Virus record (IMG/VR): IMGVR_UViG_3300020183_000023
Location: 1 to 64,000 of that record
Length of the DNA: 64,000 bases
Source: a virus
Direction: 5' to 3' (one strand)
The first letter of the stretch is position 1, and each line of letters starts with the position of its first letter. The notes under the pieces are model-generated. The model was given only the letters and a program-made list of their open reading frames with translations, had not been told where the DNA came from and searched no databases. Shown piece by piece: positions 1-64,000 of the stretch. The position numbers were made by a program, and so were the translations under genes.

Positions 1-1055
1 GAAATTTGAGTTCCTGAAGAATTATTAATTATAATTCCATTACTATCTTTTGCTTGTACAGTGCTAAAACTTACGTTTGTAGATTCAATTTGTAACGGCA
101 AACTTGCACCAACTGCAGGACCGTTCAGACTAAATTGCACTACCGCAGCCGTGAATCCTGCAATCGATGGCAGAGTAATCTGAACAAGACCAGCCGCTGT
201 GGCGTCAACGTCAAACCCAAGTGGCGGAGTATCGCCCGATGTTTGATGGCTAACTAAATAATTATTTCCGGCGCCATTTTTGGTGACTTGGATTTTAACA
301 CTAAAACGTAATGGGGTAGTTGCGTTAATATAAACCCAACCATTTAATTCAACACTATCATATGCCGAAGCATTCTGAATAGTCGTAACTGCGTTATTGG
401 TAAGACCAATCTGCGTGTATGTATTTGTACCGCCAACTGTGAATCCGCGCATGTTAAAAAAGTCAATTGCAGAGGTTGTTCTGGCAATGCCAATAGGTTT
501 AGAAATTTGTCCAACAACAGATGGTGAAGCCGTTGATATTTTTCCTGCAGACGTTGCTGATAAAAAATACATTTCGCCAACAATTAAAGATCCGCCACCT
601 TCAATTAAATTTGCTCCAACTGAAGAAATTTCACCACCTAAACAAATTTCAAAACTATTTGTATCTACAATTCTGGCAATTAAACCTGCTACTTCGGCTT
701 TAATTTCTGTATCTGCTTGAGCAAATGCATATGTAGAACTATTAAGATATAATGGTCTGCCAACATCTGCAGATGTAAAACCATGAGAAGCTTGAGTTAC
801 TAAAATAAGCGAGCCGCCAGAACCAACTGCTTGTTCAACTCCAGAAGAGTTTAATGTATAAAGTTTTCCATCTGATTTTGCATATACTTGCAAACCAGAG
901 GCGGGGTTTGTTGTAGGAGTTACGTTAGGACTTAATATAATTCCGTTTGCAAATGTTTTAGTTCCGCCAATTGTTTGTGCTGAAGTAGTTACTAAACCCG
1001 ATTGCGCTTCAGACGCTGGGCCTGTTGATTGTTGTGTAATTATTGACGATGACAT
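1..1055 (-). CDS. Tail fibre/adhesin protein, C-terminally cut by window edge
   Basis: An open minus-strand frame runs from ATG at 1055 (GGAG ribosome site just upstream) off the left edge without a stop, so only the first ~350 residues are visible. The N-terminus (MSSSIITQQSTGPASEAQSG) resembles that of the next gene upstream. The body contains the module SHGFTSADVGRPLYLN ... EVAGLIARIVDTNSFEICLG ... GEVSSVGANLI-type, also found in the genes at 2079-3479 and 4177-6453. It is therefore the third copy of a paralogous fibre domain. It is probably a virion tail-fibre or adhesin subunit, judged from context and low-complexity Ser/Thr/Asn/Gly composition; no enzymatic motif is visible. Confidence 0.7.
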   Translation of the reverse strand, partial: MSSSIITQQSTGPASEAQSGLVTTSAQTIGGTKTFANGIILSPNVTPTTNPASGLQVYAKSDGKLYTLNSSGVEQAVGSGGSLILVTQASHGFTSADVGRPLYLNSSTYAFAQADTEIKAEVAGLIARIVDTNSFEICLGGEISSVGANLIEGGGSLIVGEMYFLSATSAGKISTASPSVVGQISKPIGIARTTSAIDFFNMRGFTVGGTNTYTQIGLTNNAVTTIQNASAYDSVELNGWVYINATTPLRFSVKIQVTKNGAGNNYLVSHQTSGDTPPLGFDVDATAAGLVQITLPSIAGFTAAVVQFSLNGPAVGASLPLQIESTNVSFSTVQAKDSNGIIINNSSGTQI

Positions 1056-1070
1056 TCACTGCTCCAAATA

Positions 1071-1568
1071 TTAACCAATTAAAAATGCACCGAATCCTGC
1101 AAATGGTGAATCGAAACGAACAGTTCCCAATTGAACAATAACATCAATATAATCGTTTGCGTTTAAATAAATTGTTCTAGCGGTAGTCTGCCAGAAAAAA
1201 TCGGAAATGCCCTTAGCTTCAGCTCTTGATACGCCAGTTCCATTTTTTCTAATATCAAAATAAAATTGAGTATTATTACCACCGGTAGCTGTTATATGGT
1301 AAACGCCAGAAACGGGTGCCGTAAAACGGCCAGTAGTGTTATTATAACAATTTGCTATATTGGTTTCTACTGTTTCAAAAATAACAACCGTTGTTGCTGC
1401 AACCGCTCCAGTATTTCTAACAGCCCAAAACATCGGTTGATTAGGCGTTAATACTAAATTATTAAAAGTTTTATTACCACCAAAAGTTTGGTCACTAGCA
1501 CTAACTAATCCATTTTGAGTCGCCGTAGCAAAACCTAAAGATTGTTTTGGTGTTATTGAAGATGACAT
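1071..1568 (-). CDS. C1q-like domain tail-fibre protein
   Basis: A 165-residue protein. Residues 1-45 are a fibre-type leader (QTFGGNKTFNNLVLTPNQP). The rest looks like a C1q/TNF-type jelly-roll domain: GRFTAPVSGVYHITATGG in the middle, followed by DIRKNG and ending in FAGFGAFLIG, the spacing seen in phage and bacterial C1q-like tips. Such trimeric domains commonly form the distal receptor-contact part of fibres. The start ATG overlaps the stop of the upstream gene (TAATG) and is preceded by CGGAG, so the pair is translationally coupled. Its short leader suggests it is a separate tip or accessory fibre chain. The fold assignment is by motif, not by search. Confidence 0.65.
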   Translation of the reverse strand: MSSSITPKQSLGFATATQNGLVSASDQTFGGNKTFNNLVLTPNQPMFWAVRNTGAVAATTVVIFETVETNIANCYNNTTGRFTAPVSGVYHITATGGNNTQFYFDIRKNGTGVSRAEAKGISDFFWQTTARTIYLNANDYIDVIVQLGTVRFDSPFAGFGAFLIG

Positions 1569-2059
1569 TAATAAATCTCCGTTATAACCATATTAGATGT
1601 TCTGCCCGGATGGCCAATTCGAGATGTAGTAGAACCAGCATTACCAACCCCAGCACCTCTAAACCACAGCTCAAACTCTAAAGTTTGGCCTAAATTATAG
1701 GAAATACCAGAACTGCCATATAAAGTAAATCCGCTAGATGTCCATTGATCTGCATCTACATCCGCATAAGAACCGATTCCGTGAGAATCACAACTAGGAC
1801 CCATTGCAAAATCTACCCATGCGCTAGAAGTTGAAACATTTCGAACCATTATTTTTGCCGTCATTCCTTGTGTTGCAACTCTGGAATTAATCATGCAGGT
1901 GCCTTTAACTTCAAATTTAGATAAAGTTGTTTTAGGCGTGATTTGACATTTCAATCCAGATTGAACATATGAACTTCCAGTAGAGGTTGCGCTGATATTA
2001 ACGCTATTTTGAACAATTTGAACTACAGTATTTGGACTAAGTAATGGAACGTTTGCCAT
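1568..2059 (-). CDS. Putative tail-fibre tip/virion surface protein
   Basis: A 163-residue protein with no recognised family. It is rich in Ser, Thr, Gly and Val and appears all-beta: repeated short strands such as TLSKFEVKGTCMINSR and MTAKIMVRNV, ending in SNMVITEIY. It lies in a run of fibre and adhesin genes, with GAGGTAAC upstream of its ATG. The stop codon overlaps the start of the C1q-like gene. It is inferred to be a jelly-roll-like fibre domain encoded as its own chain. Three cysteines (in LKCQITP, GTCMIN and PSCDSHG) are unusual among these fibre proteins and could be structural. Confidence 0.45.
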   Translation of the reverse strand: MANVPLLSPNTVVQIVQNSVNISATSTGSSYVQSGLKCQITPKTTLSKFEVKGTCMINSRVATQGMTAKIMVRNVSTSSAWVDFAMGPSCDSHGIGSYADVDADQWTSSGFTLYGSSGISYNLGQTLEFELWFRGAGVGNAGSTTSRIGHPGRTSNMVITEIY

Positions 2060-2078
2060 ATGTTACCTCAAAATAAAA

Positions 2079-3479
2079 TTAATCTGTATAATATGCGCCA
2101 GCTATATGAACATTGAGAGCTCCATTGCTCACCGGAACATTTCCGGGCGTTCCTCCTCCAACGGGCGTAGTATGGGCGTATAAAACACTATTTGTATCAA
2201 TTAACCATCCAGGACAAAAATGATTTGCCGTCCATGTTAAACCGGCGGAATAAGACATAGTTAATGCTGAGTAAGGGGTGTTCCATGCGTTTTGTGCATT
2301 TGAAGATGCTCTTGGATATGGCATATTACCAATCCAGAGATTGCCCGCGGCACCAGATAAAGAACCGTTTAAATTCATAAATATATATACAAGTTTTCCA
2401 ATTTTTATAAAATATCCACCCGCCGCAGTAGGATTTGGCGTCCAGGTACCAGTTGTGGTTGAGCCATAAAAATACGGTGCAAATATTCCTTCTTTATAAT
2501 CATCTAAATTGTTTGCATTTGAACTTAAAATTGGTGAAGCTGGAAACTGAATCCCAGCGTTTAACGTAATTAAACTTGAATTAATTTGTAATGGTAAACT
2601 TACACCAACCGCTGGGCCATTCAAATTAAATTGAGCAACTGCTGATGTAAATCCTGCAATGTTTGGTAACGTGACTTGAACTAATCCAGCAGATGTGGCT
2701 GTAATATTAAATCCATCTGGTGGTGTATCTCCAGAATGCTGAAAACTCACTAAATAATCTGTATTATTACCCTTTTTTGTTACTTGTGCTTTAAACAAAT
2801 AACGATACGGAATAGTTGCATTAATATAAATCCAACCATTTAATTCAACACTGTCATATGCTGATGCATTTTGAATTGTTGTAGTTGTGTTATTGTTTAA
2901 AGTAATTTGAGTAAATGCATTTGCTGAACCAACTAATTCTCCACGCATATTAAAAAAATCAAACGCAGAAGTTGTCCTTGCAACACCAACTGGTTTAGAA
3001 ATTTGTCCAACGACAGATGGCGCAGTAGTAGTTATTTTGCCCGCATCAGACGGAGATAAAAAATAAACTTCACCAGGAGTAAGGCTACCGCCTCCTACAA
3101 TTAAATTTGCACCAACTGAAGAAACTTCACCACCTAAACAAATTTCAAAACTATTTGTATCTACAATTCTGGCAATTAAACCTGCTACTTCGGCTGTTGC
3201 TTCAACATCGGCCTTAGCAAGGGCATATGTAGAGCCATTAAGATATAACGGTCTACCAACATCTGCAGATGTGAAACCATGTGAAGCCTGTGTGATTAAA
3301 ACAATCGATCCACCAGAACCGACAGCTTGTTCAACTCCAGAAGAGTTTAATGTATATAATTTATTATCTGCTTTTGCATAAACGTGTACGCCAGATGTTG
3401 GGTTAGATGCAGGAGTCGCATTAGGGCTTAATGTAATGCCATCTGTAAATGTTCGTTTTGTCCAATTAGTAGCTGACAT
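2079..3479 (-). CDS. Tail fibre protein, paralogous module copy
   Basis: A 466-residue fibre protein. The N-terminus contains the common phage fibre phrase DGITLSPNATP ... VHVYAKADNKLYTLNSSGV. Residues ~55-310 are the repeated module (ASHGFTSADVGRPLYLNGST, EVAGLIARIVDTNSFEICLG, SLTPGEVYFLS) shared with 1-1055 and 4177-6453. The C-terminal ~130 residues are unique (KEGIFAPYFYGSTTTGTW ... GAYYTD) and resemble a variable adhesin tip. AGAGGCG precedes the ATG. The pattern of a conserved stalk with an unrelated tip is typical of fibres that diversify host range by recombination. Confidence 0.7.
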   Translation of the reverse strand: MSATNWTKRTFTDGITLSPNATPASNPTSGVHVYAKADNKLYTLNSSGVEQAVGSGGSIVLITQASHGFTSADVGRPLYLNGSTYALAKADVEATAEVAGLIARIVDTNSFEICLGGEVSSVGANLIVGGGSLTPGEVYFLSPSDAGKITTTAPSVVGQISKPVGVARTTSAFDFFNMRGELVGSANAFTQITLNNNTTTTIQNASAYDSVELNGWIYINATIPYRYLFKAQVTKKGNNTDYLVSFQHSGDTPPDGFNITATSAGLVQVTLPNIAGFTSAVAQFNLNGPAVGVSLPLQINSSLITLNAGIQFPASPILSSNANNLDDYKEGIFAPYFYGSTTTGTWTPNPTAAGGYFIKIGKLVYIFMNLNGSLSGAAGNLWIGNMPYPRASSNAQNAWNTPYSALTMSYSAGLTWTANHFCPGWLIDTNSVLYAHTTPVGGGTPGNVPVSNGALNVHIAGAYYTD

Positions 3480-3490
3480 TGATGCGCCTC

Positions 3491-4177
3491 TTAAATCTTA
3501 ATAATATAATTTACTGCTAAAAATGCTGGTGTTGTTTCGGTATCGCCTGCACCAACTGTTATTGTTTGAGCGGCTGTTGTTCCTGAAGATAAAGTATGAG
3601 AGTGATTTGCCGATATACCGCCCGTGTTGCCATGATTATGATCACCAACGGCATCGGCATAGACACCTATATCATTATCGGGTGCATCTGCCATCTGAAC
3701 ACGCTCTTGACCTGTTCCGTCAATTAAATTTAAATCATCGGCACCAAAATTACCATAACAAACAAAATGAGAATGGCTGCCAGCATTTCCAGTGCCATGT
3801 ACATGATCTGAATTTTGATTATTTAAACTCAGAGCAGATATAGAACCGCTAGCCGCACTTGCTGTTAATCCATTTTTAGCAGTCTTTTGACCACCTTTGC
3901 TACCTAAACTACCACCTGCTGGTGTATGTCCAGTTACACCACCATAGTTAGCAGTACCATTGGTGCCAGCACCTCTAGGATAAACACCTCTAAAGTCTGG
4001 TAATGTAAAAGTTGTAGAGCCGTCACCAGTACCATAGGTCGTGCTTATAGCTGTAAATAATGCTGAATATGTAGTACGACTTATTGCAGAACCATTGCAT
4101 AATAACCAGCCTTCTGGCGCAGTTGATCCAGCAAATGGCAGCACAACTCCTGATGGACAAAAACCTACATAACTCAT
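3491..4177 (-). CDS. Phage tail collar domain protein (first of two)
   Basis: About 228 residues. The N-terminal half has the tail-collar/microcystin-dependent-protein signature: GVVLPFAGSTAPEGWLLCNG, then DGSTTFTLPDFRGVYPRG. A His- and Gly-rich stretch follows (DHVHGTGNAGSHSH, DHNHGNTGG, ANHSHTLSSG), and it ends in TPAFLAVNYIIKI. Repeated HxH pairs in short tail fibres such as T4 gp12 hold metal ions, so similar binding is likely here. I chose the ATG at 4177, which overlaps the upstream stop as TAATG and has GGGAG in front, over an in-frame TTG 15 bases earlier. A ~172-base segment is almost identical to the collar gene at 6600-7238. Confidence 0.8.
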   Translation of the reverse strand: MSYVGFCPSGVVLPFAGSTAPEGWLLCNGSAISRTTYSALFTAISTTYGTGDGSTTFTLPDFRGVYPRGAGTNGTANYGGVTGHTPAGGSLGSKGGQKTAKNGLTASAASGSISALSLNNQNSDHVHGTGNAGSHSHFVCYGNFGADDLNLIDGTGQERVQMADAPDNDIGVYADAVGDHNHGNTGGISANHSHTLSSGTTAAQTITVGAGDTETTPAFLAVNYIIKI

Positions 4178-6453
4178 TAGAAAATCTCCCAAGATGTTCC
4201 ATTGCTTAAAATATGCAATGAAGCATTTTGATAAAGCGTAGCAATTAATTGACCATCAATTGTTTCTGATGCATCGCCATCAATAGTCAATATTTGCCCA
4301 GCATTTAATCTGCTTTTAATAACATACATTTTACCAGACACGGAAGCGGCTGGTGGCAACGTTACTGTATAACCAGAAGCTCCGGTTGCAGACACATAAT
4401 AATCATTACTTGTAATTGTATATGCGCTAGTAATTGCTCTATAATTTGCTACTACATTACTGCTGTTAACAGTTAACGGAAGAGTGGCTCCAACTAATGG
4501 AACATTCAAGCCAAACGTAATGTTTGATGACACAAAACCAGAAATACTGGGAAATGTTATTTGAATTAAACCTGCCGAGGTAATATCTAGAGAAAAACCG
4601 CTTGGCGGTGTATCGCCAACAGTGTCGTAAGATTTATCCCAACTTGTTCCAGAACCTAATTTAGAAAATTGTACAGAAATATAAAACCGATAATCTGTTG
4701 CACCATCAATATAAACCCAGCCAGATAACGAACCTGCAGTATACGCAGAAACATCTTGAACTGTAGTGATTGAGTTATTAGTTAAATTTATTTGAGAGTA
4801 AACATTAGAACCACCAACAGCAGAACCGCGCATATTATAAAAATTAAATGCAGAGGCTGTTCTGGCTATACCAACTGGTTTAGAAATCTGTCCGACAATT
4901 GTAGGAGGATTAAGAGTTAATTTACCAGCCGTTGTTGCTGATAAAAAATAAACTTCGCCAGGTGTTAACGAACCACCACCTTCAATTAAATTTGCACCAA
5001 CTGAAGAGACTTCGCCAGATAAAAGAATATAAAAAGAATTTGTATCTACAATGCTTGCAATTAAACCAGCTACTTCGGCTGTTGCTTCAAGATCAGACCT
5101 AGCAAATGCATATGTAGAGCCATTAAGATATAATGGTCTACCGACATCTACAGATGTAAAACCATGAGAAGCCTGTGTAATTAAATTGATTGTGCTGTTT
5201 GCAGAAACAGTGATCCAGCTTAAAACTCCACTCCCATTTGTCGTCAGTAATTGACCATTTGTTCCGGCTGAATCAGGAAGAGTAAAAATAACATCAGAAG
5301 TAACTGCATCTGGTGCTTTTAAAGCAATTGAATTAGTGCCGTTTGCTGCTAATTCTCTTAATTGAAGGATGCCAGTTTGTCCTGCAGACGTTCCTATTGG
5401 TCCAAGAACTAAAGAAGTTTGAACAATGCCAGGAAATCTATAAAGATGATTTATAGTACCAAGAACAAATTGATTGCTAATTGTAGCAGTAGCGGCATTA
5501 CTAGAACTGTCTGTACCAATACACACAGTCCCACTTACACCTGTAGAACTTACTTTAATACCAGCATTTTTACCAATTGCAATATTATTATATGATGCCG
5601 CGTCTGTATAAGAATCTGCAAGTTCGCCAATTAAAATATGATTTGCGCCTTGAGCATAAAAACCAGCACCGCTACCAATAGCAATAGAAGCGGCAACTGC
5701 CGCGTATGAATAAAATGTATTTCGTCCTATTGCGACGTTTGATCCAGTTGTAGAAATTAATCTACCAGAGCCAGAACCGATCAAAGTATTTGAAGTACCA
5801 GAGGTGATATTTAATCCAGCAGCATAACCAAGTACAGTATTTTCATTGCCAGAAGTTATTAATGATCCAGCTTGGACGCCAACGCCTGTATTTGATGTGC
5901 CAGTCATCAAAAGACTATAAGAATCAACTTCAAAAGTTGACCCTGTTGTTGGATGATCTAAACCGCCTCCAACTTTTTTTTCATTACCGGCTGGATCTTT
6001 TGTGTAAAGTTTATTATCGGATTTTGCATATAGACGCAAAGTGCTAGAGCTTGGAGCAGAGGGAGAAATAATGTGCGGATAATCAGTGTAAGAGCTACTT
6101 AGTAGCCCTAAAATTCCAGGAGCATTTATAACCCAAAAACCTGCAATTGCATTCCATGTGAATTCAATCCACATTTCATTTGCATCTAATAAAAGACTTT
6201 CATTCGTTGCAAGATTATTAATTTTTTGGCCAATAGCAGGAATTACTGTTACATTATTAGTTCCAAATGTACCTTTGGCGTCTGTAATTCGTATAGAAAA
6301 CCCATCTATTCCTGTAGGAAGATTAACTGTAATTCCATCAGCAGTGGTGTCGAGAATATAATGCCGTCTATTTTCTACAGTAATTGGCCCAGATGATGCA
6401 TATAAAGATGCAAACCCAGGTACTTGAACTGTTTTAATAGACCATAAAGCCAT
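4177..6453 (-). CDS. Large tail fibre with YadA-head-like repeats
   Basis: A 758-residue fibre. Residues ~180-330 are a run of beta-roll repeats of the trimeric-autotransporter head type (TSNTGVGVQAG, NENTVLGYAAG, TSNTLIGSGSG, GSNVAIGRNT, AASIAIGSGAG, ANHILIGELA). Residues ~400-660 carry the ASHGFTSVDVGRPLYLN module shared with two other fibre genes here. The last ~90 residues (YYVSATGASGYTVTLPPA ... ILSNGTSWEIF) are a beta-rich end domain similar to the end of the gene at 7238-9082. The start has AAGGG upstream, and a TATAATAA element sits ~40 bases in front of the ATG. The stop overlaps the collar gene, so fibre and collar are probably co-translated. Confidence 0.75.
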   Translation of the reverse strand: MALWSIKTVQVPGFASLYASSGPITVENRRHYILDTTADGITVNLPTGIDGFSIRITDAKGTFGTNNVTVIPAIGQKINNLATNESLLLDANEMWIEFTWNAIAGFWVINAPGILGLLSSSYTDYPHIISPSAPSSSTLRLYAKSDNKLYTKDPAGNEKKVGGGLDHPTTGSTFEVDSYSLLMTGTSNTGVGVQAGSLITSGNENTVLGYAAGLNITSGTSNTLIGSGSGRLISTTGSNVAIGRNTFYSYAAVAASIAIGSGAGFYAQGANHILIGELADSYTDAASYNNIAIGKNAGIKVSSTGVSGTVCIGTDSSSNAATATISNQFVLGTINHLYRFPGIVQTSLVLGPIGTSAGQTGILQLRELAANGTNSIALKAPDAVTSDVIFTLPDSAGTNGQLLTTNGSGVLSWITVSANSTINLITQASHGFTSVDVGRPLYLNGSTYAFARSDLEATAEVAGLIASIVDTNSFYILLSGEVSSVGANLIEGGGSLTPGEVYFLSATTAGKLTLNPPTIVGQISKPVGIARTASAFNFYNMRGSAVGGSNVYSQINLTNNSITTVQDVSAYTAGSLSGWVYIDGATDYRFYISVQFSKLGSGTSWDKSYDTVGDTPPSGFSLDITSAGLIQITFPSISGFVSSNITFGLNVPLVGATLPLTVNSSNVVANYRAITSAYTITSNDYYVSATGASGYTVTLPPAASVSGKMYVIKSRLNAGQILTIDGDASETIDGQLIATLYQNASLHILSNGTSWEIF

Positions 6454-6492
6454 TGTGTAAACCCTTACTGATCAATAATTAGAGTGCCGCAT

Positions 6493-6500
6493 TTATTATA
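6493..6500 (-). promoter_or_regulatory. Candidate late promoter, TATAATAA (minus)
   Basis: Within the 146-base gap between two fibre genes the minus strand reads AAATATAATAAATG, ~40 bases before the ATG at 6453. No -35 hexamer is evident. The same TATAAT(AA) element recurs at similar distances before other structural genes in this window, which suggests a phage late promoter. No canonical terminator was found in the gap, only a weak ATCTTTA/TAAAGAT hairpin. Confidence 0.4.
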
Positions 6501-6599
6501 TTTTGTTTAATCGTATAAAATGGAAAATGAACCGATGTATCTTTAGTAAAGATCATACTAGTCTCGCTATTAAATTGTTAATTAAAGATAGTAGTTTTT

Positions 6600-7238
6600 T
6601 CATAGTTTGATAATATAATTCACTGTTAGAAATGCTGGTGTTGTTTCGGTATCGCCTGCACCGATTGTTACTCCATGGGAGTGGTCTATAGAACCAGAAG
6701 TATGTACAGAAATGCCAGTACCGCTTCCTCTAACAAGTCCACTTGCTGCAATACCAAAACGATCTGAAAACGCGCCAGGAATGAATGAAGTGCCACCACC
6801 TGTTGCTGAAATCGGAGTTCCTACAGCCCAGCCATTAGTATTATCGTAACTATGATTATGGCCATGGCCGGGATCACTAATTCCATGTCCATGTGTTGTA
6901 TTTGCACTCATGCCTGCAGAACTGCCGCTCAATCCATTTTTAGCAGTCTTTTGCCCGCCTTTACCACCTAAACTACCACCTGCTGGTGTATGTCCAGTTA
7001 CTCCACCATAGTTAGCAGTGCCATTGGTGCCAGCACCTCTAGGATAAACACCTCTAAAGTCTGGTAATGTAAAAGTTGTAGAGCCGTCACCAGTACCATA
7101 GGTTGTTGACAAAACTGCAAATAAACGAGCATATGTTGATCGACTAATTGTTGAACCATCACATAATAACCAACCATCTGGTGCAACAGAGCCGCCAAAA
7201 GTTAATATAGTCCCCGTTGGAAATGGAATATATGCCAT
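6600..7238 (-). CDS. Phage tail collar domain protein (second copy)
   Basis: A 212-residue paralogue of the collar protein at 3491-4177. It contains the same collar core (SVAPDGWLLCDGSTISRST, GDGSTTFTLPDFRGVYPRG) and the terminal TPAFLTVNYIIKL. The His-rich middle is different (HGHGISDPGHGHNHSY, IDHSHGVTIG), so the core is conserved and the tip has diverged. The ATG overlaps the upstream stop (TGATG) with GGAG before it. Nucleotides 6931-7102 align without gaps to 3867-4038 with only a few differences, which points to recent duplication or gene conversion. Confidence 0.8.
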   Translation of the reverse strand: MAYIPFPTGTILTFGGSVAPDGWLLCDGSTISRSTYARLFAVLSTTYGTGDGSTTFTLPDFRGVYPRGAGTNGTANYGGVTGHTPAGGSLGGKGGQKTAKNGLSGSSAGMSANTTHGHGISDPGHGHNHSYDNTNGWAVGTPISATGGGTSFIPGAFSDRFGIAASGLVRGSGTGISVHTSGSIDHSHGVTIGAGDTETTPAFLTVNYIIKL

Positions 7239-9082
7239 CAGAAGATACTCCAGTCAGAAGTGCCGCGCCAAACAAGTTTGATGGACTCATAGTTAGATGT
7301 TAACGGCCAAGTTGAAGCGCCGTCAATAGTTACACCTGCTCCAGGGTTTATCGTTACAATTCCCGCAGATGCGATTCGTTTAATATAAAGAGTAAATCCA
7401 GCATCATTTGCCGTCAATGTTGGAAGCGTTAATGTGATTACAGCCGTAGCAATTACAAAGTGATTTGATTTTGTTAATAATGTATTTGCAGAATATGCGT
7501 TATAAACGCCTTTAAAGCCACCATTTAAATCTAATAATGCTTGCGGTGACGTAGTGTTTAGTCCTAAATTACCAGATTCATCTATTGTTGCTCTAATAAT
7601 ATTATTAGTTTCAAACTGAAATTTATAATTGTCATTCGTACCAATAATTAAATTTGTATTTAACGCGTTACCAGTATGAGCAATTACTCCGACAGGAGAT
7701 GTACCGTAAGCTAAAGAGCCTGTGACAACCCAAGATGTAGAAGTTGTATCCCATGCTAATTGAATCCATGAACCGTTAATGTCCATAATTAATGATTCGT
7801 TAACAGCTAAATTGTCAATCTTTTCGCCTGCGGCGGGGGTGATTATAAAATTATTCAATCCCCATTTTTCTTTTACGTCATTAAATTGAATTGTTGCGTT
7901 TGCAAATCCAGCGGGTAAAGTCGCTGTAACTCCAGAAACAGTTGTATCCACAAAATATTTTGTGTTATTAGCAGCAGCAAAAGAAGCATTTTGGTATATG
8001 CTATTAGCATAAGTACTGAGAGTAGACCAATTTGTACCATCAGAATAGTATAAAAGGCCACTTGAATATTTAATAGCTCCAGCGCCAGCTACGGAAGCTG
8101 TAGATGTAACGTTTCCTAATCGTAGACCACCGGAAATTGCAAGGCTGACAAGATTAGAAGTACTGAGTGATAAAATTCCAGTAAATGTTTGATTGCCATC
8201 TAATGTTGCAATTGTAGATGAACGATCTGGAACTGTTAAGGTTCTAGATGTAGATAACGCTGTATAATCTATAGCAAATACTTCGTTTGCAGAATTTTTA
8301 AAATTTAAAATATTTGTAGTTGCATACAATCTTGTATAATTTACTGATGGAGAAGATGGTGCAGAAGACTCTTGTAATAAATCAAAATAAGAAGTTCCTG
8401 CAACTCCAGTACCTTTTACTGTTAAAAAAGTAAATGCACCAGAACTTGCTGTTGTTGCACCAATTGATGAAGAATCGATTGTTTTATTAGTTAAGGCTTC
8501 AGAACCAGCTAATGTAGCTAGAGTACCAGAAGTTGGTAATGTAATGCTAGTAACGCCTGTAGTAGTTAACGTAATGTTATTACTACCGTAAGTAAAAGTA
8601 CCTGCGTTATTGACTCCAGTACCACCTCTTGAAGAAGCTAGCTGAGCTTCACTAGCAATTGTATTTATCCCACTCCAATAGGCAACATGGTTTGCCGTAC
8701 CAGTACCAACCGTTAGGGTTCCGCTCAAATTTGGTATTGTTAATGTTCTGGAAGTATTTGTTGTAATTCCAGATAGTTCAAAATATAATTTTTTAGTATT
8801 ATCTAAATTATCAACAAAATAAACAGAATCATCAACTAAAGCGGTATTAGTTATACTTCCGCCAACACCTGTTAATAGCGCGGGAGCCCAGCTAGAAACC
8901 GATGCTGCGTATTTTACATATAAAATTCCATTAGATCTTAAATATAATGAACCGGTTGGTGATGTTAAAGAAAGAGTTGTTGGATCTGCAGATCCAGTTT
9001 CAATATAGGCAGCTTCGCCAAGTTTTATCTTGGATTTAAGGGCTTTTAAATAATCGCCATTAAATATAATAGCGCTGCTCAT
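7238..9082 (-). CDS. Tail fibre protein
   Basis: A 614-residue fibre protein with typical phage-fibre phrases: LPTSGTLATLAGSEALTNKT, TLDGNQTFTGILSLS, LRLGNVTSTASVAGAGAIKY. The C-terminal ~180 residues (AAGEKIDNLAVNESLIMD ... WRGTSDWSIF) resemble both the N-terminal and the end part of the 4177-6453 fibre. The composition is Ser/Thr/Asn-rich with no Cys. GAAAG lies before the ATG. The stop overlaps the collar gene downstream, repeating the fibre-then-collar arrangement seen at 3491-6453, so these are probably two duplicated fibre/collar pairs. Confidence 0.75.
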   Translation of the reverse strand: MSSAIIFNGDYLKALKSKIKLGEAAYIETGSADPTTLSLTSPTGSLYLRSNGILYVKYAASVSSWAPALLTGVGGSITNTALVDDSVYFVDNLDNTKKLYFELSGITTNTSRTLTIPNLSGTLTVGTGTANHVAYWSGINTIASEAQLASSRGGTGVNNAGTFTYGSNNITLTTTGVTSITLPTSGTLATLAGSEALTNKTIDSSSIGATTASSGAFTFLTVKGTGVAGTSYFDLLQESSAPSSPSVNYTRLYATTNILNFKNSANEVFAIDYTALSTSRTLTVPDRSSTIATLDGNQTFTGILSLSTSNLVSLAISGGLRLGNVTSTASVAGAGAIKYSSGLLYYSDGTNWSTLSTYANSIYQNASFAAANNTKYFVDTTVSGVTATLPAGFANATIQFNDVKEKWGLNNFIITPAAGEKIDNLAVNESLIMDINGSWIQLAWDTTSTSWVVTGSLAYGTSPVGVIAHTGNALNTNLIIGTNDNYKFQFETNNIIRATIDESGNLGLNTTSPQALLDLNGGFKGVYNAYSANTLLTKSNHFVIATAVITLTLPTLTANDAGFTLYIKRIASAGIVTINPGAGVTIDGASTWPLTSNYESIKLVWRGTSDWSIF

Positions 9083-9193
9083 GAGTAATTACTTTCGTTA
9101 TTTCTGGCAAGAAATTACGTTTGAGCATATAACTGCTGGCCAGAATCATTAAGTGGCTTATGCCAGTGACCGCAATTAAATTGTATCACAATA

Positions 9194-9571
9194 TCAGTTG
9201 AAGAAGTTAATAATTAATTCACTGTTTGCGCCAGGAACAATTGACTCTGGGCGATAACAAATCCTAGTAGAGGCATCAATTTGGATAACACCATAACCGC
9301 CACCACCAGGAATAATTCTAAATAAAACAATCTCTGATCCCGAAGAGCCAGTTCCTAATAATTCTACTTCACCGCTTGAGCTGAAAACTTCGACCATTGT
9401 AACTTTAGCTTCGGAAGAATTAAATAATTCTAACCAAGAAGAAGTGCTGACTGTTACTGATGTTGGTGAATTAATATCTTTATATAATTGAGCCGAACCG
9501 CCTCCTTGATGTACAAGACGAATTGATGCAAATGCTTTCTTTTTGCCGCGCTCAGTACCTGAATATGCCAT
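9194..9571 (-). CDS. Small uncharacterised structural protein
   Basis: A 125-residue protein starting at ATG 9571 (MAYSGTERGKKKAF). A longer reading would begin inside the upstream gene, but AAAGGA is correctly placed only for this ATG. The sequence is beta-rich with a Gly cluster (IIPGGGGYGVIQIDAST) and no membrane segment or catalytic motif. It sits between two fibre genes and is probably a small virion or fibre-associated protein. I do not recognise the family. The 111-base gap downstream (9083-9193) holds no gene and no clear terminator. Confidence 0.5.
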   Translation of the reverse strand: MAYSGTERGKKKAFASIRLVHQGGGSAQLYKDINSPTSVTVSTSSWLELFNSSEAKVTMVEVFSSSGEVELLGTGSSGSEIVLFRIIPGGGGYGVIQIDASTRICYRPESIVPGANSELIINFFN

Positions 9572-9587
9572 TTTTATAATTCCTTTA

Positions 9588-12500
9588 TTAAATAATATAC
9601 CAACGATTATTGCCATCACTTTGTAATGTAACGGATTCTCCATCGCGTTCAATTAATAATGGCATGTTAATTGAATTAAATTCAACATATTCATTTAATG
9701 CGGGAGTTATTTGAATAGTGCGATTAGCCGCAGAGGCATTATTGCCAATATCTTTAATAACTAAAAGACGTTTAGTAACTGCAGAAGGGAGAGTAATAAC
9801 GCAACCAGAAGACATAGAATCAACATTAATTATTACATCTGTTGGTTGAATGGTATAAGCAGAAACACCGATTGAAACAGAATTTACCGAAACTGCGCCT
9901 AATAATTTAATTTGAGAAGATGTTAATTGCATTACTGGTGTAGAAGATCCGCTTCCTACGTTTGCATATGTTTCTACGCCAAATTCTAATTGAGAAGTAA
10001 ATTCAATTTTATTTGAACTTGCTCCAGATCTAACCGCAATTGAATGAGAATCAGATGTATTTCTTAATCTAATTGAATCTGCACCCGCGCTTGCGATATC
10101 TAAAATATAGTCGCCAGAATTTTGGCCAATATATAATTGGCTGTTGGTATTATTCCAAAATAAATTATTATTATTTTGAGCAATTTCATAGGCGGAGTTA
10201 ATAAAAGTAATTGAACCAGGAGTTAAATTTTGCAAAATAATTTTATTTGAATAAACATTTTGCCATGGTGTGCTAATTTCGCCTAAATCAAAAGTACTAG
10301 AGGCAGGAACCAAATTAGAAATAAATCTACCTTGAGCATTGATAGTAGCTGAGGCAGAAAGTCCTAAAACAATAATTCCATTTAATTGTGCATTAGATTC
10401 AACAAATAAATTTTTAGTATAAGTTGATTGCCAATATAAAAAATTTGATCCTAAGTTATAATTTTCTGTAATTGCTGGAACAAAATCAGAATTAATTTGT
10501 CCGTTAAATTCTGAAAGAGAGTTTACTGTTAATGTATTTGTTGTATTTACACCAATAGTTGCGTCTTCATAGACAGTTAATTCATTTAAAAAACCATTCC
10601 ATGGTTTTAAAATAGATCCCAAAGGTGTATTTGCAATTTCTGGCAAAACTGCATCAGATACAATTACCAACCCATCACTACTGGCTTTTAATTCTGCATC
10701 CGCACCTAAATTTGTTAATTTGAAATAATTTGCGTAATTTGTTGGTGAATATAACATCCAACCGTTTCTATCGGGAGACAGGAGTATTTTTGCTACTGAA
10801 GAAGGATTTGTAGATGTACCCGCCGCAACTTCATCAAATGATGAATTATTTACATTTTCGTTTTGAACCTCAAAATATAAATCTTCAGAAAGGGCAGTAA
10901 CTATAAATTGGCCATTCATTTGGCTATAAAAAAATCCATCAATAAAAACCGTAGAACCGATTTTAATATTTCCGGTATCGGCCGCAAAATATCTAACAGT
11001 GTTTCCAGATTGCCATGTTGGATCAGAAATTGCTAAAAATATTGCGTTAGCTTCTTCAACAATTAACCCGCTATTTTGCGCAGTATTATTTAAACCACCA
11101 ACGTTCAATGTAAAAGTTTTATCGGAAACAAAAGACTCAATCGACTGAGTTGTTGAAACAGTACCATTAATGTTGATAATGTCAGATGGACCACCAATAT
11201 TAATCGTAGTTTTGCCAGAACCTGTCCCGATATTAATTGTTTTTGTTAAAGAACCAGTACCAAGATTTACAAATTCTGTCTCGGCATTAATACCAATATT
11301 TAATTGTTTTTCAGTATTTGCTGATTCAACAGATCCTTCAATTCCAGCAACTGATTTTACTTTTAATCCATAACCAGAAGGTTGATCAAATTGCGCTAAA
11401 TCTGCAAAAGTTGATGTGCCGTTTACATTAAAATTACTTGATAATATTGAAGTATTGGCATAATTAATTCCAATTCGTCCTAGTGTATCAATTAATACAC
11501 CATTATTTAAACCAGTAGAAATGACTAAATTTACAGAATCAGAACTATTTAAATTTGCAATATTACTATTAAAATATAAAGAAACTTTTTGATCGTCAAT
11601 TGTATCGTTTCGAACAACAACGCCGAAAGGTCCTAAGTTAATTGTTTTCCATCTATAATCAAACGTTCCCAAATGATAGAAATTATCAATAGATGGATTA
11701 AGAGGAGAAGTAAAACCTGCGTTGATCGTCACCGTATCAGATGGATTATCACCAAGGATTGTATTTCCATCTACTTGTAAATCAGAACCTAGCCATAATG
11801 ATTTCCATCTATTACTTAAAGATCCTAAATTATGAATATTATCTGTAAATGGCGTTAATTCTGAAGAAATAAAAGCATTTACTGTTAAAGAATCACCAGA
11901 TGAATCACCAAGGATTGTATTTCCATCTACTTGTAAATCAGAACCTAGCCATAATGATTTCCATCTATTACTTAAAGATCCTAAATCAAATAAATTAGAA
12001 ACTGAAGGAACAAATGAACTTGCACCTCTAGCATTAAAAACAACAGTATCGCTGGATGAATCACCAAGGATTGTATTTCCATCTACTTGTAAATCAGAAC
12101 CTAGCCATAATGATTTCCATCTATTACTTAAAGATCCTAAATTATGAATATTATCTGTAAATGGCGTTAATTCTGAAGAAATAAAAGCATTTACTGTTAA
12201 AGAATCTGAATTAGAATTTCCTAAAATTGTATTATTATCAACTTGCAAATCACCTGTAAATAATCCATTTACAGAAGTTAATTTTGCACTGAGCCAAAGA
12301 TTTTGCCATCTTAATAAATCTTGCCCTAAACTAAAAGAATCATTTACAGAAGGGTCAAAATTACTTGCAATTCTAGCAGTAAAAACTGCTGTATCACTTG
12401 TGTGATTACCGACAAATAAAGATTGATCAATAATTAAAGAACCATTTGTCTGTAATGTATTGATATTAGAGCGATATAAATTTACATCGGTAGAAAATAA

Positions 12501-12743
12501 TCCTCCGCTTCCCCATTCTATTTTTCCGTCTCTGTTAATAGAAAATAAAACATTAGCTTCACCTTCTATTCGACTTTCATAAACAAGGGAATCGGTAGCA
12601 AGCTGAGAAGAAATTAATGAATTAACAGTAGTTTGTCCAATTACTCTGAGCGTAGAATCAAAATTAACCGCACCACCAACATCCAAATAAAGAGGACTAG
12701 ATGGCGGTATTTTTCCTATTCCAACTCGCGAAACAATATGCAT
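9588..12743 (-). CDS. Long repetitive virion fibre/structural protein
   Basis: A 1051-residue protein beginning MHIVSRVGIGK, an N-terminus shared with the fibre at 13374-14915. Residues ~120-350 hold tandem ~52-residue repeats whose core is NLGSLSNRWKSLWLGSDLQV followed by DGNTILGDSSSD; three copies are nearly identical in DNA. Similar 'LG..S.RW..LWLG' repeats are common in large myovirus structural proteins. Degenerate copies continue later (YNLGSNFLYWQSTYTKNLFV, FDLGEISTPWQNVYSNKI). The C-terminal ~100 residues (AYTIQPTDVIINVDS ... DGNNRWYII) resemble other fibre ends in this cluster. It is likely an extended trimeric fibre with no enzymatic motif. Confidence 0.7.
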   Translation of the reverse strand: MHIVSRVGIGKIPPSSPLYLDVGGAVNFDSTLRVIGQTTVNSLISSQLATDSLVYESRIEGEANVLFSINRDGKIEWGSGGLFSTDVNLYRSNINTLQTNGSLIIDQSLFVGNHTSDTAVFTARIASNFDPSVNDSFSLGQDLLRWQNLWLSAKLTSVNGLFTGDLQVDNNTILGNSNSDSLTVNAFISSELTPFTDNIHNLGSLSNRWKSLWLGSDLQVDGNTILGDSSSDTVVFNARGASSFVPSVSNLFDLGSLSNRWKSLWLGSDLQVDGNTILGDSSGDSLTVNAFISSELTPFTDNIHNLGSLSNRWKSLWLGSDLQVDGNTILGDNPSDTVTINAGFTSPLNPSIDNFYHLGTFDYRWKTINLGPFGVVVRNDTIDDQKVSLYFNSNIANLNSSDSVNLVISTGLNNGVLIDTLGRIGINYANTSILSSNFNVNGTSTFADLAQFDQPSGYGLKVKSVAGIEGSVESANTEKQLNIGINAETEFVNLGTGSLTKTINIGTGSGKTTINIGGPSDIININGTVSTTQSIESFVSDKTFTLNVGGLNNTAQNSGLIVEEANAIFLAISDPTWQSGNTVRYFAADTGNIKIGSTVFIDGFFYSQMNGQFIVTALSEDLYFEVQNENVNNSSFDEVAAGTSTNPSSVAKILLSPDRNGWMLYSPTNYANYFKLTNLGADAELKASSDGLVIVSDAVLPEIANTPLGSILKPWNGFLNELTVYEDATIGVNTTNTLTVNSLSEFNGQINSDFVPAITENYNLGSNFLYWQSTYTKNLFVESNAQLNGIIVLGLSASATINAQGRFISNLVPASSTFDLGEISTPWQNVYSNKIILQNLTPGSITFINSAYEIAQNNNNLFWNNTNSQLYIGQNSGDYILDIASAGADSIRLRNTSDSHSIAVRSGASSNKIEFTSQLEFGVETYANVGSGSSTPVMQLTSSQIKLLGAVSVNSVSIGVSAYTIQPTDVIINVDSMSSGCVITLPSAVTKRLLVIKDIGNNASAANRTIQITPALNEYVEFNSINMPLLIERDGESVTLQSDGNNRWYII
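11751..12218. repeat. Three tandem 156-bp repeats inside a fibre gene
   Basis: Units start at 11751, 11907 and 12063 with an exact period of 156 bases (52 codons). The first ~85 bases of each unit are essentially identical. Units 1 and 3 also share their second half, while unit 2 differs there (AFISSELTPFTDN versus FNARGASSFVPSVSN). The alternation suggests slipped or unequal recombination producing stalk-length changes in the fibre. Confidence 0.9.
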
Positions 12744-12763
12744 AATTATGCCTACTTAAAAAT

Positions 12764-13114
12764 TCAATTTTTTATAGAAGAACTTTGCTGTTCAATATCA
12801 AGAGAAGAAGATTTTTCTGGTTTTTTTGGATCTTCTAAAATCAATGCTGGTTTTATTCGAGATACTTGTTCTTCAGAATTATCAGAAGGCGCTGAAATTT
12901 TGCGTTCTTCTAATCTTTCCATTGGTCTGATGTACGAACTAGCGTTTTTTCTATTTTCCTCAATATATTTAACAACAGCTTCTGCGACATCGTCATCAAT
13001 TTCTACTTCTGTATCTTCGGAAACAAAAGTAGGCATTTGAGTAATGGTATTCATTAAATGACGACCGCGACGATCATACATGTGATCCATTGGTTTCAGT
13101 TTAATTTTTGCCAT
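12764..13114 (-). CDS. Small charged protein of unknown function
   Basis: A 116-residue hydrophilic protein. The N-terminus is basic (MAKIKLKPMDHMYDRRGRH), the middle acidic (SEDTEVEIDDDVAEAVVKY), and the end Ser/Lys/Glu-rich and likely disordered. GGAGAG lies before the ATG. Its position between fibre genes suggests a virion accessory or assembly factor, but no family is recognised. Confidence 0.5.
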   Translation of the reverse strand: MAKIKLKPMDHMYDRRGRHLMNTITQMPTFVSEDTEVEIDDDVAEAVVKYIEENRKNASSYIRPMERLEERKISAPSDNSEEQVSRIKPALILEDPKKPEKSSSLDIEQQSSSIKN

Positions 13115-13134
13115 TTTATCTCTCCAAAAATGAT

Positions 13135-13377
13135 TTAATTTTTCATTTCTACGTTCAGTTTAACATCAATACCAGATTCAGATTCTAACATTTTCTTTTT
13201 AGCTAAAACCCAATCCGGCCCTAATTTTATTTCGCATTTTTTCCATTCACTTATTTCTTGAATTCCGCCATTTTCAAAATATAAAACCATTTTGTCCTGA
13301 GTTGATTCATATACATGACCAATTACATTCATTTTTTTCCAGAACCATTTTTTCCTATATTTGAAAATATATCTCAT
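13135..13377 (-). CDS. Small basic protein of unknown function
   Basis: An 80-residue protein starting MRYIFKYRKKWFWKK, with a probable small beta fold (VIGHVYESTQDKMVLYFENG) and a charged tail. The ATG overlaps the upstream stop as ATGA, with GAGGGT in front, so it is coupled to the His-rich fibre gene. No family is recognised; an assembly or structural role is only inferred from position. Confidence 0.5.
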   Translation of the reverse strand: MRYIFKYRKKWFWKKMNVIGHVYESTQDKMVLYFENGGIQEISEWKKCEIKLGPDWVLAKKKMLESESGIDVKLNVEMKN

Positions 13378-14915
13378 TTTACCCTCATAATATATAGAGC
13401 AGTAATATATTTAGGTTCTGTTGACGCAGAATTTGTCGTTGGAGACGCTCCGCCTGTTGTCATGTCATTACGCCCATCTAATCCGCCACCATGAGTGGTT
13501 CTTGGCTGAATCCAGTGACGGTGCCAATCTACATGATGCCAGTGCGAACCAGCGCCATCAATTCCAAACTCTCTTGAAGACGGTGGATCGCGTTCGCCTC
13601 GAATGTAATAGTAATTGCTAGTTCGGTCACCAGATCCATCTGGGAAACCTGTAGATGCTACGTTTTCGGTATTGTGCCAGTGCCATCCGGCATCATTAGT
13701 ACGGGCTCCATAGCCATAATAATCTTGGTATGTATTACCCGACCCATCACCATATGGATAATGACCCCATTGAGAACCGTCATTTGACCAATGCGCACCA
13801 TAATAATGATAATGGCCAGGAGATGTATGAGTATGGTTTGGGGTCGTGTGTTGGTGCGTGTTGCTACCACCTGTGGCATTAGAAGTTAAATTGCCCTTCA
13901 AAAATACATCATTATTAATATTAGGAATAGTTCTTCCGTTTAATGGACTAGTTGCATCGGCAATCACTTGACCATTGCACCGCACATAACCAAAAACATC
14001 GGCGGCAGTAGTTGCAACACAAGAATACGCACCAGTTAGCGCAGGCACGGTTGCAATAACTGCGCCTAGCGGTACAAATCCTACTCCAGAAGCTGTACCG
14101 TTAATAGTGATTGAACCATTAATAGTAACGCTGCCATTTGTTGTTAGCGTTCCATTTGTTGTTAATGTTCCATTTGTAACAAATGTGCCTGTAGTAGTGG
14201 TATCGTTTAATGTTTTATTATTAATTATTTGCGAATTTGTTGTACCAACAAATGTATCTGTATTATCGGGCAGAGTCCAAATTCTATTAGAACTGGCTTG
14301 CGACACAATTTTATGCGTAAACGCTGAACTACTTGCTTCTAATGAGATAACACCTAATTTATTTGGAGATTTAAATAACCATTCGTTTCTATCTGAAGAA
14401 ATTTTTATATATGCAGTAATTGCAGAATTTTCTTCAATTTCAAAACCAGAACCAGATGCAGAGGCAATCAAACCATTTTTATTTAATGTGATTAATTTAT
14501 CAAAAATTTCTGTATCGGTTGATTGAATTTTATTAACAGTGCCATATAAATTAACAGTTGTCCCAACTTTACCAATATTTATTGTTGAAGCTGAAATAGT
14601 CCCTAAATTAAGAATATTGCCGTCTGATTCGACTGAGCCGGCATTTTGGATTATAAGATTTTTGGAATATGTATTATTCCAAAATAATAAAGAAGATCCT
14701 AAATTAACTGATAAAGTAGAATTAGGTTCTATCGATGTCAAACTACGACCATTAAATGAAATAAGATCGGCTGATGAATTTCCTAAATCTACATTTGCAT
14801 TAAAGAATGCGTTATTTTGAAAAAATACTTGAGAATCAAAATTTGCAGAACCAGTGACATCTAGATGATGACTAGTCGGATTTTTACCAATTCCTACCCT
14901 GCTTATAATTCTCAT
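13374..14915 (-). CDS. Tail fibre with collar-like core and His-rich tip
   Basis: A 513-residue fibre starting MRIISRVGIGK, the same N-terminal motif as 9588-12743. The middle has fibre repeats (GTLTTNGTLTTNGSVTING, SITINGTASG). From ~residue 300 a collar-like piece occurs (FGYVRCNGQVIADATSPLNG, RTIPNIN). It is followed by ~150 residues extremely rich in His, Tyr, Trp and Gly (HQHTTPNHTHTSPGHYHYYG, AGWHWHNTE, SHWHHVDWHRHW). HxH pairs like these coordinate metal along the trimer axis in T4-type fibre tips, so a metal-stabilised receptor-binding end is likely. AAGGTGAG precedes the ATG. Confidence 0.75.
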   Translation of the reverse strand: MRIISRVGIGKNPTSHHLDVTGSANFDSQVFFQNNAFFNANVDLGNSSADLISFNGRSLTSIEPNSTLSVNLGSSLLFWNNTYSKNLIIQNAGSVESDGNILNLGTISASTINIGKVGTTVNLYGTVNKIQSTDTEIFDKLITLNKNGLIASASGSGFEIEENSAITAYIKISSDRNEWLFKSPNKLGVISLEASSSAFTHKIVSQASSNRIWTLPDNTDTFVGTTNSQIINNKTLNDTTTTGTFVTNGTLTTNGTLTTNGSVTINGSITINGTASGVGFVPLGAVIATVPALTGAYSCVATTAADVFGYVRCNGQVIADATSPLNGRTIPNINNDVFLKGNLTSNATGGSNTHQHTTPNHTHTSPGHYHYYGAHWSNDGSQWGHYPYGDGSGNTYQDYYGYGARTNDAGWHWHNTENVASTGFPDGSGDRTSNYYYIRGERDPPSSREFGIDGAGSHWHHVDWHRHWIQPRTTHGGGLDGRNDMTTGGASPTTNSASTEPKYITALYIMRVK

Positions 14916-14919
14916 TTTC

Positions 14920-17202
14920 TCACCTTAAATGCCTTGTAAACATTACTGTCAATGATTGGGAACCATCTGGTGTAGAATCAAGAGTTACTCCAGTGTTAGT
15001 TTGAGTTCCACCAATCCACACATTTTGGCCCGAAGAAGTAATTCTAGTATTCCAGATAAAGTCTGTTGTATTTCTTAAAAATCCATGATTAACAGACGTT
15101 GTTGTAGATATACTAGTTGTTACTCCTGTAATAATTTTAGTCAAATCTCTTTGCAAGGCAAGACCTTCTACTTGTATAACAGAACCGTCAAAAAATTGAA
15201 GACTGGTTATACCATTAACTGTAGCTCTTCTTGCAAGAAGAAGAACATTTTTGTTTCGTAAATCTCTCACTGGATTTTTTGAAGCTGGTAAAATTTGATA
15301 AGTATCTTCAGCATAACCTGCGTCGTAAATATCTACAACTCCAGAAGTTAGACTAACTGGTGTAGATGTTGAATCATCATTTAACCTAACCCAAAGTCCA
15401 TCACCATCATTAGCAAAATTCAATGATGCAGAATCAATAGTAAATGTATGCCACGCGTCGGCATTATTTAATCCAACGCTAACTAAATTATTAGTTTTGC
15501 GTTTTTGTATAGTGATTAAATTACTATTTAATGAAGAAAAAACACCGGAGTTATTTATTTCAATGCCATGATTTAATTTTAAAAATAAATTTGGAATGCT
15601 TCTTACCGGGGAAGAATCCGCATCTTCCATCAAAGGAACTTCTTCCCCAGGCTGCATGACTCCATAATTTCTTAATTGAAACAAATTACCTTTTCTTCGG
15701 CCTAAAAAATACATGTTGATATCATCAACAGGGAGAATCAAAGGAGAAGCATCAACACTTTGAACTTTTAAGCCCTGAGAATCAGAAGTGACAAATAAAT
15801 CTGATAATTGATATCTTTGCCTAAACCATCTAAATGGTTCTGTTGATGGCACATCGATGGGGTATTCAATAATCAAGCCAGTGGTAATGCTAGTAGCTAC
15901 GCGCCCACTAGTAGTGTAAACAATGCCGCCTTCTACAATTCCAGTCACTCGATTGTATTGATAATAATCATCACCAAGTTTTCTGATATAATCACCAATT
16001 GCTACACCAGTAAAATCGCCTTCTTGGCCAGATACTGTTACATTTTGTGCCGGTGGAGAAGCAATTAATAATGTTTCTACGCCCCATTTTACACTGTTAC
16101 CACTTGATTCGGTAGGAATTTTTTCTCGATCTAATTTAACAAAAAAAGCAGCGTTGTCTGGAATAACTGCAGTAAAATCAGTATCTGAATATACACGATT
16201 TGTAAATGGATTGATGAATGTTCCGCCTAGTTCCCACTTAATTGGTCCATAATTCATGGTCAAAGATAAAGGAGCGGAGGAAGAAGACAATGATCGACTT
16301 TTTAATGCGGTACCAGTCCAAGTTAATGTACGGCCATCAGTTGATGGCACAAAGGCCGTTGCATTTGGATTCAAAAACAAAAGACTTGGAATAGTTTTTC
16401 CGGCAATCGGCGTATACCAGCTAGCAGAACCTTTCATTTCTGCTATCAAAGTCATGACTGCGTCCATCCATTCTTTTAAATTAGTTAATGCTTTATCATT
16501 GATTGCACCATTTGCATCTTGGTAATAATATGGATTTTCTGTTGTAAATTGATTTAAATAGATGGAAGACGCGGGTAAAGCATTTTCTGCTCGATTGGAA
16601 GACCAATTAAATTTTTTATAAGGGCTTGGTAGAGCTCCACCACTACCTAATCTGAAAAATAAATCTCGGGCATCTGAAATATTAATAACATTTGTGCTAT
16701 CTGTTTTTAAAATAGCGATTGGTATTGCATCTACTGAAAATCCTTCAGTATTATATCGTAGTTGGAGTTTGATGATAGATTGAAAATCAACAGAAGCGTT
16801 GAATTCTTGACCTGCTGGATTTTGATCATTAGTATTACTAGGATCAAAAAATGCGGCAGAAATTGGTGTAGTTGTTACCCTTTCTACAAAAGCTTCAATA
16901 AACACTTTTTCTGTGCTGGGAGGAACATTAATAATTTCGTCTTCTGCATCTGGTAAGCCATAAAAAAATGAAGCTTCATTATCAAGAGGCAATAAAACTA
17001 CAGCGTTAGAAATTTTAACAGTTACCGTAAACCCGTTAAGAGCGGTAACTTCTAGTCCTTTGACAACATAATTTTTTTCTAATCCATTAAAAACATAGGC
17101 AAAAGCGCGTAAATCAAATGCGTTAAAAGAATCTGTGGCAACCATATGTTGCAGATCTAATCTTTGTTGTGAAAGATAATTAACCCTGCTCAAAATTGCC
17201 AT
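14920..17202 (-). CDS. Large baseplate-associated tail protein
   Basis: A 760-residue protein starting MAILSRVNYLSQQRLDLQHM, a variant of the SRV N-terminus shared by two later fibre genes. It has no transmembrane segment and is mixed alpha/beta. The N-terminal third is well ordered (FDLRAFAYVFNGLEKNYVVK, VEVTALNG-type strands), and the C-terminal end (FLRNTTDFIWNTRITSSGQN) is fibre-like. It follows the gpI-position gene, the place of the proximal fibre or connector in P2-like tails, so it probably links baseplate and fibres. AGGTG lies before the ATG and the next gene starts 5 bases away. No named family was recognised. Confidence 0.5.
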   Translation of the reverse strand: MAILSRVNYLSQQRLDLQHMVATDSFNAFDLRAFAYVFNGLEKNYVVKGLEVTALNGFTVTVKISNAVVLLPLDNEASFFYGLPDAEDEIINVPPSTEKVFIEAFVERVTTTPISAAFFDPSNTNDQNPAGQEFNASVDFQSIIKLQLRYNTEGFSVDAIPIAILKTDSTNVINISDARDLFFRLGSGGALPSPYKKFNWSSNRAENALPASSIYLNQFTTENPYYYQDANGAINDKALTNLKEWMDAVMTLIAEMKGSASWYTPIAGKTIPSLLFLNPNATAFVPSTDGRTLTWTGTALKSRSLSSSSAPLSLTMNYGPIKWELGGTFINPFTNRVYSDTDFTAVIPDNAAFFVKLDREKIPTESSGNSVKWGVETLLIASPPAQNVTVSGQEGDFTGVAIGDYIRKLGDDYYQYNRVTGIVEGGIVYTTSGRVATSITTGLIIEYPIDVPSTEPFRWFRQRYQLSDLFVTSDSQGLKVQSVDASPLILPVDDINMYFLGRRKGNLFQLRNYGVMQPGEEVPLMEDADSSPVRSIPNLFLKLNHGIEINNSGVFSSLNSNLITIQKRKTNNLVSVGLNNADAWHTFTIDSASLNFANDGDGLWVRLNDDSTSTPVSLTSGVVDIYDAGYAEDTYQILPASKNPVRDLRNKNVLLLARRATVNGITSLQFFDGSVIQVEGLALQRDLTKIITGVTTSISTTTSVNHGFLRNTTDFIWNTRITSSGQNVWIGGTQTNTGVTLDSTPDGSQSLTVMFTRHLR

Positions 17203-17212
17203 TAATTTTCAC

Positions 17213-20200
17213 CTATTCTTGAAAAGGAGCAATACCAGGATCTTCATATTTTAAGTCAGGTAATTGCACTTTTATATTTAATTTTACTCCAACACTTACT
17301 AAAGTTTGCAGAGTTTGTTGAAGTGTAACTCGCACTTGTGTTGCACCTGTAATATACACCGGATATTGTTTTCCGCCTATGCCAATCTCTGGAGCAGATG
17401 GTTTGCTGATAACTCGAATATATGAATTTGCTGAATGCGAATTTTTAAACACATAAGCCGGATCAATTTTTAATTGAGCTGGATTACCTGGAATTGCCAA
17501 ATCATATTTTATAGGCCCTTCTTGTAAAGAATTACCAAAATTAATAATGCAAAATCCAGACGATGGCAAATTTTCTGTAGAATCAATATATAAAATACCA
17601 GGAGATTCAAATGAAACAATTGGTCGTTCTAGTCTAGAAAAATTTGCAGATATTGTATACGGAGAAATTTTCCCAGTAACATCGTATAAATACGACCCAA
17701 CAATATTTTGGTTTTCTGGAATAGAGGCAGAGGCTAAAAATAATGTTGCATTCTTAAAAAAGTTATTTCTATTCCATTGACTTAATGGTTTTGGCATATA
17801 ATATCTAAATTCTTCGCCACCAAAAACACCAGACCGACGACATTTACCATCACGAATAATAACCCAAGTACTGGGGTCTATTGGATTATAATCTAATGGA
17901 ACGCCAATATTTGATTTAAAATAAACAAATTTGTCTTCTTGGCTATGAACTTGTAGATAAATAGTTTTCAAGTAGGTTGCAATACCAAATCTAGAAATTG
18001 GAATAAATCCAAAATCTAATAATTTAACTATTGAACCGTTTGTAAATTTTGCATAACCTCTAGAAATACGATCTGGAAACTCAAAGGCAATATCGGTTTT
18101 TCGAGAGGCGTCTGGTTTAAATATTACGTTAAATCCAAAAATCCATGCACCATTATATTTAATAGGCGCTCCAAGCGGACCATCATTTGCAGTCGGTGTT
18201 GCTACTTTAAATACTGTAGGTGTTGCTAAACTTGGGTTAAATCCACTTCTTAATCTCAGGCGAGTATCAGAAATAATTGAGGCAACTTCTCTGTTTTGAG
18301 TTGTAGACAAGATAATTAAATCATTTGGTTTGACTTCAGATAAAAATTTTGTACCAACACCGTAAACGTTTTTTCCAACCGATGTAATAGTGCCTGAACC
18401 ATATGGCGCAGGGCCAGTTCCTAAAATTTCAAATGAGAATTTTTCTTTATCTAGAGTACGTCTTACTTTATGCAATTTATTGATATCATCACGTAATAAT
18501 TTTCCGTTGACAGATTCAACGGGATTAAAATAACTCGCCATCATAAAAATATCTACATACAACGTTTCTGTAGTATTCATATAACTTAATTGAAATTGAG
18601 TGTCGCTTTGAATTCCAACATTATCTTTAAAAAAGATTCTTGGGCCTTCAAAAATAGAATGCGGCTGCAAATTCATAGAATTAGCTGGCGGCCTAATTCT
18701 AATTTCTGTAATTAGATTATTAGAAAATAAATTATGAATAATTGTAATTGTGTTTTCGCTATTTGGAGAAGCTGGTAATGGCAAATTAATAGAAACAATT
18801 CTAGTAAAATTAGCAAAGACATGTTGATAGTCAAGAACGTAAGTATTAACATTTGCTAATGATTGATGCGGCGCTGAGGTAAATTTTACAGTATTCACAT
18901 CATCAACAATTCTAATACCGTGCAAATTAGAATTAGTATCTGCATCTGCCATCATGAAAGATGTATATATAGTATTAAAATTATGAGTGTATGTAGTTGT
19001 TGTATCTGAGCTAGGATATGTATTGGGTCCAATAGATCTGGTGACTTCGCCGGCTACAACATCTGGATTCATTGAACACATTACAGCTCTTACGAATCTT
19101 TCATCTGGCGTTGGAATACAACGCAGCAATGTACTATTATCTGGATCTTCTGGATCTGGAAGATAATTAAAATAATATTTTTCTTGAGTTAATTCATCGA
19201 TAAATTGAATATAAAGTAATTGTGTATCCATTCCATTTTCAAATGAAACTTCATCCGCATCTGGCGGAATTCTAATATTTTTTATTGTTTTATGTTTAAA
19301 AATAGGCTGGTCAAGATTTACATCTTCAAATTTGACTTCTTCAATATTTTCTAAATTATGGTTTAAACGTGGTGTGTCAATTATTAATTCTGAATTATCA
19401 AGATAACCATTAATAGGATCTTTCATTTGAACAGATTCAAATGCCACCCCACATTCAGTGGCTGATAAATATGGTGTGCTATTTTGAATAGCTTCGTCAA
19501 TAACTAATTCTTGAGTATTTCCAGACGGAACGTTTTTGTTATTATAATAAAAATATTTTTGTATAAATCCATTAGAAAATCTAGCCGAGCGAAGAGCTAC
19601 AACTCCAGAATCTGGAAAAGAGTTTGGAAACGGAATAATTAATTTAGATGGGTTAATATCTAATAATTGAGCAGTTTGGTTTCTAAACCTAGATGCTCCT
19701 TCTTGTTTTTTTCTTACAATAGGGGGAATTACTGGAATATTAACATCTACAATTCCTGATCGAGCTTCAGAAACGTATGCAAAAAGATCGTTTGTGAAAA
19801 TAGTGCGAAAATCTTTTGTTGTGATCGCAAAATTTGAAGATTCAGATTGAGTAAAATTTACATTTGTATATAAAAAATTAAATGTTTTTATTTCAAAATA
19901 ATCATAACCGCAATTAATTATTTCATAAGTTCCATTTAATTTTGAAAATTCAACAAATGTTGAATCAACTAAATTAGAAATAGAAATATGATCCCCAATA
20001 TCAAGTATTGGTAAATTTGGATTTGGTCCACCAATCCATGTGAATCGAACTACGTCAGAATAAATTGCGTCAGAATAATGATTTACGCGCCACTCTGTTC
20101 CTACAGAACTGCATGAATCTTTATATCCTTCAAATTTTAATTTATTTTGTACTGATCCGCCAATTACTTTGATTTTAGCAGAAATGCCAAAATCTCTACT

Positions 20201-20758
20201 TACAATACGAACTCCACTTTTCCTTGTTGTTTTATTTGTAACAATATCTGCATACAGTTCTGGAACCTGAGCATTTATTGTGCTGGCAATTTGTGCTGCA
20301 GAAATATTTGAAATATCATTAAATTTATCTGCAGAAAATAAAATACTAAAAACGCCAGACTCTGTTTGTACTAATAATGTGTCTTTATCTGATAAATTAA
20401 ATGGTTCAGAAATAGTACTAGAAACAGTTGGATGAAGGACTGCGGAACCATAAAAAACTTCAATAATTTTATTTAATGTAGGAACAGATTGTTTTGGAGC
20501 AAAAATTGAAGGGAGAGCCAATTGCCGAAAAGAGTTTTGGTCTAATCCAGAGTTTTGTGAAATAGAAAAATTATATCTATTGGCAAGACTTGTTAAAAAC
20601 CCACTTTCTGCAGTAGTTAGAAATAATTGTTTTCTGGCTTGAGAAAGCTGCTCAATAACAAAAGTATCACCAGTCGCAATTGCTTGCAGCAGACCTCTTA
20701 ATGTAGTCTGCTCTTCTTTTAAGAATGAGTCTGGCAGAAAATCAAAAACAGAACTCAC
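17213..20758 (-). CDS. Baseplate wedge protein in gpI position
   Basis: An 1181-residue protein directly after baseplate J. The N-terminus (LPDSFLKEEQTTLRGLLQAI, LTTAESGFLTSLANRYNF) resembles the helical start of phage baseplate proteins that pack on gpJ/gp6, much like the J N-terminus. The rest is a chain of beta-rich modules (IGDHISISN ... LNGTYEIINCGYDYFEIKTF) similar to modules in the J gene. It begins with GTG at 20758, preceded by AGAGGATG and overlapping the J stop (GTGA). The W-J-I order suggests it is the gpI/wedge equivalent, greatly enlarged. Function is inferred from synteny. Confidence 0.55.
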   Translation of the reverse strand: MSSVFDFLPDSFLKEEQTTLRGLLQAIATGDTFVIEQLSQARKQLFLTTAESGFLTSLANRYNFSISQNSGLDQNSFRQLALPSIFAPKQSVPTLNKIIEVFYGSAVLHPTVSSTISEPFNLSDKDTLLVQTESGVFSILFSADKFNDISNISAAQIASTINAQVPELYADIVTNKTTRKSGVRIVSRDFGISAKIKVIGGSVQNKLKFEGYKDSCSSVGTEWRVNHYSDAIYSDVVRFTWIGGPNPNLPILDIGDHISISNLVDSTFVEFSKLNGTYEIINCGYDYFEIKTFNFLYTNVNFTQSESSNFAITTKDFRTIFTNDLFAYVSEARSGIVDVNIPVIPPIVRKKQEGASRFRNQTAQLLDINPSKLIIPFPNSFPDSGVVALRSARFSNGFIQKYFYYNNKNVPSGNTQELVIDEAIQNSTPYLSATECGVAFESVQMKDPINGYLDNSELIIDTPRLNHNLENIEEVKFEDVNLDQPIFKHKTIKNIRIPPDADEVSFENGMDTQLLYIQFIDELTQEKYYFNYLPDPEDPDNSTLLRCIPTPDERFVRAVMCSMNPDVVAGEVTRSIGPNTYPSSDTTTTYTHNFNTIYTSFMMADADTNSNLHGIRIVDDVNTVKFTSAPHQSLANVNTYVLDYQHVFANFTRIVSINLPLPASPNSENTITIIHNLFSNNLITEIRIRPPANSMNLQPHSIFEGPRIFFKDNVGIQSDTQFQLSYMNTTETLYVDIFMMASYFNPVESVNGKLLRDDINKLHKVRRTLDKEKFSFEILGTGPAPYGSGTITSVGKNVYGVGTKFLSEVKPNDLIILSTTQNREVASIISDTRLRLRSGFNPSLATPTVFKVATPTANDGPLGAPIKYNGAWIFGFNVIFKPDASRKTDIAFEFPDRISRGYAKFTNGSIVKLLDFGFIPISRFGIATYLKTIYLQVHSQEDKFVYFKSNIGVPLDYNPIDPSTWVIIRDGKCRRSGVFGGEEFRYYMPKPLSQWNRNNFFKNATLFLASASIPENQNIVGSYLYDVTGKISPYTISANFSRLERPIVSFESPGILYIDSTENLPSSGFCIINFGNSLQEGPIKYDLAIPGNPAQLKIDPAYVFKNSHSANSYIRVISKPSAPEIGIGGKQYPVYITGATQVRVTLQQTLQTLVSVGVKLNIKVQLPDLKYEDPGIAPFQE

Positions 20759-23700
20759 AATAGAACATCCTCTGGTTTTGAAATACGAGGAACTTCAAAA
20801 CTTCCTACTTTAATAACACCTTCGTTAGCTATCGGTAAAGTAAAATCAATTTGTACATTTTTAACACCAGGAACTTCTTGTACATGTTTTATGATTTCAC
20901 TAACTACAACTTCTTTGCCAACTCCCAAAGCATTTATATAAGAAGTAATTGCAGATTTAACTGGATTTTTGATTGAATTCAAAGAAATACCATCTTTTGA
21001 ATCAACAGTTAATGCTATCTGAATACTCTTAATTAGTGGCGCTGAAACTTCAATTGATGTTCCAGCGGCTCGAACTCCTGGGTAGGCAATTATGTTAGAC
21101 GGAAGGCCATCAAGAACGCGATGGGCTTCTGCAATTAATTCCGTGTAATATTTGTAACCATCTACACCAACAGTCGTTGATTCATCAAAATCTAGTTTAT
21201 GCAAACATTTTATTTTTGTATTGAATGCCGGACTGAGTTTATATGCAGATGTTTGCGGCATCAAATATAATTCAGCATCATTTTGAATTGCGTTATGGTG
21301 AGCGTATCCAGAAACCCATCTATATGATTTAAATGGGACAGATTCTTGAAAAAGAATTGCATTTTTTGAATTTGCTAAAAATAAAGTTTTAGAAACGCTT
21401 GTTGCATTTGGAATAATTGCTTCAACAAATAAATCAAATTCATTATTCAGGCCAATTTTTGTTATTGTCCAAGAACCGATCAACGATGTATCAAACCATG
21501 TTGGAGTTCCTGGACTAGCGTTTTTAATTATTAAAATATCATTCTCAAAAACAGAATCAGAATCCCAAATGCGAATGTGGCGTTTATCTGCGGTATTCTG
21601 AGAATGCGTATCGTTAATTGGACCAGATTGCCATTTTAAATTACCAACCGCACCATCGGCATTAATTTCAGTATTTCCAAGAGCCAAAATTTCTGCTACT
21701 GCATTATCATTTTTAATGATGAAAATATTTTTGCCATTATGAGCGACAATTCTAAATTTTCCTCGATTTTGAATTGCAAATGCTTCTGAAAAATAAATCC
21801 AATCGTCTGTGCTAACAGAAAGATCACGAAGTTGCATATCTTCGTGAGAAGAAAAAGAAAAATCTACGTAAACAAATCCATTTCCTAATGGTTTAATTCT
21901 GTAATAAACAGATTCATCATTAGAAATTTTCCAATCTGAAGAAATTTTAGGCACTCCAGATTTATAATTTGTTTTTATATTTTTTTCGTTTTTAAGCATT
22001 GGCACAAACATAAACTCTGTAGTTTCTCTATTCAGACCAATACCAGATACATTGATTTCATCGTCCATAATATTTGTTCTAGAAGTCTGAACGTAAATAT
22101 CATTTAAATTTTTTGCAACAATTCTAAATCTTCCGTTATTGGAAGATTTTATAAAACCAGAAATAGAAACAACATCACCGACAGAAAAATCTGATTGATT
22201 GTTGAGTGGGCCTATTTTGATAAAACCTGTATATATTCCAGAAGATTGGTAGATTGCAGACATTGTCCCAGAATCAATAGTGTTTCTTGCTACAACAGTT
22301 TCTGTTGTAATATTTGGAGCAATTACATAAATGATTTTTTCATCTTCAATATGCACTACCGGATAACCAATATACTTTCCTGTTTCATCTTCAATAGGAG
22401 AAATACATTGATTATTTGTATTAAATATAGATGTATAGTTGCATAAAAACGGAGAAGTTGTTGATTGCGATCCGCGAAGAATAAGCATATCTCCAACTTT
22501 TGCGTTGAATACGCCAGAACCGCTTGTAACTTGTAATTTTGCAATTGCAGAATTCACTTTTGTAATTTCGACAGTTTCACCACCAATAATACCGCTTTGG
22601 GATTTTCTAAAAACAAAACGACCATTATTCGGACTAGGGCGAGAGTATGCTACTCCCGTGGAAATTTTAAACCAAGTTTCAATATCCGGAGAGTTATTGG
22701 GTGTGATTTTTGAGTCTAACGTAGATGCGCTTGGCTGAGTTCTGTATGCTTTATAAATCGGCGCTGGAATAAGATTATAAACTTCAACAAATGAACCACG
22801 CGGCATTGATTGTGCTAAAGAAAAATCTGTTCTAATTTTAACAGAGCTATCTTGTCTTGATGCAGAGGTTTTGGCGCTTGCAATCACTGAATTTGCAGTA
22901 ACACCTGTAATTTTGACTGCGCCAGAAGAACCTAGATTATAAGAATTGAATTGAATATAATATTCATCTTGAATACGTGAAATTTCTGCCTGAATATCTA
23001 AAGGACTAATTGCAGTAAATCTAAGCCACCGTTCAAGCGCTTTTGCCATTCCTGGAATCAAAATGCACTCTTGGTCTGCATATACAGAACTAAATCCTGT
23101 ATTTAATATTTTCTGCTGAGATGGTAATGGAGCATCATCATATTGTACCAACGCTGTAATTTTATTATCTATGGGCGAGTAGGTATGTATGTGTGCAATG
23201 CATCCAAAAGGCGCTCTGGCTGAATGATAATAATTACTATTTAAAATAGAAGTTAAATCATTTCGTGCCGTAGTATTACCATGAGTATGGTACGTTGGAT
23301 ATTTAACAATTTTTGTTTTATCTGTAGTTTCAGTGACATCAATGGTAAAAACAGGATTGTCAACGTAGTATTCTTGACATTTATCAAGAATGTCTTGGAT
23401 AGTTTTTGGTTCCAACGTATATGTCTGAATTGGTGCATAATCAGAAATATAGCTAACTGGCGTATAAGAATTCATTCTAATACCAGGCGCAGAAACTACA
23501 ACAGTATCTGGATCTGGTGTTTCGATAACTAAATAAGAACCTGAATATAGTTCTGTACCACCAATATTTAAAATATCGCCAATAACAAATGCACCAGATA
23601 AGTTAATAGAAATTGCGCTAATAGTGAATTTAACAATGTTTGCGCCAGTTGGGCTTGTATAATCTGATGGCGTAATAGTATATGATCCAGTATATTGCGT

Positions 23701-26700
23701 TCCTAAAACTGCTGGTCCAGAACATAATGTACATGTAATAACTAAAACAGATTTATCTACTTCTTGAAAAGAAGTGTGAGAAATTTTTAGTTGTGATTCA
23801 TTAGGATCAGTTGGGAACGAAAAATTAAATCTAAAATCATGAACAGGACCATATTGTGTTGATTTAATCACAAATGTGTCCGAAGGATTGCCTGCAAATG
23901 GTAAAGATGGGTAAACCGTATGGATCACTGTTGGTTTAAATAAAATATTAAAATCTGTAAAATCAAATGATCTATATGGACTATTTGGTTCAAAAAACGG
24001 TCTATTTTCATCATCTGGATCTTTAATTGTAAAAAATAGCTGATTGCCTGGACCAGAGCCAAAAGGGCTGACAGTTTCTGTCAAAACTTTTTTATACAGA
24101 GGAATACTTGTCGTTTTATTTGTTGAATCTAGATCCATCTCAACAACTAATTTATCAACTGGCGTGAACGGTAAATCATTCAATCTAACTGATAAATTAG
24201 TTTTATTTTCATTTGTACCGTAAATAGTCTGCGGTTTTGGTTGAAGAACATCAATCCCCCGTGTAAAACCCGCAAATGGTGCGGAAGAATCATTATTATA
24301 AACACGAGAAATTACACTAGAGTTTCTGCCAGAAATAAAAGCTTCTTGCAATCCTTTTGGATAATCTAAAATATTTTGTGAGGCGCGAGAAGCAGGATTT
24401 CTTTCATCGTTTAAAATTTCTGTTTCTGTTGTGCCAAAACTTAAATATCCGCGAGTATTATAAAAATCTTTTGGATAAGTAGGCCCATTAATTTGTAAAA
24501 TATATGGAGCACCACCACCAATGAATCCACTATTTTTTGAAGCAATATGTGGCTGAATACTAGCTGCTACGGCAGGCACAAAAACGTTTTGTGCTGACGA
24601 TACAGAAGCTAGAACTGAAATTTTTGAATCATTTTCAGAAAAATTATTGCTACGAATAGCTAATTGTCTAGGGGAAATTTTGTATGCATATCCACCAATT
24701 AATATTTTGTTAATTTCTGTGGTTAAAACATCTACCGTTTGGTAATCAGAAATTGGAATATTAATGATTTGAGGAATAGAATTTTCACATTTGAACGCAT
24801 GTAACATGCCAACAGTTAAATCAAATGTTGACGGAACAGATGGTATATATCCATCAATTGTTGTTTTGCCTAATGTTGCAGACGCAATTGCTGAAACGGG
24901 CAGATCAATATAAAATTCATTGATTGTTGGTGCCGGAGAGTTTTTAATAACTGCGGTATATGGAAAAGTTAATCCAGGAAACATTGACTGAACGAGAGGG
25001 CTTGCATCTGTGATTCTAAATGTTTCTAATGGCTGAAATCCATGATTTGGTAAAATCACTTTAATCATTGGATCGCCAACAGTCGCTTCAATCAATGTGT
25101 CAGAAAAAATACCAAAAAAAGCTTCTCGTTCAATTTTTGATGTTTCAATATCAATGAATGTATCTTTTTGTACAAAAAAATTAATTGTGTTTGGAACAAA
25201 CGTATCTGTAATACCAGAAATTAATTTTTTAAATTTAAAATTAGATACTGAAACTACTTCAGTTACTTGGTGAAATCCAAGTAAGTCTGTGTCATTTAAT
25301 TGTGAGCTAGGCGCTAGATTTGTTGCAGTTAACTCAAATGTTTGGCCGACAATAAAATTATGATTTTGAGATGTAGAAACAGAAAAAGTTACATATCCTT
25401 CTGAATCTGTTGTTGTATGAGTCATAGGGCATAGATTAAACAATTGGTCTTCGCCGCGAGTACACAATCCTTTTTGTAAAACTTTCATTAAGCTGTTTGT
25501 TCTACCTGGCATTTTATTTGCCACAGAAGAATCACTGGCTAGAAAAATAAAATCGCCTAATTCAATTCCAGAATAAACTGTATTATCTGTATTCAATAAT
25601 CTAATAATATTTAAATCTGGAGACAAAATTTGTGGAGTTAAAGAACTAGAACCGCTTACGGCAAGTTGTCTAATTGTAAATTCTCCATCAACCCCTACTA
25701 CAATTCTTGGCGCACCAAAATTTGTTTTTCCTGCTGAAAAAACTCCGCTCACTGCTTCTTTTGATCTAATTTCTGCGCGAGTATATTTTGAAGAAACAGT
25801 TACGTTATCATTTAATTGCGGTTCTTTAATTAATTTAATTTCGCCACGAACACGATTAATTTCAAAATCTGGTTCTGCTCCATAACTTTCTAATTTATCT
25901 GATGCATTAAATAATTTATTTACACCAATCCATGTTGCAGGTAGACCAGTGGATGTAACAGTTTCAATTTTCACTGATCCAGATGCACTAAGCGTCTGCC
26001 ATGAAGAGAAAGCTAATTTTGAGCCAACTTGATATACCTTAACTCCAGCAACTTTCTTTTTGAAAATTTTAATCCAGTCTGTTATTTGCGCTGTTGAAAT
26101 GGTTCTGCCTATTGCTAAAAAATCTTGATTAGTAATAGAAAAAACTTGCGGAACACCATCGACTGTCATTTGGACATTTGTTAAATCTAATTCAGTCAAC
26201 GATAACCATGGGAAATTAGCTGTATATACTGTTGCTGAACTGCCTTTAAAAGACATTAATGCATTATTTTTATAAAGATAAATTGGCCTAACTACGTGAG
26301 TAGGAAGTCCTAATATAACTTGAAGTGGGCTTGGAAGAATTTGCAAAGTTTCTGCTGTACCTGAAATATCAAATATTGATAAAACAGAACCATTTTTTGC
26401 CGTGCGGAATCCTAAACTTGATGCGCTGTTTAAAATAACTGCGTTAAACGCTCGAACAATTTCAGAAGGCTGAACTGCTAGTAGGTTAGCATATTGAGAA
26501 ATGCTAATATAAAATCTAGAAGAAACTCCATCTAACACAATATCTAAATACATTCTATCTTGAAGAGTATACGGTCCAGGCTCTACGCCTTCAGCTACGC
26601 ACCCAGTAATTGGATAATTGGATGTTTTAAGAAAAATTTCTTGTCCACTAGATTTTACTAGTAGATCTTCATAATCTAATCCTTTGAAAGACGGTTCAAG

Positions 26701-27711
26701 ACCTGATCCATCATCAATGTAAATTTTTGTTGCTTCATTTTGATTAGTTGATTCAACAATATTTAATGATGTGATTGTTTTGCCGCTTTCGGGATCTCGT
26801 AATCCTTGCAAAGAACTAGAAATTGAAAGCTTTGTACCTCTGCTTAATGAAGCAATATAACTTGCAATTCTTTGCCTTAAAGACTCGTCGCCTTCGGCAC
26901 TTGTTCCGTTTGTAAAATTAGAAATATTTGTGACAGACGCCCCAGAAAAAGGAGGGGAGACGAATTCTTTTACAGCGCCGGATGATACGTTTCCTAATTC
27001 GCCAAAAGAAGTGCATGTTGCTGTTGTATAAACAGTATCTTCACCATCAAAAAGACTTGTTGTGCGATCAATAGTATATTGAACTGGAACATTACCATTA
27101 GATCCTGGCGCAAGAATCAAAGTTCCTGCTGTAATTTGCCGATTGCCCCCTTGCGAAAGGACAGCGGATTCACCAAATGTATGATTATTCACTAATGGAG
27201 TTGCATTATTTAATGTCAATGACCAATAAGTAGTATTGTTTTGAATGTCTGTATATTGAATTGGACCTTCTTCATTTGGAGTGTTTCTTCCTAGATAAAA
27301 AGATCCAGATGATGGCCAACCAGTACAATCTTGTAAATAAACTTTTAATGATCCTGCGTATGGCGCAGGTTTGCCAATATAAACTGAGGTGGCTTTTTTA
27401 GAGAACGCTGAAGATATTTTTACTTGTCCACTAGAGCGTTTAGACGGAAAACGGCCAAAACCACCAACTCCGTTAGGAATTTGAGCTTCAATTGCTTTTT
27501 CATCTAACTCACTTCCAACTAATGTTTGGAGATTTGAGCTCTCTAAGATTTTCAATACACCTAATTGGTTTTGATAATCTTGCAGGGCTGCTGCTTCTAA
27601 AATTGTAGAAGTCACACTCCCTTCACTAACATCGGTAATATCCGTATTAGCAGTGAGCTTACGAATCATATCAGCTAAAATCGATTGAACGCTTTTAACT
27701 GTTATCGCCAT
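20755..27711 (-). CDS. Giant baseplate J-like wedge protein
   Basis: 2318 residues. The N-terminal ~330 residues fit the baseplate-J (P2 gpJ/T4 gp6) family: helical start (VTSTILEAAALQDYQNQLGV), then GTLILAPGSNGNVPVQYTID and NISNFTNGTSAEGDESLRQR. The last ~170 residues match the family end (PLIKSIQIALTVDSKDGISL, VVVSEIIKHVQEVPGVKNVQ). Typical J proteins are ~300-650 residues, so ~1700 residues are inserted between the two family ends. The insert is beta-rich with recurring modules (NNGRFRIVAKNLNDIYVQTS, QNRGKFRIVAHNGKNIFIIK). The J part should form the wedge that triggers sheath contraction. GGAG precedes the ATG. Confidence 0.85.
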   Translation of the reverse strand: MAITVKSVQSILADMIRKLTANTDITDVSEGSVTSTILEAAALQDYQNQLGVLKILESSNLQTLVGSELDEKAIEAQIPNGVGGFGRFPSKRSSGQVKISSAFSKKATSVYIGKPAPYAGSLKVYLQDCTGWPSSGSFYLGRNTPNEEGPIQYTDIQNNTTYWSLTLNNATPLVNNHTFGESAVLSQGGNRQITAGTLILAPGSNGNVPVQYTIDRTTSLFDGEDTVYTTATCTSFGELGNVSSGAVKEFVSPPFSGASVTNISNFTNGTSAEGDESLRQRIASYIASLSRGTKLSISSSLQGLRDPESGKTITSLNIVESTNQNEATKIYIDDGSGLEPSFKGLDYEDLLVKSSGQEIFLKTSNYPITGCVAEGVEPGPYTLQDRMYLDIVLDGVSSRFYISISQYANLLAVQPSEIVRAFNAVILNSASSLGFRTAKNGSVLSIFDISGTAETLQILPSPLQVILGLPTHVVRPIYLYKNNALMSFKGSSATVYTANFPWLSLTELDLTNVQMTVDGVPQVFSITNQDFLAIGRTISTAQITDWIKIFKKKVAGVKVYQVGSKLAFSSWQTLSASGSVKIETVTSTGLPATWIGVNKLFNASDKLESYGAEPDFEINRVRGEIKLIKEPQLNDNVTVSSKYTRAEIRSKEAVSGVFSAGKTNFGAPRIVVGVDGEFTIRQLAVSGSSSLTPQILSPDLNIIRLLNTDNTVYSGIELGDFIFLASDSSVANKMPGRTNSLMKVLQKGLCTRGEDQLFNLCPMTHTTTDSEGYVTFSVSTSQNHNFIVGQTFELTATNLAPSSQLNDTDLLGFHQVTEVVSVSNFKFKKLISGITDTFVPNTINFFVQKDTFIDIETSKIEREAFFGIFSDTLIEATVGDPMIKVILPNHGFQPLETFRITDASPLVQSMFPGLTFPYTAVIKNSPAPTINEFYIDLPVSAIASATLGKTTIDGYIPSVPSTFDLTVGMLHAFKCENSIPQIINIPISDYQTVDVLTTEINKILIGGYAYKISPRQLAIRSNNFSENDSKISVLASVSSAQNVFVPAVAASIQPHIASKNSGFIGGGAPYILQINGPTYPKDFYNTRGYLSFGTTETEILNDERNPASRASQNILDYPKGLQEAFISGRNSSVISRVYNNDSSAPFAGFTRGIDVLQPKPQTIYGTNENKTNLSVRLNDLPFTPVDKLVVEMDLDSTNKTTSIPLYKKVLTETVSPFGSGPGNQLFFTIKDPDDENRPFFEPNSPYRSFDFTDFNILFKPTVIHTVYPSLPFAGNPSDTFVIKSTQYGPVHDFRFNFSFPTDPNESQLKISHTSFQEVDKSVLVITCTLCSGPAVLGTQYTGSYTITPSDYTSPTGANIVKFTISAISINLSGAFVIGDILNIGGTELYSGSYLVIETPDPDTVVVSAPGIRMNSYTPVSYISDYAPIQTYTLEPKTIQDILDKCQEYYVDNPVFTIDVTETTDKTKIVKYPTYHTHGNTTARNDLTSILNSNYYHSARAPFGCIAHIHTYSPIDNKITALVQYDDAPLPSQQKILNTGFSSVYADQECILIPGMAKALERWLRFTAISPLDIQAEISRIQDEYYIQFNSYNLGSSGAVKITGVTANSVIASAKTSASRQDSSVKIRTDFSLAQSMPRGSFVEVYNLIPAPIYKAYRTQPSASTLDSKITPNNSPDIETWFKISTGVAYSRPSPNNGRFVFRKSQSGIIGGETVEITKVNSAIAKLQVTSGSGVFNAKVGDMLILRGSQSTTSPFLCNYTSIFNTNNQCISPIEDETGKYIGYPVVHIEDEKIIYVIAPNITTETVVARNTIDSGTMSAIYQSSGIYTGFIKIGPLNNQSDFSVGDVVSISGFIKSSNNGRFRIVAKNLNDIYVQTSRTNIMDDEINVSGIGLNRETTEFMFVPMLKNEKNIKTNYKSGVPKISSDWKISNDESVYYRIKPLGNGFVYVDFSFSSHEDMQLRDLSVSTDDWIYFSEAFAIQNRGKFRIVAHNGKNIFIIKNDNAVAEILALGNTEINADGAVGNLKWQSGPINDTHSQNTADKRHIRIWDSDSVFENDILIIKNASPGTPTWFDTSLIGSWTITKIGLNNEFDLFVEAIIPNATSVSKTLFLANSKNAILFQESVPFKSYRWVSGYAHHNAIQNDAELYLMPQTSAYKLSPAFNTKIKCLHKLDFDESTTVGVDGYKYYTELIAEAHRVLDGLPSNIIAYPGVRAAGTSIEVSAPLIKSIQIALTVDSKDGISLNSIKNPVKSAITSYINALGVGKEVVVSEIIKHVQEVPGVKNVQIDFTLPIANEGVIKVGSFEVPRISKPEDVLL

Positions 27712-27724
27712 TTTTAATTCTCCA

Positions 27725-29272
27725 TCAAATCACAAAAGCTAATGGTATTAGTTGGTTAGATCCAGCAATTGTAACAAATACCGTCATTCCAATTTTATTA
27801 TCTGCAGAAATATTTATATCTCTAAGTGTAACAGATGTAAAACGTAGATCTTGTTTCAATGTTTGTTCAATCACTGATGCTATTTTCGTTGAAGTTGTAG
27901 CACCTTGCAAGGCAAAACCAATATTATTTGATAATCCATAATTAGGGTGTAATGGCAATTGCCCTTTTTCAGTTTCAATCATTAATCGCGCAGTTTGCCT
28001 TACGTTATTTATTCCAAATTGATATTTTAAATCTCCGCTAGTATCAAGCAAAAGATCGCCAGTAATATCGTCTCGAGCTATATCTACTCCAAATGATAAA
28101 AGAGCTTTATCTAATTGTTTTAACTCGCCTTCAGTTGGTTCTGGAATATTTGTATACGGCGCAGAAACCGTTACCGGAATTTTAACTAAAGAAAAATCTG
28201 TGATAGTTTCTGGCTGAAACACCCGAATGAAAGGAACGTGTGAAATTGATAGTTTAGATAAATCTTGATTTCCACTAAGATAAATAGTAGCAGAACCGTC
28301 ACGGTTATCGTTAACCTGTTGAATTTTTCTAACTTCTTCTGGAACAATACGGCTTCCTATCTTGATAGCTGAATTGATTCGGAATTTTTCTTGTTGAGAA
28401 ATAGGAACCCTCAAAGTAGCCGCACTTCCGCTTTCTAACAAAAGAATTTTTTCACCGTATAAATCTATATATGGCGGTTTTAAATTATTCACCGTTACTA
28501 GCTCATACCATCTATCTGCGCTGCCTAAGTAATCTTGAGCCATTTGTTGTAAACTTTTTTCAAATGGAACAACGATATAACTGCGGTATATATTTTCTAC
28601 CCTAACATCAGAATTACTTTCAATTAATTTAGAATTTGCAAATGCCAAAAGATTAGGGGCGATATTTTTTTGATATTTAAACTCAATGATAATACCTTCT
28701 ATATAGTTTTCTAGCTCAATAGTATTATTGAGAATTTGCAAATCAGAAATAAAATAATCTCTTTGTTTTGGAGAACTTTTTCTATTTCTAACAGAATCGT
28801 AATAGGAATCTCCTAAACCAATGAAATCAAACGCAATATCTCTTTGGGATTTTAAAAATTTCAGCATTTCTTTAAAATTTTCAACAGAAAAATTTTGAAC
28901 TCTTTGTTTTTCTTGTTCAATAAATGATTCTTCTGGATCAGTCAATTCCATTGAATTGATATTGATTAAATTCAATAATTCAGTCATTTCTGCAAAAATG
29001 TTTAAATCTCTGAATGGATTGACCGCTGCACCATTTTCGTAACTTTCAATAAAATCATGAAATTGTAAAATTTGTTTAACAAGAAACTCATCCCCGTTTG
29101 CATAATTTGTAAATAACTCTGTTATTTTGTTCTTATTTTTTACAAACCATGGCCAACGATCAGAAGCCAGCTTTGGAAATAGTCCTAAAGCTGGAGAGCC
29201 GCCGGTTCGAACAAGAAGATACAATTGCAAATCTATCTGTAATGAAAATCTGTCGGTGTACTGCGTTGCCAT
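27725..29272 (-). CDS. Baseplate gp25/W-like protein fused to LysM-like and N-terminal domains
   Basis: 515 residues, first gene of the late operon. The C-terminal ~130 residues fit the GPW/gp25 baseplate family (ITGDLLLDTSGDLKYQFGIN, VRQTARLMIETEKGQLPLHP, NYGLSN, DLRFTSVTLRDINIS). Just before lies a segment of the LysM-like kind used to hold tail proteins (SLQQMAQDYLGSADRWYELV, TVNNLKPPYIDLYGEKILLL). Residues 1-220 are helical and charged with no known family. Standard gp25/W is ~130 residues, so this is a fusion. In T4 and P2, gp25/W joins the wedge to the first sheath ring. The next gene downstream is baseplate J. Confidence 0.8.
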   Translation of the reverse strand: MATQYTDRFSLQIDLQLYLLVRTGGSPALGLFPKLASDRWPWFVKNKNKITELFTNYANGDEFLVKQILQFHDFIESYENGAAVNPFRDLNIFAEMTELLNLININSMELTDPEESFIEQEKQRVQNFSVENFKEMLKFLKSQRDIAFDFIGLGDSYYDSVRNRKSSPKQRDYFISDLQILNNTIELENYIEGIIIEFKYQKNIAPNLLAFANSKLIESNSDVRVENIYRSYIVVPFEKSLQQMAQDYLGSADRWYELVTVNNLKPPYIDLYGEKILLLESGSAATLRVPISQQEKFRINSAIKIGSRIVPEEVRKIQQVNDNRDGSATIYLSGNQDLSKLSISHVPFIRVFQPETITDFSLVKIPVTVSAPYTNIPEPTEGELKQLDKALLSFGVDIARDDITGDLLLDTSGDLKYQFGINNVRQTARLMIETEKGQLPLHPNYGLSNNIGFALQGATTSTKIASVIEQTLKQDLRFTSVTLRDINISADNKIGMTVFVTIAGSNQLIPLAFVI

Positions 29273-29346
29273 TTTTCTTCCTCTTGTTCTTATTTTATAT
29301 CATTCCACCCGACCGTTTTCTCCAACCCTTCCTTTTATATATCCCA

Positions 29347-29354
29347 TATTTATA
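29347..29354 (-). promoter_or_regulatory. Candidate T4-type late promoter TATAAATA
   Basis: In the 168-base divergent gap 29273-29440 the minus strand contains an exact TATAAATA, the T4 late promoter -10 consensus, 75 bases before the first structural gene. No -35 is visible. A second partial match (GATATATAAAAGG) lies slightly downstream. On the plus strand the gap holds GATACAGTG near 29415, which may be part of an early promoter for the replication genes, but that is weak. Confidence 0.5.
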
Positions 29355-29440
29355 TAAAGCCAACTGTTTAAAACAAGAAGTAAAATAAATAACAAGTCAA
29401 CGCAAACAAACTAGGATACAGTGAAGAATACGGAGGATAT

Positions 29441-29731
29441 ATGAAAGATATCAACGGGCAACTGATGAAGTTCCTCCATGCTGCAACTGCGGAAGAAGAC
29501 TTAAACGAAATAGTTTATCAGCTGCGGGGAAGCAATTATCGTAGCTTACGACTTGTTAACCTTAGTAGAACAAAATTTATGGACTCAGATTTCTTATTTA
29601 ATAATCAACAATATAAAATTGTGGTAACTCGCAAATTACCACCTTTTGATTCTTCTATGTTTGAAGAAGAATATCTGGAGGAAGAGAATGAAATACTATC
29701 TGACGGAGATGACACAGAGTTTTGTCCGTAG
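29441..29731 (+). CDS. Small acidic protein of unknown function
   Basis: A 96-residue protein preceded by CGGAGG. The C-terminal third is strongly acidic (EEEYLEEENEILSDGDDTEF). It is the first gene of the plus-strand polymerase operon, and its end overlaps the next gene by 44 bases in another frame. No family is recognised. An early regulatory or host-takeover role is possible from position only. Confidence 0.5.
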   Translation: MKDINGQLMKFLHAATAEEDLNEIVYQLRGSNYRSLRLVNLSRTKFMDSDFLFNNQQYKIVVTRKLPPFDSSMFEEEYLEEENEILSDGDDTEFCP

Positions 29732-30014
29732 TCTTTGTATCGAAGATTATGGACACCCATATTTTTTATGGGCAGTTTCTACAGCTGGCGAAGCGGGAGA
29801 TCTTCTTTGGATAGAACAACCGTGGGCTTCTCCGTTTAGAAACGATTTTATTAAATTCATGACTGAGCCGCAAGAATACGATATGAAACAAGAGTGGAAA
29901 GTAATTTTTGAATTTAATGACTTAAAGCAATTGCCAGATTATTTAATAAATAATGAAATTTTAAATCAAAATTATAAAAAAGCACTATTACAAGAAATAT
30001 CCGTAATTATTTAA
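29688..30014 (+). CDS. Small protein of unknown function
   Basis: A 108-residue protein. I chose ATG 29688 because GGAGGAAG lies just before it; a longer reading from 29646 has no such site. It contains an aromatic stretch (YGHPYFLWAVSTAGEAGDLL) and a helical charged end. It is co-transcribed with the polymerase gene, which starts 14 bases after its stop. No family is recognised. Confidence 0.5.
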   Translation: MKYYLTEMTQSFVRSLCIEDYGHPYFLWAVSTAGEAGDLLWIEQPWASPFRNDFIKFMTEPQEYDMKQEWKVIFEFNDLKQLPDYLINNEILNQNYKKALLQEISVII

Positions 30015-30027
30015 CGAAAGATTTAAA

Positions 30028-32946
30028 ATGTCGCATTTTAAACTGTTTGATTTTACCGACCAACATCCAGAAGAAAAACGCCCGTGGAAAAATACTTGGA
30101 ATAATAAAAAAATTTGTGCCAATCCTCATTGCCATTCACATTTTTCATTAGACGGTGGCTCAACCGTTCAATCAATGATTGATCGTGCGATTGAACTTGA
30201 ATATACTCATTTCACTCTTTCGGAACACGGTAATGTAAACAGTGCAGTTTCTTTGTATCGAGAGGCAGAAAAGTTTAATAAGAAAACTCAAAAGATCAAA
30301 CTGTTTCATTCCGTTGAAGGATATATTCGTCATCCTAAAGATGAAAAATCTACACACATAACAATTGGTTTTAAAACTAAACAAGCTTTTCAAAAGTACT
30401 GCGAATTAACACATACCTTATACGACGAAAACCACATGGAAGTCAAATGGGGTGATGTAAAACCTGTTATGACTTTAGAACATTTAGAAGAATTAGCGGC
30501 ATTTGGAATTGTTGTTGGCACTGGATGCATTGGTTCATTTTTTAATTATCCAATTTATAAAACTGGCAACCCTCAAGAAGCACGCGCTCGCTTAGAATGG
30601 GTTATTTCTTTAATTGGCAAAGAAAATATATATGACGAATGGATTGTAGATGATCTAAGTAATTATTATACACCGGCAAAGATTGAAAACGGCACAATCA
30701 TTAAAGAAGCAAGTTTGGAGCTAAATGAATGCTCGCCGCATTTATTACAATATGGCCAAAATAGTCCAAATATCGGTAAGAGTGTTAATAATGTCCGTAG
30801 GGAGTATGTAACTGGCCCACTTAATATTAAGCCCGTGGCCTCACTTGATTCGCATTATGCGCATCGAAAAGATAAAGTGATTCAAGATTCTAAGAACTAT
30901 GGATCTGATTGGATCATGTCTAACTTCCAACATATGCGTGGTGCCGAAGAATATGCGTATGAGGCAAAAAAATTTGCAGAACTAGATGACAAATTCATTG
31001 AAGAATTGCTAGATAACACTGGCGATTACGCTGCTCAATTTGATAATTATGAATTTGGCCCGTCAAAAGAATGGATTATGCCAAATTACCAAGATTCTAA
31101 TCTTAAATGGATTGTAGAAAAAATTAAATCCGAAGAAAGAATTAATTTACAAGAAAAAAATTACGCCGACCGACTTAATTATGAAATCAAAGTCCTTGGT
31201 AATAATGGTGTATTTGATGGTTTAGCATATCTAAGAACTGTTAGTGAAATTTGTGACGAAGCTGGGAAACGAAATATTCTAGTTAATACTCGCGGGTCTG
31301 CTGGCGGAAGTTTATCGTATTTTGCCGTAGGTGCATCTGTAACAGATCCTCTTAAATACGATTTACAATTTGAGCGACATATTACATTAGGTCGTATCAA
31401 ATCTGGTTCATTGCCCGACTGCGATTTAGACTTTGATGTTAAAGACGAAGCTTTGTCGATGATCTATCAAATATATCCTAATCGCGTCCTACCAATTTCA
31501 GTGAACCAAAATCTTAAACCTAGATCTGCAATTAAAGATGCTGAACGATTTATTCTTGGAGCAGTAAGACAAGAAACAGAAATTTTAACCAAGTCAATGC
31601 CCATTGTTCCGCAGGGAAAAGACGAAACGGAGTGGTTGTTTGGTTATGAAGATTTGGAAACTAGCGAGCATGTGCAGGGTTATTTTGAAACTTCTGCAGA
31701 TTTGCAAGCGTATGCGCAAAAAAACCCAGAAATCTGGATGATGGTTGAGCAAATGTGTGGAGTTATGCGTCAAAAATCTTCACATCCATGCGGATTAATT
31801 ATTACGCCAACTGAGAGTAAATACTGGCTTCCAGTTTGTCGCGTTGGTGGTAAGAATGGTGCGCTTGTAACTGCATGGTGCCCAAAAGACTTGGAATGGT
31901 ATCGCGCAGTAAAATTTGATGTACTTGGTGTTAAGAAAATGCAAACTATCAAAAAAGCATTTGAATTAATTAAAAAACGCCATGATGTTGATTTAACTTG
32001 GGGAGAATTTACTCATAGTGATGAAGTTTTTGAAAACATTTATCACACAGGTCAAACCGATGCGACGTTTCAAACAAACACCGCGGGTATTCGTTCTTTG
32101 TGCGTAAGAACCAAGCCAAAAAATATTGTAGACATTTCCAACCTTATTGCTTTGTATCGACCTTCTACAATCGACTGGCAGATGCACTTGCAGCCATCTG
32201 AAGAACGTCCAAGTGGGTTTAACGGTAACGCTATGGAGTTTTATGTCCAATGCTCTGCCGGCCGTCAAAAACCTTACTACATCCATCCAAGCTTAGAGCC
32301 AATTTTTAGTTCTACATTTGGAGTTCCTTTGTTTCAAGAACAAGTCTTGAAACTTGCGCGAGAGGTTGGCGGTTATTCATTCGAAGAGGCAGAAAACCTT
32401 CGGCGTGGTATTGGTAAAAAAGATAAAAAACTCATCAATGAAATTTTGGATGACTTGGAAAGTCGAATTATTCAAAATGATCCATCTTGGAGTGAAAAAC
32501 AAATCCAAGAATTACGGGAAATGGTTATAGCATCTGCTCGTTATGGCTTTAATTGTGCTCATAGCACTTCTTATGGAATTGTTTCTTATGCGACTGCATG
32601 GCTTAAACACCATTATCCAATTGAGTTTTGGACTGCTGAATTGAGTGTAGAATATGGCGATGAAGATAAACTAAGAGAATACTCACAGCTTATTTCTGAT
32701 AAATTATTACAGCCTTCGGTATTGCATTCGGACACTACTGAATTTGTTATTGAAGGGGATAAAATCCGCGTTCCGCTCTGTGTTCTAAAGGGTGTTGGGG
32801 AAGAGGCAGCTAAAGCTGTTAAACGGATAATGCATAATAGTCTAGAGGGAATGGGGTTAACGAAAAAACCCGAGACTGTTAAACGTGCAAAAATATCTGG
32901 TAATAAAGAATCGAATGATAATTTGCTCACGGTCGGGCAAGAATAA
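30028..32946 (+). CDS. dnaE: DNA polymerase III alpha subunit (DnaE-type), C-terminally short
   Basis: 972 residues. The N-terminal PHP domain carries HCHSHFSLDGGS (~34-45), LSEHGN and later LDSHYAH. The palm has PDCDLDFD (~463-470), the basic segment LKPRSAIKDAERFILG, SSHPCGLIITPTES, and VKFDVLGVKKMQ (~630), which supplies the third catalytic aspartate. Fingers and beta-binding regions include FQEQVLKLAREVGGYSFEEA, NLRRGIGKKDKK and CAHSTSYGIVSYATAWLKHH. It ends shortly after VPLCVLKGVGEEAAKAVKRI, the start of the HhH region, so most of the HhH and the OB-fold are absent. The missing part appears to be a separate gene at 48383-49201. This should be the replicative polymerase. Confidence 0.92.
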   Translation: MSHFKLFDFTDQHPEEKRPWKNTWNNKKICANPHCHSHFSLDGGSTVQSMIDRAIELEYTHFTLSEHGNVNSAVSLYREAEKFNKKTQKIKLFHSVEGYIRHPKDEKSTHITIGFKTKQAFQKYCELTHTLYDENHMEVKWGDVKPVMTLEHLEELAAFGIVVGTGCIGSFFNYPIYKTGNPQEARARLEWVISLIGKENIYDEWIVDDLSNYYTPAKIENGTIIKEASLELNECSPHLLQYGQNSPNIGKSVNNVRREYVTGPLNIKPVASLDSHYAHRKDKVIQDSKNYGSDWIMSNFQHMRGAEEYAYEAKKFAELDDKFIEELLDNTGDYAAQFDNYEFGPSKEWIMPNYQDSNLKWIVEKIKSEERINLQEKNYADRLNYEIKVLGNNGVFDGLAYLRTVSEICDEAGKRNILVNTRGSAGGSLSYFAVGASVTDPLKYDLQFERHITLGRIKSGSLPDCDLDFDVKDEALSMIYQIYPNRVLPISVNQNLKPRSAIKDAERFILGAVRQETEILTKSMPIVPQGKDETEWLFGYEDLETSEHVQGYFETSADLQAYAQKNPEIWMMVEQMCGVMRQKSSHPCGLIITPTESKYWLPVCRVGGKNGALVTAWCPKDLEWYRAVKFDVLGVKKMQTIKKAFELIKKRHDVDLTWGEFTHSDEVFENIYHTGQTDATFQTNTAGIRSLCVRTKPKNIVDISNLIALYRPSTIDWQMHLQPSEERPSGFNGNAMEFYVQCSAGRQKPYYIHPSLEPIFSSTFGVPLFQEQVLKLAREVGGYSFEEAENLRRGIGKKDKKLINEILDDLESRIIQNDPSWSEKQIQELREMVIASARYGFNCAHSTSYGIVSYATAWLKHHYPIEFWTAELSVEYGDEDKLREYSQLISDKLLQPSVLHSDTTEFVIEGDKIRVPLCVLKGVGEEAAKAVKRIMHNSLEGMGLTKKPETVKRAKISGNKESNDNLLTVGQE

Positions 32947-33016
32947 AAAAACAAAAACTTATTTTTTGTGGTGGCGATCTAACTTTCCTAATTGGAAAAG
33001 TATTATTAAATACAAG

Positions 33017-33238
33017 ATGCCAACTCGAATCAATAAGAAAACAAATTATAGAAATAAAACTGGGTTGCCTAGATTTTTTTGGGTGATGTTGACAGATTCT
33101 AAAGGGCAGCCAATTCCTATAGAAGAAATTGAAAAATTAACAATATTTGAGTGTTCTTCAAAGATAGATTTATTAGAGTATTTAGCAGAAAAAAACTTTC
33201 CAGAAGAAATAATTAATTTATTTACTTCAAAACTCTAA
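33017..33238 (+). CDS. Small protein of unknown function
   Basis: About 73 residues from ATG 33017 (MPTRINKKTNYRNKTG). The open frame extends upstream into the polymerase gene, to 32885, but no good ribosome site supports either start, so the start is uncertain. It has a basic N-terminus followed by FFWVMLTDSKGQPIPIEEIE and a helical end. Its 3' end overlaps the convergent spanin-like gene by 12 bases. No family is recognised. Confidence 0.4.
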   Translation: MPTRINKKTNYRNKTGLPRFFWVMLTDSKGQPIPIEEIEKLTIFECSSKIDLLEYLAEKNFPEEIINLFTSKL

Positions 33239-33781
33239 CTTAATACCAAGGCTGACAGCTTTTTCTTTTACTTGAAATCCAGACTCCAACCAAAGTGGTC
33301 CGTAGATTCTAATCCCAGCATTAACTAAATAGTCTAAATCTTCACTTGGAAGAGTGCTTAAAACTTTATCTATTGGTTTTTGTACAGAAAATCCCACAGA
33401 ATATTTTGACTGATTATATTTTTCAGTAATTTCAGTTTCTTTTTTAAGGTTTTCTTTTTCTTTAGTTTCTTTTGATTCTTTTTTCTCTTTTTGTTTCTTT
33501 TCTTTTTCTTTTTCAGAAGTTTTTGATTCTTCGCTAGTTGTTTCTTCGACTTCGCCGTTGGGTTTTGTTACACGAGTTGTGGTTTTCTTTTGCCATTTTT
33601 TAGATTCATATTCTCTTTTTAGTTTTTCTTTTTCTTCGGCGATAATCTTTTCTGTTTTTTCTTTATCAATAGTTACGACTTCTTTGATTTGAACATCTGG
33701 TTTTGGTTTATTGCCATATCCAATTGCATAACCACCAATTAAAGCGACAACGCCAATGATTAGATATTTTTTATCAAACAT
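33227..33781 (-). CDS. Spanin-like membrane-anchored coiled-coil protein
   Basis: About 184 residues from ATG 33781, which overlaps the endolysin stop by 8 bases; a longer reading would start inside the endolysin gene. Residues ~5-22 form one membrane segment (YLIIGVVALIGGYAIGYG). A long Lys/Glu-rich coiled-coil-like region follows (EKEKEKKQKEKKESKETKEK). The C-terminal ~60 residues are beta-like (YSVGFSVQKP, AGIRIYGPLWLESGF, KAVSLGIKLEF). Position after holin and endolysin plus an N-terminal anchor and coiled coil fit an inner-membrane spanin. The beta-stranded tail is not typical of lambda Rz and might contact the outer membrane. The role is inferred. Confidence 0.5.
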   Translation of the reverse strand: MFDKKYLIIGVVALIGGYAIGYGNKPKPDVQIKEVVTIDKEKTEKIIAEEKEKLKREYESKKWQKKTTTRVTKPNGEVEETTSEESKTSEKEKEKKQKEKKESKETKEKENLKKETEITEKYNQSKYSVGFSVQKPIDKVLSTLPSEDLDYLVNAGIRIYGPLWLESGFQVKEKAVSLGIKLEF

Positions 33782-34217
33782 AAGGATTATTCTTTTGTAA
33801 ATCGCGCCATGATAAATTTTGAGGATTATATTCAAAGTGGGCGGTTTCTTTGAATTTTTTCCAATTACCAGCCCACCTTAAACCTTGTGGTTCTAGTTCG
33901 GTCTTAACTAACCCCCATACTTTTTTATAAAGCTTTTCGTCCCAAACAATATTTCCAGTTTTATCTACAAAATGAAAATCTGCCGCAATTCTATAATTAT
34001 GCGTAGACTGACCACCTTTGGCATTTGTTACAATTTTCCCTGGCTCAGTTCTGCCAAGAGCATATAATTTATCTTGGTCTTCCGATGAACGATAACAAGA
34101 ATGGCATTGCATATTAAGATTATTTTTATGTGCTATTTCTAGCATTTTTTCGACAACTTTTTTTGCGGCTGGCATCAAATCTTCAAGAAGTTTTTTTGTT
34201 CTTTTGTCCATTTCCAT
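33774..34217 (-). CDS. Endolysin, M15-family zinc peptidase
   Basis: 147 residues. It fits the VanY/CwlK/T5-endolysin class of L-alanyl-D-glutamate or D,D-peptidases that cut cross-linking peptides of peptidoglycan. The zinc ligands read as H73 in GGQSTHNYRIAADFHF, D80 in the same motif and H127 in KETAHFEYN. The preceding CYRSSEDQDKLYALGRT is the usual substrate-side motif. Its length is normal for a single-domain enzyme; there is no signal peptide, so a holin is needed for export. AGAGGAT lies upstream of ATG 34217. It overlaps the holin-like gene by 35 bases and the spanin-like gene by 8. Confidence 0.85.
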   Translation of the reverse strand: MEMDKRTKKLLEDLMPAAKKVVEKMLEIAHKNNLNMQCHSCYRSSEDQDKLYALGRTEPGKIVTNAKGGQSTHNYRIAADFHFVDKTGNIVWDEKLYKKVWGLVKTELEPQGLRWAGNWKKFKETAHFEYNPQNLSWRDLQKNNPYV

Positions 34218-34413
34218 TTGTAATATCCTCTTTAATCATGCGAGGTTCTTTGTAAGCTTTTTCTACACCATTTACTGCCGCTAAAGCAATAGCAACAGAA
34301 GCAATAGAATTAACAACTTCTACATCATTCACAAAGCCTAAAATAGCCAATAAAGTGATTGTATAAAAAGCTATCGCAGTTCTGCGACAACCATTGAATG
34401 GCTTTAATAACAT
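34183..34413 (-). CDS. Holin-like small membrane protein
   Basis: 76 residues with two hydrophobic segments (AIAFYTITLLAILGFVND and VVNSIASVAIALAAVNGV). The N-terminus is short and basic and the C-terminus charged (KEDITNGNGQKNKKTS), the usual layout of a small two-segment holin. It starts on a TAATG overlap with the upstream stop and lies directly in front of the M15 peptidase, completing a lysis cassette. It should form the inner-membrane lesion that releases the endolysin. The family is not resolved. Confidence 0.65.
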   Translation of the reverse strand: MLLKPFNGCRRTAIAFYTITLLAILGFVNDVEVVNSIASVAIALAAVNGVEKAYKEPRMIKEDITNGNGQKNKKTS

Positions 34414-36560
34414 TATTTTTTCTTTAGTTTTGAAACCATGTTTTTCAACTTAGTTACACTACCAAAGCCCTGTTGTTTATAAGGTTTATCATTTATTGTT
34501 TTTTGTTCTTTCATATGCTCAGAATAATTACCAATAGTATCTTCTTCTTTTGGCGGTTGAGCGGTTGCCCCTTCCCGTCGTTTTTCTAAAAACGACGGAT
34601 TTTTTGCCGCTTGTGCTGATTTTTCCATAGATTTCTCCGTAGGATTTTTTGTTGATTCTTGTTTTTTAGTTTTTTTTGCTCTTTTTTTGATTTCATCTGC
34701 AACGCGACTAGAATCAATATCTTCCTGTGCTTGTATTGGTATACGATTAGACAGAAAATCATATTCTCCTGGGACAGAATCTACCACAGATTGTGGTACT
34801 TCTTCAATCTTCTTTTTTGAAGTTTTGCCTGCAGACGGAATATGTTCATGTGATGGAATTTCAGGTTGACGCGCAGTACTAGCAACTCTATCTCCAGTAA
34901 TTGTATAAGCATCACCAGTTCTTTTTGTGTTGACAGCTCTTCTGCTCAAATCTTTTGCCGCTAATTCAGAAGCTACTCTTGAGTTATTGCTCGGATCAAA
35001 AAATTGTTTTGATTGTTGTTGTAATTCAGAACGAACTTCAGGAGTATCCGGCCTTGGTTCCCACGCATTAACTCCACTAAAAACTGTTTCTCTTGTATCA
35101 ATTTTCTGTGGTTCAGCTCTGACTGAAGGAGGAGCGCCCGCTCGACTATTTGGCATTATTATATCTGCAGCAGCCTGCATAATATTAATTGGTTTTGGAG
35201 CAGGTAATGGAGCAAGACCTCTTTTTACTCGTTTTTCATTTTCTGCTTTAACTTGTTTAGTTTTCTTAGCGTGTAAATGTTCCGCAATAATTTCTGCTAG
35301 CTCTAAATGCTTTTCGCTAATTTTATCAGTAAAGGCTCTATTTGGTATATCTCTAGCAACTGGGTGTCTTAATCTTAAGCCTTTTATTCCAGATTGTTCC
35401 GTTGTATCTTTTCCTTGTTTTTCTGTATCTGCTATAGGATTAGCTGCAATCCATTTTAATGCTCTAAAATCCGAAAGATGTTCGTGCCTTTTTAAAGGCG
35501 GTAGCCCTGTGGCCGCTCTTTTTTGATTTGTTTCATTAAAATGATTTTCCTCAAAATTATCATCATCAAACAAACTATTTATTTTATTTCTTTCTAATTC
35601 AATTGTTAATTTAGGATTATTGATTTTTAAATCATTTATTCTTTCTTGTATTTCTTTTGTAGTTAATTTTATCTTTTCGTTTCCAGTCAAAAGTTGGCTG
35701 TACAGCTTTATAACAGAAGGATCTACTTTTCGTGGAGTTATAACTGTTTCTGAAGTATCTGGTCTTGCAATATCAAGGCCGGACGGATGATCTAATGCAT
35801 GGCGACGAGGATGTGTTGGTGCGGGTGTTTTTTTCTTTTCTGCTTCAGGTAAGTTTTGCCAATTTAAAAATTCTTGGTGACGAGGATGGTCAGGATTTTG
35901 AGGATTTTGTGCCCAAAGCTCTTCTTCTCCATTACCCTGCGGCGCTAATGATTCCGCAGTATTCAAAAATTCTTCGGCATATTGTTGCGCCGTTTTTCTT
36001 GCAGATTCTGGAAGTAACGCATTTCCTGTTTGTTTTACAAAATGTTCTGCGGCATCGTGTGCATCTCGCCAATCTTTTATTGATTCTCTGTGTGCATCTG
36101 CTATTTCGTGCAATTGAGATTCATGTGTAGATTTTACAGGTTCTTGTTTCAGCTCTTGTTTTGCACTAGCAATTTTTTGTTGTATTGAATTTTTTGCATT
36201 TGCCCATTTATCTGCTCTTGTCCCATATGCATCTGCGACCGCTTGATTACCTGAATTTTGTCCCAGTTTTGCATAATTTCTAAACATAGATTCAACGGCA
36301 GAAGCCAAGGCAGCGGCTTCTTGGTATTTTGATTCATCCATCAGGCGTTTTACGTGTGAACCTAAGTTTGCATGGTTTTCTGAAGCTGAAAGTGCTGGGT
36401 CAAATATGTGATTTTCGCCGCGAGTCAGGCTTATTCCTCCCTTTATTTTACCAGAGTATAAATCGGCAATTTGTTGTTCTGATAAACCCGCAGCTTTATT
36501 TTTTGAAGATGCGACTCTTGCTTTTTCTAGTCTTGATAAATTAATAGATGGTTGTTTCAT
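34413..36560 (-). CDS. Large disordered basic protein
   Basis: 715 residues, very hydrophilic, rich in Lys, Ala, Pro, Gln and Asn. A helical N-terminal third (residues ~80-220) includes YQEAAALASAVESMFRNYAK and ARKTAQQYAEEFLNTAESLA. The rest is largely disordered (KRVKRGLAPLPAPKPINI, ERKEK-type clusters), ending in a Lys-rich tail (VTKLKNMVSKLKKK). It starts on a TAATG overlap with the 791-residue gene upstream and shares its composition. No enzymatic motif was seen. It could be an internal virion or DNA-associated protein, but that is a guess from basic composition and late-gene context. Confidence 0.6.
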   Translation of the reverse strand: MKQPSINLSRLEKARVASSKNKAAGLSEQQIADLYSGKIKGGISLTRGENHIFDPALSASENHANLGSHVKRLMDESKYQEAAALASAVESMFRNYAKLGQNSGNQAVADAYGTRADKWANAKNSIQQKIASAKQELKQEPVKSTHESQLHEIADAHRESIKDWRDAHDAAEHFVKQTGNALLPESARKTAQQYAEEFLNTAESLAPQGNGEEELWAQNPQNPDHPRHQEFLNWQNLPEAEKKKTPAPTHPRRHALDHPSGLDIARPDTSETVITPRKVDPSVIKLYSQLLTGNEKIKLTTKEIQERINDLKINNPKLTIELERNKINSLFDDDNFEENHFNETNQKRAATGLPPLKRHEHLSDFRALKWIAANPIADTEKQGKDTTEQSGIKGLRLRHPVARDIPNRAFTDKISEKHLELAEIIAEHLHAKKTKQVKAENEKRVKRGLAPLPAPKPINIMQAAADIIMPNSRAGAPPSVRAEPQKIDTRETVFSGVNAWEPRPDTPEVRSELQQQSKQFFDPSNNSRVASELAAKDLSRRAVNTKRTGDAYTITGDRVASTARQPEIPSHEHIPSAGKTSKKKIEEVPQSVVDSVPGEYDFLSNRIPIQAQEDIDSSRVADEIKKRAKKTKKQESTKNPTEKSMEKSAQAAKNPSFLEKRREGATAQPPKEEDTIGNYSEHMKEQKTINDKPYKQQGFGSVTKLKNMVSKLKKK

Positions 36561-38935
36561 TATTTTCCACCTTCATTTTGCGGATCTTCATTTGTTTCCG
36601 TAAATTCTTTTAATTTTTCTTTTAGTCCGGCGTGCCTTCGTTTAAAACGAATGTAATCTTCACGATTGTCAGACCTAGCACCCGCCTCTTTGATATACTC
36701 TCTATAATACTGGGGACTAATATTAACAATATCTTTAAAACTTCTAGTAGATCCCACTGGTATTGGTTCTTCGCTAGGAGTTGTGATGGTTTCTGCTGAC
36801 GTAAACAAATCAGGTGATTCTGGTGGTGTGAATTGAGTAGCAACCGATGAATGTGGATTATGCAAATGACTTCTTGGTTGTCCAGTTTTTAATCCCATTA
36901 AATTTTTTTCCGAGGCAGTACTATCTTGTGTTTGTTGATCTGTTTTAAGACCAAAACTTTCTCGAAAAATATCTGCAACTACTCTAGATAAACCCGATTT
37001 ATCTTCTCCAACCATTGCACCCCATAAAGCTTTTGTTCTAGATTCAGGATCGGAGTCTTGTGCATCATCAAATTCTATAGTTGAAGTGCCAGAATTTCCG
37101 GGGCCATGAATATGGCTTCTAGATTGCATTTGTATTCCGGGCGCGGCTTTCATCGCTTCACGTTCTTTTTTTATACGATCATAAATATGCGATTTAAAAT
37201 TAGATAATGGAGTCTGTTCAATTTTATCTTGATTTGCAGCGTTCAGCATTTCTTGTAATTTTGTAACTGTCGGATGATTTGCGGCATCACCCGATTGTTT
37301 TGTTGAAGAGCCTGGTGACGAATTAAGAAATGTATTAACAGTTCCAAGAACATCTTGTGTATGTTCTGGAAATTCTGATACAAATTTGATAATATCGCCG
37401 CCTACGCCTGTTAACACCCTTTGCCTTACAGAAGGGGCATCATTCCCTTTTGTCTTCATACGATTTTCCAAATGCTGAAGCATATTTTTAGGATGTTGAT
37501 CTTTGTAATTTAAACGAAATTCTCGCCCTTCTAGCTGAACAGAAGATGGCGTTGCGCTTATTTGTGGATCTGGTTCATTAAGATTGCGTTCTACATATTG
37601 CCTAACAACCGGTTTTTTTGCTTTTGATTGAACTGATGCCGGCGTTGTCGGATTTGTTATTGTTTGTGCTACTGATTGTGTTGCTGGCTTATCGGACGGA
37701 AGATCCTTGTCATCTAGATCTATCCCCAAATTATCCCAATCGACTGCGGCCTTTGTTAAAGATTTATTTATTAAAGGTTTAGAACCAAGTCCTAAAAATT
37801 TTCTTTTAGCCATATCTACTTCTGGCTTAGACGCTGCTGGTTTAGGTTTTGATTGTTTTGTTTTCCAATTAGAAATAAAATTTTTAAATTTTTGTTTGAA
37901 ACTATCTTTTTGTTTTGACTCATTTTCCTGTATGGGTTTACCATACAATTGATGAAATCGATTTAAAATTGTTTTTTTATCATTCGCAGATAACTTAGCA
38001 TGATTTTGTATTTTATTTGCAAACCCTTTTTTCCATTGTTCCAGCGCCTCTGAATCTAAATGCTCGTGCATATTTGTAGGTAAAAAAATTGGTTGATCTT
38101 CTTTTTTATTATTTAAAAATGACACAGGACCAGAAGGAGAATAATTCTGATCTTTGGGCGGTGGGGGATATAAAACACTAGATGGAATCGTAGATGGAAG
38201 AGCAATGTTATTTTTCTGTTTTTTCCGAGCTTCTTCTCGTTCTTTTTTCCATTTTTCAGACGGCGGTGCATATTGAATTTTAGGCGTCGATTGTGCGGAT
38301 AATGGAATATCTTCTTTAAATCCACCAGTATGTATTTTTGCTGAATGTTCTGGTTCTGTTACAGCCGACATCGTAGACAAGGGAATCGTCCCTGTCGGCG
38401 GTAGTGTTGGTGCAGCTTGCTTTGAACTTTTAGGATTTTTTTGTTTTTTCGTCTTTGATTCTTTTTTAGCTTCCACAGGAGCAGCTGTTGGTTTTGATTC
38501 TTTTTTAGCTTCCACAGGAGCAGCTGTCGGTTTTGATTCTTTTTTAGCTTCCACAGGAGCAGCTGTTGGTTTTGATTCTTTTTTAGCTTCCACAGGAGCA
38601 GCTGTCGGTTTTGATTCTTTTTTAGCTTCCACGTTTTGTTGCGTATCAGCGCCATATAATTCATCAAAATTAGCCGCATCATTTTCAGCAAGAGGCGGTA
38701 ATTCTTTAGATGATACAGTTTGTTTTGATTCTTTTTTAGCTTCCACAGGAGCAGCTGTTGGTTTTGTGGTTTTTTGTTTAGAAGAAGTTTTAATTGTTTT
38801 AGGTTTTGACGAGGGTTTGTCAGATGGAAGGTTGCTGTCATCTAGTGCGTCTTGCCAATTGTCTTTTTGTAATAGATCTGATTTTTTATCAGATGTAATC
38901 AAAAAACGCATCTTTTTCAAATGATTTAAAACCAT
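36560..38935 (-). CDS. Large disordered protein with 13-residue repeats
   Basis: 791 residues. Near the N-terminus are tandem copies of VEAKKESKPTAAP plus one separate copy, an Ala/Lys/Pro-rich low-complexity region. LPSDKP occurs twice (near residue 37 and near residue 410), suggesting an internal duplication. A possibly folded part lies around EGREFRLNYKDQHPKNMLQH to EFPEHTQDVLGTVNTF. Two His-containing motifs recur (SRSHIHGPGNSG, PRSHLHNPHSS). AAGGA is well placed before ATG 38935. It is the first gene of the lysis-region operon. Function is unknown. Confidence 0.6.
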   Translation of the reverse strand: MVLNHLKKMRFLITSDKKSDLLQKDNWQDALDDSNLPSDKPSSKPKTIKTSSKQKTTKPTAAPVEAKKESKQTVSSKELPPLAENDAANFDELYGADTQQNVEAKKESKPTAAPVEAKKESKPTAAPVEAKKESKPTAAPVEAKKESKPTAAPVEAKKESKTKKQKNPKSSKQAAPTLPPTGTIPLSTMSAVTEPEHSAKIHTGGFKEDIPLSAQSTPKIQYAPPSEKWKKEREEARKKQKNNIALPSTIPSSVLYPPPPKDQNYSPSGPVSFLNNKKEDQPIFLPTNMHEHLDSEALEQWKKGFANKIQNHAKLSANDKKTILNRFHQLYGKPIQENESKQKDSFKQKFKNFISNWKTKQSKPKPAASKPEVDMAKRKFLGLGSKPLINKSLTKAAVDWDNLGIDLDDKDLPSDKPATQSVAQTITNPTTPASVQSKAKKPVVRQYVERNLNEPDPQISATPSSVQLEGREFRLNYKDQHPKNMLQHLENRMKTKGNDAPSVRQRVLTGVGGDIIKFVSEFPEHTQDVLGTVNTFLNSSPGSSTKQSGDAANHPTVTKLQEMLNAANQDKIEQTPLSNFKSHIYDRIKKEREAMKAAPGIQMQSRSHIHGPGNSGTSTIEFDDAQDSDPESRTKALWGAMVGEDKSGLSRVVADIFRESFGLKTDQQTQDSTASEKNLMGLKTGQPRSHLHNPHSSVATQFTPPESPDLFTSAETITTPSEEPIPVGSTRSFKDIVNISPQYYREYIKEAGARSDNREDYIRFKRRHAGLKEKLKEFTETNEDPQNEGGK
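38454..38632. repeat. 39-bp tandem repeats (4.5 copies)
   Basis: Units begin at 38454, 38493, 38532 and 38571, followed by a partial unit from 38610. They differ at a single position that alternates between T and C in GCTGTTGG/GCTGTCGG. The alternation implies that a two-unit block was duplicated. One isolated further copy lies at 38724-38762. They encode the VEAKKESKPTAAP repeats. Confidence 0.95.
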
Positions 38936-38945
38936 GATTTTGTCC

Positions 38946-38974
38946 TTGACTTTTTGTATATTTTAATATATTGT
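38946..38974 (+). promoter_or_regulatory. Candidate sigma70-type promoter for amidoligase operon
   Basis: The 86-base divergent gap contains TTGACT (38946-38951), a 17-base spacer and TATTGT (38969-38974) on the plus strand, ~48 bases before the ATG at 39022. Unlike the structural-gene promoters it has a recognisable -35, so it may be read by host polymerase early in infection. Confidence 0.4.
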
Positions 38975-39021
38975 CTTTAAATACTAAAACGTTAATATAA
39001 ATTATACACCTGGAGTCATCT

Positions 39022-39945
39022 ATGGCAATTGATTTAAATAGAATGACATTTGGCGCTGAACTAGAACTTGGCGATGTTGATACAAAAATTATTTTACCGC
39101 CAGGAAATAAATGGTGCGATAAAGATGGATCTATTTGTAATTCCAACGGAACCGCAAATGATCCAAAAAAAATCTTCAATCGATATGGTGGCGAAATTCA
39201 AATGAAACCAGAAAATTCGCCAGAAGAACTTTTGCATGCAACCAAAGATATCTATTCTTTGTTTTCTAAAAAACATTTCAATTATACCACTAATTTACAT
39301 GTTCATATTAGGGTTCCTGGTCTAAAAGAAGACTTAGATGCATTGAAGAAAATTACAGAATATTTACGCAAATATGATGAAGAAATTTATGAACTTATAG
39401 ACCCAAATCCATTTCCAGAACGACAATTAAAATTTTCTAATCCAGACTTTTACAACGGAGCAGTCTCTAGGTGGCGAAGAAGAAATAAATCGCATCGCTA
39501 CCGCGTTTCAGAAAAAGTATATAAATTAATGATGAATGCTAAAACTCCTCAAGAATTTTACGAAGCCCATGCGCCTAAAAATAGGTTTGGACAGCCCATG
39601 TGGCATGTAGTTGTCAGGGCCGGTGTAAATTTAAAGCAGGTGTTTGAAGACACCGAGACTATTGAATTTAGACATTTCACTATGTCTCCAGATATGAATA
39701 AAATGCTTTCGGCCTATAAATGGCCAAAATTATTAATGGAAGCTATTTTTATTACTGGAGATGCGCCAAAACAAATACTAAAGAAAAATCCAGAATTAGA
39801 ATTTCAAAAATTTCATGATTATGATCACAATTTAGATAAAATTTTCAAAAAAACAAATGTTTATCACAATAAACGATCTGTTGTTAGAGAAAATTATAAA
39901 ACTTTGATTGAAGAAGGACTTATTGATGAGCAATCACTCTACTAA
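39022..39945 (+). CDS. Amidoligase-family (COOH-NH2 ligase) enzyme
   Basis: 307 residues resembling the putative amidoligase family, relatives of glutamine synthetase and gamma-glutamylcysteine ligase. Features seen are TFGAELEL (9-16, first metal-binding acidic strand), GGEIQMKPENSPEELL, TNLHVHIRVPG (~90-100) and TIEFRHFTMSP (~215-225), the typical order E-x-E, N-x-H-x-H, E-x-R. The family is thought to use ATP to form amide bonds on peptides or small molecules. TGGAG precedes the ATG. The 3' end overlaps a phosphatase-like gene by 20 bases. The substrate is unknown. Confidence 0.7.
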   Translation: MAIDLNRMTFGAELELGDVDTKIILPPGNKWCDKDGSICNSNGTANDPKKIFNRYGGEIQMKPENSPEELLHATKDIYSLFSKKHFNYTTNLHVHIRVPGLKEDLDALKKITEYLRKYDEEIYELIDPNPFPERQLKFSNPDFYNGAVSRWRRRNKSHRYRVSEKVYKLMMNAKTPQEFYEAHAPKNRFGQPMWHVVVRAGVNLKQVFEDTETIEFRHFTMSPDMNKMLSAYKWPKLLMEAIFITGDAPKQILKKNPELEFQKFHDYDHNLDKIFKKTNVYHNKRSVVRENYKTLIEEGLIDEQSLY

Positions 39946-40414
39946 TTCTTGGTCTAGAGCAAAAAAAATATTGTTTATTTGCACAGGCAATAAATTTAGA
40001 AGCCCATCTGCAGAACATATTTTAAAAACATTATCGCCGAATCTAGAGGTAAAATCAGCTGGAACTTCAGCTAATTCTGCCAATAATCATCTGATCGCTA
40101 AAAAAATGCGTCGTTGTTTGATTGAAATAGGCTATGAAGAGCCATCAATTAAATCGCAACACGTTTCTAAAGAATTACTAGAATGGGCCGATCTTGTGTT
40201 TTATATGGCGCCAACTCACATAAAATATTTAACAGAAAACTACCCAGAATTTGCCATTAAATATCATGGTTTGTATACATTTGATAAAAGCAATGGCTTT
40301 GAATTAAATAGAATCGAAGATCCTGCATTTATCAAAAATCATTCAGATGTTTTGCAAGTTACTAAATTAATTGAATTATGTGTAAAACGTGCAAAAGAAG
40401 TTTTAAACTTCTGA
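39926..40414 (+). CDS. Low-molecular-weight protein phosphatase-like protein
   Basis: 162 residues from ATG 39926, chosen because GAAGGA lies in front; a longer reading would start further inside the amidoligase gene. The signature CTGNKFRS at residues 19-26 is the C-x5-R phosphate loop of the LMW tyrosine phosphatase/arsenate reductase fold, and IEDPAF near residue 133 supplies the expected Asp-Pro. VKSAGTSA and the helical body also fit. It could dephosphorylate a protein or a phosphorylated intermediate. Overlap with the amidoligase implies coupled synthesis. It converges with a minus-strand ORF and overlaps it by 12 bases. Confidence 0.75.
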   Translation: MSNHSTNSWSRAKKILFICTGNKFRSPSAEHILKTLSPNLEVKSAGTSANSANNHLIAKKMRRCLIEIGYEEPSIKSQHVSKELLEWADLVFYMAPTHIKYLTENYPEFAIKYHGLYTFDKSNGFELNRIEDPAFIKNHSDVLQVTKLIELCVKRAKEVLNF

Positions 40415-40525
40415 CCCAGAAATTTTATTCTTTTGTCGGGCGCCAGTTGGAATACTCATTCCAGGTGGCGTTGGAATTTTTGGCATTTCTATTTTTAATT
40501 TAGGTATTTTTGATTGTTTAGACAT
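40403..40525 (-). CDS. Possible 40-residue basic protein downstream of deaminase
   Basis: An open frame from ATG 40525 encodes MSKQSKIPKLKIEMPKIPTP and a GSEV end. The frame stays open back to 40696, overlapping the deaminase 3' end, but has no ATG, GTG or TTG near the deaminase stop and no good ribosome site at 40525. It could be a small separate protein or an extension reached by frameshifting. Support is weak. Confidence 0.3.
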   Translation of the reverse strand: MSKQSKIPKLKIEMPKIPTPPGMSIPTGARQKNKISGSEV

Positions 40526-40589
40526 TGAAGATACTGTGCCATCTTTTAATTTATAAAGATGATCTTGAGTCTTTTCCGTTGCAGAAGAC

Positions 40590-41126
40590 TTACTTAATTT
40601 CTTGCATAGTTCTAAGATTTCTAACAGCTTCTTCAAGTTCACCTTCTGTCGCAATCCATGGCGGGACACAAACCATTTTATGTTGTATTTTACCATAATT
40701 GATTTGTTTCAAAAACGGTTTTAGCAATTCTTGTTCGTCTTGATGGCGGTTTTCTTTTAAATATGAAATATTAATAATATTTTTATCGAGCATTCTTGAC
40801 AAACAGGCCATACAGGGCTGTACACTGACTAGAAATTCGTATTGATGTCGATGAGGAAATTCATTCATTTTATCAATTAAATCAATTTCTGCATGTCGAA
40901 TCAAAAACTTTTTACTAGGATTTTTATCAATTGATATTTCGTTTTTTGCAAAATTATTTGATGCAAAAAAATTAATCAATTTATTTACACCAAAGGCAAT
41001 GACTGAATTAGTTGAATTGTCTATTGCTATTGCAACAACTTGTACAAGAGGATCGTCACTGCGTTTTTTAAGGGCTTCAAAGAGGACTTCGGTATTAACT
41101 ACTGGATAGCTTCCGTAGACAAACAT
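40590..41126 (-). CDS. Deoxycytidylate deaminase-like zinc protein
   Basis: 178 residues with the cytidine/dCMP deaminase zinc site: H78-A79-E80 in LIRHAEIDLID and C105/C108 in VQPCMACLSRML. Length and order fit phage dCMP deaminases, which turn dCMP into dUMP. In phages with hypermodified thymine, dUMP feeds hydroxymethylation to 5-hydroxymethyl-dUMP, so this gene fits the neighbouring modification genes. It overlaps the upstream P-loop kinase by 28 bases, with AAGGA before the ATG. Substrate choice (dCMP rather than another cytosine compound) is inferred. Confidence 0.75.
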   Translation of the reverse strand: MFVYGSYPVVNTEVLFEALKKRSDDPLVQVVAIAIDNSTNSVIAFGVNKLINFFASNNFAKNEISIDKNPSKKFLIRHAEIDLIDKMNEFPHRHQYEFLVSVQPCMACLSRMLDKNIINISYLKENRHQDEQELLKPFLKQINYGKIQHKMVCVPPWIATEGELEEAVRNLRTMQEIK

Positions 41127-41737
41127 TCTTTAATTCCTTGTTGTAGTTTTTCAACTACTTGTTCGGGTGTATCCTCGAAGTCCACTTTTACTAATGTGAC
41201 GGGCGCACGGCATAAATCTATAAAATACCCTACGCACATTTTTGCTCTATCTGTAAACACTTGAACATTGTTAAATGTTAAATCAGGAAGACGCTCTTCT
41301 ACAATACCAGCATTTTTACGTCTGATAGACAATCGTTCTCTGATTTTTTCTACGGTAAAGTCATAATGCACTACTACTACACGAATTTCTTCTTTATGGC
41401 GATACTCATTGACCATTTCTACCCAACGAGCAGTGGACATTACACCATCGACAATAACTGTATCCGAAAGCGCCAGGGCGTCGAAAAAAGCGGTTCTGAC
41501 AAGAGATGGCGTTGTGATTGAGTCTGTGCCAGAATTTTTATTGCCAATCAACACACAATTATCATATTTGACAATACTATATTTTTTCTCAATAACTGCG
41601 CCTCTATTAGGCATGCGCTTTTTAACAAAACGTCCTAATTGAGAAATTTCTTGCCCGTCACCTTGGCAAAAAGTATTTCTAGTTGTTGTCTTGCCAGTAG
41701 CTCCGGCACCCATTAAAAAAATAGCAACTTTAGTCAT
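41099..41737 (-). CDS. P-loop kinase, candidate 5-hydroxymethyl-dU DNA kinase
   Basis: 212 residues with a Walker A GAGATGKT at 10-17 and an Asp strand DTVIVDGVMSTARW that can act as Walker B. An Arg-rich lid follows (IRERLSIRRKNAG). It resembles small P-loop nucleotide kinases. In thymidine-hypermodifying phages a P-loop kinase phosphorylates hydroxymethyl-uracil in DNA before an amino acid is attached, and the position next to a transferase-like gene and FAD enzyme suggests this role. It could also be a deoxynucleotide kinase. AGAGGG lies before the ATG. It overlaps the genes on both sides. Confidence 0.6.
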   Translation of the reverse strand: MTKVAIFLMGAGATGKTTTRNTFCQGDGQEISQLGRFVKKRMPNRGAVIEKKYSIVKYDNCVLIGNKNSGTDSITTPSLVRTAFFDALALSDTVIVDGVMSTARWVEMVNEYRHKEEIRVVVVHYDFTVEKIRERLSIRRKNAGIVEERLPDLTFNNVQVFTDRAKMCVGYFIDLCRAPVTLVKVDFEDTPEQVVEKLQQGIKECLSTEAIQ

Positions 41738-42104
41738 GGAAGCCCTCTATAAAATCTTGATTAATCTTGTGGCATTTAATACAAACACGATTACCATTAT
41801 GCGAATAAAATTGAGTATTACAACGTAAACAATTTCGATATTTTGGAGGGCACGCATTATGCTCTTTAAAGAATTTTTCATCAGCTCTTTTAAGTTCTTC
41901 TGTTAATTCTTTATGTCGTTGCTTCCTTCGTACCGAATTTTTCTCTTTATTGTTTTTAATCTTTTGTATAACAAAATTCCAGTCTAAATTATTTTGGGCA
42001 ACATAATTTTTAACAAATGATTCTACATCATCCGTTACTGGAACTTCTAAATTAAAGGCTTTGCAAAATAATTTTAATGTTATTTTAGTTTCATTAATAA
42101 TCAT
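41730..42104 (-). CDS. Zinc-ribbon protein of unknown function
   Basis: 124 residues. The C-terminal part has two CxxC pairs (NCLRCNTQFYSHNGNRVCIKC) forming a likely zinc ribbon. The N-terminal part is helical and charged. I use ATG 42104; a GTG codon directly before it is an alternative. The stop overlaps the kinase start by 8 bases. A DNA-binding or regulatory role in the modification operon is possible but not shown. Confidence 0.55.
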   Translation of the reverse strand: MIINETKITLKLFCKAFNLEVPVTDDVESFVKNYVAQNNLDWNFVIQKIKNNKEKNSVRRKQRHKELTEELKRADEKFFKEHNACPPKYRNCLRCNTQFYSHNGNRVCIKCHKINQDFIEGFHD

Positions 42105-42113
42105 CACACGCTC

Positions 42114-42440
42114 TTATTCTAAATCTGCACCCATGTCTACAACACCTTCTTTTTGCAATAACGAAAGTGCTAGCACTCTTTTAGAATCTGCGAAGTTTTT
42201 TGTTTCATTAAATGCACTACGGAATGTCTGCAAAACTTCTTGTGCTGCTTTGTATTCTGAATTAGATTCCATTTCTTTCTTAGCCTTCAACACATGAGCG
42301 TTTTGCTCTGCAACAATTTGCTTCAATTTGTCAGGAGAATATGTTTTAACCATTTGCAATTCATCGTAAGAATAGTTTTTTACAAATGTTTTTTCAATAT
42401 CAGAAAGATGGCTGTATTTATTTGACTTGCTTTTCTTCAT
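42114..42440 (-). CDS. Small helical protein of unknown function
   Basis: 108 residues from ATG 42440, which has GTGGAGG well placed upstream; an in-frame reading starting 15 bases earlier lacks this. It is charged and helical (KLKQIVAEQNAHVLKAKKEM, ADSKRVLALSLLQKEGVVDM), starting 2 bases after the previous stop. No family is recognised. It is co-transcribed with the DNA-modification genes. Confidence 0.5.
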   Translation of the reverse strand: MKKSKSNKYSHLSDIEKTFVKNYSYDELQMVKTYSPDKLKQIVAEQNAHVLKAKKEMESNSEYKAAQEVLQTFRSAFNETKNFADSKRVLALSLLQKEGVVDMGADLE

Positions 42441-42441
42441 A

Positions 42442-43296
42442 TTAAGCCTCCACAAACAATAATTGTTTATTTTTTATATACGCGGTTTTTTCTTTTTGAG
42501 TAAAATGATGTTGCAAAAATTTATGATCAAATTGACAACTGTCAATTAAATTCCAAAAATCTTTGTCTGAAAAAATTTCTGGTTTTTTTAGGGCTAAAAA
42601 TTCATTGATATCATGGCCAATAACATAAGAACCCTTGTGCAAAATTTTTGGAACTTTACACAGGCAACTTTCTACTTGACCAATTGGCGCAGACCATTTT
42701 TTAGATAACTCCCATCCAAACTCCTCCCATTTTGTTAATATTTTTCGGTCATACTTTTGGTCAATTCCATATAAATATCTGAGTCCAAAAATTGGACCGG
42801 TGTTTTTATTTGGGTCTGAATTTTCAATTCCTAATCCATGAATACGCAAATTATTGTATCCGAGTGTTTGATCTAAAACTTCGCAGATTTTATAACAAGC
42901 CCAATCACCAAAGTACGGAATCGTTTTAAAAAGCTCTCTTCCGCTATCAAAATTATGTTCTTTTGTAACTAGCAGCGGTTTAATTTCCAACCATCTCTGA
43001 TAGGCTTTTTGAAAGTTTTCTAAACGTCGTACTTGCGGTGTTCGCCCTCGTTCCATACCAAATTTAGTAATTTTATTAAAACAGACAGTTTCTGTACTAT
43101 CAGAAACCATCCGCATGAAATGAATCATGCTTTCTATAGAATAGTAGTAGACATACATGAAAACGGCAGTCTCTGGATCAAACTTTTCATGTTGAATAAT
43201 TTTTTGTAAAAACGGATAAACAGGGTCAACATCTTTGGTTTGAATCAATGCAAGACTGGCTTTTTCAAAATCACCATAATTAAATAGCTGATGCAT
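42442..43296 (-). CDS. Candidate amino-acid:DNA transferase / aGPT-pyrophosphorylase superfamily protein
   Basis: 284 residues from ATG 43296; the open frame begins at a TTG 27 bases earlier. The body is helical with conserved-looking segments: DPVYPFLQKII, a FGMERGRTPQVRRLEN basic stretch, IPYFGDWACYKICEVLDQTL and IENSDPNKNTGPIFGLRYLY. These resemble the alpha-glutamyl/putrescinyl-thymine pyrophosphorylase superfamily of phages such as phiW-14, SP10, M6 and ViI, a DNA-glycosylase-like helical fold. Those enzymes replace a pyrophosphate or phosphate on hydroxymethyl-uracil in DNA with an amino acid or amine. The neighbours (P-loop kinase, FAD enzyme, dCMP deaminase) support this. The call is from memory of motifs. 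Confidence 0.5.
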   Translation of the reverse strand: MHQLFNYGDFEKASLALIQTKDVDPVYPFLQKIIQHEKFDPETAVFMYVYYYSIESMIHFMRMVSDSTETVCFNKITKFGMERGRTPQVRRLENFQKAYQRWLEIKPLLVTKEHNFDSGRELFKTIPYFGDWACYKICEVLDQTLGYNNLRIHGLGIENSDPNKNTGPIFGLRYLYGIDQKYDRKILTKWEEFGWELSKKWSAPIGQVESCLCKVPKILHKGSYVIGHDINEFLALKKPEIFSDKDFWNLIDSCQFDHKFLQHHFTQKEKTAYIKNKQLLFVEA

Positions 43297-44188
43297 AGAC
43301 TTGCGCCTGAATTGCGTCTGCAATTTCTTTTATATAGGAAGGTGCGTGTCGTAATCCGTTTGCAGATTTAGGCGTGATGTACATTTGATTACTTTCTTGT
43401 ATAAAGGCATATGGAAATTCGGAAACATATGCGGGACGCCAACCAACTGTAGGAGATCCCTCTGGTTGAATATCTACTTGTCCGTCTGTAACTTTTTTAA
43501 TATGAGAAATAATATTTTCCACTTTACTGCCGATTTCTAAATCTTTTTGATTTTTTTGATAAATAAAATGTGTTCCAAGGTAATAATCATCAGTCATTGG
43601 TCGAGGATACAAATATGCATTAATAAAACGACCTTCTTTAGCATTCAGACACATGCGCGGGTATTTATCAAACACTTCTCCAGAAACTTTGCATGGAACA
43701 GACCATCCCCATCTATAATCAGTGGGACGATGTTTATGGAATCCATGAGCATGGACAATTAAAGCATCTGATTGGCAATAACCAGGTCCAAATAATGAAA
43801 AGAAAAAATTTCTAGAAAAATTAACAAATTTTTGTACATTTACATGCATAGAATGTTTATTAAGAATTTTAATATTGCCAATACATTCTTCAACTTTTAG
43901 ATCTTTTGAATTATTTCCATGCGGGATACTTTTTTGTGTAAATCCATATGGTACAGATTCTGCAAATAATTGTATTGGCATAGTTTCATCGGGGGCAAAT
44001 TTTTTTATCCAAAGATTATAATTTAAATTATCAAATGAATCTCCAGATGGATAAATGCAACCAGTGCTTGCCTTCCAAGCTGATGGATGATCTTCGTCAT
44101 GCCATGTAAAATCAATTTTTCTTTCTGTTAGTTCCCATGCAAGCAGGCTGCCAATTAATCCAAAGCCTTTAATATGTACTTTAAGCAT
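43280..44188 (-). CDS. FAD-dependent amine oxidoreductase-like protein
   Basis: 302 residues. The N-terminus is a Rossmann dinucleotide site (IKGFGLIGSLLAWELTE, GxGxxG at 8-13, with acidic HDED at the end of strand 2), then ASTGCIYPSGD. The C-terminus (SPTVGWRPAYVSEFPYAFIQ, SANGLRHAPSYIKEIADAI) fits the D-amino-acid-oxidase/glycine-oxidase-like group. In M6-type phages an FAD enzyme of this kind oxidises the amino acid attached to thymine in DNA, so a similar role is likely here. Alternatively it could act on a free amino acid. It overlaps the transferase-like gene by 17 bases. Confidence 0.65.
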   Translation of the reverse strand: MLKVHIKGFGLIGSLLAWELTERKIDFTWHDEDHPSAWKASTGCIYPSGDSFDNLNYNLWIKKFAPDETMPIQLFAESVPYGFTQKSIPHGNNSKDLKVEECIGNIKILNKHSMHVNVQKFVNFSRNFFFSLFGPGYCQSDALIVHAHGFHKHRPTDYRWGWSVPCKVSGEVFDKYPRMCLNAKEGRFINAYLYPRPMTDDYYLGTHFIYQKNQKDLEIGSKVENIISHIKKVTDGQVDIQPEGSPTVGWRPAYVSEFPYAFIQESNQMYITPKSANGLRHAPSYIKEIADAIQAQVYASAI

Positions 44189-44204
44189 TTAACTATACCT
44201 GCCT

Positions 44205-44681
44205 TTAGTATGGGCCAAAAGCTCCACTTCCACGCCTGCGTGTTTGTGCAGAGTTGCGGCGTTGTTGTTCCTCCCACTCTTGCTTTAGCTCCTCCTGTGT
44301 CGCCGCTATTATCGTTGAGTCTTGACGGTTGCTCGTTGCTGTCAGGGTTCCGTTTCCCACGGGTGTTTGCGCTGGTTTAGACGGCTGTGGATTAGATAAA
44401 TTTTGATTAATTCGTTGTAGAACATCAATAACTGGATTAGAGGAAATTTTTTCTAAAAGCTCAACGACCTTTGTTGCTTTTGCTTCGGCATCAGAAACAG
44501 ATCGAACAGTTTCTGGCGTGTTATTTTCTAATAGTTGTTCTAAAACATTATTTAGATTTTTATGAATATGCTCCCATAAAAACTGTCCACTAGGCAGACC
44601 AGCTACCATTTGTTTTAATTCTGTGTTTTCTAATGCTGATTGCACATCGCCAAGTAATTTAATTTTTTCTTTCTTGTCCAT
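44205..44681 (-). CDS. Uncharacterised helical protein
   Basis: 158 residues. The N-terminal ~95 residues are helical (IHKNLNNVLEQLLENN, AEAKATKVVELLEKIS). The rest is low-complexity and ends in a basic Gly tail (AQTRRRGSGAFGPY). GAGGGATGAT precedes the ATG, which almost abuts the recombinase stop. It is co-transcribed with the recombinase. No family is recognised. Confidence 0.5.
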   Translation of the reverse strand: MDKKEKIKLLGDVQSALENTELKQMVAGLPSGQFLWEHIHKNLNNVLEQLLENNTPETVRSVSDAEAKATKVVELLEKISSNPVIDVLQRINQNLSNPQPSKPAQTPVGNGTLTATSNRQDSTIIAATQEELKQEWEEQQRRNSAQTRRRGSGAFGPY

Positions 44682-44682
44682 A

Positions 44683-45771
44683 TCATCCCTCGTAAATATC
44701 GGCGTTCATTGCAATTCCCATGTTTTTAGAAATAAAAACTTCTTGTTTAATCTTTGCGTAAAGATTTTCATCCATTTTTACTAAATCAACAAATTTTGAC
44801 ATGTTTCCGGCCTTAATACCAAGTTCTTCTGGACCAAAGTAAATAGTATTGCCAGTTTCTTTTTTATGAAGAACGCCAAGATTAAGCGCAAGTTCTACCA
44901 GTTCTTCATCTTGATTAGCTAATTCGCCAGATTCCATATTGAGCCAAAACTCTGCAGCTTTGCCTTCAACAGTCAATCGTGTTTTATTAACTTTGCAACG
45001 TACTTTAGAACCAACAGCAATATTCTTACCTTGGCTATCTTTTGATTCAGATACAAGCTTGTCCTTCATGCCGGTAGCTTTTTCAAGGAAAATAATTGTA
45101 GAACAGAGATGTTTAAGTCTTTGTCCACCCGTAAGTACCCATGGATAATATTTAGCCATTCGCGTATCAAGGTTTGCCATTGCATGGTTAGTTAAAATAA
45201 CTAATACTTCACATTCATTAGCAATACGATTTAGCACGTTTAGAGCAGGATTAATGCTCTTAGAAATACCGCCATAACCATTTGCAGCACCACTAACATC
45301 GCCCTCTTCCATTGCACCTTGCTCGCCTAATGCAGTTAATGCCTTAACCGAATCAAGAATAATTGCACAACAATCTTTGTTCTTTTTAATTTCTTCTTCC
45401 ATTTTGGCTAGTGGTTTAATTGCGCCTTCAAATGTATTGGATTGAATAACAACAAGACGATCTAGATCAACACCCAAACTGCCCGCACGTTCAGGATTAA
45501 ATGCATACTCTGTGTCGATAAAAATACCGTACTTATTTGGATTAGCTTTTTGTTCTTGAGCAAGTAGTTTTAGAGCCATTAGGCTTTTACCAGAACCAGG
45601 CGAACCCCAAAGCATAACTAGTTCTCCAACTGGAATACCGCCGCCAACTGCCCAATCAAAAGATACAGAGCCTGTTGTACGAATATGTTTTTCTTTATTT
45701 TTAAATTCTTTTGCTACGGCAACTCGTTCCATTTTCAACATTGACGACAAATAACTTGGAAGCTTAGACAT
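44683..45771 (-). CDS. uvsX: UvsX/RecA-type strand-exchange recombinase
   Basis: 362 residues. It has GGGIPVGELVMLWGSPGSGK with Walker A GSPGSGKS at 56-63, IFIDTEYAFNPERAGSLGVD, Walker B CAIILDSVKAL (~135-145) and the DNA-binding loop region GDVSGAANGYGGISKSINPA, followed by LVILTNHAMANLDT and VLTGGQRLKHLCSTIIFLEK. This is the RecA core as in phage UvsX and RecA proteins. It should promote strand exchange for recombination-dependent replication and repair together with the gp32-like protein and gp46/47 nuclease in the same operon. GAGGTG precedes the ATG. Confidence 0.93.
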   Translation of the reverse strand: MSKLPSYLSSMLKMERVAVAKEFKNKEKHIRTTGSVSFDWAVGGGIPVGELVMLWGSPGSGKSLMALKLLAQEQKANPNKYGIFIDTEYAFNPERAGSLGVDLDRLVVIQSNTFEGAIKPLAKMEEEIKKNKDCCAIILDSVKALTALGEQGAMEEGDVSGAANGYGGISKSINPALNVLNRIANECEVLVILTNHAMANLDTRMAKYYPWVLTGGQRLKHLCSTIIFLEKATGMKDKLVSESKDSQGKNIAVGSKVRCKVNKTRLTVEGKAAEFWLNMESGELANQDEELVELALNLGVLHKKETGNTIYFGPEELGIKAGNMSKFVDLVKMDENLYAKIKQEVFISKNMGIAMNADIYEG

Positions 45772-45779
45772 TGTTCACC

Positions 45780-46250
45780 TCATGCACGGATATTTAAATT
45801 GTTAAAATTTGTACGGCCATAAATATTTTTCTTAACATCATCGATAGAAATTGATAGCACTGATCTTACTGAAGATAAATAAGAATATACACTTTCCCAA
45901 TAAGCTTCATCTTCGGCTACGATTTGATATTCTGGCTGTAAAGAAATAAATGCTTGCTTATCTTTTTCTGTTGGTTTTTGCATGTTTTTTTCTGATGCCC
46001 ATTCAGGAAATTTTTCAATTCTTAAAACTGATTCGACGCGTTCTTTTTCTATTTTTGATTTTGATAAAGAATATTGCGCCTTAGTCATTAATTCAGAAAT
46101 TGTTAGCAGTCCATCTCGCATAGATTGCAAAAACACAGGAGCGTCGTGTTCTGTCACATGAACAGACTGTTTGCTTTTAGCGATAAAGGGGGCAAGTTGG
46201 CTGGCAATCATATTCATTTGATCACGTTTGGAAACTATATCTGTACTCAT
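45780..46250 (-). CDS. Uncharacterised helical protein between SSB and recombinase
   Basis: 156 residues from ATG 46250, which has GGGGGT in front; an in-frame start 42 bases earlier would lie closer to the terminator and lacks such a site. It is helical and charged (TISELMTKAQYSLSKSKIEK, SSVRSVLSISIDDVKKNIY). Its place directly before the recombinase recalls the UvsY-type mediator of T4, which is of similar size, but no clear sequence match is seen. Confidence 0.45.
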   Translation of the reverse strand: MSTDIVSKRDQMNMIASQLAPFIAKSKQSVHVTEHDAPVFLQSMRDGLLTISELMTKAQYSLSKSKIEKERVESVLRIEKFPEWASEKNMQKPTEKDKQAFISLQPEYQIVAEDEAYWESVYSYLSSVRSVLSISIDDVKKNIYGRTNFNNLNIRA

Positions 46251-46291
46251 TTTTACCCCCATAAAAATCCAAATTTTGGGAATTTTTGCCA

Positions 46292-46326
46292 CTAAAAAAA
46301 TAAACCGACCACAAAATATGGTCGGT
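46292..46326 (-). terminator. Rho-independent terminator after ssDNA-binding protein gene
   Basis: On the minus strand ACCGACCA-TATTTTG-TGGTCGGT (8-bp perfect stem, 46304-46326) is followed by TTTATTTTTTT. It lies 24 bases past the stop of the ssDNA-binding gene. Partial read-through would let the recombinase and modification genes be made at lower levels. Confidence 0.9.
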
Positions 46327-46349
46327 CAAATTAAAATTAATGAGTACTG

Positions 46350-47261
46350 TTAGAACGGATTCCAATTCTCTTCATCAGAGCCAGAAAAATCTGCTTGATG
46401 TTGGCTTGGTGTTTCTACAGCCTGTTCGCCACCCGCACCTTGCTTTTTAAGCAATCTTGAAGGAAGTTCTGTGCCTTCTGAAGCAACAAATGCAGCGACT
46501 TCATCTTCACTCCAAAGCCGAGAAGCAATCATTTGGGTTAGATCGATCATCTTTTCTGGATCTTTTAGGCGTTCTTTAACGGAGTTAGAAAGCGGTTGTT
46601 CATAAAGCATTTCTGTTTTTTGGCGACCAACCATTTTAGATTCTACACACAAATCGGCAAAATATCTTGTGTCAAGTTTTTCGCCAGTTTTGTTGAGAAC
46701 AAGCCAGCCAGTTGGTTCTGCTGGGTTATAGACTTGCGCGTTATAGTCTTTAAACTTATGCACTGCGCCAGGAATTTTCTTGCTAGCATCGCCAAAAATA
46801 GCTTTGATTAGAGAAGTTTTTGCATCAAGAACAGAAACTTTATCATCACCACGCAATACAACAAGAGCTGCAAATCTGCGTTTTTGCTCAAAAGCTTTAG
46901 CTAGCGTGGCGTGGTTTAGATATTTTTCATGCATTTTATGGCCAGAAGCCTTGGCACCAGTTTGCTCTAGTTTAGCTGCTTCGTCTCGATGTTTCCAGTG
47001 AGCATCGCAAATTGCACAAGACTTTCCTACAGAGCGAGCGCACGGGATGCGCATGTATTCGCCGTTCAGAGTATATTCATGAAAATGATTCTCTACATAC
47101 GGGCGAGGTTTTGCTACATGTTGATTAACAACAACTCTTAGCGTAAGAGGCCATGTAGTATTTTTTGCACCACCAACATAATTTACTTTCTCGCGCTGTT
47201 CTTTTTGTTTTCCAACAGAAAAGTCTTCATTTTCCAACATTGTATAATCAAAATTTTCCAT
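46350..47261 (-). CDS. gp32-like single-stranded DNA-binding protein
   Basis: 303 residues. The zinc site reads H61-x12-C74-x7-C82-x2-C85, close to the H-x12-C-x9-C-x2-C of T4 gp32. Around it are the OB-fold strands (WPLTLRVVVNQHVAKPRPYV, RRFAALVVLRGDDKVSVLDA). The C-terminus is an acidic tail ending in GSDEENWNPF, used by such proteins to recruit partners. It should coat ssDNA for replication and recombination. AAAGGAG lies before the ATG and a strong terminator follows, fitting a highly expressed protein. Confidence 0.88.
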   Translation of the reverse strand: MENFDYTMLENEDFSVGKQKEQREKVNYVGGAKNTTWPLTLRVVVNQHVAKPRPYVENHFHEYTLNGEYMRIPCARSVGKSCAICDAHWKHRDEAAKLEQTGAKASGHKMHEKYLNHATLAKAFEQKRRFAALVVLRGDDKVSVLDAKTSLIKAIFGDASKKIPGAVHKFKDYNAQVYNPAEPTGWLVLNKTGEKLDTRYFADLCVESKMVGRQKTEMLYEQPLSNSVKERLKDPEKMIDLTQMIASRLWSEDEVAAFVASEGTELPSRLLKKQGAGGEQAVETPSQHQADFSGSDEENWNPF

Positions 47262-47273
47262 AAACGACTCCTT

Positions 47274-47897
47274 TTAACGGTATTGAAATTTAGTTACTGA
47301 CGGATTAATAGAATTATTAGCCGAAGCTGTTATTTTTGATAACTCAATACCTTCTTCAATTAGTTTGAGAAGAGTAGCAACTTTTTCTTCTTGAGCCTTC
47401 TTTCCTCCTCCTTTTGGCACTGGTAAAACAGTTCGAGATAAACGGTTATTAATTGGCGAACGACGGTAGGTATAAAATACACTAGATTGAAGCTCTGCAG
47501 TCCTAAAAATTTGTGAAATACTGATATTATCTTGCTGTAGTGTCAAATCATCTACAATTCTTACAAAATCTTTGACAGTTTCTACACGTTTTACTACTCG
47601 GCTAGTGTCTGGTGTACGACGAAGAGCGGTAGAGCCGCAAAATTCTTTAAGACAGTTTGCAAATAAAACATTGATTTCTGTTGAAGAAATTTCAATCGGT
47701 AGTTCTTTATTTAAAGTTTGATAGCCTTTTTTAGCCATTTCCGCTGCACAAAGAGGCGCATGGTCGGAAACATATCTCAATTCTTGCGGTGCATATTGTT
47801 GCATACCTTCGATTACTACTTGAGCCTCTTCTTCTTTTAGATCTGAAAGATCTACAATTACTGGAATTGAATAGGAACGGTCATACATAACGGTCAT
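47274..47897 (-). CDS. Uncharacterised protein upstream of ssDNA-binding protein
   Basis: 207 residues, starting MTVMYDRSYSIPVIVDLSDL, with a helical middle (TVKDFVRIVDDLTLQQDNIS) and a Gly/Lys linker (VPKGGGKKAQEEKVATLLKL). GGAGGAT precedes the ATG and the start overlaps the HNH-gene stop (ATGA). It is part of the recombination operon. No family is recognised. Confidence 0.5.
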   Translation of the reverse strand: MTVMYDRSYSIPVIVDLSDLKEEEAQVVIEGMQQYAPQELRYVSDHAPLCAAEMAKKGYQTLNKELPIEISSTEINVLFANCLKEFCGSTALRRTPDTSRVVKRVETVKDFVRIVDDLTLQQDNISISQIFRTAELQSSVFYTYRRSPINNRLSRTVLPVPKGGGKKAQEEKVATLLKLIEEGIELSKITASANNSINPSVTKFQYR

Positions 47898-48364
47898 TTT
47901 TTATCCTCCGACACGCTTTTCGTAGTTCGTTTTTTAAAACGTTTTCGTTCTTTATTTTCAACAACACTTTTAGCATTGTGACAATCGATACATTTAACAG
48001 TTAACTTTGACAAAATTAAATTTTTTGTTTCTTTTGATAAATTCTCCTCGTCAAAAAAATCTACACCTACAAACATTCTTTCAACATACGTGTTCCAGTC
48101 TTTCCATCCAGCAATTCCAATAACAGGATCTTCATGGTCAACTTGAATTTCTTTGTAATCAAAAACATGTTCGCACACACAGCATCTATACTTAACTCGT
48201 TTAGCTTTACTAACTGTTCCATCTTTTTTAGTAGCTTTATGAGAAACTTTTGCGTTTTCTAAAACTAATTTTTTGATTGGACTAATAGAAAATAATCGCC
48301 GAATAGCAGATACTAGGCCGGCTCTTAGAACCCATTTTCTTTTCTTTTTACTCTTCTTTACCAT
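47894..48364 (-). CDS. HNH-type zinc nuclease-like protein
   Basis: 156 residues. The core is YRCCVCEHVFDYKEIQVDHE ... VKCIDCHNAKS, giving CxxC, the central H of the HNH motif and CxxCH, as in HNH nucleases. Both ends are very basic (MVKKSKKKRKW, KERKRFKKR), fitting DNA binding. It lies in the recombination operon and is not inserted in another gene, so it may be a resident repair or packaging nuclease and not a homing one. The ATG has only a close-by AGG, so the start is less sure. Confidence 0.65.
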   Translation of the reverse strand: MVKKSKKKRKWVLRAGLVSAIRRLFSISPIKKLVLENAKVSHKATKKDGTVSKAKRVKYRCCVCEHVFDYKEIQVDHEDPVIGIAGWKDWNTYVERMFVGVDFFDEENLSKETKNLILSKLTVKCIDCHNAKSVVENKERKRFKKRTTKSVSEDKK

Positions 48365-48382
48365 CCTGAAATGGTATTCTAA

Positions 48383-49201
48383 TTAAATTGAAAAGTCGAT
48401 GATATCTTGCAAATTAAAATATGCTTTTTTAGTAAAATTACTGACGGATACTTTGCCAACAAATAAACAAAGTTTATGGCGATAAGAATTCATTTTCTTA
48501 CTGACTTTTGGGTCGTATTCAAAAACTTTCTTTTTAATTCCACTGATAGGATCATCAACTAATCGCTCTTTTGGCCACATTCGAACTTTTACGTCTTCGG
48601 CCCCATCAAAAATTGATATTTCAATAAATTCTTTGCCGTCATATTTTTTAGTATTGTACCCATTGAAATATCCAAAAAAAGCCTTTCGCCACATGTTTGT
48701 TTTAACAGAAAACTCACCAATAGTTCCGCTGTAGCTCTTGGCGATAGCTACTCTGTCTTCAACGTTTTGCCCATTTTGATTAATTGTAAATTGGCGCGCA
48801 AATGGAAATACTTCTGCAAATTCTGCTTTTGTTTGCCTAAATCCTAATTGTTGAATTGCAGATTGATATACATTACAAAAATTAATAGAAAAAATTGGAT
48901 TAAAATCAGCAAGCCAAAGCTGCCGATCAAAATCAGATGAAATTTTTTCCATAGGAATTCTTTGATCTTTAATCTTTGGAAATCCGGCAGTAGATTTGCA
49001 TGTTTTCTTAAGCTGTTCAATCAGCTCAAAACGCTGAGAAACAGTCAATTGTTGGTCAAAACAATCATCAAAAGCTCCGCTCATAATCAATGTAATGATT
49101 GGCGACACCATGATTTTAATCTCGCCAGTTTCATAATTTTGTTTAATGTCTTTAACTTTTGTTAAAAACTCTTCCCATTTATTCAATGTAAAGAACCTCA
49201 T
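48383..49201 (-). CDS. Candidate detached C-terminal part of DNA polymerase III alpha
   Basis: 272 residues from ATG 49201, overlapping the gp46-like stop; a TTG directly before it is an alternative. The start FFTLNKWEEFLTKVKDIKQN, then MVSPIITLIMSGAFDDCF and SQRFELIEQLKK, resembles the DnaE segment where 'F.S..DF..R' and 'L..LI..GAFD' precede the OB fold. The later part (KAFFGYFNGYNTKKYDGKEF, ISIFDGAEDVKVRMWPKERL) looks like an OB fold. This is the portion missing from the polymerase gene at 30028-32946. It may bind the main subunit and contact template or SSB. The resemblance is moderate. Confidence 0.55.
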   Translation of the reverse strand: MRFFTLNKWEEFLTKVKDIKQNYETGEIKIMVSPIITLIMSGAFDDCFDQQLTVSQRFELIEQLKKTCKSTAGFPKIKDQRIPMEKISSDFDRQLWLADFNPIFSINFCNVYQSAIQQLGFRQTKAEFAEVFPFARQFTINQNGQNVEDRVAIAKSYSGTIGEFSVKTNMWRKAFFGYFNGYNTKKYDGKEFIEISIFDGAEDVKVRMWPKERLVDDPISGIKKKVFEYDPKVSKKMNSYRHKLCLFVGKVSVSNFTKKAYFNLQDIIDFSI

Positions 49202-51176
49202 CAAAATAATGATCTTGCGTATAATGCTCGATCATCAAAACTAATTTACGATCTGATATTTCTTTAATTGCATCAATACAAATTTCTTGTGTGGCAATGT
49301 CACAGCCTTGTAAACTTTCGTCAAGCATCAAAATCGGACTGTTGTACATATCTGATAAAGCCAATTGAAACGCTAATACTAGCCTGCTGAATTGACCACC
49401 AGATAAATCGTCCTCACTCAATGTATCTAATACTTGCCCATCACAAATAAGTTCTAGGTTAATTGTGGAAATTTCTTTATCTTTAGATTTTAATTTTCTG
49501 GAAGTCTTTAATTGAGCTTTTACTCGTCCATCCAAAAGAATATCTAGCCAATATGTAGCGCGAAAGTTTATTTCGTCAATAATTCCCTCAAGTGATTCGA
49601 GCATTGACTTTTGCCAAATTTCTGCAATTTCCGAACATCCAGAAAATAACTTTTTAGCTTCTTCTCTTTCGGATTCTAATTGTTTTATTGTTTTATTGAG
49701 AGCAATCAGTTTATTTTCATATTCATGAATTTTTTCTGAAATTTCATTATTTTTAGTTATTTGCCCTAACACTGATTCTGATTCAATTCGTTTGGCAGAG
49801 TACAAATTAAGTTCGGATGAATGTTTTTCTATTTCTTCGTAAATTTGTTGAATTTCTTGTTCTAATTCAACAATTGGAATCAATGTTTCATTTGCCTTCA
49901 AAATTTCATCAGCTTTATTCTTTTTCTTTTGTAGTTGGTTTAATGAATTTTCTGTTTCCTCTAAAACAAACTTATGTTTTTGTATATCTTTTAGAGTTTC
50001 TTCTAGTTGATTGGCAGCTGTTTCAAATGTTTTGATATTTTTTTTGCATTTATTGATTTTGTTTTTTATTTCATCTTCAAAGTTTGATATAGAGATAGAT
50101 TGAATTGCATCATGATGTGATAAAAAATCTTCACAATCAAGTTTAAGGGATAAAATTTTGTCAATAATTTCTGGTTCGCCGTACAGGTTTAACCCATCTA
50201 TTGTTTCAAAAATTTTATTTAAAGACGTGTCCTTTTGTTCTTTATATCTTTCTAAATTTTGCAATTGGTTTTGTAACCATTCAAGTTTATTGCATTCAGA
50301 TTTTAAATTCTTTATTTGTAAATTGCTCTCAGCAAGTTGGTTCTGGATGCTTTGTTCTTTATATTGAGATAAATGAGCTTGGCACATCTTTTGTTTATCA
50401 GTTAATTCTTGTAAAGAGTCTGAGTATTTTTTTAGAAAATCTGAAGCCGGTTGGAAAACTTCTCTTGCGGGATGGTTTTTATTATCAGTCAAGACTTTTC
50501 TTTTAATTTTTAAATTCTGAACTTTTTCTTCCAGTTTTCCTATTTGAGAATTATATTTTTTAAGTTTAGTTTTTATAGATTCTTCAGAATCTGTGATATT
50601 GAATAAAGTTTGTTTTAAAGATTTTATTGCATTTTTAATTTCGTCTGTCTTTTCTTTGACATTATTTTCTTTAGTTTCTAATTGATTTAGAAGAGCACCT
50701 ACTTCTTTAATTTTTTCTGCAATTTCTTCTTTTTGCTTAAATGGATCAGAGCCTTTAAAAGCAAGTTCGTTAATCAACTCCATTTGTTCAGAAGGAGAAA
50801 GATTAATCAAACTATTCTTTTGATTTTGGGCAACATAGGAACAAATATCAAACTCTGTTTTATTCATTCCTAGAGTATTTTCGATTTCGTTCTGCGCCGT
50901 AGATGAACTCAGTCCATTTACTTTTAAAATGTTTGGGCCGCGGCCTCTAACAATTGACAAGCCAAAACCGGCTAAATCAACTTCCGTTGTTTCTTCATTC
51001 CATGTTGTAATTTTGTTTTGTTTACCATAAAGAGCATAGCTAACGGCTTTAAAGATTGATGATTTTCCTACGCCACTTTTACCATCAATTCTTACCATTC
51101 CAGTTTCTGGAAATGAAAAATCTGCATTTGAATGATTACGGAAGTTTGTTAAAGATAAATTGATACGATTCTTCAA
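49179..51176 (-). CDS. gp46: gp46/SbcC/Rad50-like ATPase subunit
   Basis: 665 residues. Walker A GKSGVGKSS at 32-40, a long coiled coil (~170-520), then the ABC signature DDLSGGQFSRLVLAFQLALS and Walker B ILMLDESLQGCD. No CxxC zinc hook is seen in the middle of the coiled coil; cysteines occur singly. It should pair with the gp47-like nuclease to resect DNA ends. It begins with TTG at 51176, with AAAGGAA upstream, and overlaps the gp47 gene by 41 bases. Confidence 0.9.
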   Translation of the reverse strand: MKNRINLSLTNFRNHSNADFSFPETGMVRIDGKSGVGKSSIFKAVSYALYGKQNKITTWNEETTEVDLAGFGLSIVRGRGPNILKVNGLSSSTAQNEIENTLGMNKTEFDICSYVAQNQKNSLINLSPSEQMELINELAFKGSDPFKQKEEIAEKIKEVGALLNQLETKENNVKEKTDEIKNAIKSLKQTLFNITDSEESIKTKLKKYNSQIGKLEEKVQNLKIKRKVLTDNKNHPAREVFQPASDFLKKYSDSLQELTDKQKMCQAHLSQYKEQSIQNQLAESNLQIKNLKSECNKLEWLQNQLQNLERYKEQKDTSLNKIFETIDGLNLYGEPEIIDKILSLKLDCEDFLSHHDAIQSISISNFEDEIKNKINKCKKNIKTFETAANQLEETLKDIQKHKFVLEETENSLNQLQKKKNKADEILKANETLIPIVELEQEIQQIYEEIEKHSSELNLYSAKRIESESVLGQITKNNEISEKIHEYENKLIALNKTIKQLESEREEAKKLFSGCSEIAEIWQKSMLESLEGIIDEINFRATYWLDILLDGRVKAQLKTSRKLKSKDKEISTINLELICDGQVLDTLSEDDLSGGQFSRLVLAFQLALSDMYNSPILMLDESLQGCDIATQEICIDAIKEISDRKLVLMIEHYTQDHYFDEVLYIE

Positions 51177-52119
51177 GCTTTCTTTCCTTTATATAATCGG
51201 AAAAACGTTCTTCAAAACTCTTTGTTTTTGTATTATGTTTTCGTTCACTGGAGGTTTGTTGATCTTCTGAGATGAATTTAAACTTGACTAATTTTGCTAA
51301 ATTTTTATAATCTTTTGTTTTCTTAAACGCAATAATATTAAATGATGTATCTTTGATAACAATTCTGTATTCGTTTTCTGTATCTACCGCAAAATTTTTG
51401 ATATCTGCAATATCAACTTGACGTGTAATAAATTTAGGCATATTTAGATCAATAGCTTTTTCAACGGTGTAATTACCATTATCAATATTAATCAAATAAA
51501 TTGATTTATTTTCTTCTTCACTAAATCTGTGTTGGCAAGGCGTTCCGGGATACCAGACTCTGTCTGCTACTGTGTGTTCGCCATGAATGTGCCCGCTAAT
51601 AATTTTGCAATTTGGAATATCATCGCCATTTTCGCTTTTAAGACCACCGTCCATTAAGCAGCCTTTAAATTCTTGATGCGCAAACAATATATGTGGCTTG
51701 CTACTAAGCATGTCAACAGCGGTTTGGAATGATCCAGGAGGGCAATATGGAATAAACCCTAAAATCGTATCAGAAACTATTTTTTCCGTTGGCCGATCTA
51801 CAACTATATAATTTTCTATTTGTTTAAATGGAGTCAAGGCATGAAATCTTGGCAAAAAAGTTTTACTATCATTCATTTCATGATTACCGAGAATATGAAT
51901 GATTTTTGTATTTCTGTTTACACACAAAAACTCTGAAAAAATAGTTAGGCAATCGTTACGAACAACGTCATGTTCATCAAATACATCGCCAAGCAAAACG
52001 ACGGATTCTGGATTATATTCTTTAATTTTTTCTGTAATTGTTTTAAGTAGAAGCTCGGAACGTTTTAGTCTGCGATGAGAAAGATGAATATCACCAATGA
52101 CTAAATATTTTTGATGCAT
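51136..52119 (-). CDS. gp47: gp47/SbcD/Mre11-like nuclease subunit
   Basis: 327 residues. It has the calcineurin-like phosphoesterase motifs of Mre11: VIGDIHLSHRR (D10, H12), VLLGDVFDEHD, IHILGNHEMND, LFAHQEF and SGHIHGEH. The C-terminal ~60 residues are charged and helical (KTKSFEERFSDYIKERKLEE), a likely docking site for the gp46-like subunit. AAAGGAG precedes the ATG. It is the first gene of the minus-strand recombination operon; the 125-base gap before it is divergent with the primase gene and holds possible promoters on both strands, none clear. Confidence 0.9.
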   Translation of the reverse strand: MHQKYLVIGDIHLSHRRLKRSELLLKTITEKIKEYNPESVVLLGDVFDEHDVVRNDCLTIFSEFLCVNRNTKIIHILGNHEMNDSKTFLPRFHALTPFKQIENYIVVDRPTEKIVSDTILGFIPYCPPGSFQTAVDMLSSKPHILFAHQEFKGCLMDGGLKSENGDDIPNCKIISGHIHGEHTVADRVWYPGTPCQHRFSEEENKSIYLINIDNGNYTVEKAIDLNMPKFITRQVDIADIKNFAVDTENEYRIVIKDTSFNIIAFKKTKDYKNLAKLVKFKFISEDQQTSSERKHNTKTKSFEERFSDYIKERKLEESYQFIFNKLP

Positions 52120-52244
52120 TGCGGCTCCTTTTGTAACTACAGTATCATCTGTAATCGCAAATTGAACACAAGACTAGTTCTATTTCCTTTTCATACTCAT
52201 TTGTTTTGTTTTATATAAGTATTGCGGTTGTTTGTGGAGACAAT

Positions 52245-54167
52245 ATGAGTCGCGCTCAAAATGTTTATTTTCCCTTCTTTGTTCGCAGAAAATGGGAAAA
52301 AGATAATCAAATCATTCCGTATTTAAAAATATCTAGTCTATTGCTAGACAAAGAAAAAAATAAAGAGAAAAAATATTTAGTTTTTTATAATCGTAAAAAT
52401 CTAGAAAAAATTAAACAAATCAAGGCAAATAGATATATTCCGTTTGTCGAACCTACTAATGATTATTCTTTACAAACTACGTTTGTGATTGATTTTGATA
52501 TCAAGCAAGATTTACCAGAAATTAATGCAAAGATTTTAAACGGATTTAGTACATTACATTCAATTTTAAATGGAAAATGTCTTTTAGTAAGAAGCGCAAG
52601 TGGAACCGGTTGGCATATTATTTTTGTGGCTAACGGAAATATAGAACCCAAAAACTATCAACAGCTTCAAAAAGACATCATATCTAATTTATTTGCCGAT
52701 ATTGAAGAATATATTGATTACAACGCATCGTTATCAAAACGTCAAGGATTTTACCATTTATCGTATTTTCCAGAATGGATAGAACACGGTTATATTAATA
52801 TCACAAAAAAAGATCAGGGTAAGAAAAGAAATTTTTGGACAAATAAAATCACATTAGATCCATTTGAAATTCATTCTTTACAAGATAATTTAGTTCCATT
52901 TAATAAACGAGATTGTTACAGATTAGATTCAGATATTATTAAAACTTTACAATTTATCAACCGTGCAAATGAAATAAATAACCAATCAATACAAAACCAA
53001 TATATTAATAGATTTATTAATCTAATTGGCGAAATATCTGAAAGTAAAAACTTTCAGCTAAAAAATTTATTGAACAAATATAATTTAGCGTTTGTTCGGG
53101 CTAATTATCCAAACGCTGCAAATGTAATAGAAAAAGATATATTATCTATTGCAAGATATGTTGGATATTATCGTGCAATAGATGAATTCTTATGTGCAAA
53201 AAAAACATTCCAAGAATCAAACGATATTCATAAATTTATGCTGTCTTTACGGGACATTAATTTTAATAAAAAAGTCAATGAATTTTTTGCTTCTAATGAA
53301 AAAGATAAAATCTTATTTTTTGAATCGGAAATTACTTTGTTAAACAATGTTTTTATTGATTGTTTTGATATTTCATTAGTAAATAATCCCTTTAAAAGTT
53401 ATGAAATTCTTCATTCATACGTTGAATCTTTTGAAGAAAAGAATCAAATAAATTTAATACAATCAATAAAACGATTTATTAAATTTATTTTTGAAATTAA
53501 AAATAGCAAAAAGGCAAATTATTTAGAGAGTAATTTTGAAATTAATGAAGATTTTTCGTTTATGTTTTTAGATGGTTTATTTGCTGAAGATTTTACAAAT
53601 CTATCAATATCAAAACATAATCAACAGACGTTAAAAAAGATTTGGCGTGAAGAAAAACAATGGTTATTTGTTGGATTTAAAAACCTTATTGCGGCAATTT
53701 ACCAACTAAAAGTTGCTCAAAATAGTATTTTTATTGATATTGGTCTGGAAGATTTCAAAAAATATTGGAACACCCACGAAAGAAAAGCTATTGCGCTCAG
53801 ACAACTGATCATGCCAAAACTATCAAAAGACATAAATGAATATAAGCCTCACTGGAAACGGCGAGGATTTATGATTGATTGGCACACAGTTTCTAATTTT
53901 TGTATCAAGAATTTTACATTTACTCCCAAATATCTAGCAGATAAAATGGGCAATGGAAATACTTGGTCTGCTATTAGATCTTACGCGAAGCCTTTAGTTG
54001 CAAATTACGGATTATATGAAGCTTGCAAAATATTCAACGAGGCTATATGGTTATCAGAAGCTAAGAATAAAAAACAGCGAATTAGAGAATTTGCTCTTTT
54101 TGCAAGAAAAATTTCAAAACAGTTACAGGAACAGAAATGCAAGTTACAAGCGCAGACGGCCGTATAG
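52245..54167 (+). CDS. Putative primase (AEP/PrimPol-like N-terminus)
   Basis: About 640 residues from ATG 52245 with GGAG in front; an in-frame start 39 bases upstream is less likely. In the first ~200 residues TTFVIDFDIK (D-x-D, ~85) is followed by LLVRSASGTGWHIIFVA, the 'SG.G.H' pattern of archaeo-eukaryotic-type primases. ASLSKRQGFYHLSYFPEWIE comes after, where these enzymes have further active-site residues. The C-terminal ~400 residues are helical and unknown. With the PolIII alpha and a DnaB-like helicase also in the window, this would complete the priming function. Confidence 0.5.
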   Translation: MSRAQNVYFPFFVRRKWEKDNQIIPYLKISSLLLDKEKNKEKKYLVFYNRKNLEKIKQIKANRYIPFVEPTNDYSLQTTFVIDFDIKQDLPEINAKILNGFSTLHSILNGKCLLVRSASGTGWHIIFVANGNIEPKNYQQLQKDIISNLFADIEEYIDYNASLSKRQGFYHLSYFPEWIEHGYINITKKDQGKKRNFWTNKITLDPFEIHSLQDNLVPFNKRDCYRLDSDIIKTLQFINRANEINNQSIQNQYINRFINLIGEISESKNFQLKNLLNKYNLAFVRANYPNAANVIEKDILSIARYVGYYRAIDEFLCAKKTFQESNDIHKFMLSLRDINFNKKVNEFFASNEKDKILFFESEITLLNNVFIDCFDISLVNNPFKSYEILHSYVESFEEKNQINLIQSIKRFIKFIFEIKNSKKANYLESNFEINEDFSFMFLDGLFAEDFTNLSISKHNQQTLKKIWREEKQWLFVGFKNLIAAIYQLKVAQNSIFIDIGLEDFKKYWNTHERKAIALRQLIMPKLSKDINEYKPHWKRRGFMIDWHTVSNFCIKNFTFTPKYLADKMGNGNTWSAIRSYAKPLVANYGLYEACKIFNEAIWLSEAKNKKQRIREFALFARKISKQLQEQKCKLQAQTAV

Positions 54168-54835
54168 TTGTAATGATTACTGATGATATTTACAATAAAA
54201 GTATTTATCCTCAATGTGATTTTAGTATTATCGAATTGCCTATTGAGGCAAAAGACGCTAAAAAGATGTATCAGCAATTATTCAAAACTCAAAAAAACAA
54301 TCATATTTCGTTACAATTTAGTCGTTTGCCTAAAAAACTTAGGCTAAAGGCTATGAGTAACGCTTTTATTGGTGACGAAGTCGGATTTAAATTTTATGAT
54401 TATGTGACTATTGTTTCGCAACAGCCCTGCAGACAACCGCCTAATCATCTTTCTCCTCTTGGCGAAACGGTAATTTTATTTACTAAAAACGAAGAACCAA
54501 ATGTAAAAACTACTAATTGGTTTAATACAGAAGTGGGAGATTGTACAAATGTTTGGGATGTAACACTGCAACCAAAAGAAGGGGTCGGGCAAACAGTTTC
54601 TAAAAAATTTGCATGGGAGATTGGATATCTTTTAGCAAATTTAGCTAGTCCATTAATTTGTAGAAAATTTCTTGTTTTAGGTCTTCCTGAATTGTCAATG
54701 GCAAAATTTGCATTAAATTCAAATTTGCAAATGTATGCGATTACATCAGATGAATTTACCGCAAATAAAGTTATTAAAGAATACGATAAATCGCTAAAAG
54801 ACGAGGTTAGTAATAAAACATGGCAAAAGAAATAA
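54137..54835 (+). CDS. Uncharacterised protein, possibly a degenerate methyltransferase fold
   Basis: 232 residues, overlapping the primase end by 31 bases, with AGGAAC before the ATG. The middle (NHLSPLGETVILFTKNEEPN ... NVWDVTLQPKEGVG) and the later FLVLGLPELSMAKFALNS recall the order in phage N-methyltransferases, but the catalytic DPPY-like motif and the normal DPFGGSGT glycine loop are not seen. It may be an inactive relative or simply unrelated. It overlaps the GroEL gene by 16 bases. Confidence 0.4.
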   Translation: MQVTSADGRIVVMITDDIYNKSIYPQCDFSIIELPIEAKDAKKMYQQLFKTQKNNHISLQFSRLPKKLRLKAMSNAFIGDEVGFKFYDYVTIVSQQPCRQPPNHLSPLGETVILFTKNEEPNVKTTNWFNTEVGDCTNVWDVTLQPKEGVGQTVSKKFAWEIGYLLANLASPLICRKFLVLGLPELSMAKFALNSNLQMYAITSDEFTANKVIKEYDKSLKDEVSNKTWQKK

Positions 54836-56427
54836 AGTACGGACAAGAGGCCAGAGCAAAGGCTGTAAAGGCTTTAGAAGAAATTGCTGCAATTGTAGGA
54901 AGTACTCTTGGGCCAGGCGGAAAAACTGTTCTGTTAAGTCGGCGTAATTCTGCTGATGAAATTTCTGTTAGTCACACAAAAGATGGTTTTAATGTTTTGA
55001 ATGGCCTTCGATATACCGACCCTGTTTTTGATGCTGTCCATAAACTTTGTTTACAGGCCAGTGCAAATTCTGTGGTCTCTGCTGGAGATGGTACCACATC
55101 AACCATTGTTATGGCCGCTGCGTTTGCAAATGCATTGGTCAATAGTGGAAATAATCCGCAGGCAGCGGCCAGAAAATTTCGTAAAGAAATACAAAGAGCT
55201 ATTGAGGCAATTAAGCAAGAGTGTATTTCTGGTGAAGAGGCTATTTATAAAGTTGCTCTTACTAGTAGTAACGGAGATGAAGAACTTACCTCCTATGTAC
55301 TAGAAGCAATTCAACAAAGCTCTGCTTACGGAACTGTAATTGTTGAAAAAAATCCAATGTCTAGAGAACCATTTAAAATTGATAAAGAATATGGATACCA
55401 AGCGGGTACTGGATATAGTTATTACCTACCATTTGCTCAAAGCATTCGACCAAATTTAGCAAATAACGCTGAATTTACTATGAAACAATGTTTTGTAATG
55501 CCATATAATGGCGATTTAATGATGATGTCACAAGTAAAGCCAATGCTAGAAACATTAGCTCGTAATCATCAGCAATGGAATTTATTGATTGTATGCCATC
55601 AAGTAGCAGAAGATTTAGCTGCAAACTTAGCGTATTTTAATCGCCAGAATCCACAAGTAAAAGTGTTTGTGGTTCGCACAACACCATCGGCAGAACTAAA
55701 TGGGCAGGTTCAGCAATTAAATGACATTGCCGCATATACTGGCGCTAAAGTTATGGATGGTGGTAGTTTGACGCACATTACTATAGAAGACTTTGGCGAT
55801 TGCAAATCTGCACGTATTGGGTCGCACAAAACATTTTTACTTGGCCGATCAGATCGAAATTGGATTATTGAACGTGCAGAACAAAATGAAGAATCTGCAA
55901 GATTAGCACCAAGTCAGATGGATAGAGATATCATTAATTCACGAAACGCATCATTAACAGGTGGCTGCGTGAAGCTAATTATTGGCGGGACGCTATTCAG
56001 CGACTTGCAAGAACGTGCCGACAGAGCTGATGATGCGATTAAAGCTTCACAGGCATGTGGGCGGAGTGGTGCTTTGCCAGGATGTGGTGCTTCATATATG
56101 CGGGCAGGACAACTTGGCGAAGTTTCAGAAGAAGTTTTAAAAGCTCTTTCAAGTATTCATTCGGTAATCATGGAAAATTTCGGTGAGACGCCTATGAAGC
56201 AATTTAAAAAATCAGAAACTTATTTTATTACAGAAAATAATATCAAAAAAGTGAGCAATTTTGTTGATTATGGTGTTGCAGATAGTTTTGAGACAATTAA
56301 ATCTGTGATTACAAATGCTTTTGAATTAGGATTATTAGTGACTAATCTTGGTGGATATAGCCTTGAAGCTGATTTAGACCAAATGGAGCAGGCCGCTAGA
56401 GCAAAAGAAATTTTAAGAGGCGTATGA
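54820..56427 (+). CDS. groEL: GroEL-type chaperonin
   Basis: 535 residues, close to the usual ~545. It has GSTLGPGGKTVLLS, a TKDG motif, AGDGTTSTIVMAAAFANALV (ATP site), a divergent apical domain, and RADDAIKASQACGRSGALPG near the end with the catalytic Asp of the RVDDA motif. The Gly-Gly-Met tail of bacterial GroEL is absent. Phage chaperonins help fold major capsid or other virion proteins. No GroES gene is visible nearby, so it may use the host's or act alone. GAGG precedes the ATG. Confidence 0.93.
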   Translation: MAKEIKYGQEARAKAVKALEEIAAIVGSTLGPGGKTVLLSRRNSADEISVSHTKDGFNVLNGLRYTDPVFDAVHKLCLQASANSVVSAGDGTTSTIVMAAAFANALVNSGNNPQAAARKFRKEIQRAIEAIKQECISGEEAIYKVALTSSNGDEELTSYVLEAIQQSSAYGTVIVEKNPMSREPFKIDKEYGYQAGTGYSYYLPFAQSIRPNLANNAEFTMKQCFVMPYNGDLMMMSQVKPMLETLARNHQQWNLLIVCHQVAEDLAANLAYFNRQNPQVKVFVVRTTPSAELNGQVQQLNDIAAYTGAKVMDGGSLTHITIEDFGDCKSARIGSHKTFLLGRSDRNWIIERAEQNEESARLAPSQMDRDIINSRNASLTGGCVKLIIGGTLFSDLQERADRADDAIKASQACGRSGALPGCGASYMRAGQLGEVSEEVLKALSSIHSVIMENFGETPMKQFKKSETYFITENNIKKVSNFVDYGVADSFETIKSVITNAFELGLLVTNLGGYSLEADLDQMEQAARAKEILRGV

Positions 56428-56432
56428 ATTAG

Positions 56433-56684
56433 ATGAAAAAGAAATTTTCTGCAAAAATTGAATTTTTACTCCCAGATGATTTTGAAGGTTCGTATACTGA
56501 CGCTCTTAAAGAATATGTAAAATATTTAGAGTTGAATGGAGCGGAGGAAACAAACATTCCTCAATTCTTGCCAGAGGATTGGCATTTTGCTTTTGCCCTT
56601 GGCCAAGGAAAGAAGTCTTGCCACAGTTATGCTATAGACTTTTTTGGAGTAGATGTTCATGATTTAGAAGAATATCTCGATTAA
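56433..56684 (+). CDS. Small acidic protein after GroEL
   Basis: 83 residues: MKKKFSAKIEFLLPDDFEGS and a helical acidic end (FFGVDVHDLEEYLD). It starts 5 bases after the GroEL stop. It is too short and of the wrong pattern for GroES. No family is recognised; it is probably co-translated with GroEL. Confidence 0.5.
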   Translation: MKKKFSAKIEFLLPDDFEGSYTDALKEYVKYLELNGAEETNIPQFLPEDWHFAFALGQGKKSCHSYAIDFFGVDVHDLEEYLD

Positions 56685-56714
56685 ATATTTTTTATTTTGT
56701 TTGTTTTTTTATGA

Positions 56715-56722
56715 TATAATAA
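56715..56722 (+). promoter_or_regulatory. Candidate late promoter, TATAATAA
   Basis: TGATATAATAATC lies 28 bases before the ATG of the fibre gene at 56750, inside a T-rich gap, with AAAGGAG as ribosome site. No matching -35 is visible at 16-18 bases. It has the same core as the elements at 6493-6500(-), 60838-60845(+) and 61291-61296(+). Confidence 0.55.
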
Positions 56723-56749
56723 TCTATCTTTCACAAAAGGAGTGTTTGT

Positions 56750-58594
56750 ATGTCCCAGATTAAGAAAAAGTTTATTAAGAATAATGCTGTCGATGGCGCG
56801 AAGCTATTACTTCTTAATGAGCAATCCATCCGTGCCCTTGATGCTAGTGGTAATGCTGTTGAGCTTATGAAGCTTGATGCTTCTGGCGATCTCCGTTTGC
56901 TAGTCCTTCCAAAATCAGATGCCGATCCTACTTCATCTGAGCATTTGGCTCGTAAAGGCTATGTTGATGCTGAAGTTGCTGGCGCTTTAAGTTCTGCAAA
57001 TAGCTATGCCGATGCGCAAATTGCTGCGACAGTAGGTGCTGCACCTGATCTTCTTAATACTCTCCAAGAACTTGCTTCTGCTCTTGGCGATGATGCTAAC
57101 TTTGCTTCTACAATCGCTAGCCAAATTTCTGCTCTTGATGGTCGTTTAGACACACTTGAAGGCGACGATAGCGTAGCTGATTCTGTCGAACAAAGAATTT
57201 CTGAGCGTTTGAGCCCTTCTGATTCTCGCAGAATGCTTTATGTAGACCTTACTGCTCCTGGCGGTTGGCATAAACCAACAGAAAGTCTTTCTTATACTCC
57301 AGATGGTACTATTTTCAAACCGTTCAATGACATCCAAGCTGCAATTAACCACGGTTATACGCAATTAGATGACATGGTTTATGGAGCTAGTGACGCAAAC
57401 CATGACTTCTGTGTTGTTGTTCGCGCTCTTGCTTCTGGTGATGCCACTGGTTCTGATGTCAGCATGCAAACTGGTAATAATGCAAGACCTTTGAGCATTG
57501 TTATTGACCCAAGTGCAATTCGCCAAGCTGCTGGATTAAACGCGCTTTCTTCAGCTGGCGGCGGTAAAATGACGCTTATGGTTGAAGACGGAAATTTTGG
57601 TGCTATCATTCCAATTAAATTGATTGGTACTATCACAATTAGCGGTCAATATACAACACGCGTTAAGCTCAAAAATGTGTTTATCGAGGCTCCTGGGTTC
57701 ACTTCTGCTAACCCTCCTACAGTTGTTACAATTAACGGTACTGCTGGTAGACATTATTTTGATAACTGTAACCTCATGGGTAAAGTTGCATTCCAAGGCG
57801 CATGGGCTCGTTGGCATGACTTTTATAACTGTGCAACACACGGTTATGTTCTAAGCGGTACATCTACAGGTTCTGTTTATTCTTACAACACAATTGTAGA
57901 TGGATCAACATCAGTTGGCACTGGTATTATGGCGTTTAACACGTCTGACCGCATCCACTCTGTTTCACACACAGCTGGTATTCTTCTTATGACCAGATGT
58001 GCGCTTACAAACTCTGCTGGTGTTGTATCTTCAGCCGCTGCTCCTGGCGCTCTCTCTTTAAGAGACGTTAACTTTCATAACGGTACTGCTTACTGCGCAT
58101 TAACTAAATCTGGTTCCGCACCATACATGTTCAGCAATGTCATAAGAAGTGACGCGGCTGACGAAGGAATGGTTGGAACAAGACTAGTTCTTGGTGCATC
58201 ATCTGCAGACTTAAAGTTCGTTTCACAAGATGCGGGTAAATGGAATGCTGGTTCTAACCCAATTAGCGTTAGATCTGCACTTGATGAAGTTGCTGGAAAA
58301 ATCTCCAATTTAAGTCAATCGTTAGATAACCGTTATCCTGTTTCTGGAGTTGCAGTTTTAACCGCTCAAGATATTGCAAACGGATATCTTGCACTTGGTG
58401 CGCCAATGAGCTCAATTGTGCCATCTTCTATTCTTGCATGGGTTGATCGTTTGGCTATTTTTGAAAATAGTGATTTCGCCTTACTTGATACTGGTACAGA
58501 TACTCATTTGGTGTTTGACGGAAGTCTCATGCCAGGCGGTGATGAAGCTCTTGCTGTAGGCGATAGAATTCGTTTTCAGTACTGGGTTGTGTAA
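56750..58594 (+). CDS. Tail fibre/spike with beta-helix-type body
   Basis: 614 residues. The N-terminus (LVLPKSDADPTSSEHLARKG) is a common phage-fibre start, followed by a short coiled coil (residues ~80-140). From ~residue 165 the protein reads like a right-handed beta-helix (FKPFNDIQAAINHGYTQLDD, KLKNVFIEAPGFTS, HYFDNCNLMGKVAFQG, TAGILLMTRCALTNSAGV), the fold of many tailspikes and O-antigen-binding fibres. The end (MPGGDEALAVGDRIRFQYWV) is a small beta tip. Codons look more GC-rich and biased than in neighbours, suggesting high expression or separate acquisition. A strong terminator follows. Confidence 0.75.
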   Translation: MSQIKKKFIKNNAVDGAKLLLLNEQSIRALDASGNAVELMKLDASGDLRLLVLPKSDADPTSSEHLARKGYVDAEVAGALSSANSYADAQIAATVGAAPDLLNTLQELASALGDDANFASTIASQISALDGRLDTLEGDDSVADSVEQRISERLSPSDSRRMLYVDLTAPGGWHKPTESLSYTPDGTIFKPFNDIQAAINHGYTQLDDMVYGASDANHDFCVVVRALASGDATGSDVSMQTGNNARPLSIVIDPSAIRQAAGLNALSSAGGGKMTLMVEDGNFGAIIPIKLIGTITISGQYTTRVKLKNVFIEAPGFTSANPPTVVTINGTAGRHYFDNCNLMGKVAFQGAWARWHDFYNCATHGYVLSGTSTGSVYSYNTIVDGSTSVGTGIMAFNTSDRIHSVSHTAGILLMTRCALTNSAGVVSSAAAPGALSLRDVNFHNGTAYCALTKSGSAPYMFSNVIRSDAADEGMVGTRLVLGASSADLKFVSQDAGKWNAGSNPISVRSALDEVAGKISNLSQSLDNRYPVSGVAVLTAQDIANGYLALGAPMSSIVPSSILAWVDRLAIFENSDFALLDTGTDTHLVFDGSLMPGGDEALAVGDRIRFQYWVV

Positions 58595-58615
58595 TTAAAA
58601 AATTACATATAAATT

Positions 58616-58647
58616 AAAGAGCCGGTGAAAAACCGGCTCTTTTTTTA
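58616..58647 (+). terminator. Rho-independent terminator after fibre gene
   Basis: AAAGAGCCGGT-GAAAA-ACCGGCTCTTT (11-bp perfect stem) is followed by a T run. Because the stem arms end in AAA/TTT it may also act for the convergent minus-strand fibre gene, but that gene ends ~290 bases away. Confidence 0.93.
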
Positions 58648-58650
58648 TTT

Positions 58651-58934
58651 AATTATTAAAATATAATTAACTTATCAAGTCAATAGAAAATAAATATTCA
58701 GAAATTTGTGTATCTATAAAATTTAAACATTTATTTAATGATTTTGTTTCAAACATTGGAGATTTGAATTCATTTTGATTAATTTTATGATTAAAATTCA
58801 ATTTGTATTTTTTATTTAACTTTCAAAAACAATCATTGATCCAAAAATTGTTTTAAATTCAATTCTAAAATAACGGAACACCAGTCATTTTAACCCTTCG
58901 TGGTTATTATAAGTATAATGCAAATTCCTCAATA
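58651..58934. other. AT-rich gap between convergent fibre genes
   Basis: Together with the terminator this 340-base interval has no convincing gene. A minus-strand frame is open for ~50 codons ending at 58667 and contains an ATG at 58756, but it lacks a ribosome site. It may be a decayed gene end. No other structure was seen. Confidence 0.5.
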
Positions 58935-60794
58935 TCAAAGCTTAATAATGTAGTAATTTACGACATAGTTCGCGCTATCTGTTGTTTGCGAGGTCGTAAA
59001 GCTGAAACTATTACTCGCTTTAGCGGTTATTACAGATGACAAATGCCGAGGAGTGGTGTCAACCGTATTTGAAATGTCCATAAGAACCACATAGCTTGTA
59101 GACCCAATATCGCTGAATGAAACCGTAAAAGTAGAAACCTGCGATGTCATGGGTGAAGTACCATAGCGAACAACGCCTGAGATGGTGTTTGCCGCCACAT
59201 AAGCCTTCATTGCCGAGATAGAAGGAGCCTGATCCGTTTCACTTCCGGCAGTCGAGTTTACAACCGCCGCAGTTCTTGCGCGAGCAGTTGTGAAATACTG
59301 ATTACTTCCTTCAGTGATTACACTTGTGGTTGTGTCGATTGCAGCTTGCAATTTCGTGATTGCGCTCGCAACAGACGTATTAGCAAGATAAATGTTAGAA
59401 GCATAATAAATAACAGCACCAGCAGAACCGTCAATTGCTTTACCTGTTCCAGCTGCAATATTGAAAGAACAATTAAGAACAGTGCAAACTGTTCCAGCCG
59501 CAATTAAAATACCTGACTTATTAGCAGTACCGTTTTGGATTAAACTCAGTGCTGCAGTGAATCCGCCTGTTCCGGCCATTTCAATAACATAGTCTTTATC
59601 AGAGATAATTTGACTATTTGAAATAGATGAAACAACAGAATTATTGCTCATCTTAATTGCTCTTGCCGAAACATCTGTTGAATAAAGGCGGTAAATCTCA
59701 GAGTTGAATGCTGAGAAAAGTTGACCTTTAATCAAGTCAAGCGCGTGTCCTGCACCCGTACCAACACAATTGATAACAGTATTATCAAGGTATAGCCGTG
59801 AAAGACTTGGAGCTGTGTTGTTCATTGACACCGCACTATATCCTGCACTTGTTTGGTGAACTTGAGAGTTAATAAGCTGCAAAATAACTTGTTGATTACC
59901 GGTATAATTCAGAACATTTCTTGTCCCGCCTAAAAGATTAGCCACGAGGATGTTGCTGATAGATGAAATGTTTGCAAATATTCCACCGGGTTCAGCAATA
60001 CCAATTGCAAAATCAATACCGCCCTTAATAGAAACAGCTTGGATATTCTTTCTTGGAGCTTGGAGACCAACAAGGTGTGTATTTGAGCGAGTCCAGCTCA
60101 ACGTCTCATTGTAAACACCTGGGTAAATATAAATAACACAGTCTTCGATATTTGCTCCAGCAACAGGTGCAGGCAAGGAATCCATTGCAGCCTGAACTGT
60201 TCTATAAGGAGCAGCTTCTGAACCATTTCCAGTTGAGTCTGAACCATTATATGCAACATAACGGCTGTATTCTGGTCTGAATTGGATAGCACCTTTAACT
60301 GAAGAAACAGATGGAGCTTGGTTCGTTTGGGAACCAGCCATTGAATCAACGACAGCTGCAGTTTGAGCTAATGCGTCTGAGAAGTATTTATTGATAGCAC
60401 CTTCAGAAACATCATCCGTATCAAGAACAACATCACCAATCTCTCCGTTCACAGAAGTAACTGGAGCCGACAAATCTGGTAATTGAGAAGATGGAATTTT
60501 ACCATTCCCATCAAGAGTAGCTACGCCGTCGGGCGAACCTTTTTCTGAATTTTGAACTGTATTATCTGCAGTGTTTAGCCTTTGCCATTCCAAACTATTA
60601 TATATAATCCAATCACCAACTTCCCAATTAGATACTCCATCAATTAGTGTTGTGCCTGCAACAGAGACAATATAATAGTTTCCGCTAACACCAAGACCGC
60701 TATTTAACTCTGGTAAATTAGCGTTTGCGTCCCACGTTCCTTTATAAGTCAAAACTCCTAATTTATTAGACGCAAATTTTTTTAAAAAACTCAT
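58935..60794 (-). CDS. Tail fibre/spike with beta-helix-type body
   Basis: 619 residues. The N-terminus has the widespread phage-fibre unit YKGTWDANANLPELNSGLG ... NWEVGDWIIYNSLEWQRLN, followed by SSQLPDLSAPVTSVNGEIGD. From ~residue 185 a beta-helix-like body begins (RTVQAAMDSLPAPVAGANIE, CVIYIYPGVYNETLSWTRSN). The end (DSANYVVNYYIIKL) resembles the YIIK ends of both collar proteins in this window. AGAGG lies 12 bases before the ATG. It is a second host-recognition spike, opposed to and probably an alternative or partner of 56750-58594. Confidence 0.75.
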   Translation of the reverse strand: MSFLKKFASNKLGVLTYKGTWDANANLPELNSGLGVSGNYYIVSVAGTTLIDGVSNWEVGDWIIYNSLEWQRLNTADNTVQNSEKGSPDGVATLDGNGKIPSSQLPDLSAPVTSVNGEIGDVVLDTDDVSEGAINKYFSDALAQTAAVVDSMAGSQTNQAPSVSSVKGAIQFRPEYSRYVAYNGSDSTGNGSEAAPYRTVQAAMDSLPAPVAGANIEDCVIYIYPGVYNETLSWTRSNTHLVGLQAPRKNIQAVSIKGGIDFAIGIAEPGGIFANISSISNILVANLLGGTRNVLNYTGNQQVILQLINSQVHQTSAGYSAVSMNNTAPSLSRLYLDNTVINCVGTGAGHALDLIKGQLFSAFNSEIYRLYSTDVSARAIKMSNNSVVSSISNSQIISDKDYVIEMAGTGGFTAALSLIQNGTANKSGILIAAGTVCTVLNCSFNIAAGTGKAIDGSAGAVIYYASNIYLANTSVASAITKLQAAIDTTTSVITEGSNQYFTTARARTAAVVNSTAGSETDQAPSISAMKAYVAANTISGVVRYGTSPMTSQVSTFTVSFSDIGSTSYVVLMDISNTVDTTPRHLSSVITAKASNSFSFTTSQTTDSANYVVNYYIIKL

Positions 60795-60833
60795 TTGAAA
60801 AAAAACCTCTATAAAAGTTTTAACATAAATATC

Positions 60834-60845
60834 ATTATATAATAA
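60834..60845. promoter_or_regulatory. Overlapping divergent TATAAT promoters in a palindrome
   Basis: The 86-base gap between divergent genes holds an imperfect palindrome (60829-60853). TATAATAA occurs on the plus strand (60838-60845), 36 bases before ATG 60881, and TATAAT on the minus strand (60839-60834), 40 bases before ATG 60794. No -35 elements are evident. Confidence 0.5.
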
Positions 60846-60880
60846 TATGATATCATTAATTATAATACAAAGGATTTATT

Positions 60881-61288
60881 ATGCAATTTGGAATTCAACC
60901 AATTGAATATTATGGCAATATTAATGATTTTACAACTGTAAAAAGCTGGGATGTTTCTGGCGGCAGTCCAGCTACGTTGTATTTTATTCTGACTAAAACA
61001 GATGGATTAGGAACCAAACGGTTTATTACTGATAATTCTACTACAGTCAATGTTTTATTTTTAAGATCTAGGCCAGCAAAAAGCGGGGAGTCTGCAAAAA
61101 CAATTTCCAAAACAGCCGTTGCTGTTTCTCCAAATGATAAATCTTTGTTTCAAATAAATTTATCAGCAGAAGATGCTTCCAATATACTTTCCGGATCAGT
61201 CCAGTTGGTAGTAACCATCAGTGGTGTTCAAAACAAGAGTAGTGTGCCATATATAATCAAAAAAAGTATTTCTTCCCCTGGATTTTGA
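60881..61288 (+). CDS. Small virion-type protein of unknown family
   Basis: 135 residues, probably all-beta and Ig-like: strands SPATLYFILTKTDGLG, TTVNVLFLRSRP and SGSVQLVVTISGVQNKS. Such small Ig-like proteins often decorate capsids or fibres. AAAGGA precedes the ATG. No family is recognised. Confidence 0.5.
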   Translation: MQFGIQPIEYYGNINDFTTVKSWDVSGGSPATLYFILTKTDGLGTKRFITDNSTTVNVLFLRSRPAKSGESAKTISKTAVAVSPNDKSLFQINLSAEDASNILSGSVQLVVTISGVQNKSSVPYIIKKSISSPGF

Positions 61289-61290
61289 TG

Positions 61291-61296
61291 TATAAT
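61291..61296 (+). promoter_or_regulatory. Candidate late promoter TATAAT
   Basis: TGATGTATAATTTGTG begins right after the previous stop and 42 bases before the ATG at 61338. It matches the spacing of the other TATAAT elements and also has the TG extension (TGATG). No -35 is seen. Confidence 0.5.
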
Positions 61297-61337
61297 TTGT
61301 GTAGTTTAACTCTTTCTTCTTTAATAGAGGTGTATTT

Positions 61338-61865
61338 ATGGCTAGTCCACGTTTTTCAAAGGTAGCAAAGCAACTTGAAGATAACCTAAAGAATTTAGGC
61401 TATTCAAAGGCTAAAGCTAAAGTTGTTTCGGTTGATTCTGATGGCAATGTTATTGCTTGGCTTAACCATTCTTCAGCAGGCTCTGCAGCTGGTGATCTTC
61501 AATGCTTCCTACGTTTTAAAGCATGGGAAGTTGCTGGTCTTCAGTGGCCAGATTCAATGAAAACACAGCTACATGCTGCTGGTCAATTTGCAGAAGGTGC
61601 TGCTCTTGTTGAACTTATTATCGAAGCTCCTGCGGCAACACCTGCTGCCGGCGGACTTCATAAGTTCCTTCCAGATGTTCTCCATGTTCTTCGTGGACAA
61701 AACGGCGCAGTCGTCAGGCTAAAAGAAACTGCCGCTGGATCAGCCCCTGCTCTTGCTCCAGGCGGAGTCCTTGCAACTGCTGCTGCAACATGGAATGCTG
61801 CTGGTGTAGAAGTCGGTGTGCTTATGCCTTACGGCCGTGGCACTGCTCCTGGTTCTTTGGCCTAA
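61338..61865 (+). CDS. Ala/Gly-rich structural-type protein
   Basis: 175 residues starting MASPRFSKVAKQLEDNLKNL, rich in Ala, Gly and Leu, with a beta-like middle (AKVVSVDSDGNVIAWLNHSS) and an Ala/Pro-rich end. The codon bias (GCT, CTT) and GAGG ribosome site indicate strong expression. It is flanked by its own promoter and terminator, as expected of an abundant virion protein. No family is recognised. Confidence 0.55.
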   Translation: MASPRFSKVAKQLEDNLKNLGYSKAKAKVVSVDSDGNVIAWLNHSSAGSAAGDLQCFLRFKAWEVAGLQWPDSMKTQLHAAGQFAEGAALVELIIEAPAATPAAGGLHKFLPDVLHVLRGQNGAVVRLKETAAGSAPALAPGGVLATAAATWNAAGVEVGVLMPYGRGTAPGSLA

Positions 61866-61870
61866 TTTAG

Positions 61871-61895
61871 TGGGCCGAAAGGCCCATTTATTTTT
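61871..61895 (+). terminator. Rho-independent terminator
   Basis: TGGGCC-GAAA-GGCCCA (6-bp GC-rich stem with a stable GAAA tetraloop) is followed by TTTATTTTT, 6 bases after the stop at 61865. Confidence 0.9.
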
Positions 61896-61911
61896 AATCT
61901 TGAGGTGAAAA

Positions 61912-62178
61912 ATGGCTTTACTAAGTCCAGAAGTAAAAAAACTATTAAACGACTTTTCAAAGTCACAGCCAGCTTTGAATCTTCCAGGTCTTCCTGCTGA
62001 CCAAGCAGGCATTAAGCTTGGTGATCTTATCGAAGCAGCTGCGGCTGGTGAAGTTGCTGACCAATCTGCTGCAATTGCAGCACTACAGGCGGCTGTGCTA
62101 GCACTACAAGGTCAAGTTAGTACGTTGCAATCAACTGTAGCTGATCATGAGTCTCGTATTGCTGCTCTTGAACCATAA
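61912..62178 (+). CDS. Small coiled-coil protein
   Basis: 88 residues. The C-terminal half is a heptad coiled coil (LQAAVLALQGQVSTLQSTVA, DHESRIAALEP), which likely trimerises. The N-terminal half is short and Pro/Leu-rich (NLPGLPADQAGI). GAGGTG precedes the ATG. It is probably a small structural or fibre-attachment protein; the codon bias matches the preceding gene. Confidence 0.5.
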   Translation: MALLSPEVKKLLNDFSKSQPALNLPGLPADQAGIKLGDLIEAAAAGEVADQSAAIAALQAAVLALQGQVSTLQSTVADHESRIAALEP

Positions 62179-62188
62179 GAGGTGTTAA

Positions 62189-63106
62189 ATGAAACAAAAT
62201 GAGTTATTTCAAAACATTGACACGCTTATGACGGAAGTTCTTGAACTCAAGAAATCTTGGGACGAGAAAGTTGAAAAGGCTGAAGCTGAGCCTTCTGATG
62301 CGCAAGATGATGCTGTTCATATGGCAGATCATGGCGCAGACGAAGAAAGTCTCGCTGAATACGCTAAAAAACTTTCTGACGAAGAACTTCATGAACTCAT
62401 TTCTTCACTAGTCCAAGAAGCAGAAGGACGAGGCGGAGAAGGTGAAGAACAAGAAGCCCCTGAAGTGGGTAAAAGCGAAGACGAAGACGAAGACGAAGGC
62501 GAGGACGAATCTGAAGAACCAGAAATGGAAAAAGCAGATGAGCAAATGCCTGAAGACGACGAAGCTATGCAAATGCCTGAACAAGACGCAGATGCTGAAT
62601 CGGAACCAGAAGAAGGTGGCGATTTAGGCTCAAAAGTAGCTGAACTTTCTGACGAAGAAATCCAAACTTTGATGTCAGCAATTCAAGCTGAAATGGGCAA
62701 TCGTGGCGGCGGTGGTGCTGGTCCTGCTCCAGTTGGAAAATCAGAGTATGAAGAAAAGATGGAAAAAAGCTTACGTGCTGCTATCAAAAAAATTGATGAA
62801 CTTAGTTCTCAAATTGACTCTCTAAAAAAGAGTAACGCTAAGAAAGTAGAACGTAAAGAGTCTATGCCATCTCAAAAATATGCTGATCCTAAAGTTACAG
62901 TTTTAGAAAAATCTGTTCCAGAAGATTCTAAAGTTGTTATGACTGGAGCAACTCTTGCAAACTGGCTAATTAGCGAACAAGCTGCCGGAAACAAAAAGGT
63001 TAACTCCGATATTGTTACTAAGGCAAACCTTGCTAAGTCTGTTGAAGATGCTTCTGAGTTCTATAAAGAACTCGAAAGAATTGGAATTAAAGCACCTCGC
63101 TCATAA
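62189..63106 (+). CDS. Acidic repeat protein, scaffold- or core-like
   Basis: 305 residues with a very acidic middle (KSEDEDEDEGEDESEEPEME). A duplicated unit is visible: LSDEELHELISSLVQEAEGR (~62-81) followed by GKSEDE, and LSDEEIQTLMSAIQAEMGNR (~154-173) followed by GKSEYE. The C-terminal part is helical and basic (MEKSLRAAIKKIDELSSQID). Acidic, helical, repeat-containing proteins act as prohead cores or scaffolds, so such a role is possible; no family match was recognised. GAGG precedes the ATG and a strong terminator follows. Confidence 0.5.
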   Translation: MKQNELFQNIDTLMTEVLELKKSWDEKVEKAEAEPSDAQDDAVHMADHGADEESLAEYAKKLSDEELHELISSLVQEAEGRGGEGEEQEAPEVGKSEDEDEDEGEDESEEPEMEKADEQMPEDDEAMQMPEQDADAESEPEEGGDLGSKVAELSDEEIQTLMSAIQAEMGNRGGGGAGPAPVGKSEYEEKMEKSLRAAIKKIDELSSQIDSLKKSNAKKVERKESMPSQKYADPKVTVLEKSVPEDSKVVMTGATLANWLISEQAAGNKKVNSDIVTKANLAKSVEDASEFYKELERIGIKAPRS

Positions 63107-63141
63107 TGCCCATCCCTCCCTCTTATGAGTTAGGTATTCTG

Positions 63142-63175
63142 CCCTAAGAATTTTTTCTTAGGGTTTTCTTTTTTT
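63142..63175 (+). terminator. Rho-independent terminator
   Basis: CCCTAAGAA-TTTT-TTCTTAGGG (9-bp stem) is followed by TTTTCTTTTTTT, 36 bases after the stop at 63106. Confidence 0.92.
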
Positions 63176-63209
63176 ACAAAACTGCATACATTTAATTTAG
63201 GAGATTTTT

Positions 63210-63482
63210 ATGCAAGAAAAACTAATTCGTCTTTGTTGTAAAAATTGTTCTAATAGCTTTTTATGTTGGGAAGATAAAAAACCAACTAATTGTCCAAAAT
63301 GCCAGTCAGCAACTTTACTTACTGTTATGAATACAAACACTGTTCCTGTTACTACTGGGACGATGATTGAATATTCATATGACAATTTAGATACAATCGA
63401 TTCTTTTATTACAGAACAAGCGCAAATTGAAGATCAAGAGCGTGATTTAAACAAATTAGCAAAAGGTCGAAAAGACGCATGA
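63210..63482 (+). CDS. Zinc-ribbon protein
   Basis: 90 residues with two cysteine pairs (CCKNCSNSFLCWEDKK and TNCPKCQ) that should form a zinc ribbon, then a helical acidic part ending in LNKLAKGRKDA. AGGAGA precedes the ATG, and the stop overlaps the helicase-like start (ATGA), so the two are coupled. Function is unknown; it may regulate or load the helicase. Confidence 0.6.
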   Translation: MQEKLIRLCCKNCSNSFLCWEDKKPTNCPKCQSATLLTVMNTNTVPVTTGTMIEYSYDNLDTIDSFITEQAQIEDQERDLNKLAKGRKDA

Positions 63483-64000
63483 GCACAGAAATTAAAGATA
63501 ATATTGCTAACTTTGACGCTAGATTTTTAAAAGGTGCTGTACTTCGCCTTATTCTGCAACCATCTTTGATAGATAAATATCGAGAATATCTATATCCAGA
63601 AATGTTTGATATTGGAGATGAATTTCAATCTTTATTTCGTGTTGCAAAAATATTATTAGATCGATCTAAAATCGAACCTGTTTCTATGGAAGCTTTGATA
63701 GGTTGGTTAAATTTGCAGCCATCGGGCGATGGGCGTGATGCTAGTATGCAGCTAGCAGAAAAAATGCGACTAGATTCTGATCTTTATAAATTTGCGCAAA
63801 ATGATGGATATTTTGCAGAATTTTTAAGATATCTTAAAGCGCAAACTTTTATTAATTCCCATAAATCGGTTACTAAGAAATTTAAAAATACAGATTTTGA
63901 TTCTGCGTATAAAGATCTAGAAATTACTCTAAGCAAGATTAAGTCTATTGGTACCGAGGAAGAAGAAACTGTTAATTGGGAAACTGCTCATAAATTTCTA
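63479..64000 (+). CDS. DnaB-like replicative helicase, N-terminal part
   Basis: The frame from ATG 63479 runs off the right edge (174 residues seen). The helical N-terminus (FDARFLKGAVLRLILQPSLI, YLYPEMFDIGDEFQSLFRVA) resembles the primase-interacting N-terminal domain of phage DnaB/gp41-type helicases. The ATPase motor domain, with its Walker motifs, would lie outside the window. The link to the primase-like gene at 52245-54167 and PolIII alpha is consistent. Confidence 0.55.
   Translation, partial: MSTEIKDNIANFDARFLKGAVLRLILQPSLIDKYREYLYPEMFDIGDEFQSLFRVAKILLDRSKIEPVSMEALIGWLNLQPSGDGRDASMQLAEKMRLDSDLYKFAQNDGYFAEFLRYLKAQTFINSHKSVTKKFKNTDFDSAYKDLEITLSKIKSIGTEEEETVNWETAHKFL

Follow-up and report, generated by a model that had tools for sequence, protein, structure and literature searches.

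The window analysed here, a stretch of 64,000 nucleotides, is part of a virus record of 106,653 bases and holds two overlapping genes on its plus strand. The first (39022..39945) encodes a protein of 307 amino acids, AML, which its reading frame, AF2 model, Foldseek matches and residues identify as a predicted amide (COOH-NH2) ligase of the GCS/Amidoligase fold, and the second (39926..40414) encodes a 162-amino-acid phosphatase of the LMW-PTP type, recognized by PF01451, its catalytic residues and a structure match to YwlE. The phosphatase frame opens at a TTG at 39908, and an ATG preceded by AAGGA lies at 39926; with this ATG as the start, the two genes overlap by exactly the 20 bases (39926-39945) that the original prediction had reported together with the positions of both frames. 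The E-x-E, H-x-H, EFRHF and C-x5-R motifs that it listed are all found in the translations, and the pair does converge on a DNA-modification operon on the minus strand (40590-44188). The early-type promoter that the two genes were said to share did not hold up: upstream, the plus strand offers a single candidate (38946-38974) with 9 matching bases out of 12, promoter-like sites are fewer in the region than in its shuffles, and a shared promoter is not above chance.

The ligase carries the motifs E13-x-E15, GGE58, LH93-x-H95 and TIE215FR217 (the latter within E215-F-R-H-F), which would correspond to the metal and ATP residues of GCS. Across 19 homologues, 28-88% identical to the window ligase, no substitution occurs at E13, E15, E58, H95, E215 or R217, H93 is nearly invariant, and the motifs (ExE, a further E, HxH and E-x-R) are present in 87-89 of 89 ligase sequences. 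Because these residues are kept in the homologues, the metal/ATP site is not missing; the original prediction had allowed that they might prove absent on alignment, and they are present. The Amidoligase_2 model (PF12224) gives the protein 17.3 bits, under its curated cut-off of 22 bits, and the four members scanned, this one included, all stay under it (16.5-21.9 bits); we have filed the family as a putative sister clade of Amidoligase_2, not as a member. A PDB search with the ligase profile found no sequence match, so a fold search was required. With the structure predicted by AF2 from 18 homologues (pLDDT 91.4), all of the top 50 Foldseek matches are GCS, YbdK, glutamine synthetase and the relatives Dop and PafA (best E 7e-4, probability up to 0.99), and the model also resembles annotated phage amidoligases. 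By fold and residues, the protein is thus predicted to belong to the GCS-like COOH-NH2 ligase superfamily and to carry out ATP-dependent amide synthesis.

The phosphatase matches Pfam LMWPc (PF01451) with an E value of 8e-17 (62.2 bits, cut-off 23.2), and its nearest solved structure is the arginine phosphatase YwlE. Its loop reads C-T-G-N-K-F-R-S (C-x5-R), and a DP occurs late in the protein; C19-x5-R25-S26 and the general acid D132-P133 are invariant in 14 phosphatase sequences. Across the family, in which the loop is mostly CHGNxNRS, the loop pattern is found in 78 of 80 members and the late DP in 79 of 80. By these residues the enzyme is predicted to be catalytically intact, and its substrate can only be guessed. 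In phosphotyrosine-specific LMW-PTPs, a tyrosine follows the DP; here, the position is usually occupied by A, N, H or G, and this variability would speak against phosphotyrosine activity. Although the catalytic Cys, Arg and Asp are shared with LMW-PTPs (PF01451) such as YwlE and Wzb, phosphatases of the window type differ in being limited to ligase-bearing cassettes in our surveys.

The minus-strand operon encodes a dCMP-deaminase-like protein of 178 amino acids (40590..41126; PF00383 at 26.9 bits, above cut-off), a P-loop kinase that is probably a 5-hmdU DNA kinase (41099..41737), a divergent amino-acid:DNA transferase of the ADDT/glycinyltransferase family (42442..43323) and an FAD oxidase of the D-amino-acid-oxidase fold (43280..44188; AF2 pLDDT 80.8). 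The kinase gives a profile-profile match to the HMUDK kinases of modification cassettes over 181 columns (probability 94%). The ADDT reaches a sub-threshold 18.3 bits with PF18724 and aligns with cassette ADDTs in HHalign (probability 95.8%), and these in turn match the "Glycinyltransferase" of PDB entry 8z2m (E 3e-79). For the FAD enzyme, a sequence search of the PDB gave nothing meaningful (one spurious cytochrome match); its Foldseek matches include DAAO and glycine oxidase as well as the 5-Nalpha-glycinylthymidine lyases of Pseudomonas phage PaMx11 (8z2o/8z79), and its model suggests that it is probably an amine-releasing enzyme resembling a glycinyl-thymidine oxidase or lyase. In 7 clusters that lack the ligase, a member of its family comes after the ADDT.

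Elsewhere on the record, the helical HMUDK protein (HMUDK_hel) is encoded at 83668-84441 (E 5e-26). No TS-family dUMP hydroxymethylase was found on the window's contig; a 169-kb contig with an identical ligase carries a TS homologue, for which a thymine or a hydroxymethyl product is possible. TAA stops within the TS match of this sister contig were considered and rejected, the TS reading frame being open. From the kinase, ADDT, FAD enzyme, HMUDK and TS, the phage would seem to produce a base derived from hmdU and from an amino acid. On the minus strand of the window's contig (G000, region 83052-84546), the HMUDK_hel gene sits between terminase genes, distant from the modification operon, and the gene beside it resembles a 2OG-Fe(II) oxygenase by eye. 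Also by eye, the gene at G000 100011-101078 resembles PLP aminotransferases of fold type I and could serve either the modification pathway or metabolism, and the same phage has GroEL-like chaperonin and Rad50/Mre11-type nuclease genes (window 54820-56427 and 49179-52119) and ribonucleotide reductase genes (G000 64953-67626).

The recurrence of the pair was followed in three surveys, each limited to the best 80 relatives (out of 145 for the ligase, 84 for the phosphatase and 178 for the ADDT), with ligase members grouped into clusters at 80% identity; the search profiles were built mostly from the very loci studied, many contigs are fragments, and reading frames were called mechanically. Among the best 80 of 145 ligase relatives, thymidine-hypermodification genes lie beside 45 of 49 clusters and queuosine-type, preQ1-making genes in 2 of 49, and the remaining two have neither gene set, one of them being a 4-kb fragment. 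In the same survey, a phosphatase adjoins the ligase or lies within about 700 bases of it in 39 of 49 clusters, and the two genes most frequently overlap by 4 bases, as they do at 73 of 116 loci when near-copies are counted. Conversely, the ligase is present at 74 of 80 phosphatase loci (best 80 of 84). The 62 clusters of the ADDT survey (best 80 of 178) divide into 13 with ligase and phosphatase, 2 with the ligase only and 47 with neither, and none of the 62 has a phosphatase without a ligase (P 1.3e-11), which indicates that the phosphatase depends on the ligase and not the reverse. The pair is a recurrent module. The survey that the original prediction had suggested thus returned a strong co-occurrence with ADDT-type genes, and the pair is not widespread without DNA-modification genes.

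The ligase is common in metagenomic virus contigs, where its 145 relatives were found, and occurs in just two of the 50,697 phage records searched, those of phage Simon and Vibrio phage 2.275.O. In Simon (62% GC, from raw sewage), only the overlapping pair is clearly homologous to window proteins, and it adjoins ADDT, HMUDK_hel and TS genes. The ADDT of Simon is at 18464-18946; the gene at 13072-14346 was rejected as a candidate ADDT, being HMUDK_hel. Two near-identical contigs (L025:9141-12882 and L030:9076-12820) show the order PALP, ligase, small ORF and radical SAM, with a second radical SAM gene upstream and no recognized thymidine or 7-deazaguanine modification genes, and possibly represent another base chemistry.

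A phosphatase is missing from 12 of 63 ligase clusters and is thus not essential to the chemistry. A radical SAM gene is present in 6 of these 12, compared with 3 of the 51 phosphatase-bearing clusters (P 9e-4). Loci without a phosphatase that tend to carry a radical SAM gene include L014, L026, L030, L074, L103 and L223; in L014, L026 and L223, it comes directly after the ligase, that is, in the usual phosphatase slot. At five other loci (L125, L133, L134, L135 and L138), the phosphatase is inverted relative to the cassette and still lies between ligase and ADDT.

The company that the ligase keeps bears on what it may act upon. The DAO gene of the cassettes matches PDB 8z2o/8z79 (E 1.5e-76), a flavin-dependent lyase acting on 5-Nalpha-glycinylthymidine. 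In none of 101 ADDT clusters do any two of the following four enzyme types occur together, against an expectation of 23 double occurrences: this lyase/DAO, the window-type FAD enzyme, the class II glutamine amidotransferase (GATase) and the PALP-type PLP enzyme, which mostly comes with a radical SAM gene. The ligase is found with all four and, outside that set, with QueF. We read these mutually exclusive enzymes as alternative routes to an amine; this is firm only for the lyase, on grounds of homology, and for QueF. The GATase, found together with the ligase in 23 of the 101 clusters, may supply ammonia and make aminomethyl-dU directly. As a standalone gene (L057:4337-4990, about 23 ADDT clusters), it is regular where the cassette has a second ADDT type.

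A second exclusivity concerns acetylation. The 47 DAO clusters include 26 with the ligase, 13 with a GNAT acetyltransferase, none with both (P 1.4e-6) and 8 with neither, as counted with a GNAT profile built from ligase-free cassettes, by which divergent acetyltransferases could be missed. Of the 15 GNAT loci listed, 13 have this gene between DAO and kinase, which is the usual slot of ligase and phosphatase. The two enzymes thus usually share a slot, exclude one another and presumably acylate the same amine; the GNAT differs in using acyl-CoA, in its unrelated fold and in having no phosphatase partner that we have seen.

The pair has also been found beside a different chemistry. Record G012 (L022) encodes FolE, QueC, QueD, QueE, QueF and a TGT-like (transglycosylase-like) protein and carries the pair, in the order QueF, a 99-aa ORF, ligase, phosphatase and QueE, yet no thymidine-modification genes were found on it, hmdU kinase and TS included. 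Its ligase nests among those of the DAO/lyase type (support 100/99), from which we conclude that the pair moved between chemistries; only two QueF contexts were found, and the phosphatase is in only one. The Pfam TGT model gave no match to a DpdA in the QueF phages, whereas PHROGs gave a TGT-like match. QueF makes the aminomethyl group of preQ1, and Dp-1 and HVTV-1, phages with QueF-family genes, contain dPreQ1 in their DNA (PMC6884629). Lyase and QueF share one outcome, a CH2-NH2 group on the base, and we therefore propose that this amine is what the ligase acylates.

The fold and residues of the ligase, its linkage and exclusivity, and the homology of the lyase-type cassettes to a solved glycinyltransferase and lyase are all observed. 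Since the pair recurs beside genes that place amines on bases, a further group is probably attached to the amine, which is one of the two roles offered by the original prediction; the other, modification of a host protein, now looks unlikely. We consider it probable, though well short of certain, that the pair is a tailoring module in the hypermodification of DNA bases, the ligase acylating the aminomethyl amine of the base as an alternative to acetylation. What we infer is that this amine is the acceptor, that the product is an amide and that the steps run in the following order. The 5-hydroxymethyl-dU in the DNA of the window phage would be phosphorylated by the P-loop kinase and the helical HMUDK protein, the ADDT would displace the phosphate with an amino acid, probably glycine, and the FAD enzyme would trim this oxidatively to 5-aminomethyl-dU; for the window, this scheme relies on an ADDT under the Pfam cut-off and on an FAD enzyme whose family differs from that of the solved lyase. 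The GCS-fold ligase would then use ATP to convert a carboxylic acid into an acyl phosphate and join it to the aminomethyl nitrogen as an amide, taking the part of the GNAT acetyltransferase in sister cassettes but being able to use free acids, for instance amino acids. The phosphatase would be a dedicated partner of this step. The acyl donor and the phosphatase substrate are guesses, the leading one being that the phosphatase strips a phosphate from the donor or from the group once installed, or else disposes of an acyl phosphate that has stalled. In a bolder version, to which we give somewhat less than even chances, the module is portable and base-agnostic and aminoacylates or peptidylates DNA, placing on the aminomethyl group of 5-aminomethyl-dU or of dPreQ1 either an amino acid or an acid in phosphorylated form, from which its partner phosphatase then removes the phosphate.

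Several other readings were weighed. An unlikely one, but the one that survives best, reverses the polarity, so that a carboxylate which the base already carries, such as that of glycinyl-thymidine, is activated and joined to ammonia or a free amine. Such polarity is proven for CmoY, the DNA amide ligase of Synechococcus phage S-B43 (PMC12783734), and the glutamine amidotransferase in 23 of 101 ADDT clusters is a possible ammonia source; it is in GATase cassettes that the ligase could most plausibly amidate glycinyl-thymidine in this way. Nevertheless, the ligase is present in lyase cassettes, where the FAD enzyme would remove the needed carboxylate, and beside QueF, whose product is an amine without one, and the GNAT that replaces it acts on amines by family. 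A slightly less likely idea is that the phosphatase has nothing to do with ligation and serves to reset the pathway, taking the phosphate off leftover 5-phosphomethyl-dU. Most phosphatase-bearing cassettes do have a 5-hmdU kinase, but so do most of the 47 ligase-free ADDT clusters (best 80 of 178), none of which has the phosphatase, and the phage of L022 has one with no recognized hmdU kinase or TS.

We regard it as improbable that the target of the pair is a protein, of host or phage, or a small metabolite, and that co-regulation is all that links the pair to the operon. LMW-PTPs normally act on phosphoproteins, the window pair lies on the strand opposite to the operon, and Iyer in 2009 is said to have proposed, in general, that phage amidoligases modify peptides and the cell wall. 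Such a target would not lead one to expect that hypermodification cassettes house 45 of 49 ligase clusters (best 80 of 145), that ADDT cassettes never show the phosphatase without the ligase (best 80 of 178) or that the ligase is never found together with the cassette GNAT. Finally, although phages commonly carry amidoligase-fold proteins, an ordinary amidoligase next to a stray phosphatase is scarcely credible for a pair that recurs in 39 of 49 clusters (best 80 of 145), most often with a 4-base overlap, and is kept in Simon, where no other window protein has a clear homologue.

The tailoring reading can be set against the closest known systems. The ADDT (8z2m) and FAD lyase gp47 (8z2o/8z79) of the PaMx11 5-NmdU pathway are close homologues of the enzymes in ligase-bearing ADDT-DAO cassettes, whereas the window FAD enzyme has the same fold and is of a different family. 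The published PaMx11 pathway reportedly ends at the free amine, and we know of no GCS-fold ligase or phosphatase step in it. With Amidoligase_2 (PF12224), GCS and YbdK, the window ligase shares the fold and metal-site residues, but ligases of its type form a separate clade tied to DNA-modification cassettes. To our knowledge, amide ligation on DNA has so far been known only with the opposite polarity, in CmoY. Like the proposed ligase, CmoY makes an ATP-dependent amide on a DNA base (5cxmC-glycine amide), but it belongs to the asparagine-synthetase family and acts on a base carboxylate, on cytosine, and its description mentions no phosphatase (PMC12783734). We rejected a CmoY-type assignment for the window ligase, which has the GCS/GS fold and no asparagine-synthetase-type domain, so the two are analogous at most.

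Our best reading is thus that the pair is a new tailoring module on a known type of DNA modification. Such a decoration of DNA appears to be undescribed, with the reservation that priority is uncertain and that the thymidine-hypermodification literature may already mention a cassette amidoligase. Should this reading prove correct, the ligase would offer a means of coupling acids to amine-bearing DNA, and its phosphatase partner would represent an extra chemical step. The reading predicts a set of unseen modified bases in more than 60 phage lineages, just two of them among the 50,697 annotated phage records, and suggests that pathways of separate chemistry meet at a single aminomethyl handle, extended in each case by the same enzyme. 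In the bolder version, amide-extended bases would constitute a class of DNA modification that surveys of thymidine and 7-deazaguanine modifications have missed.
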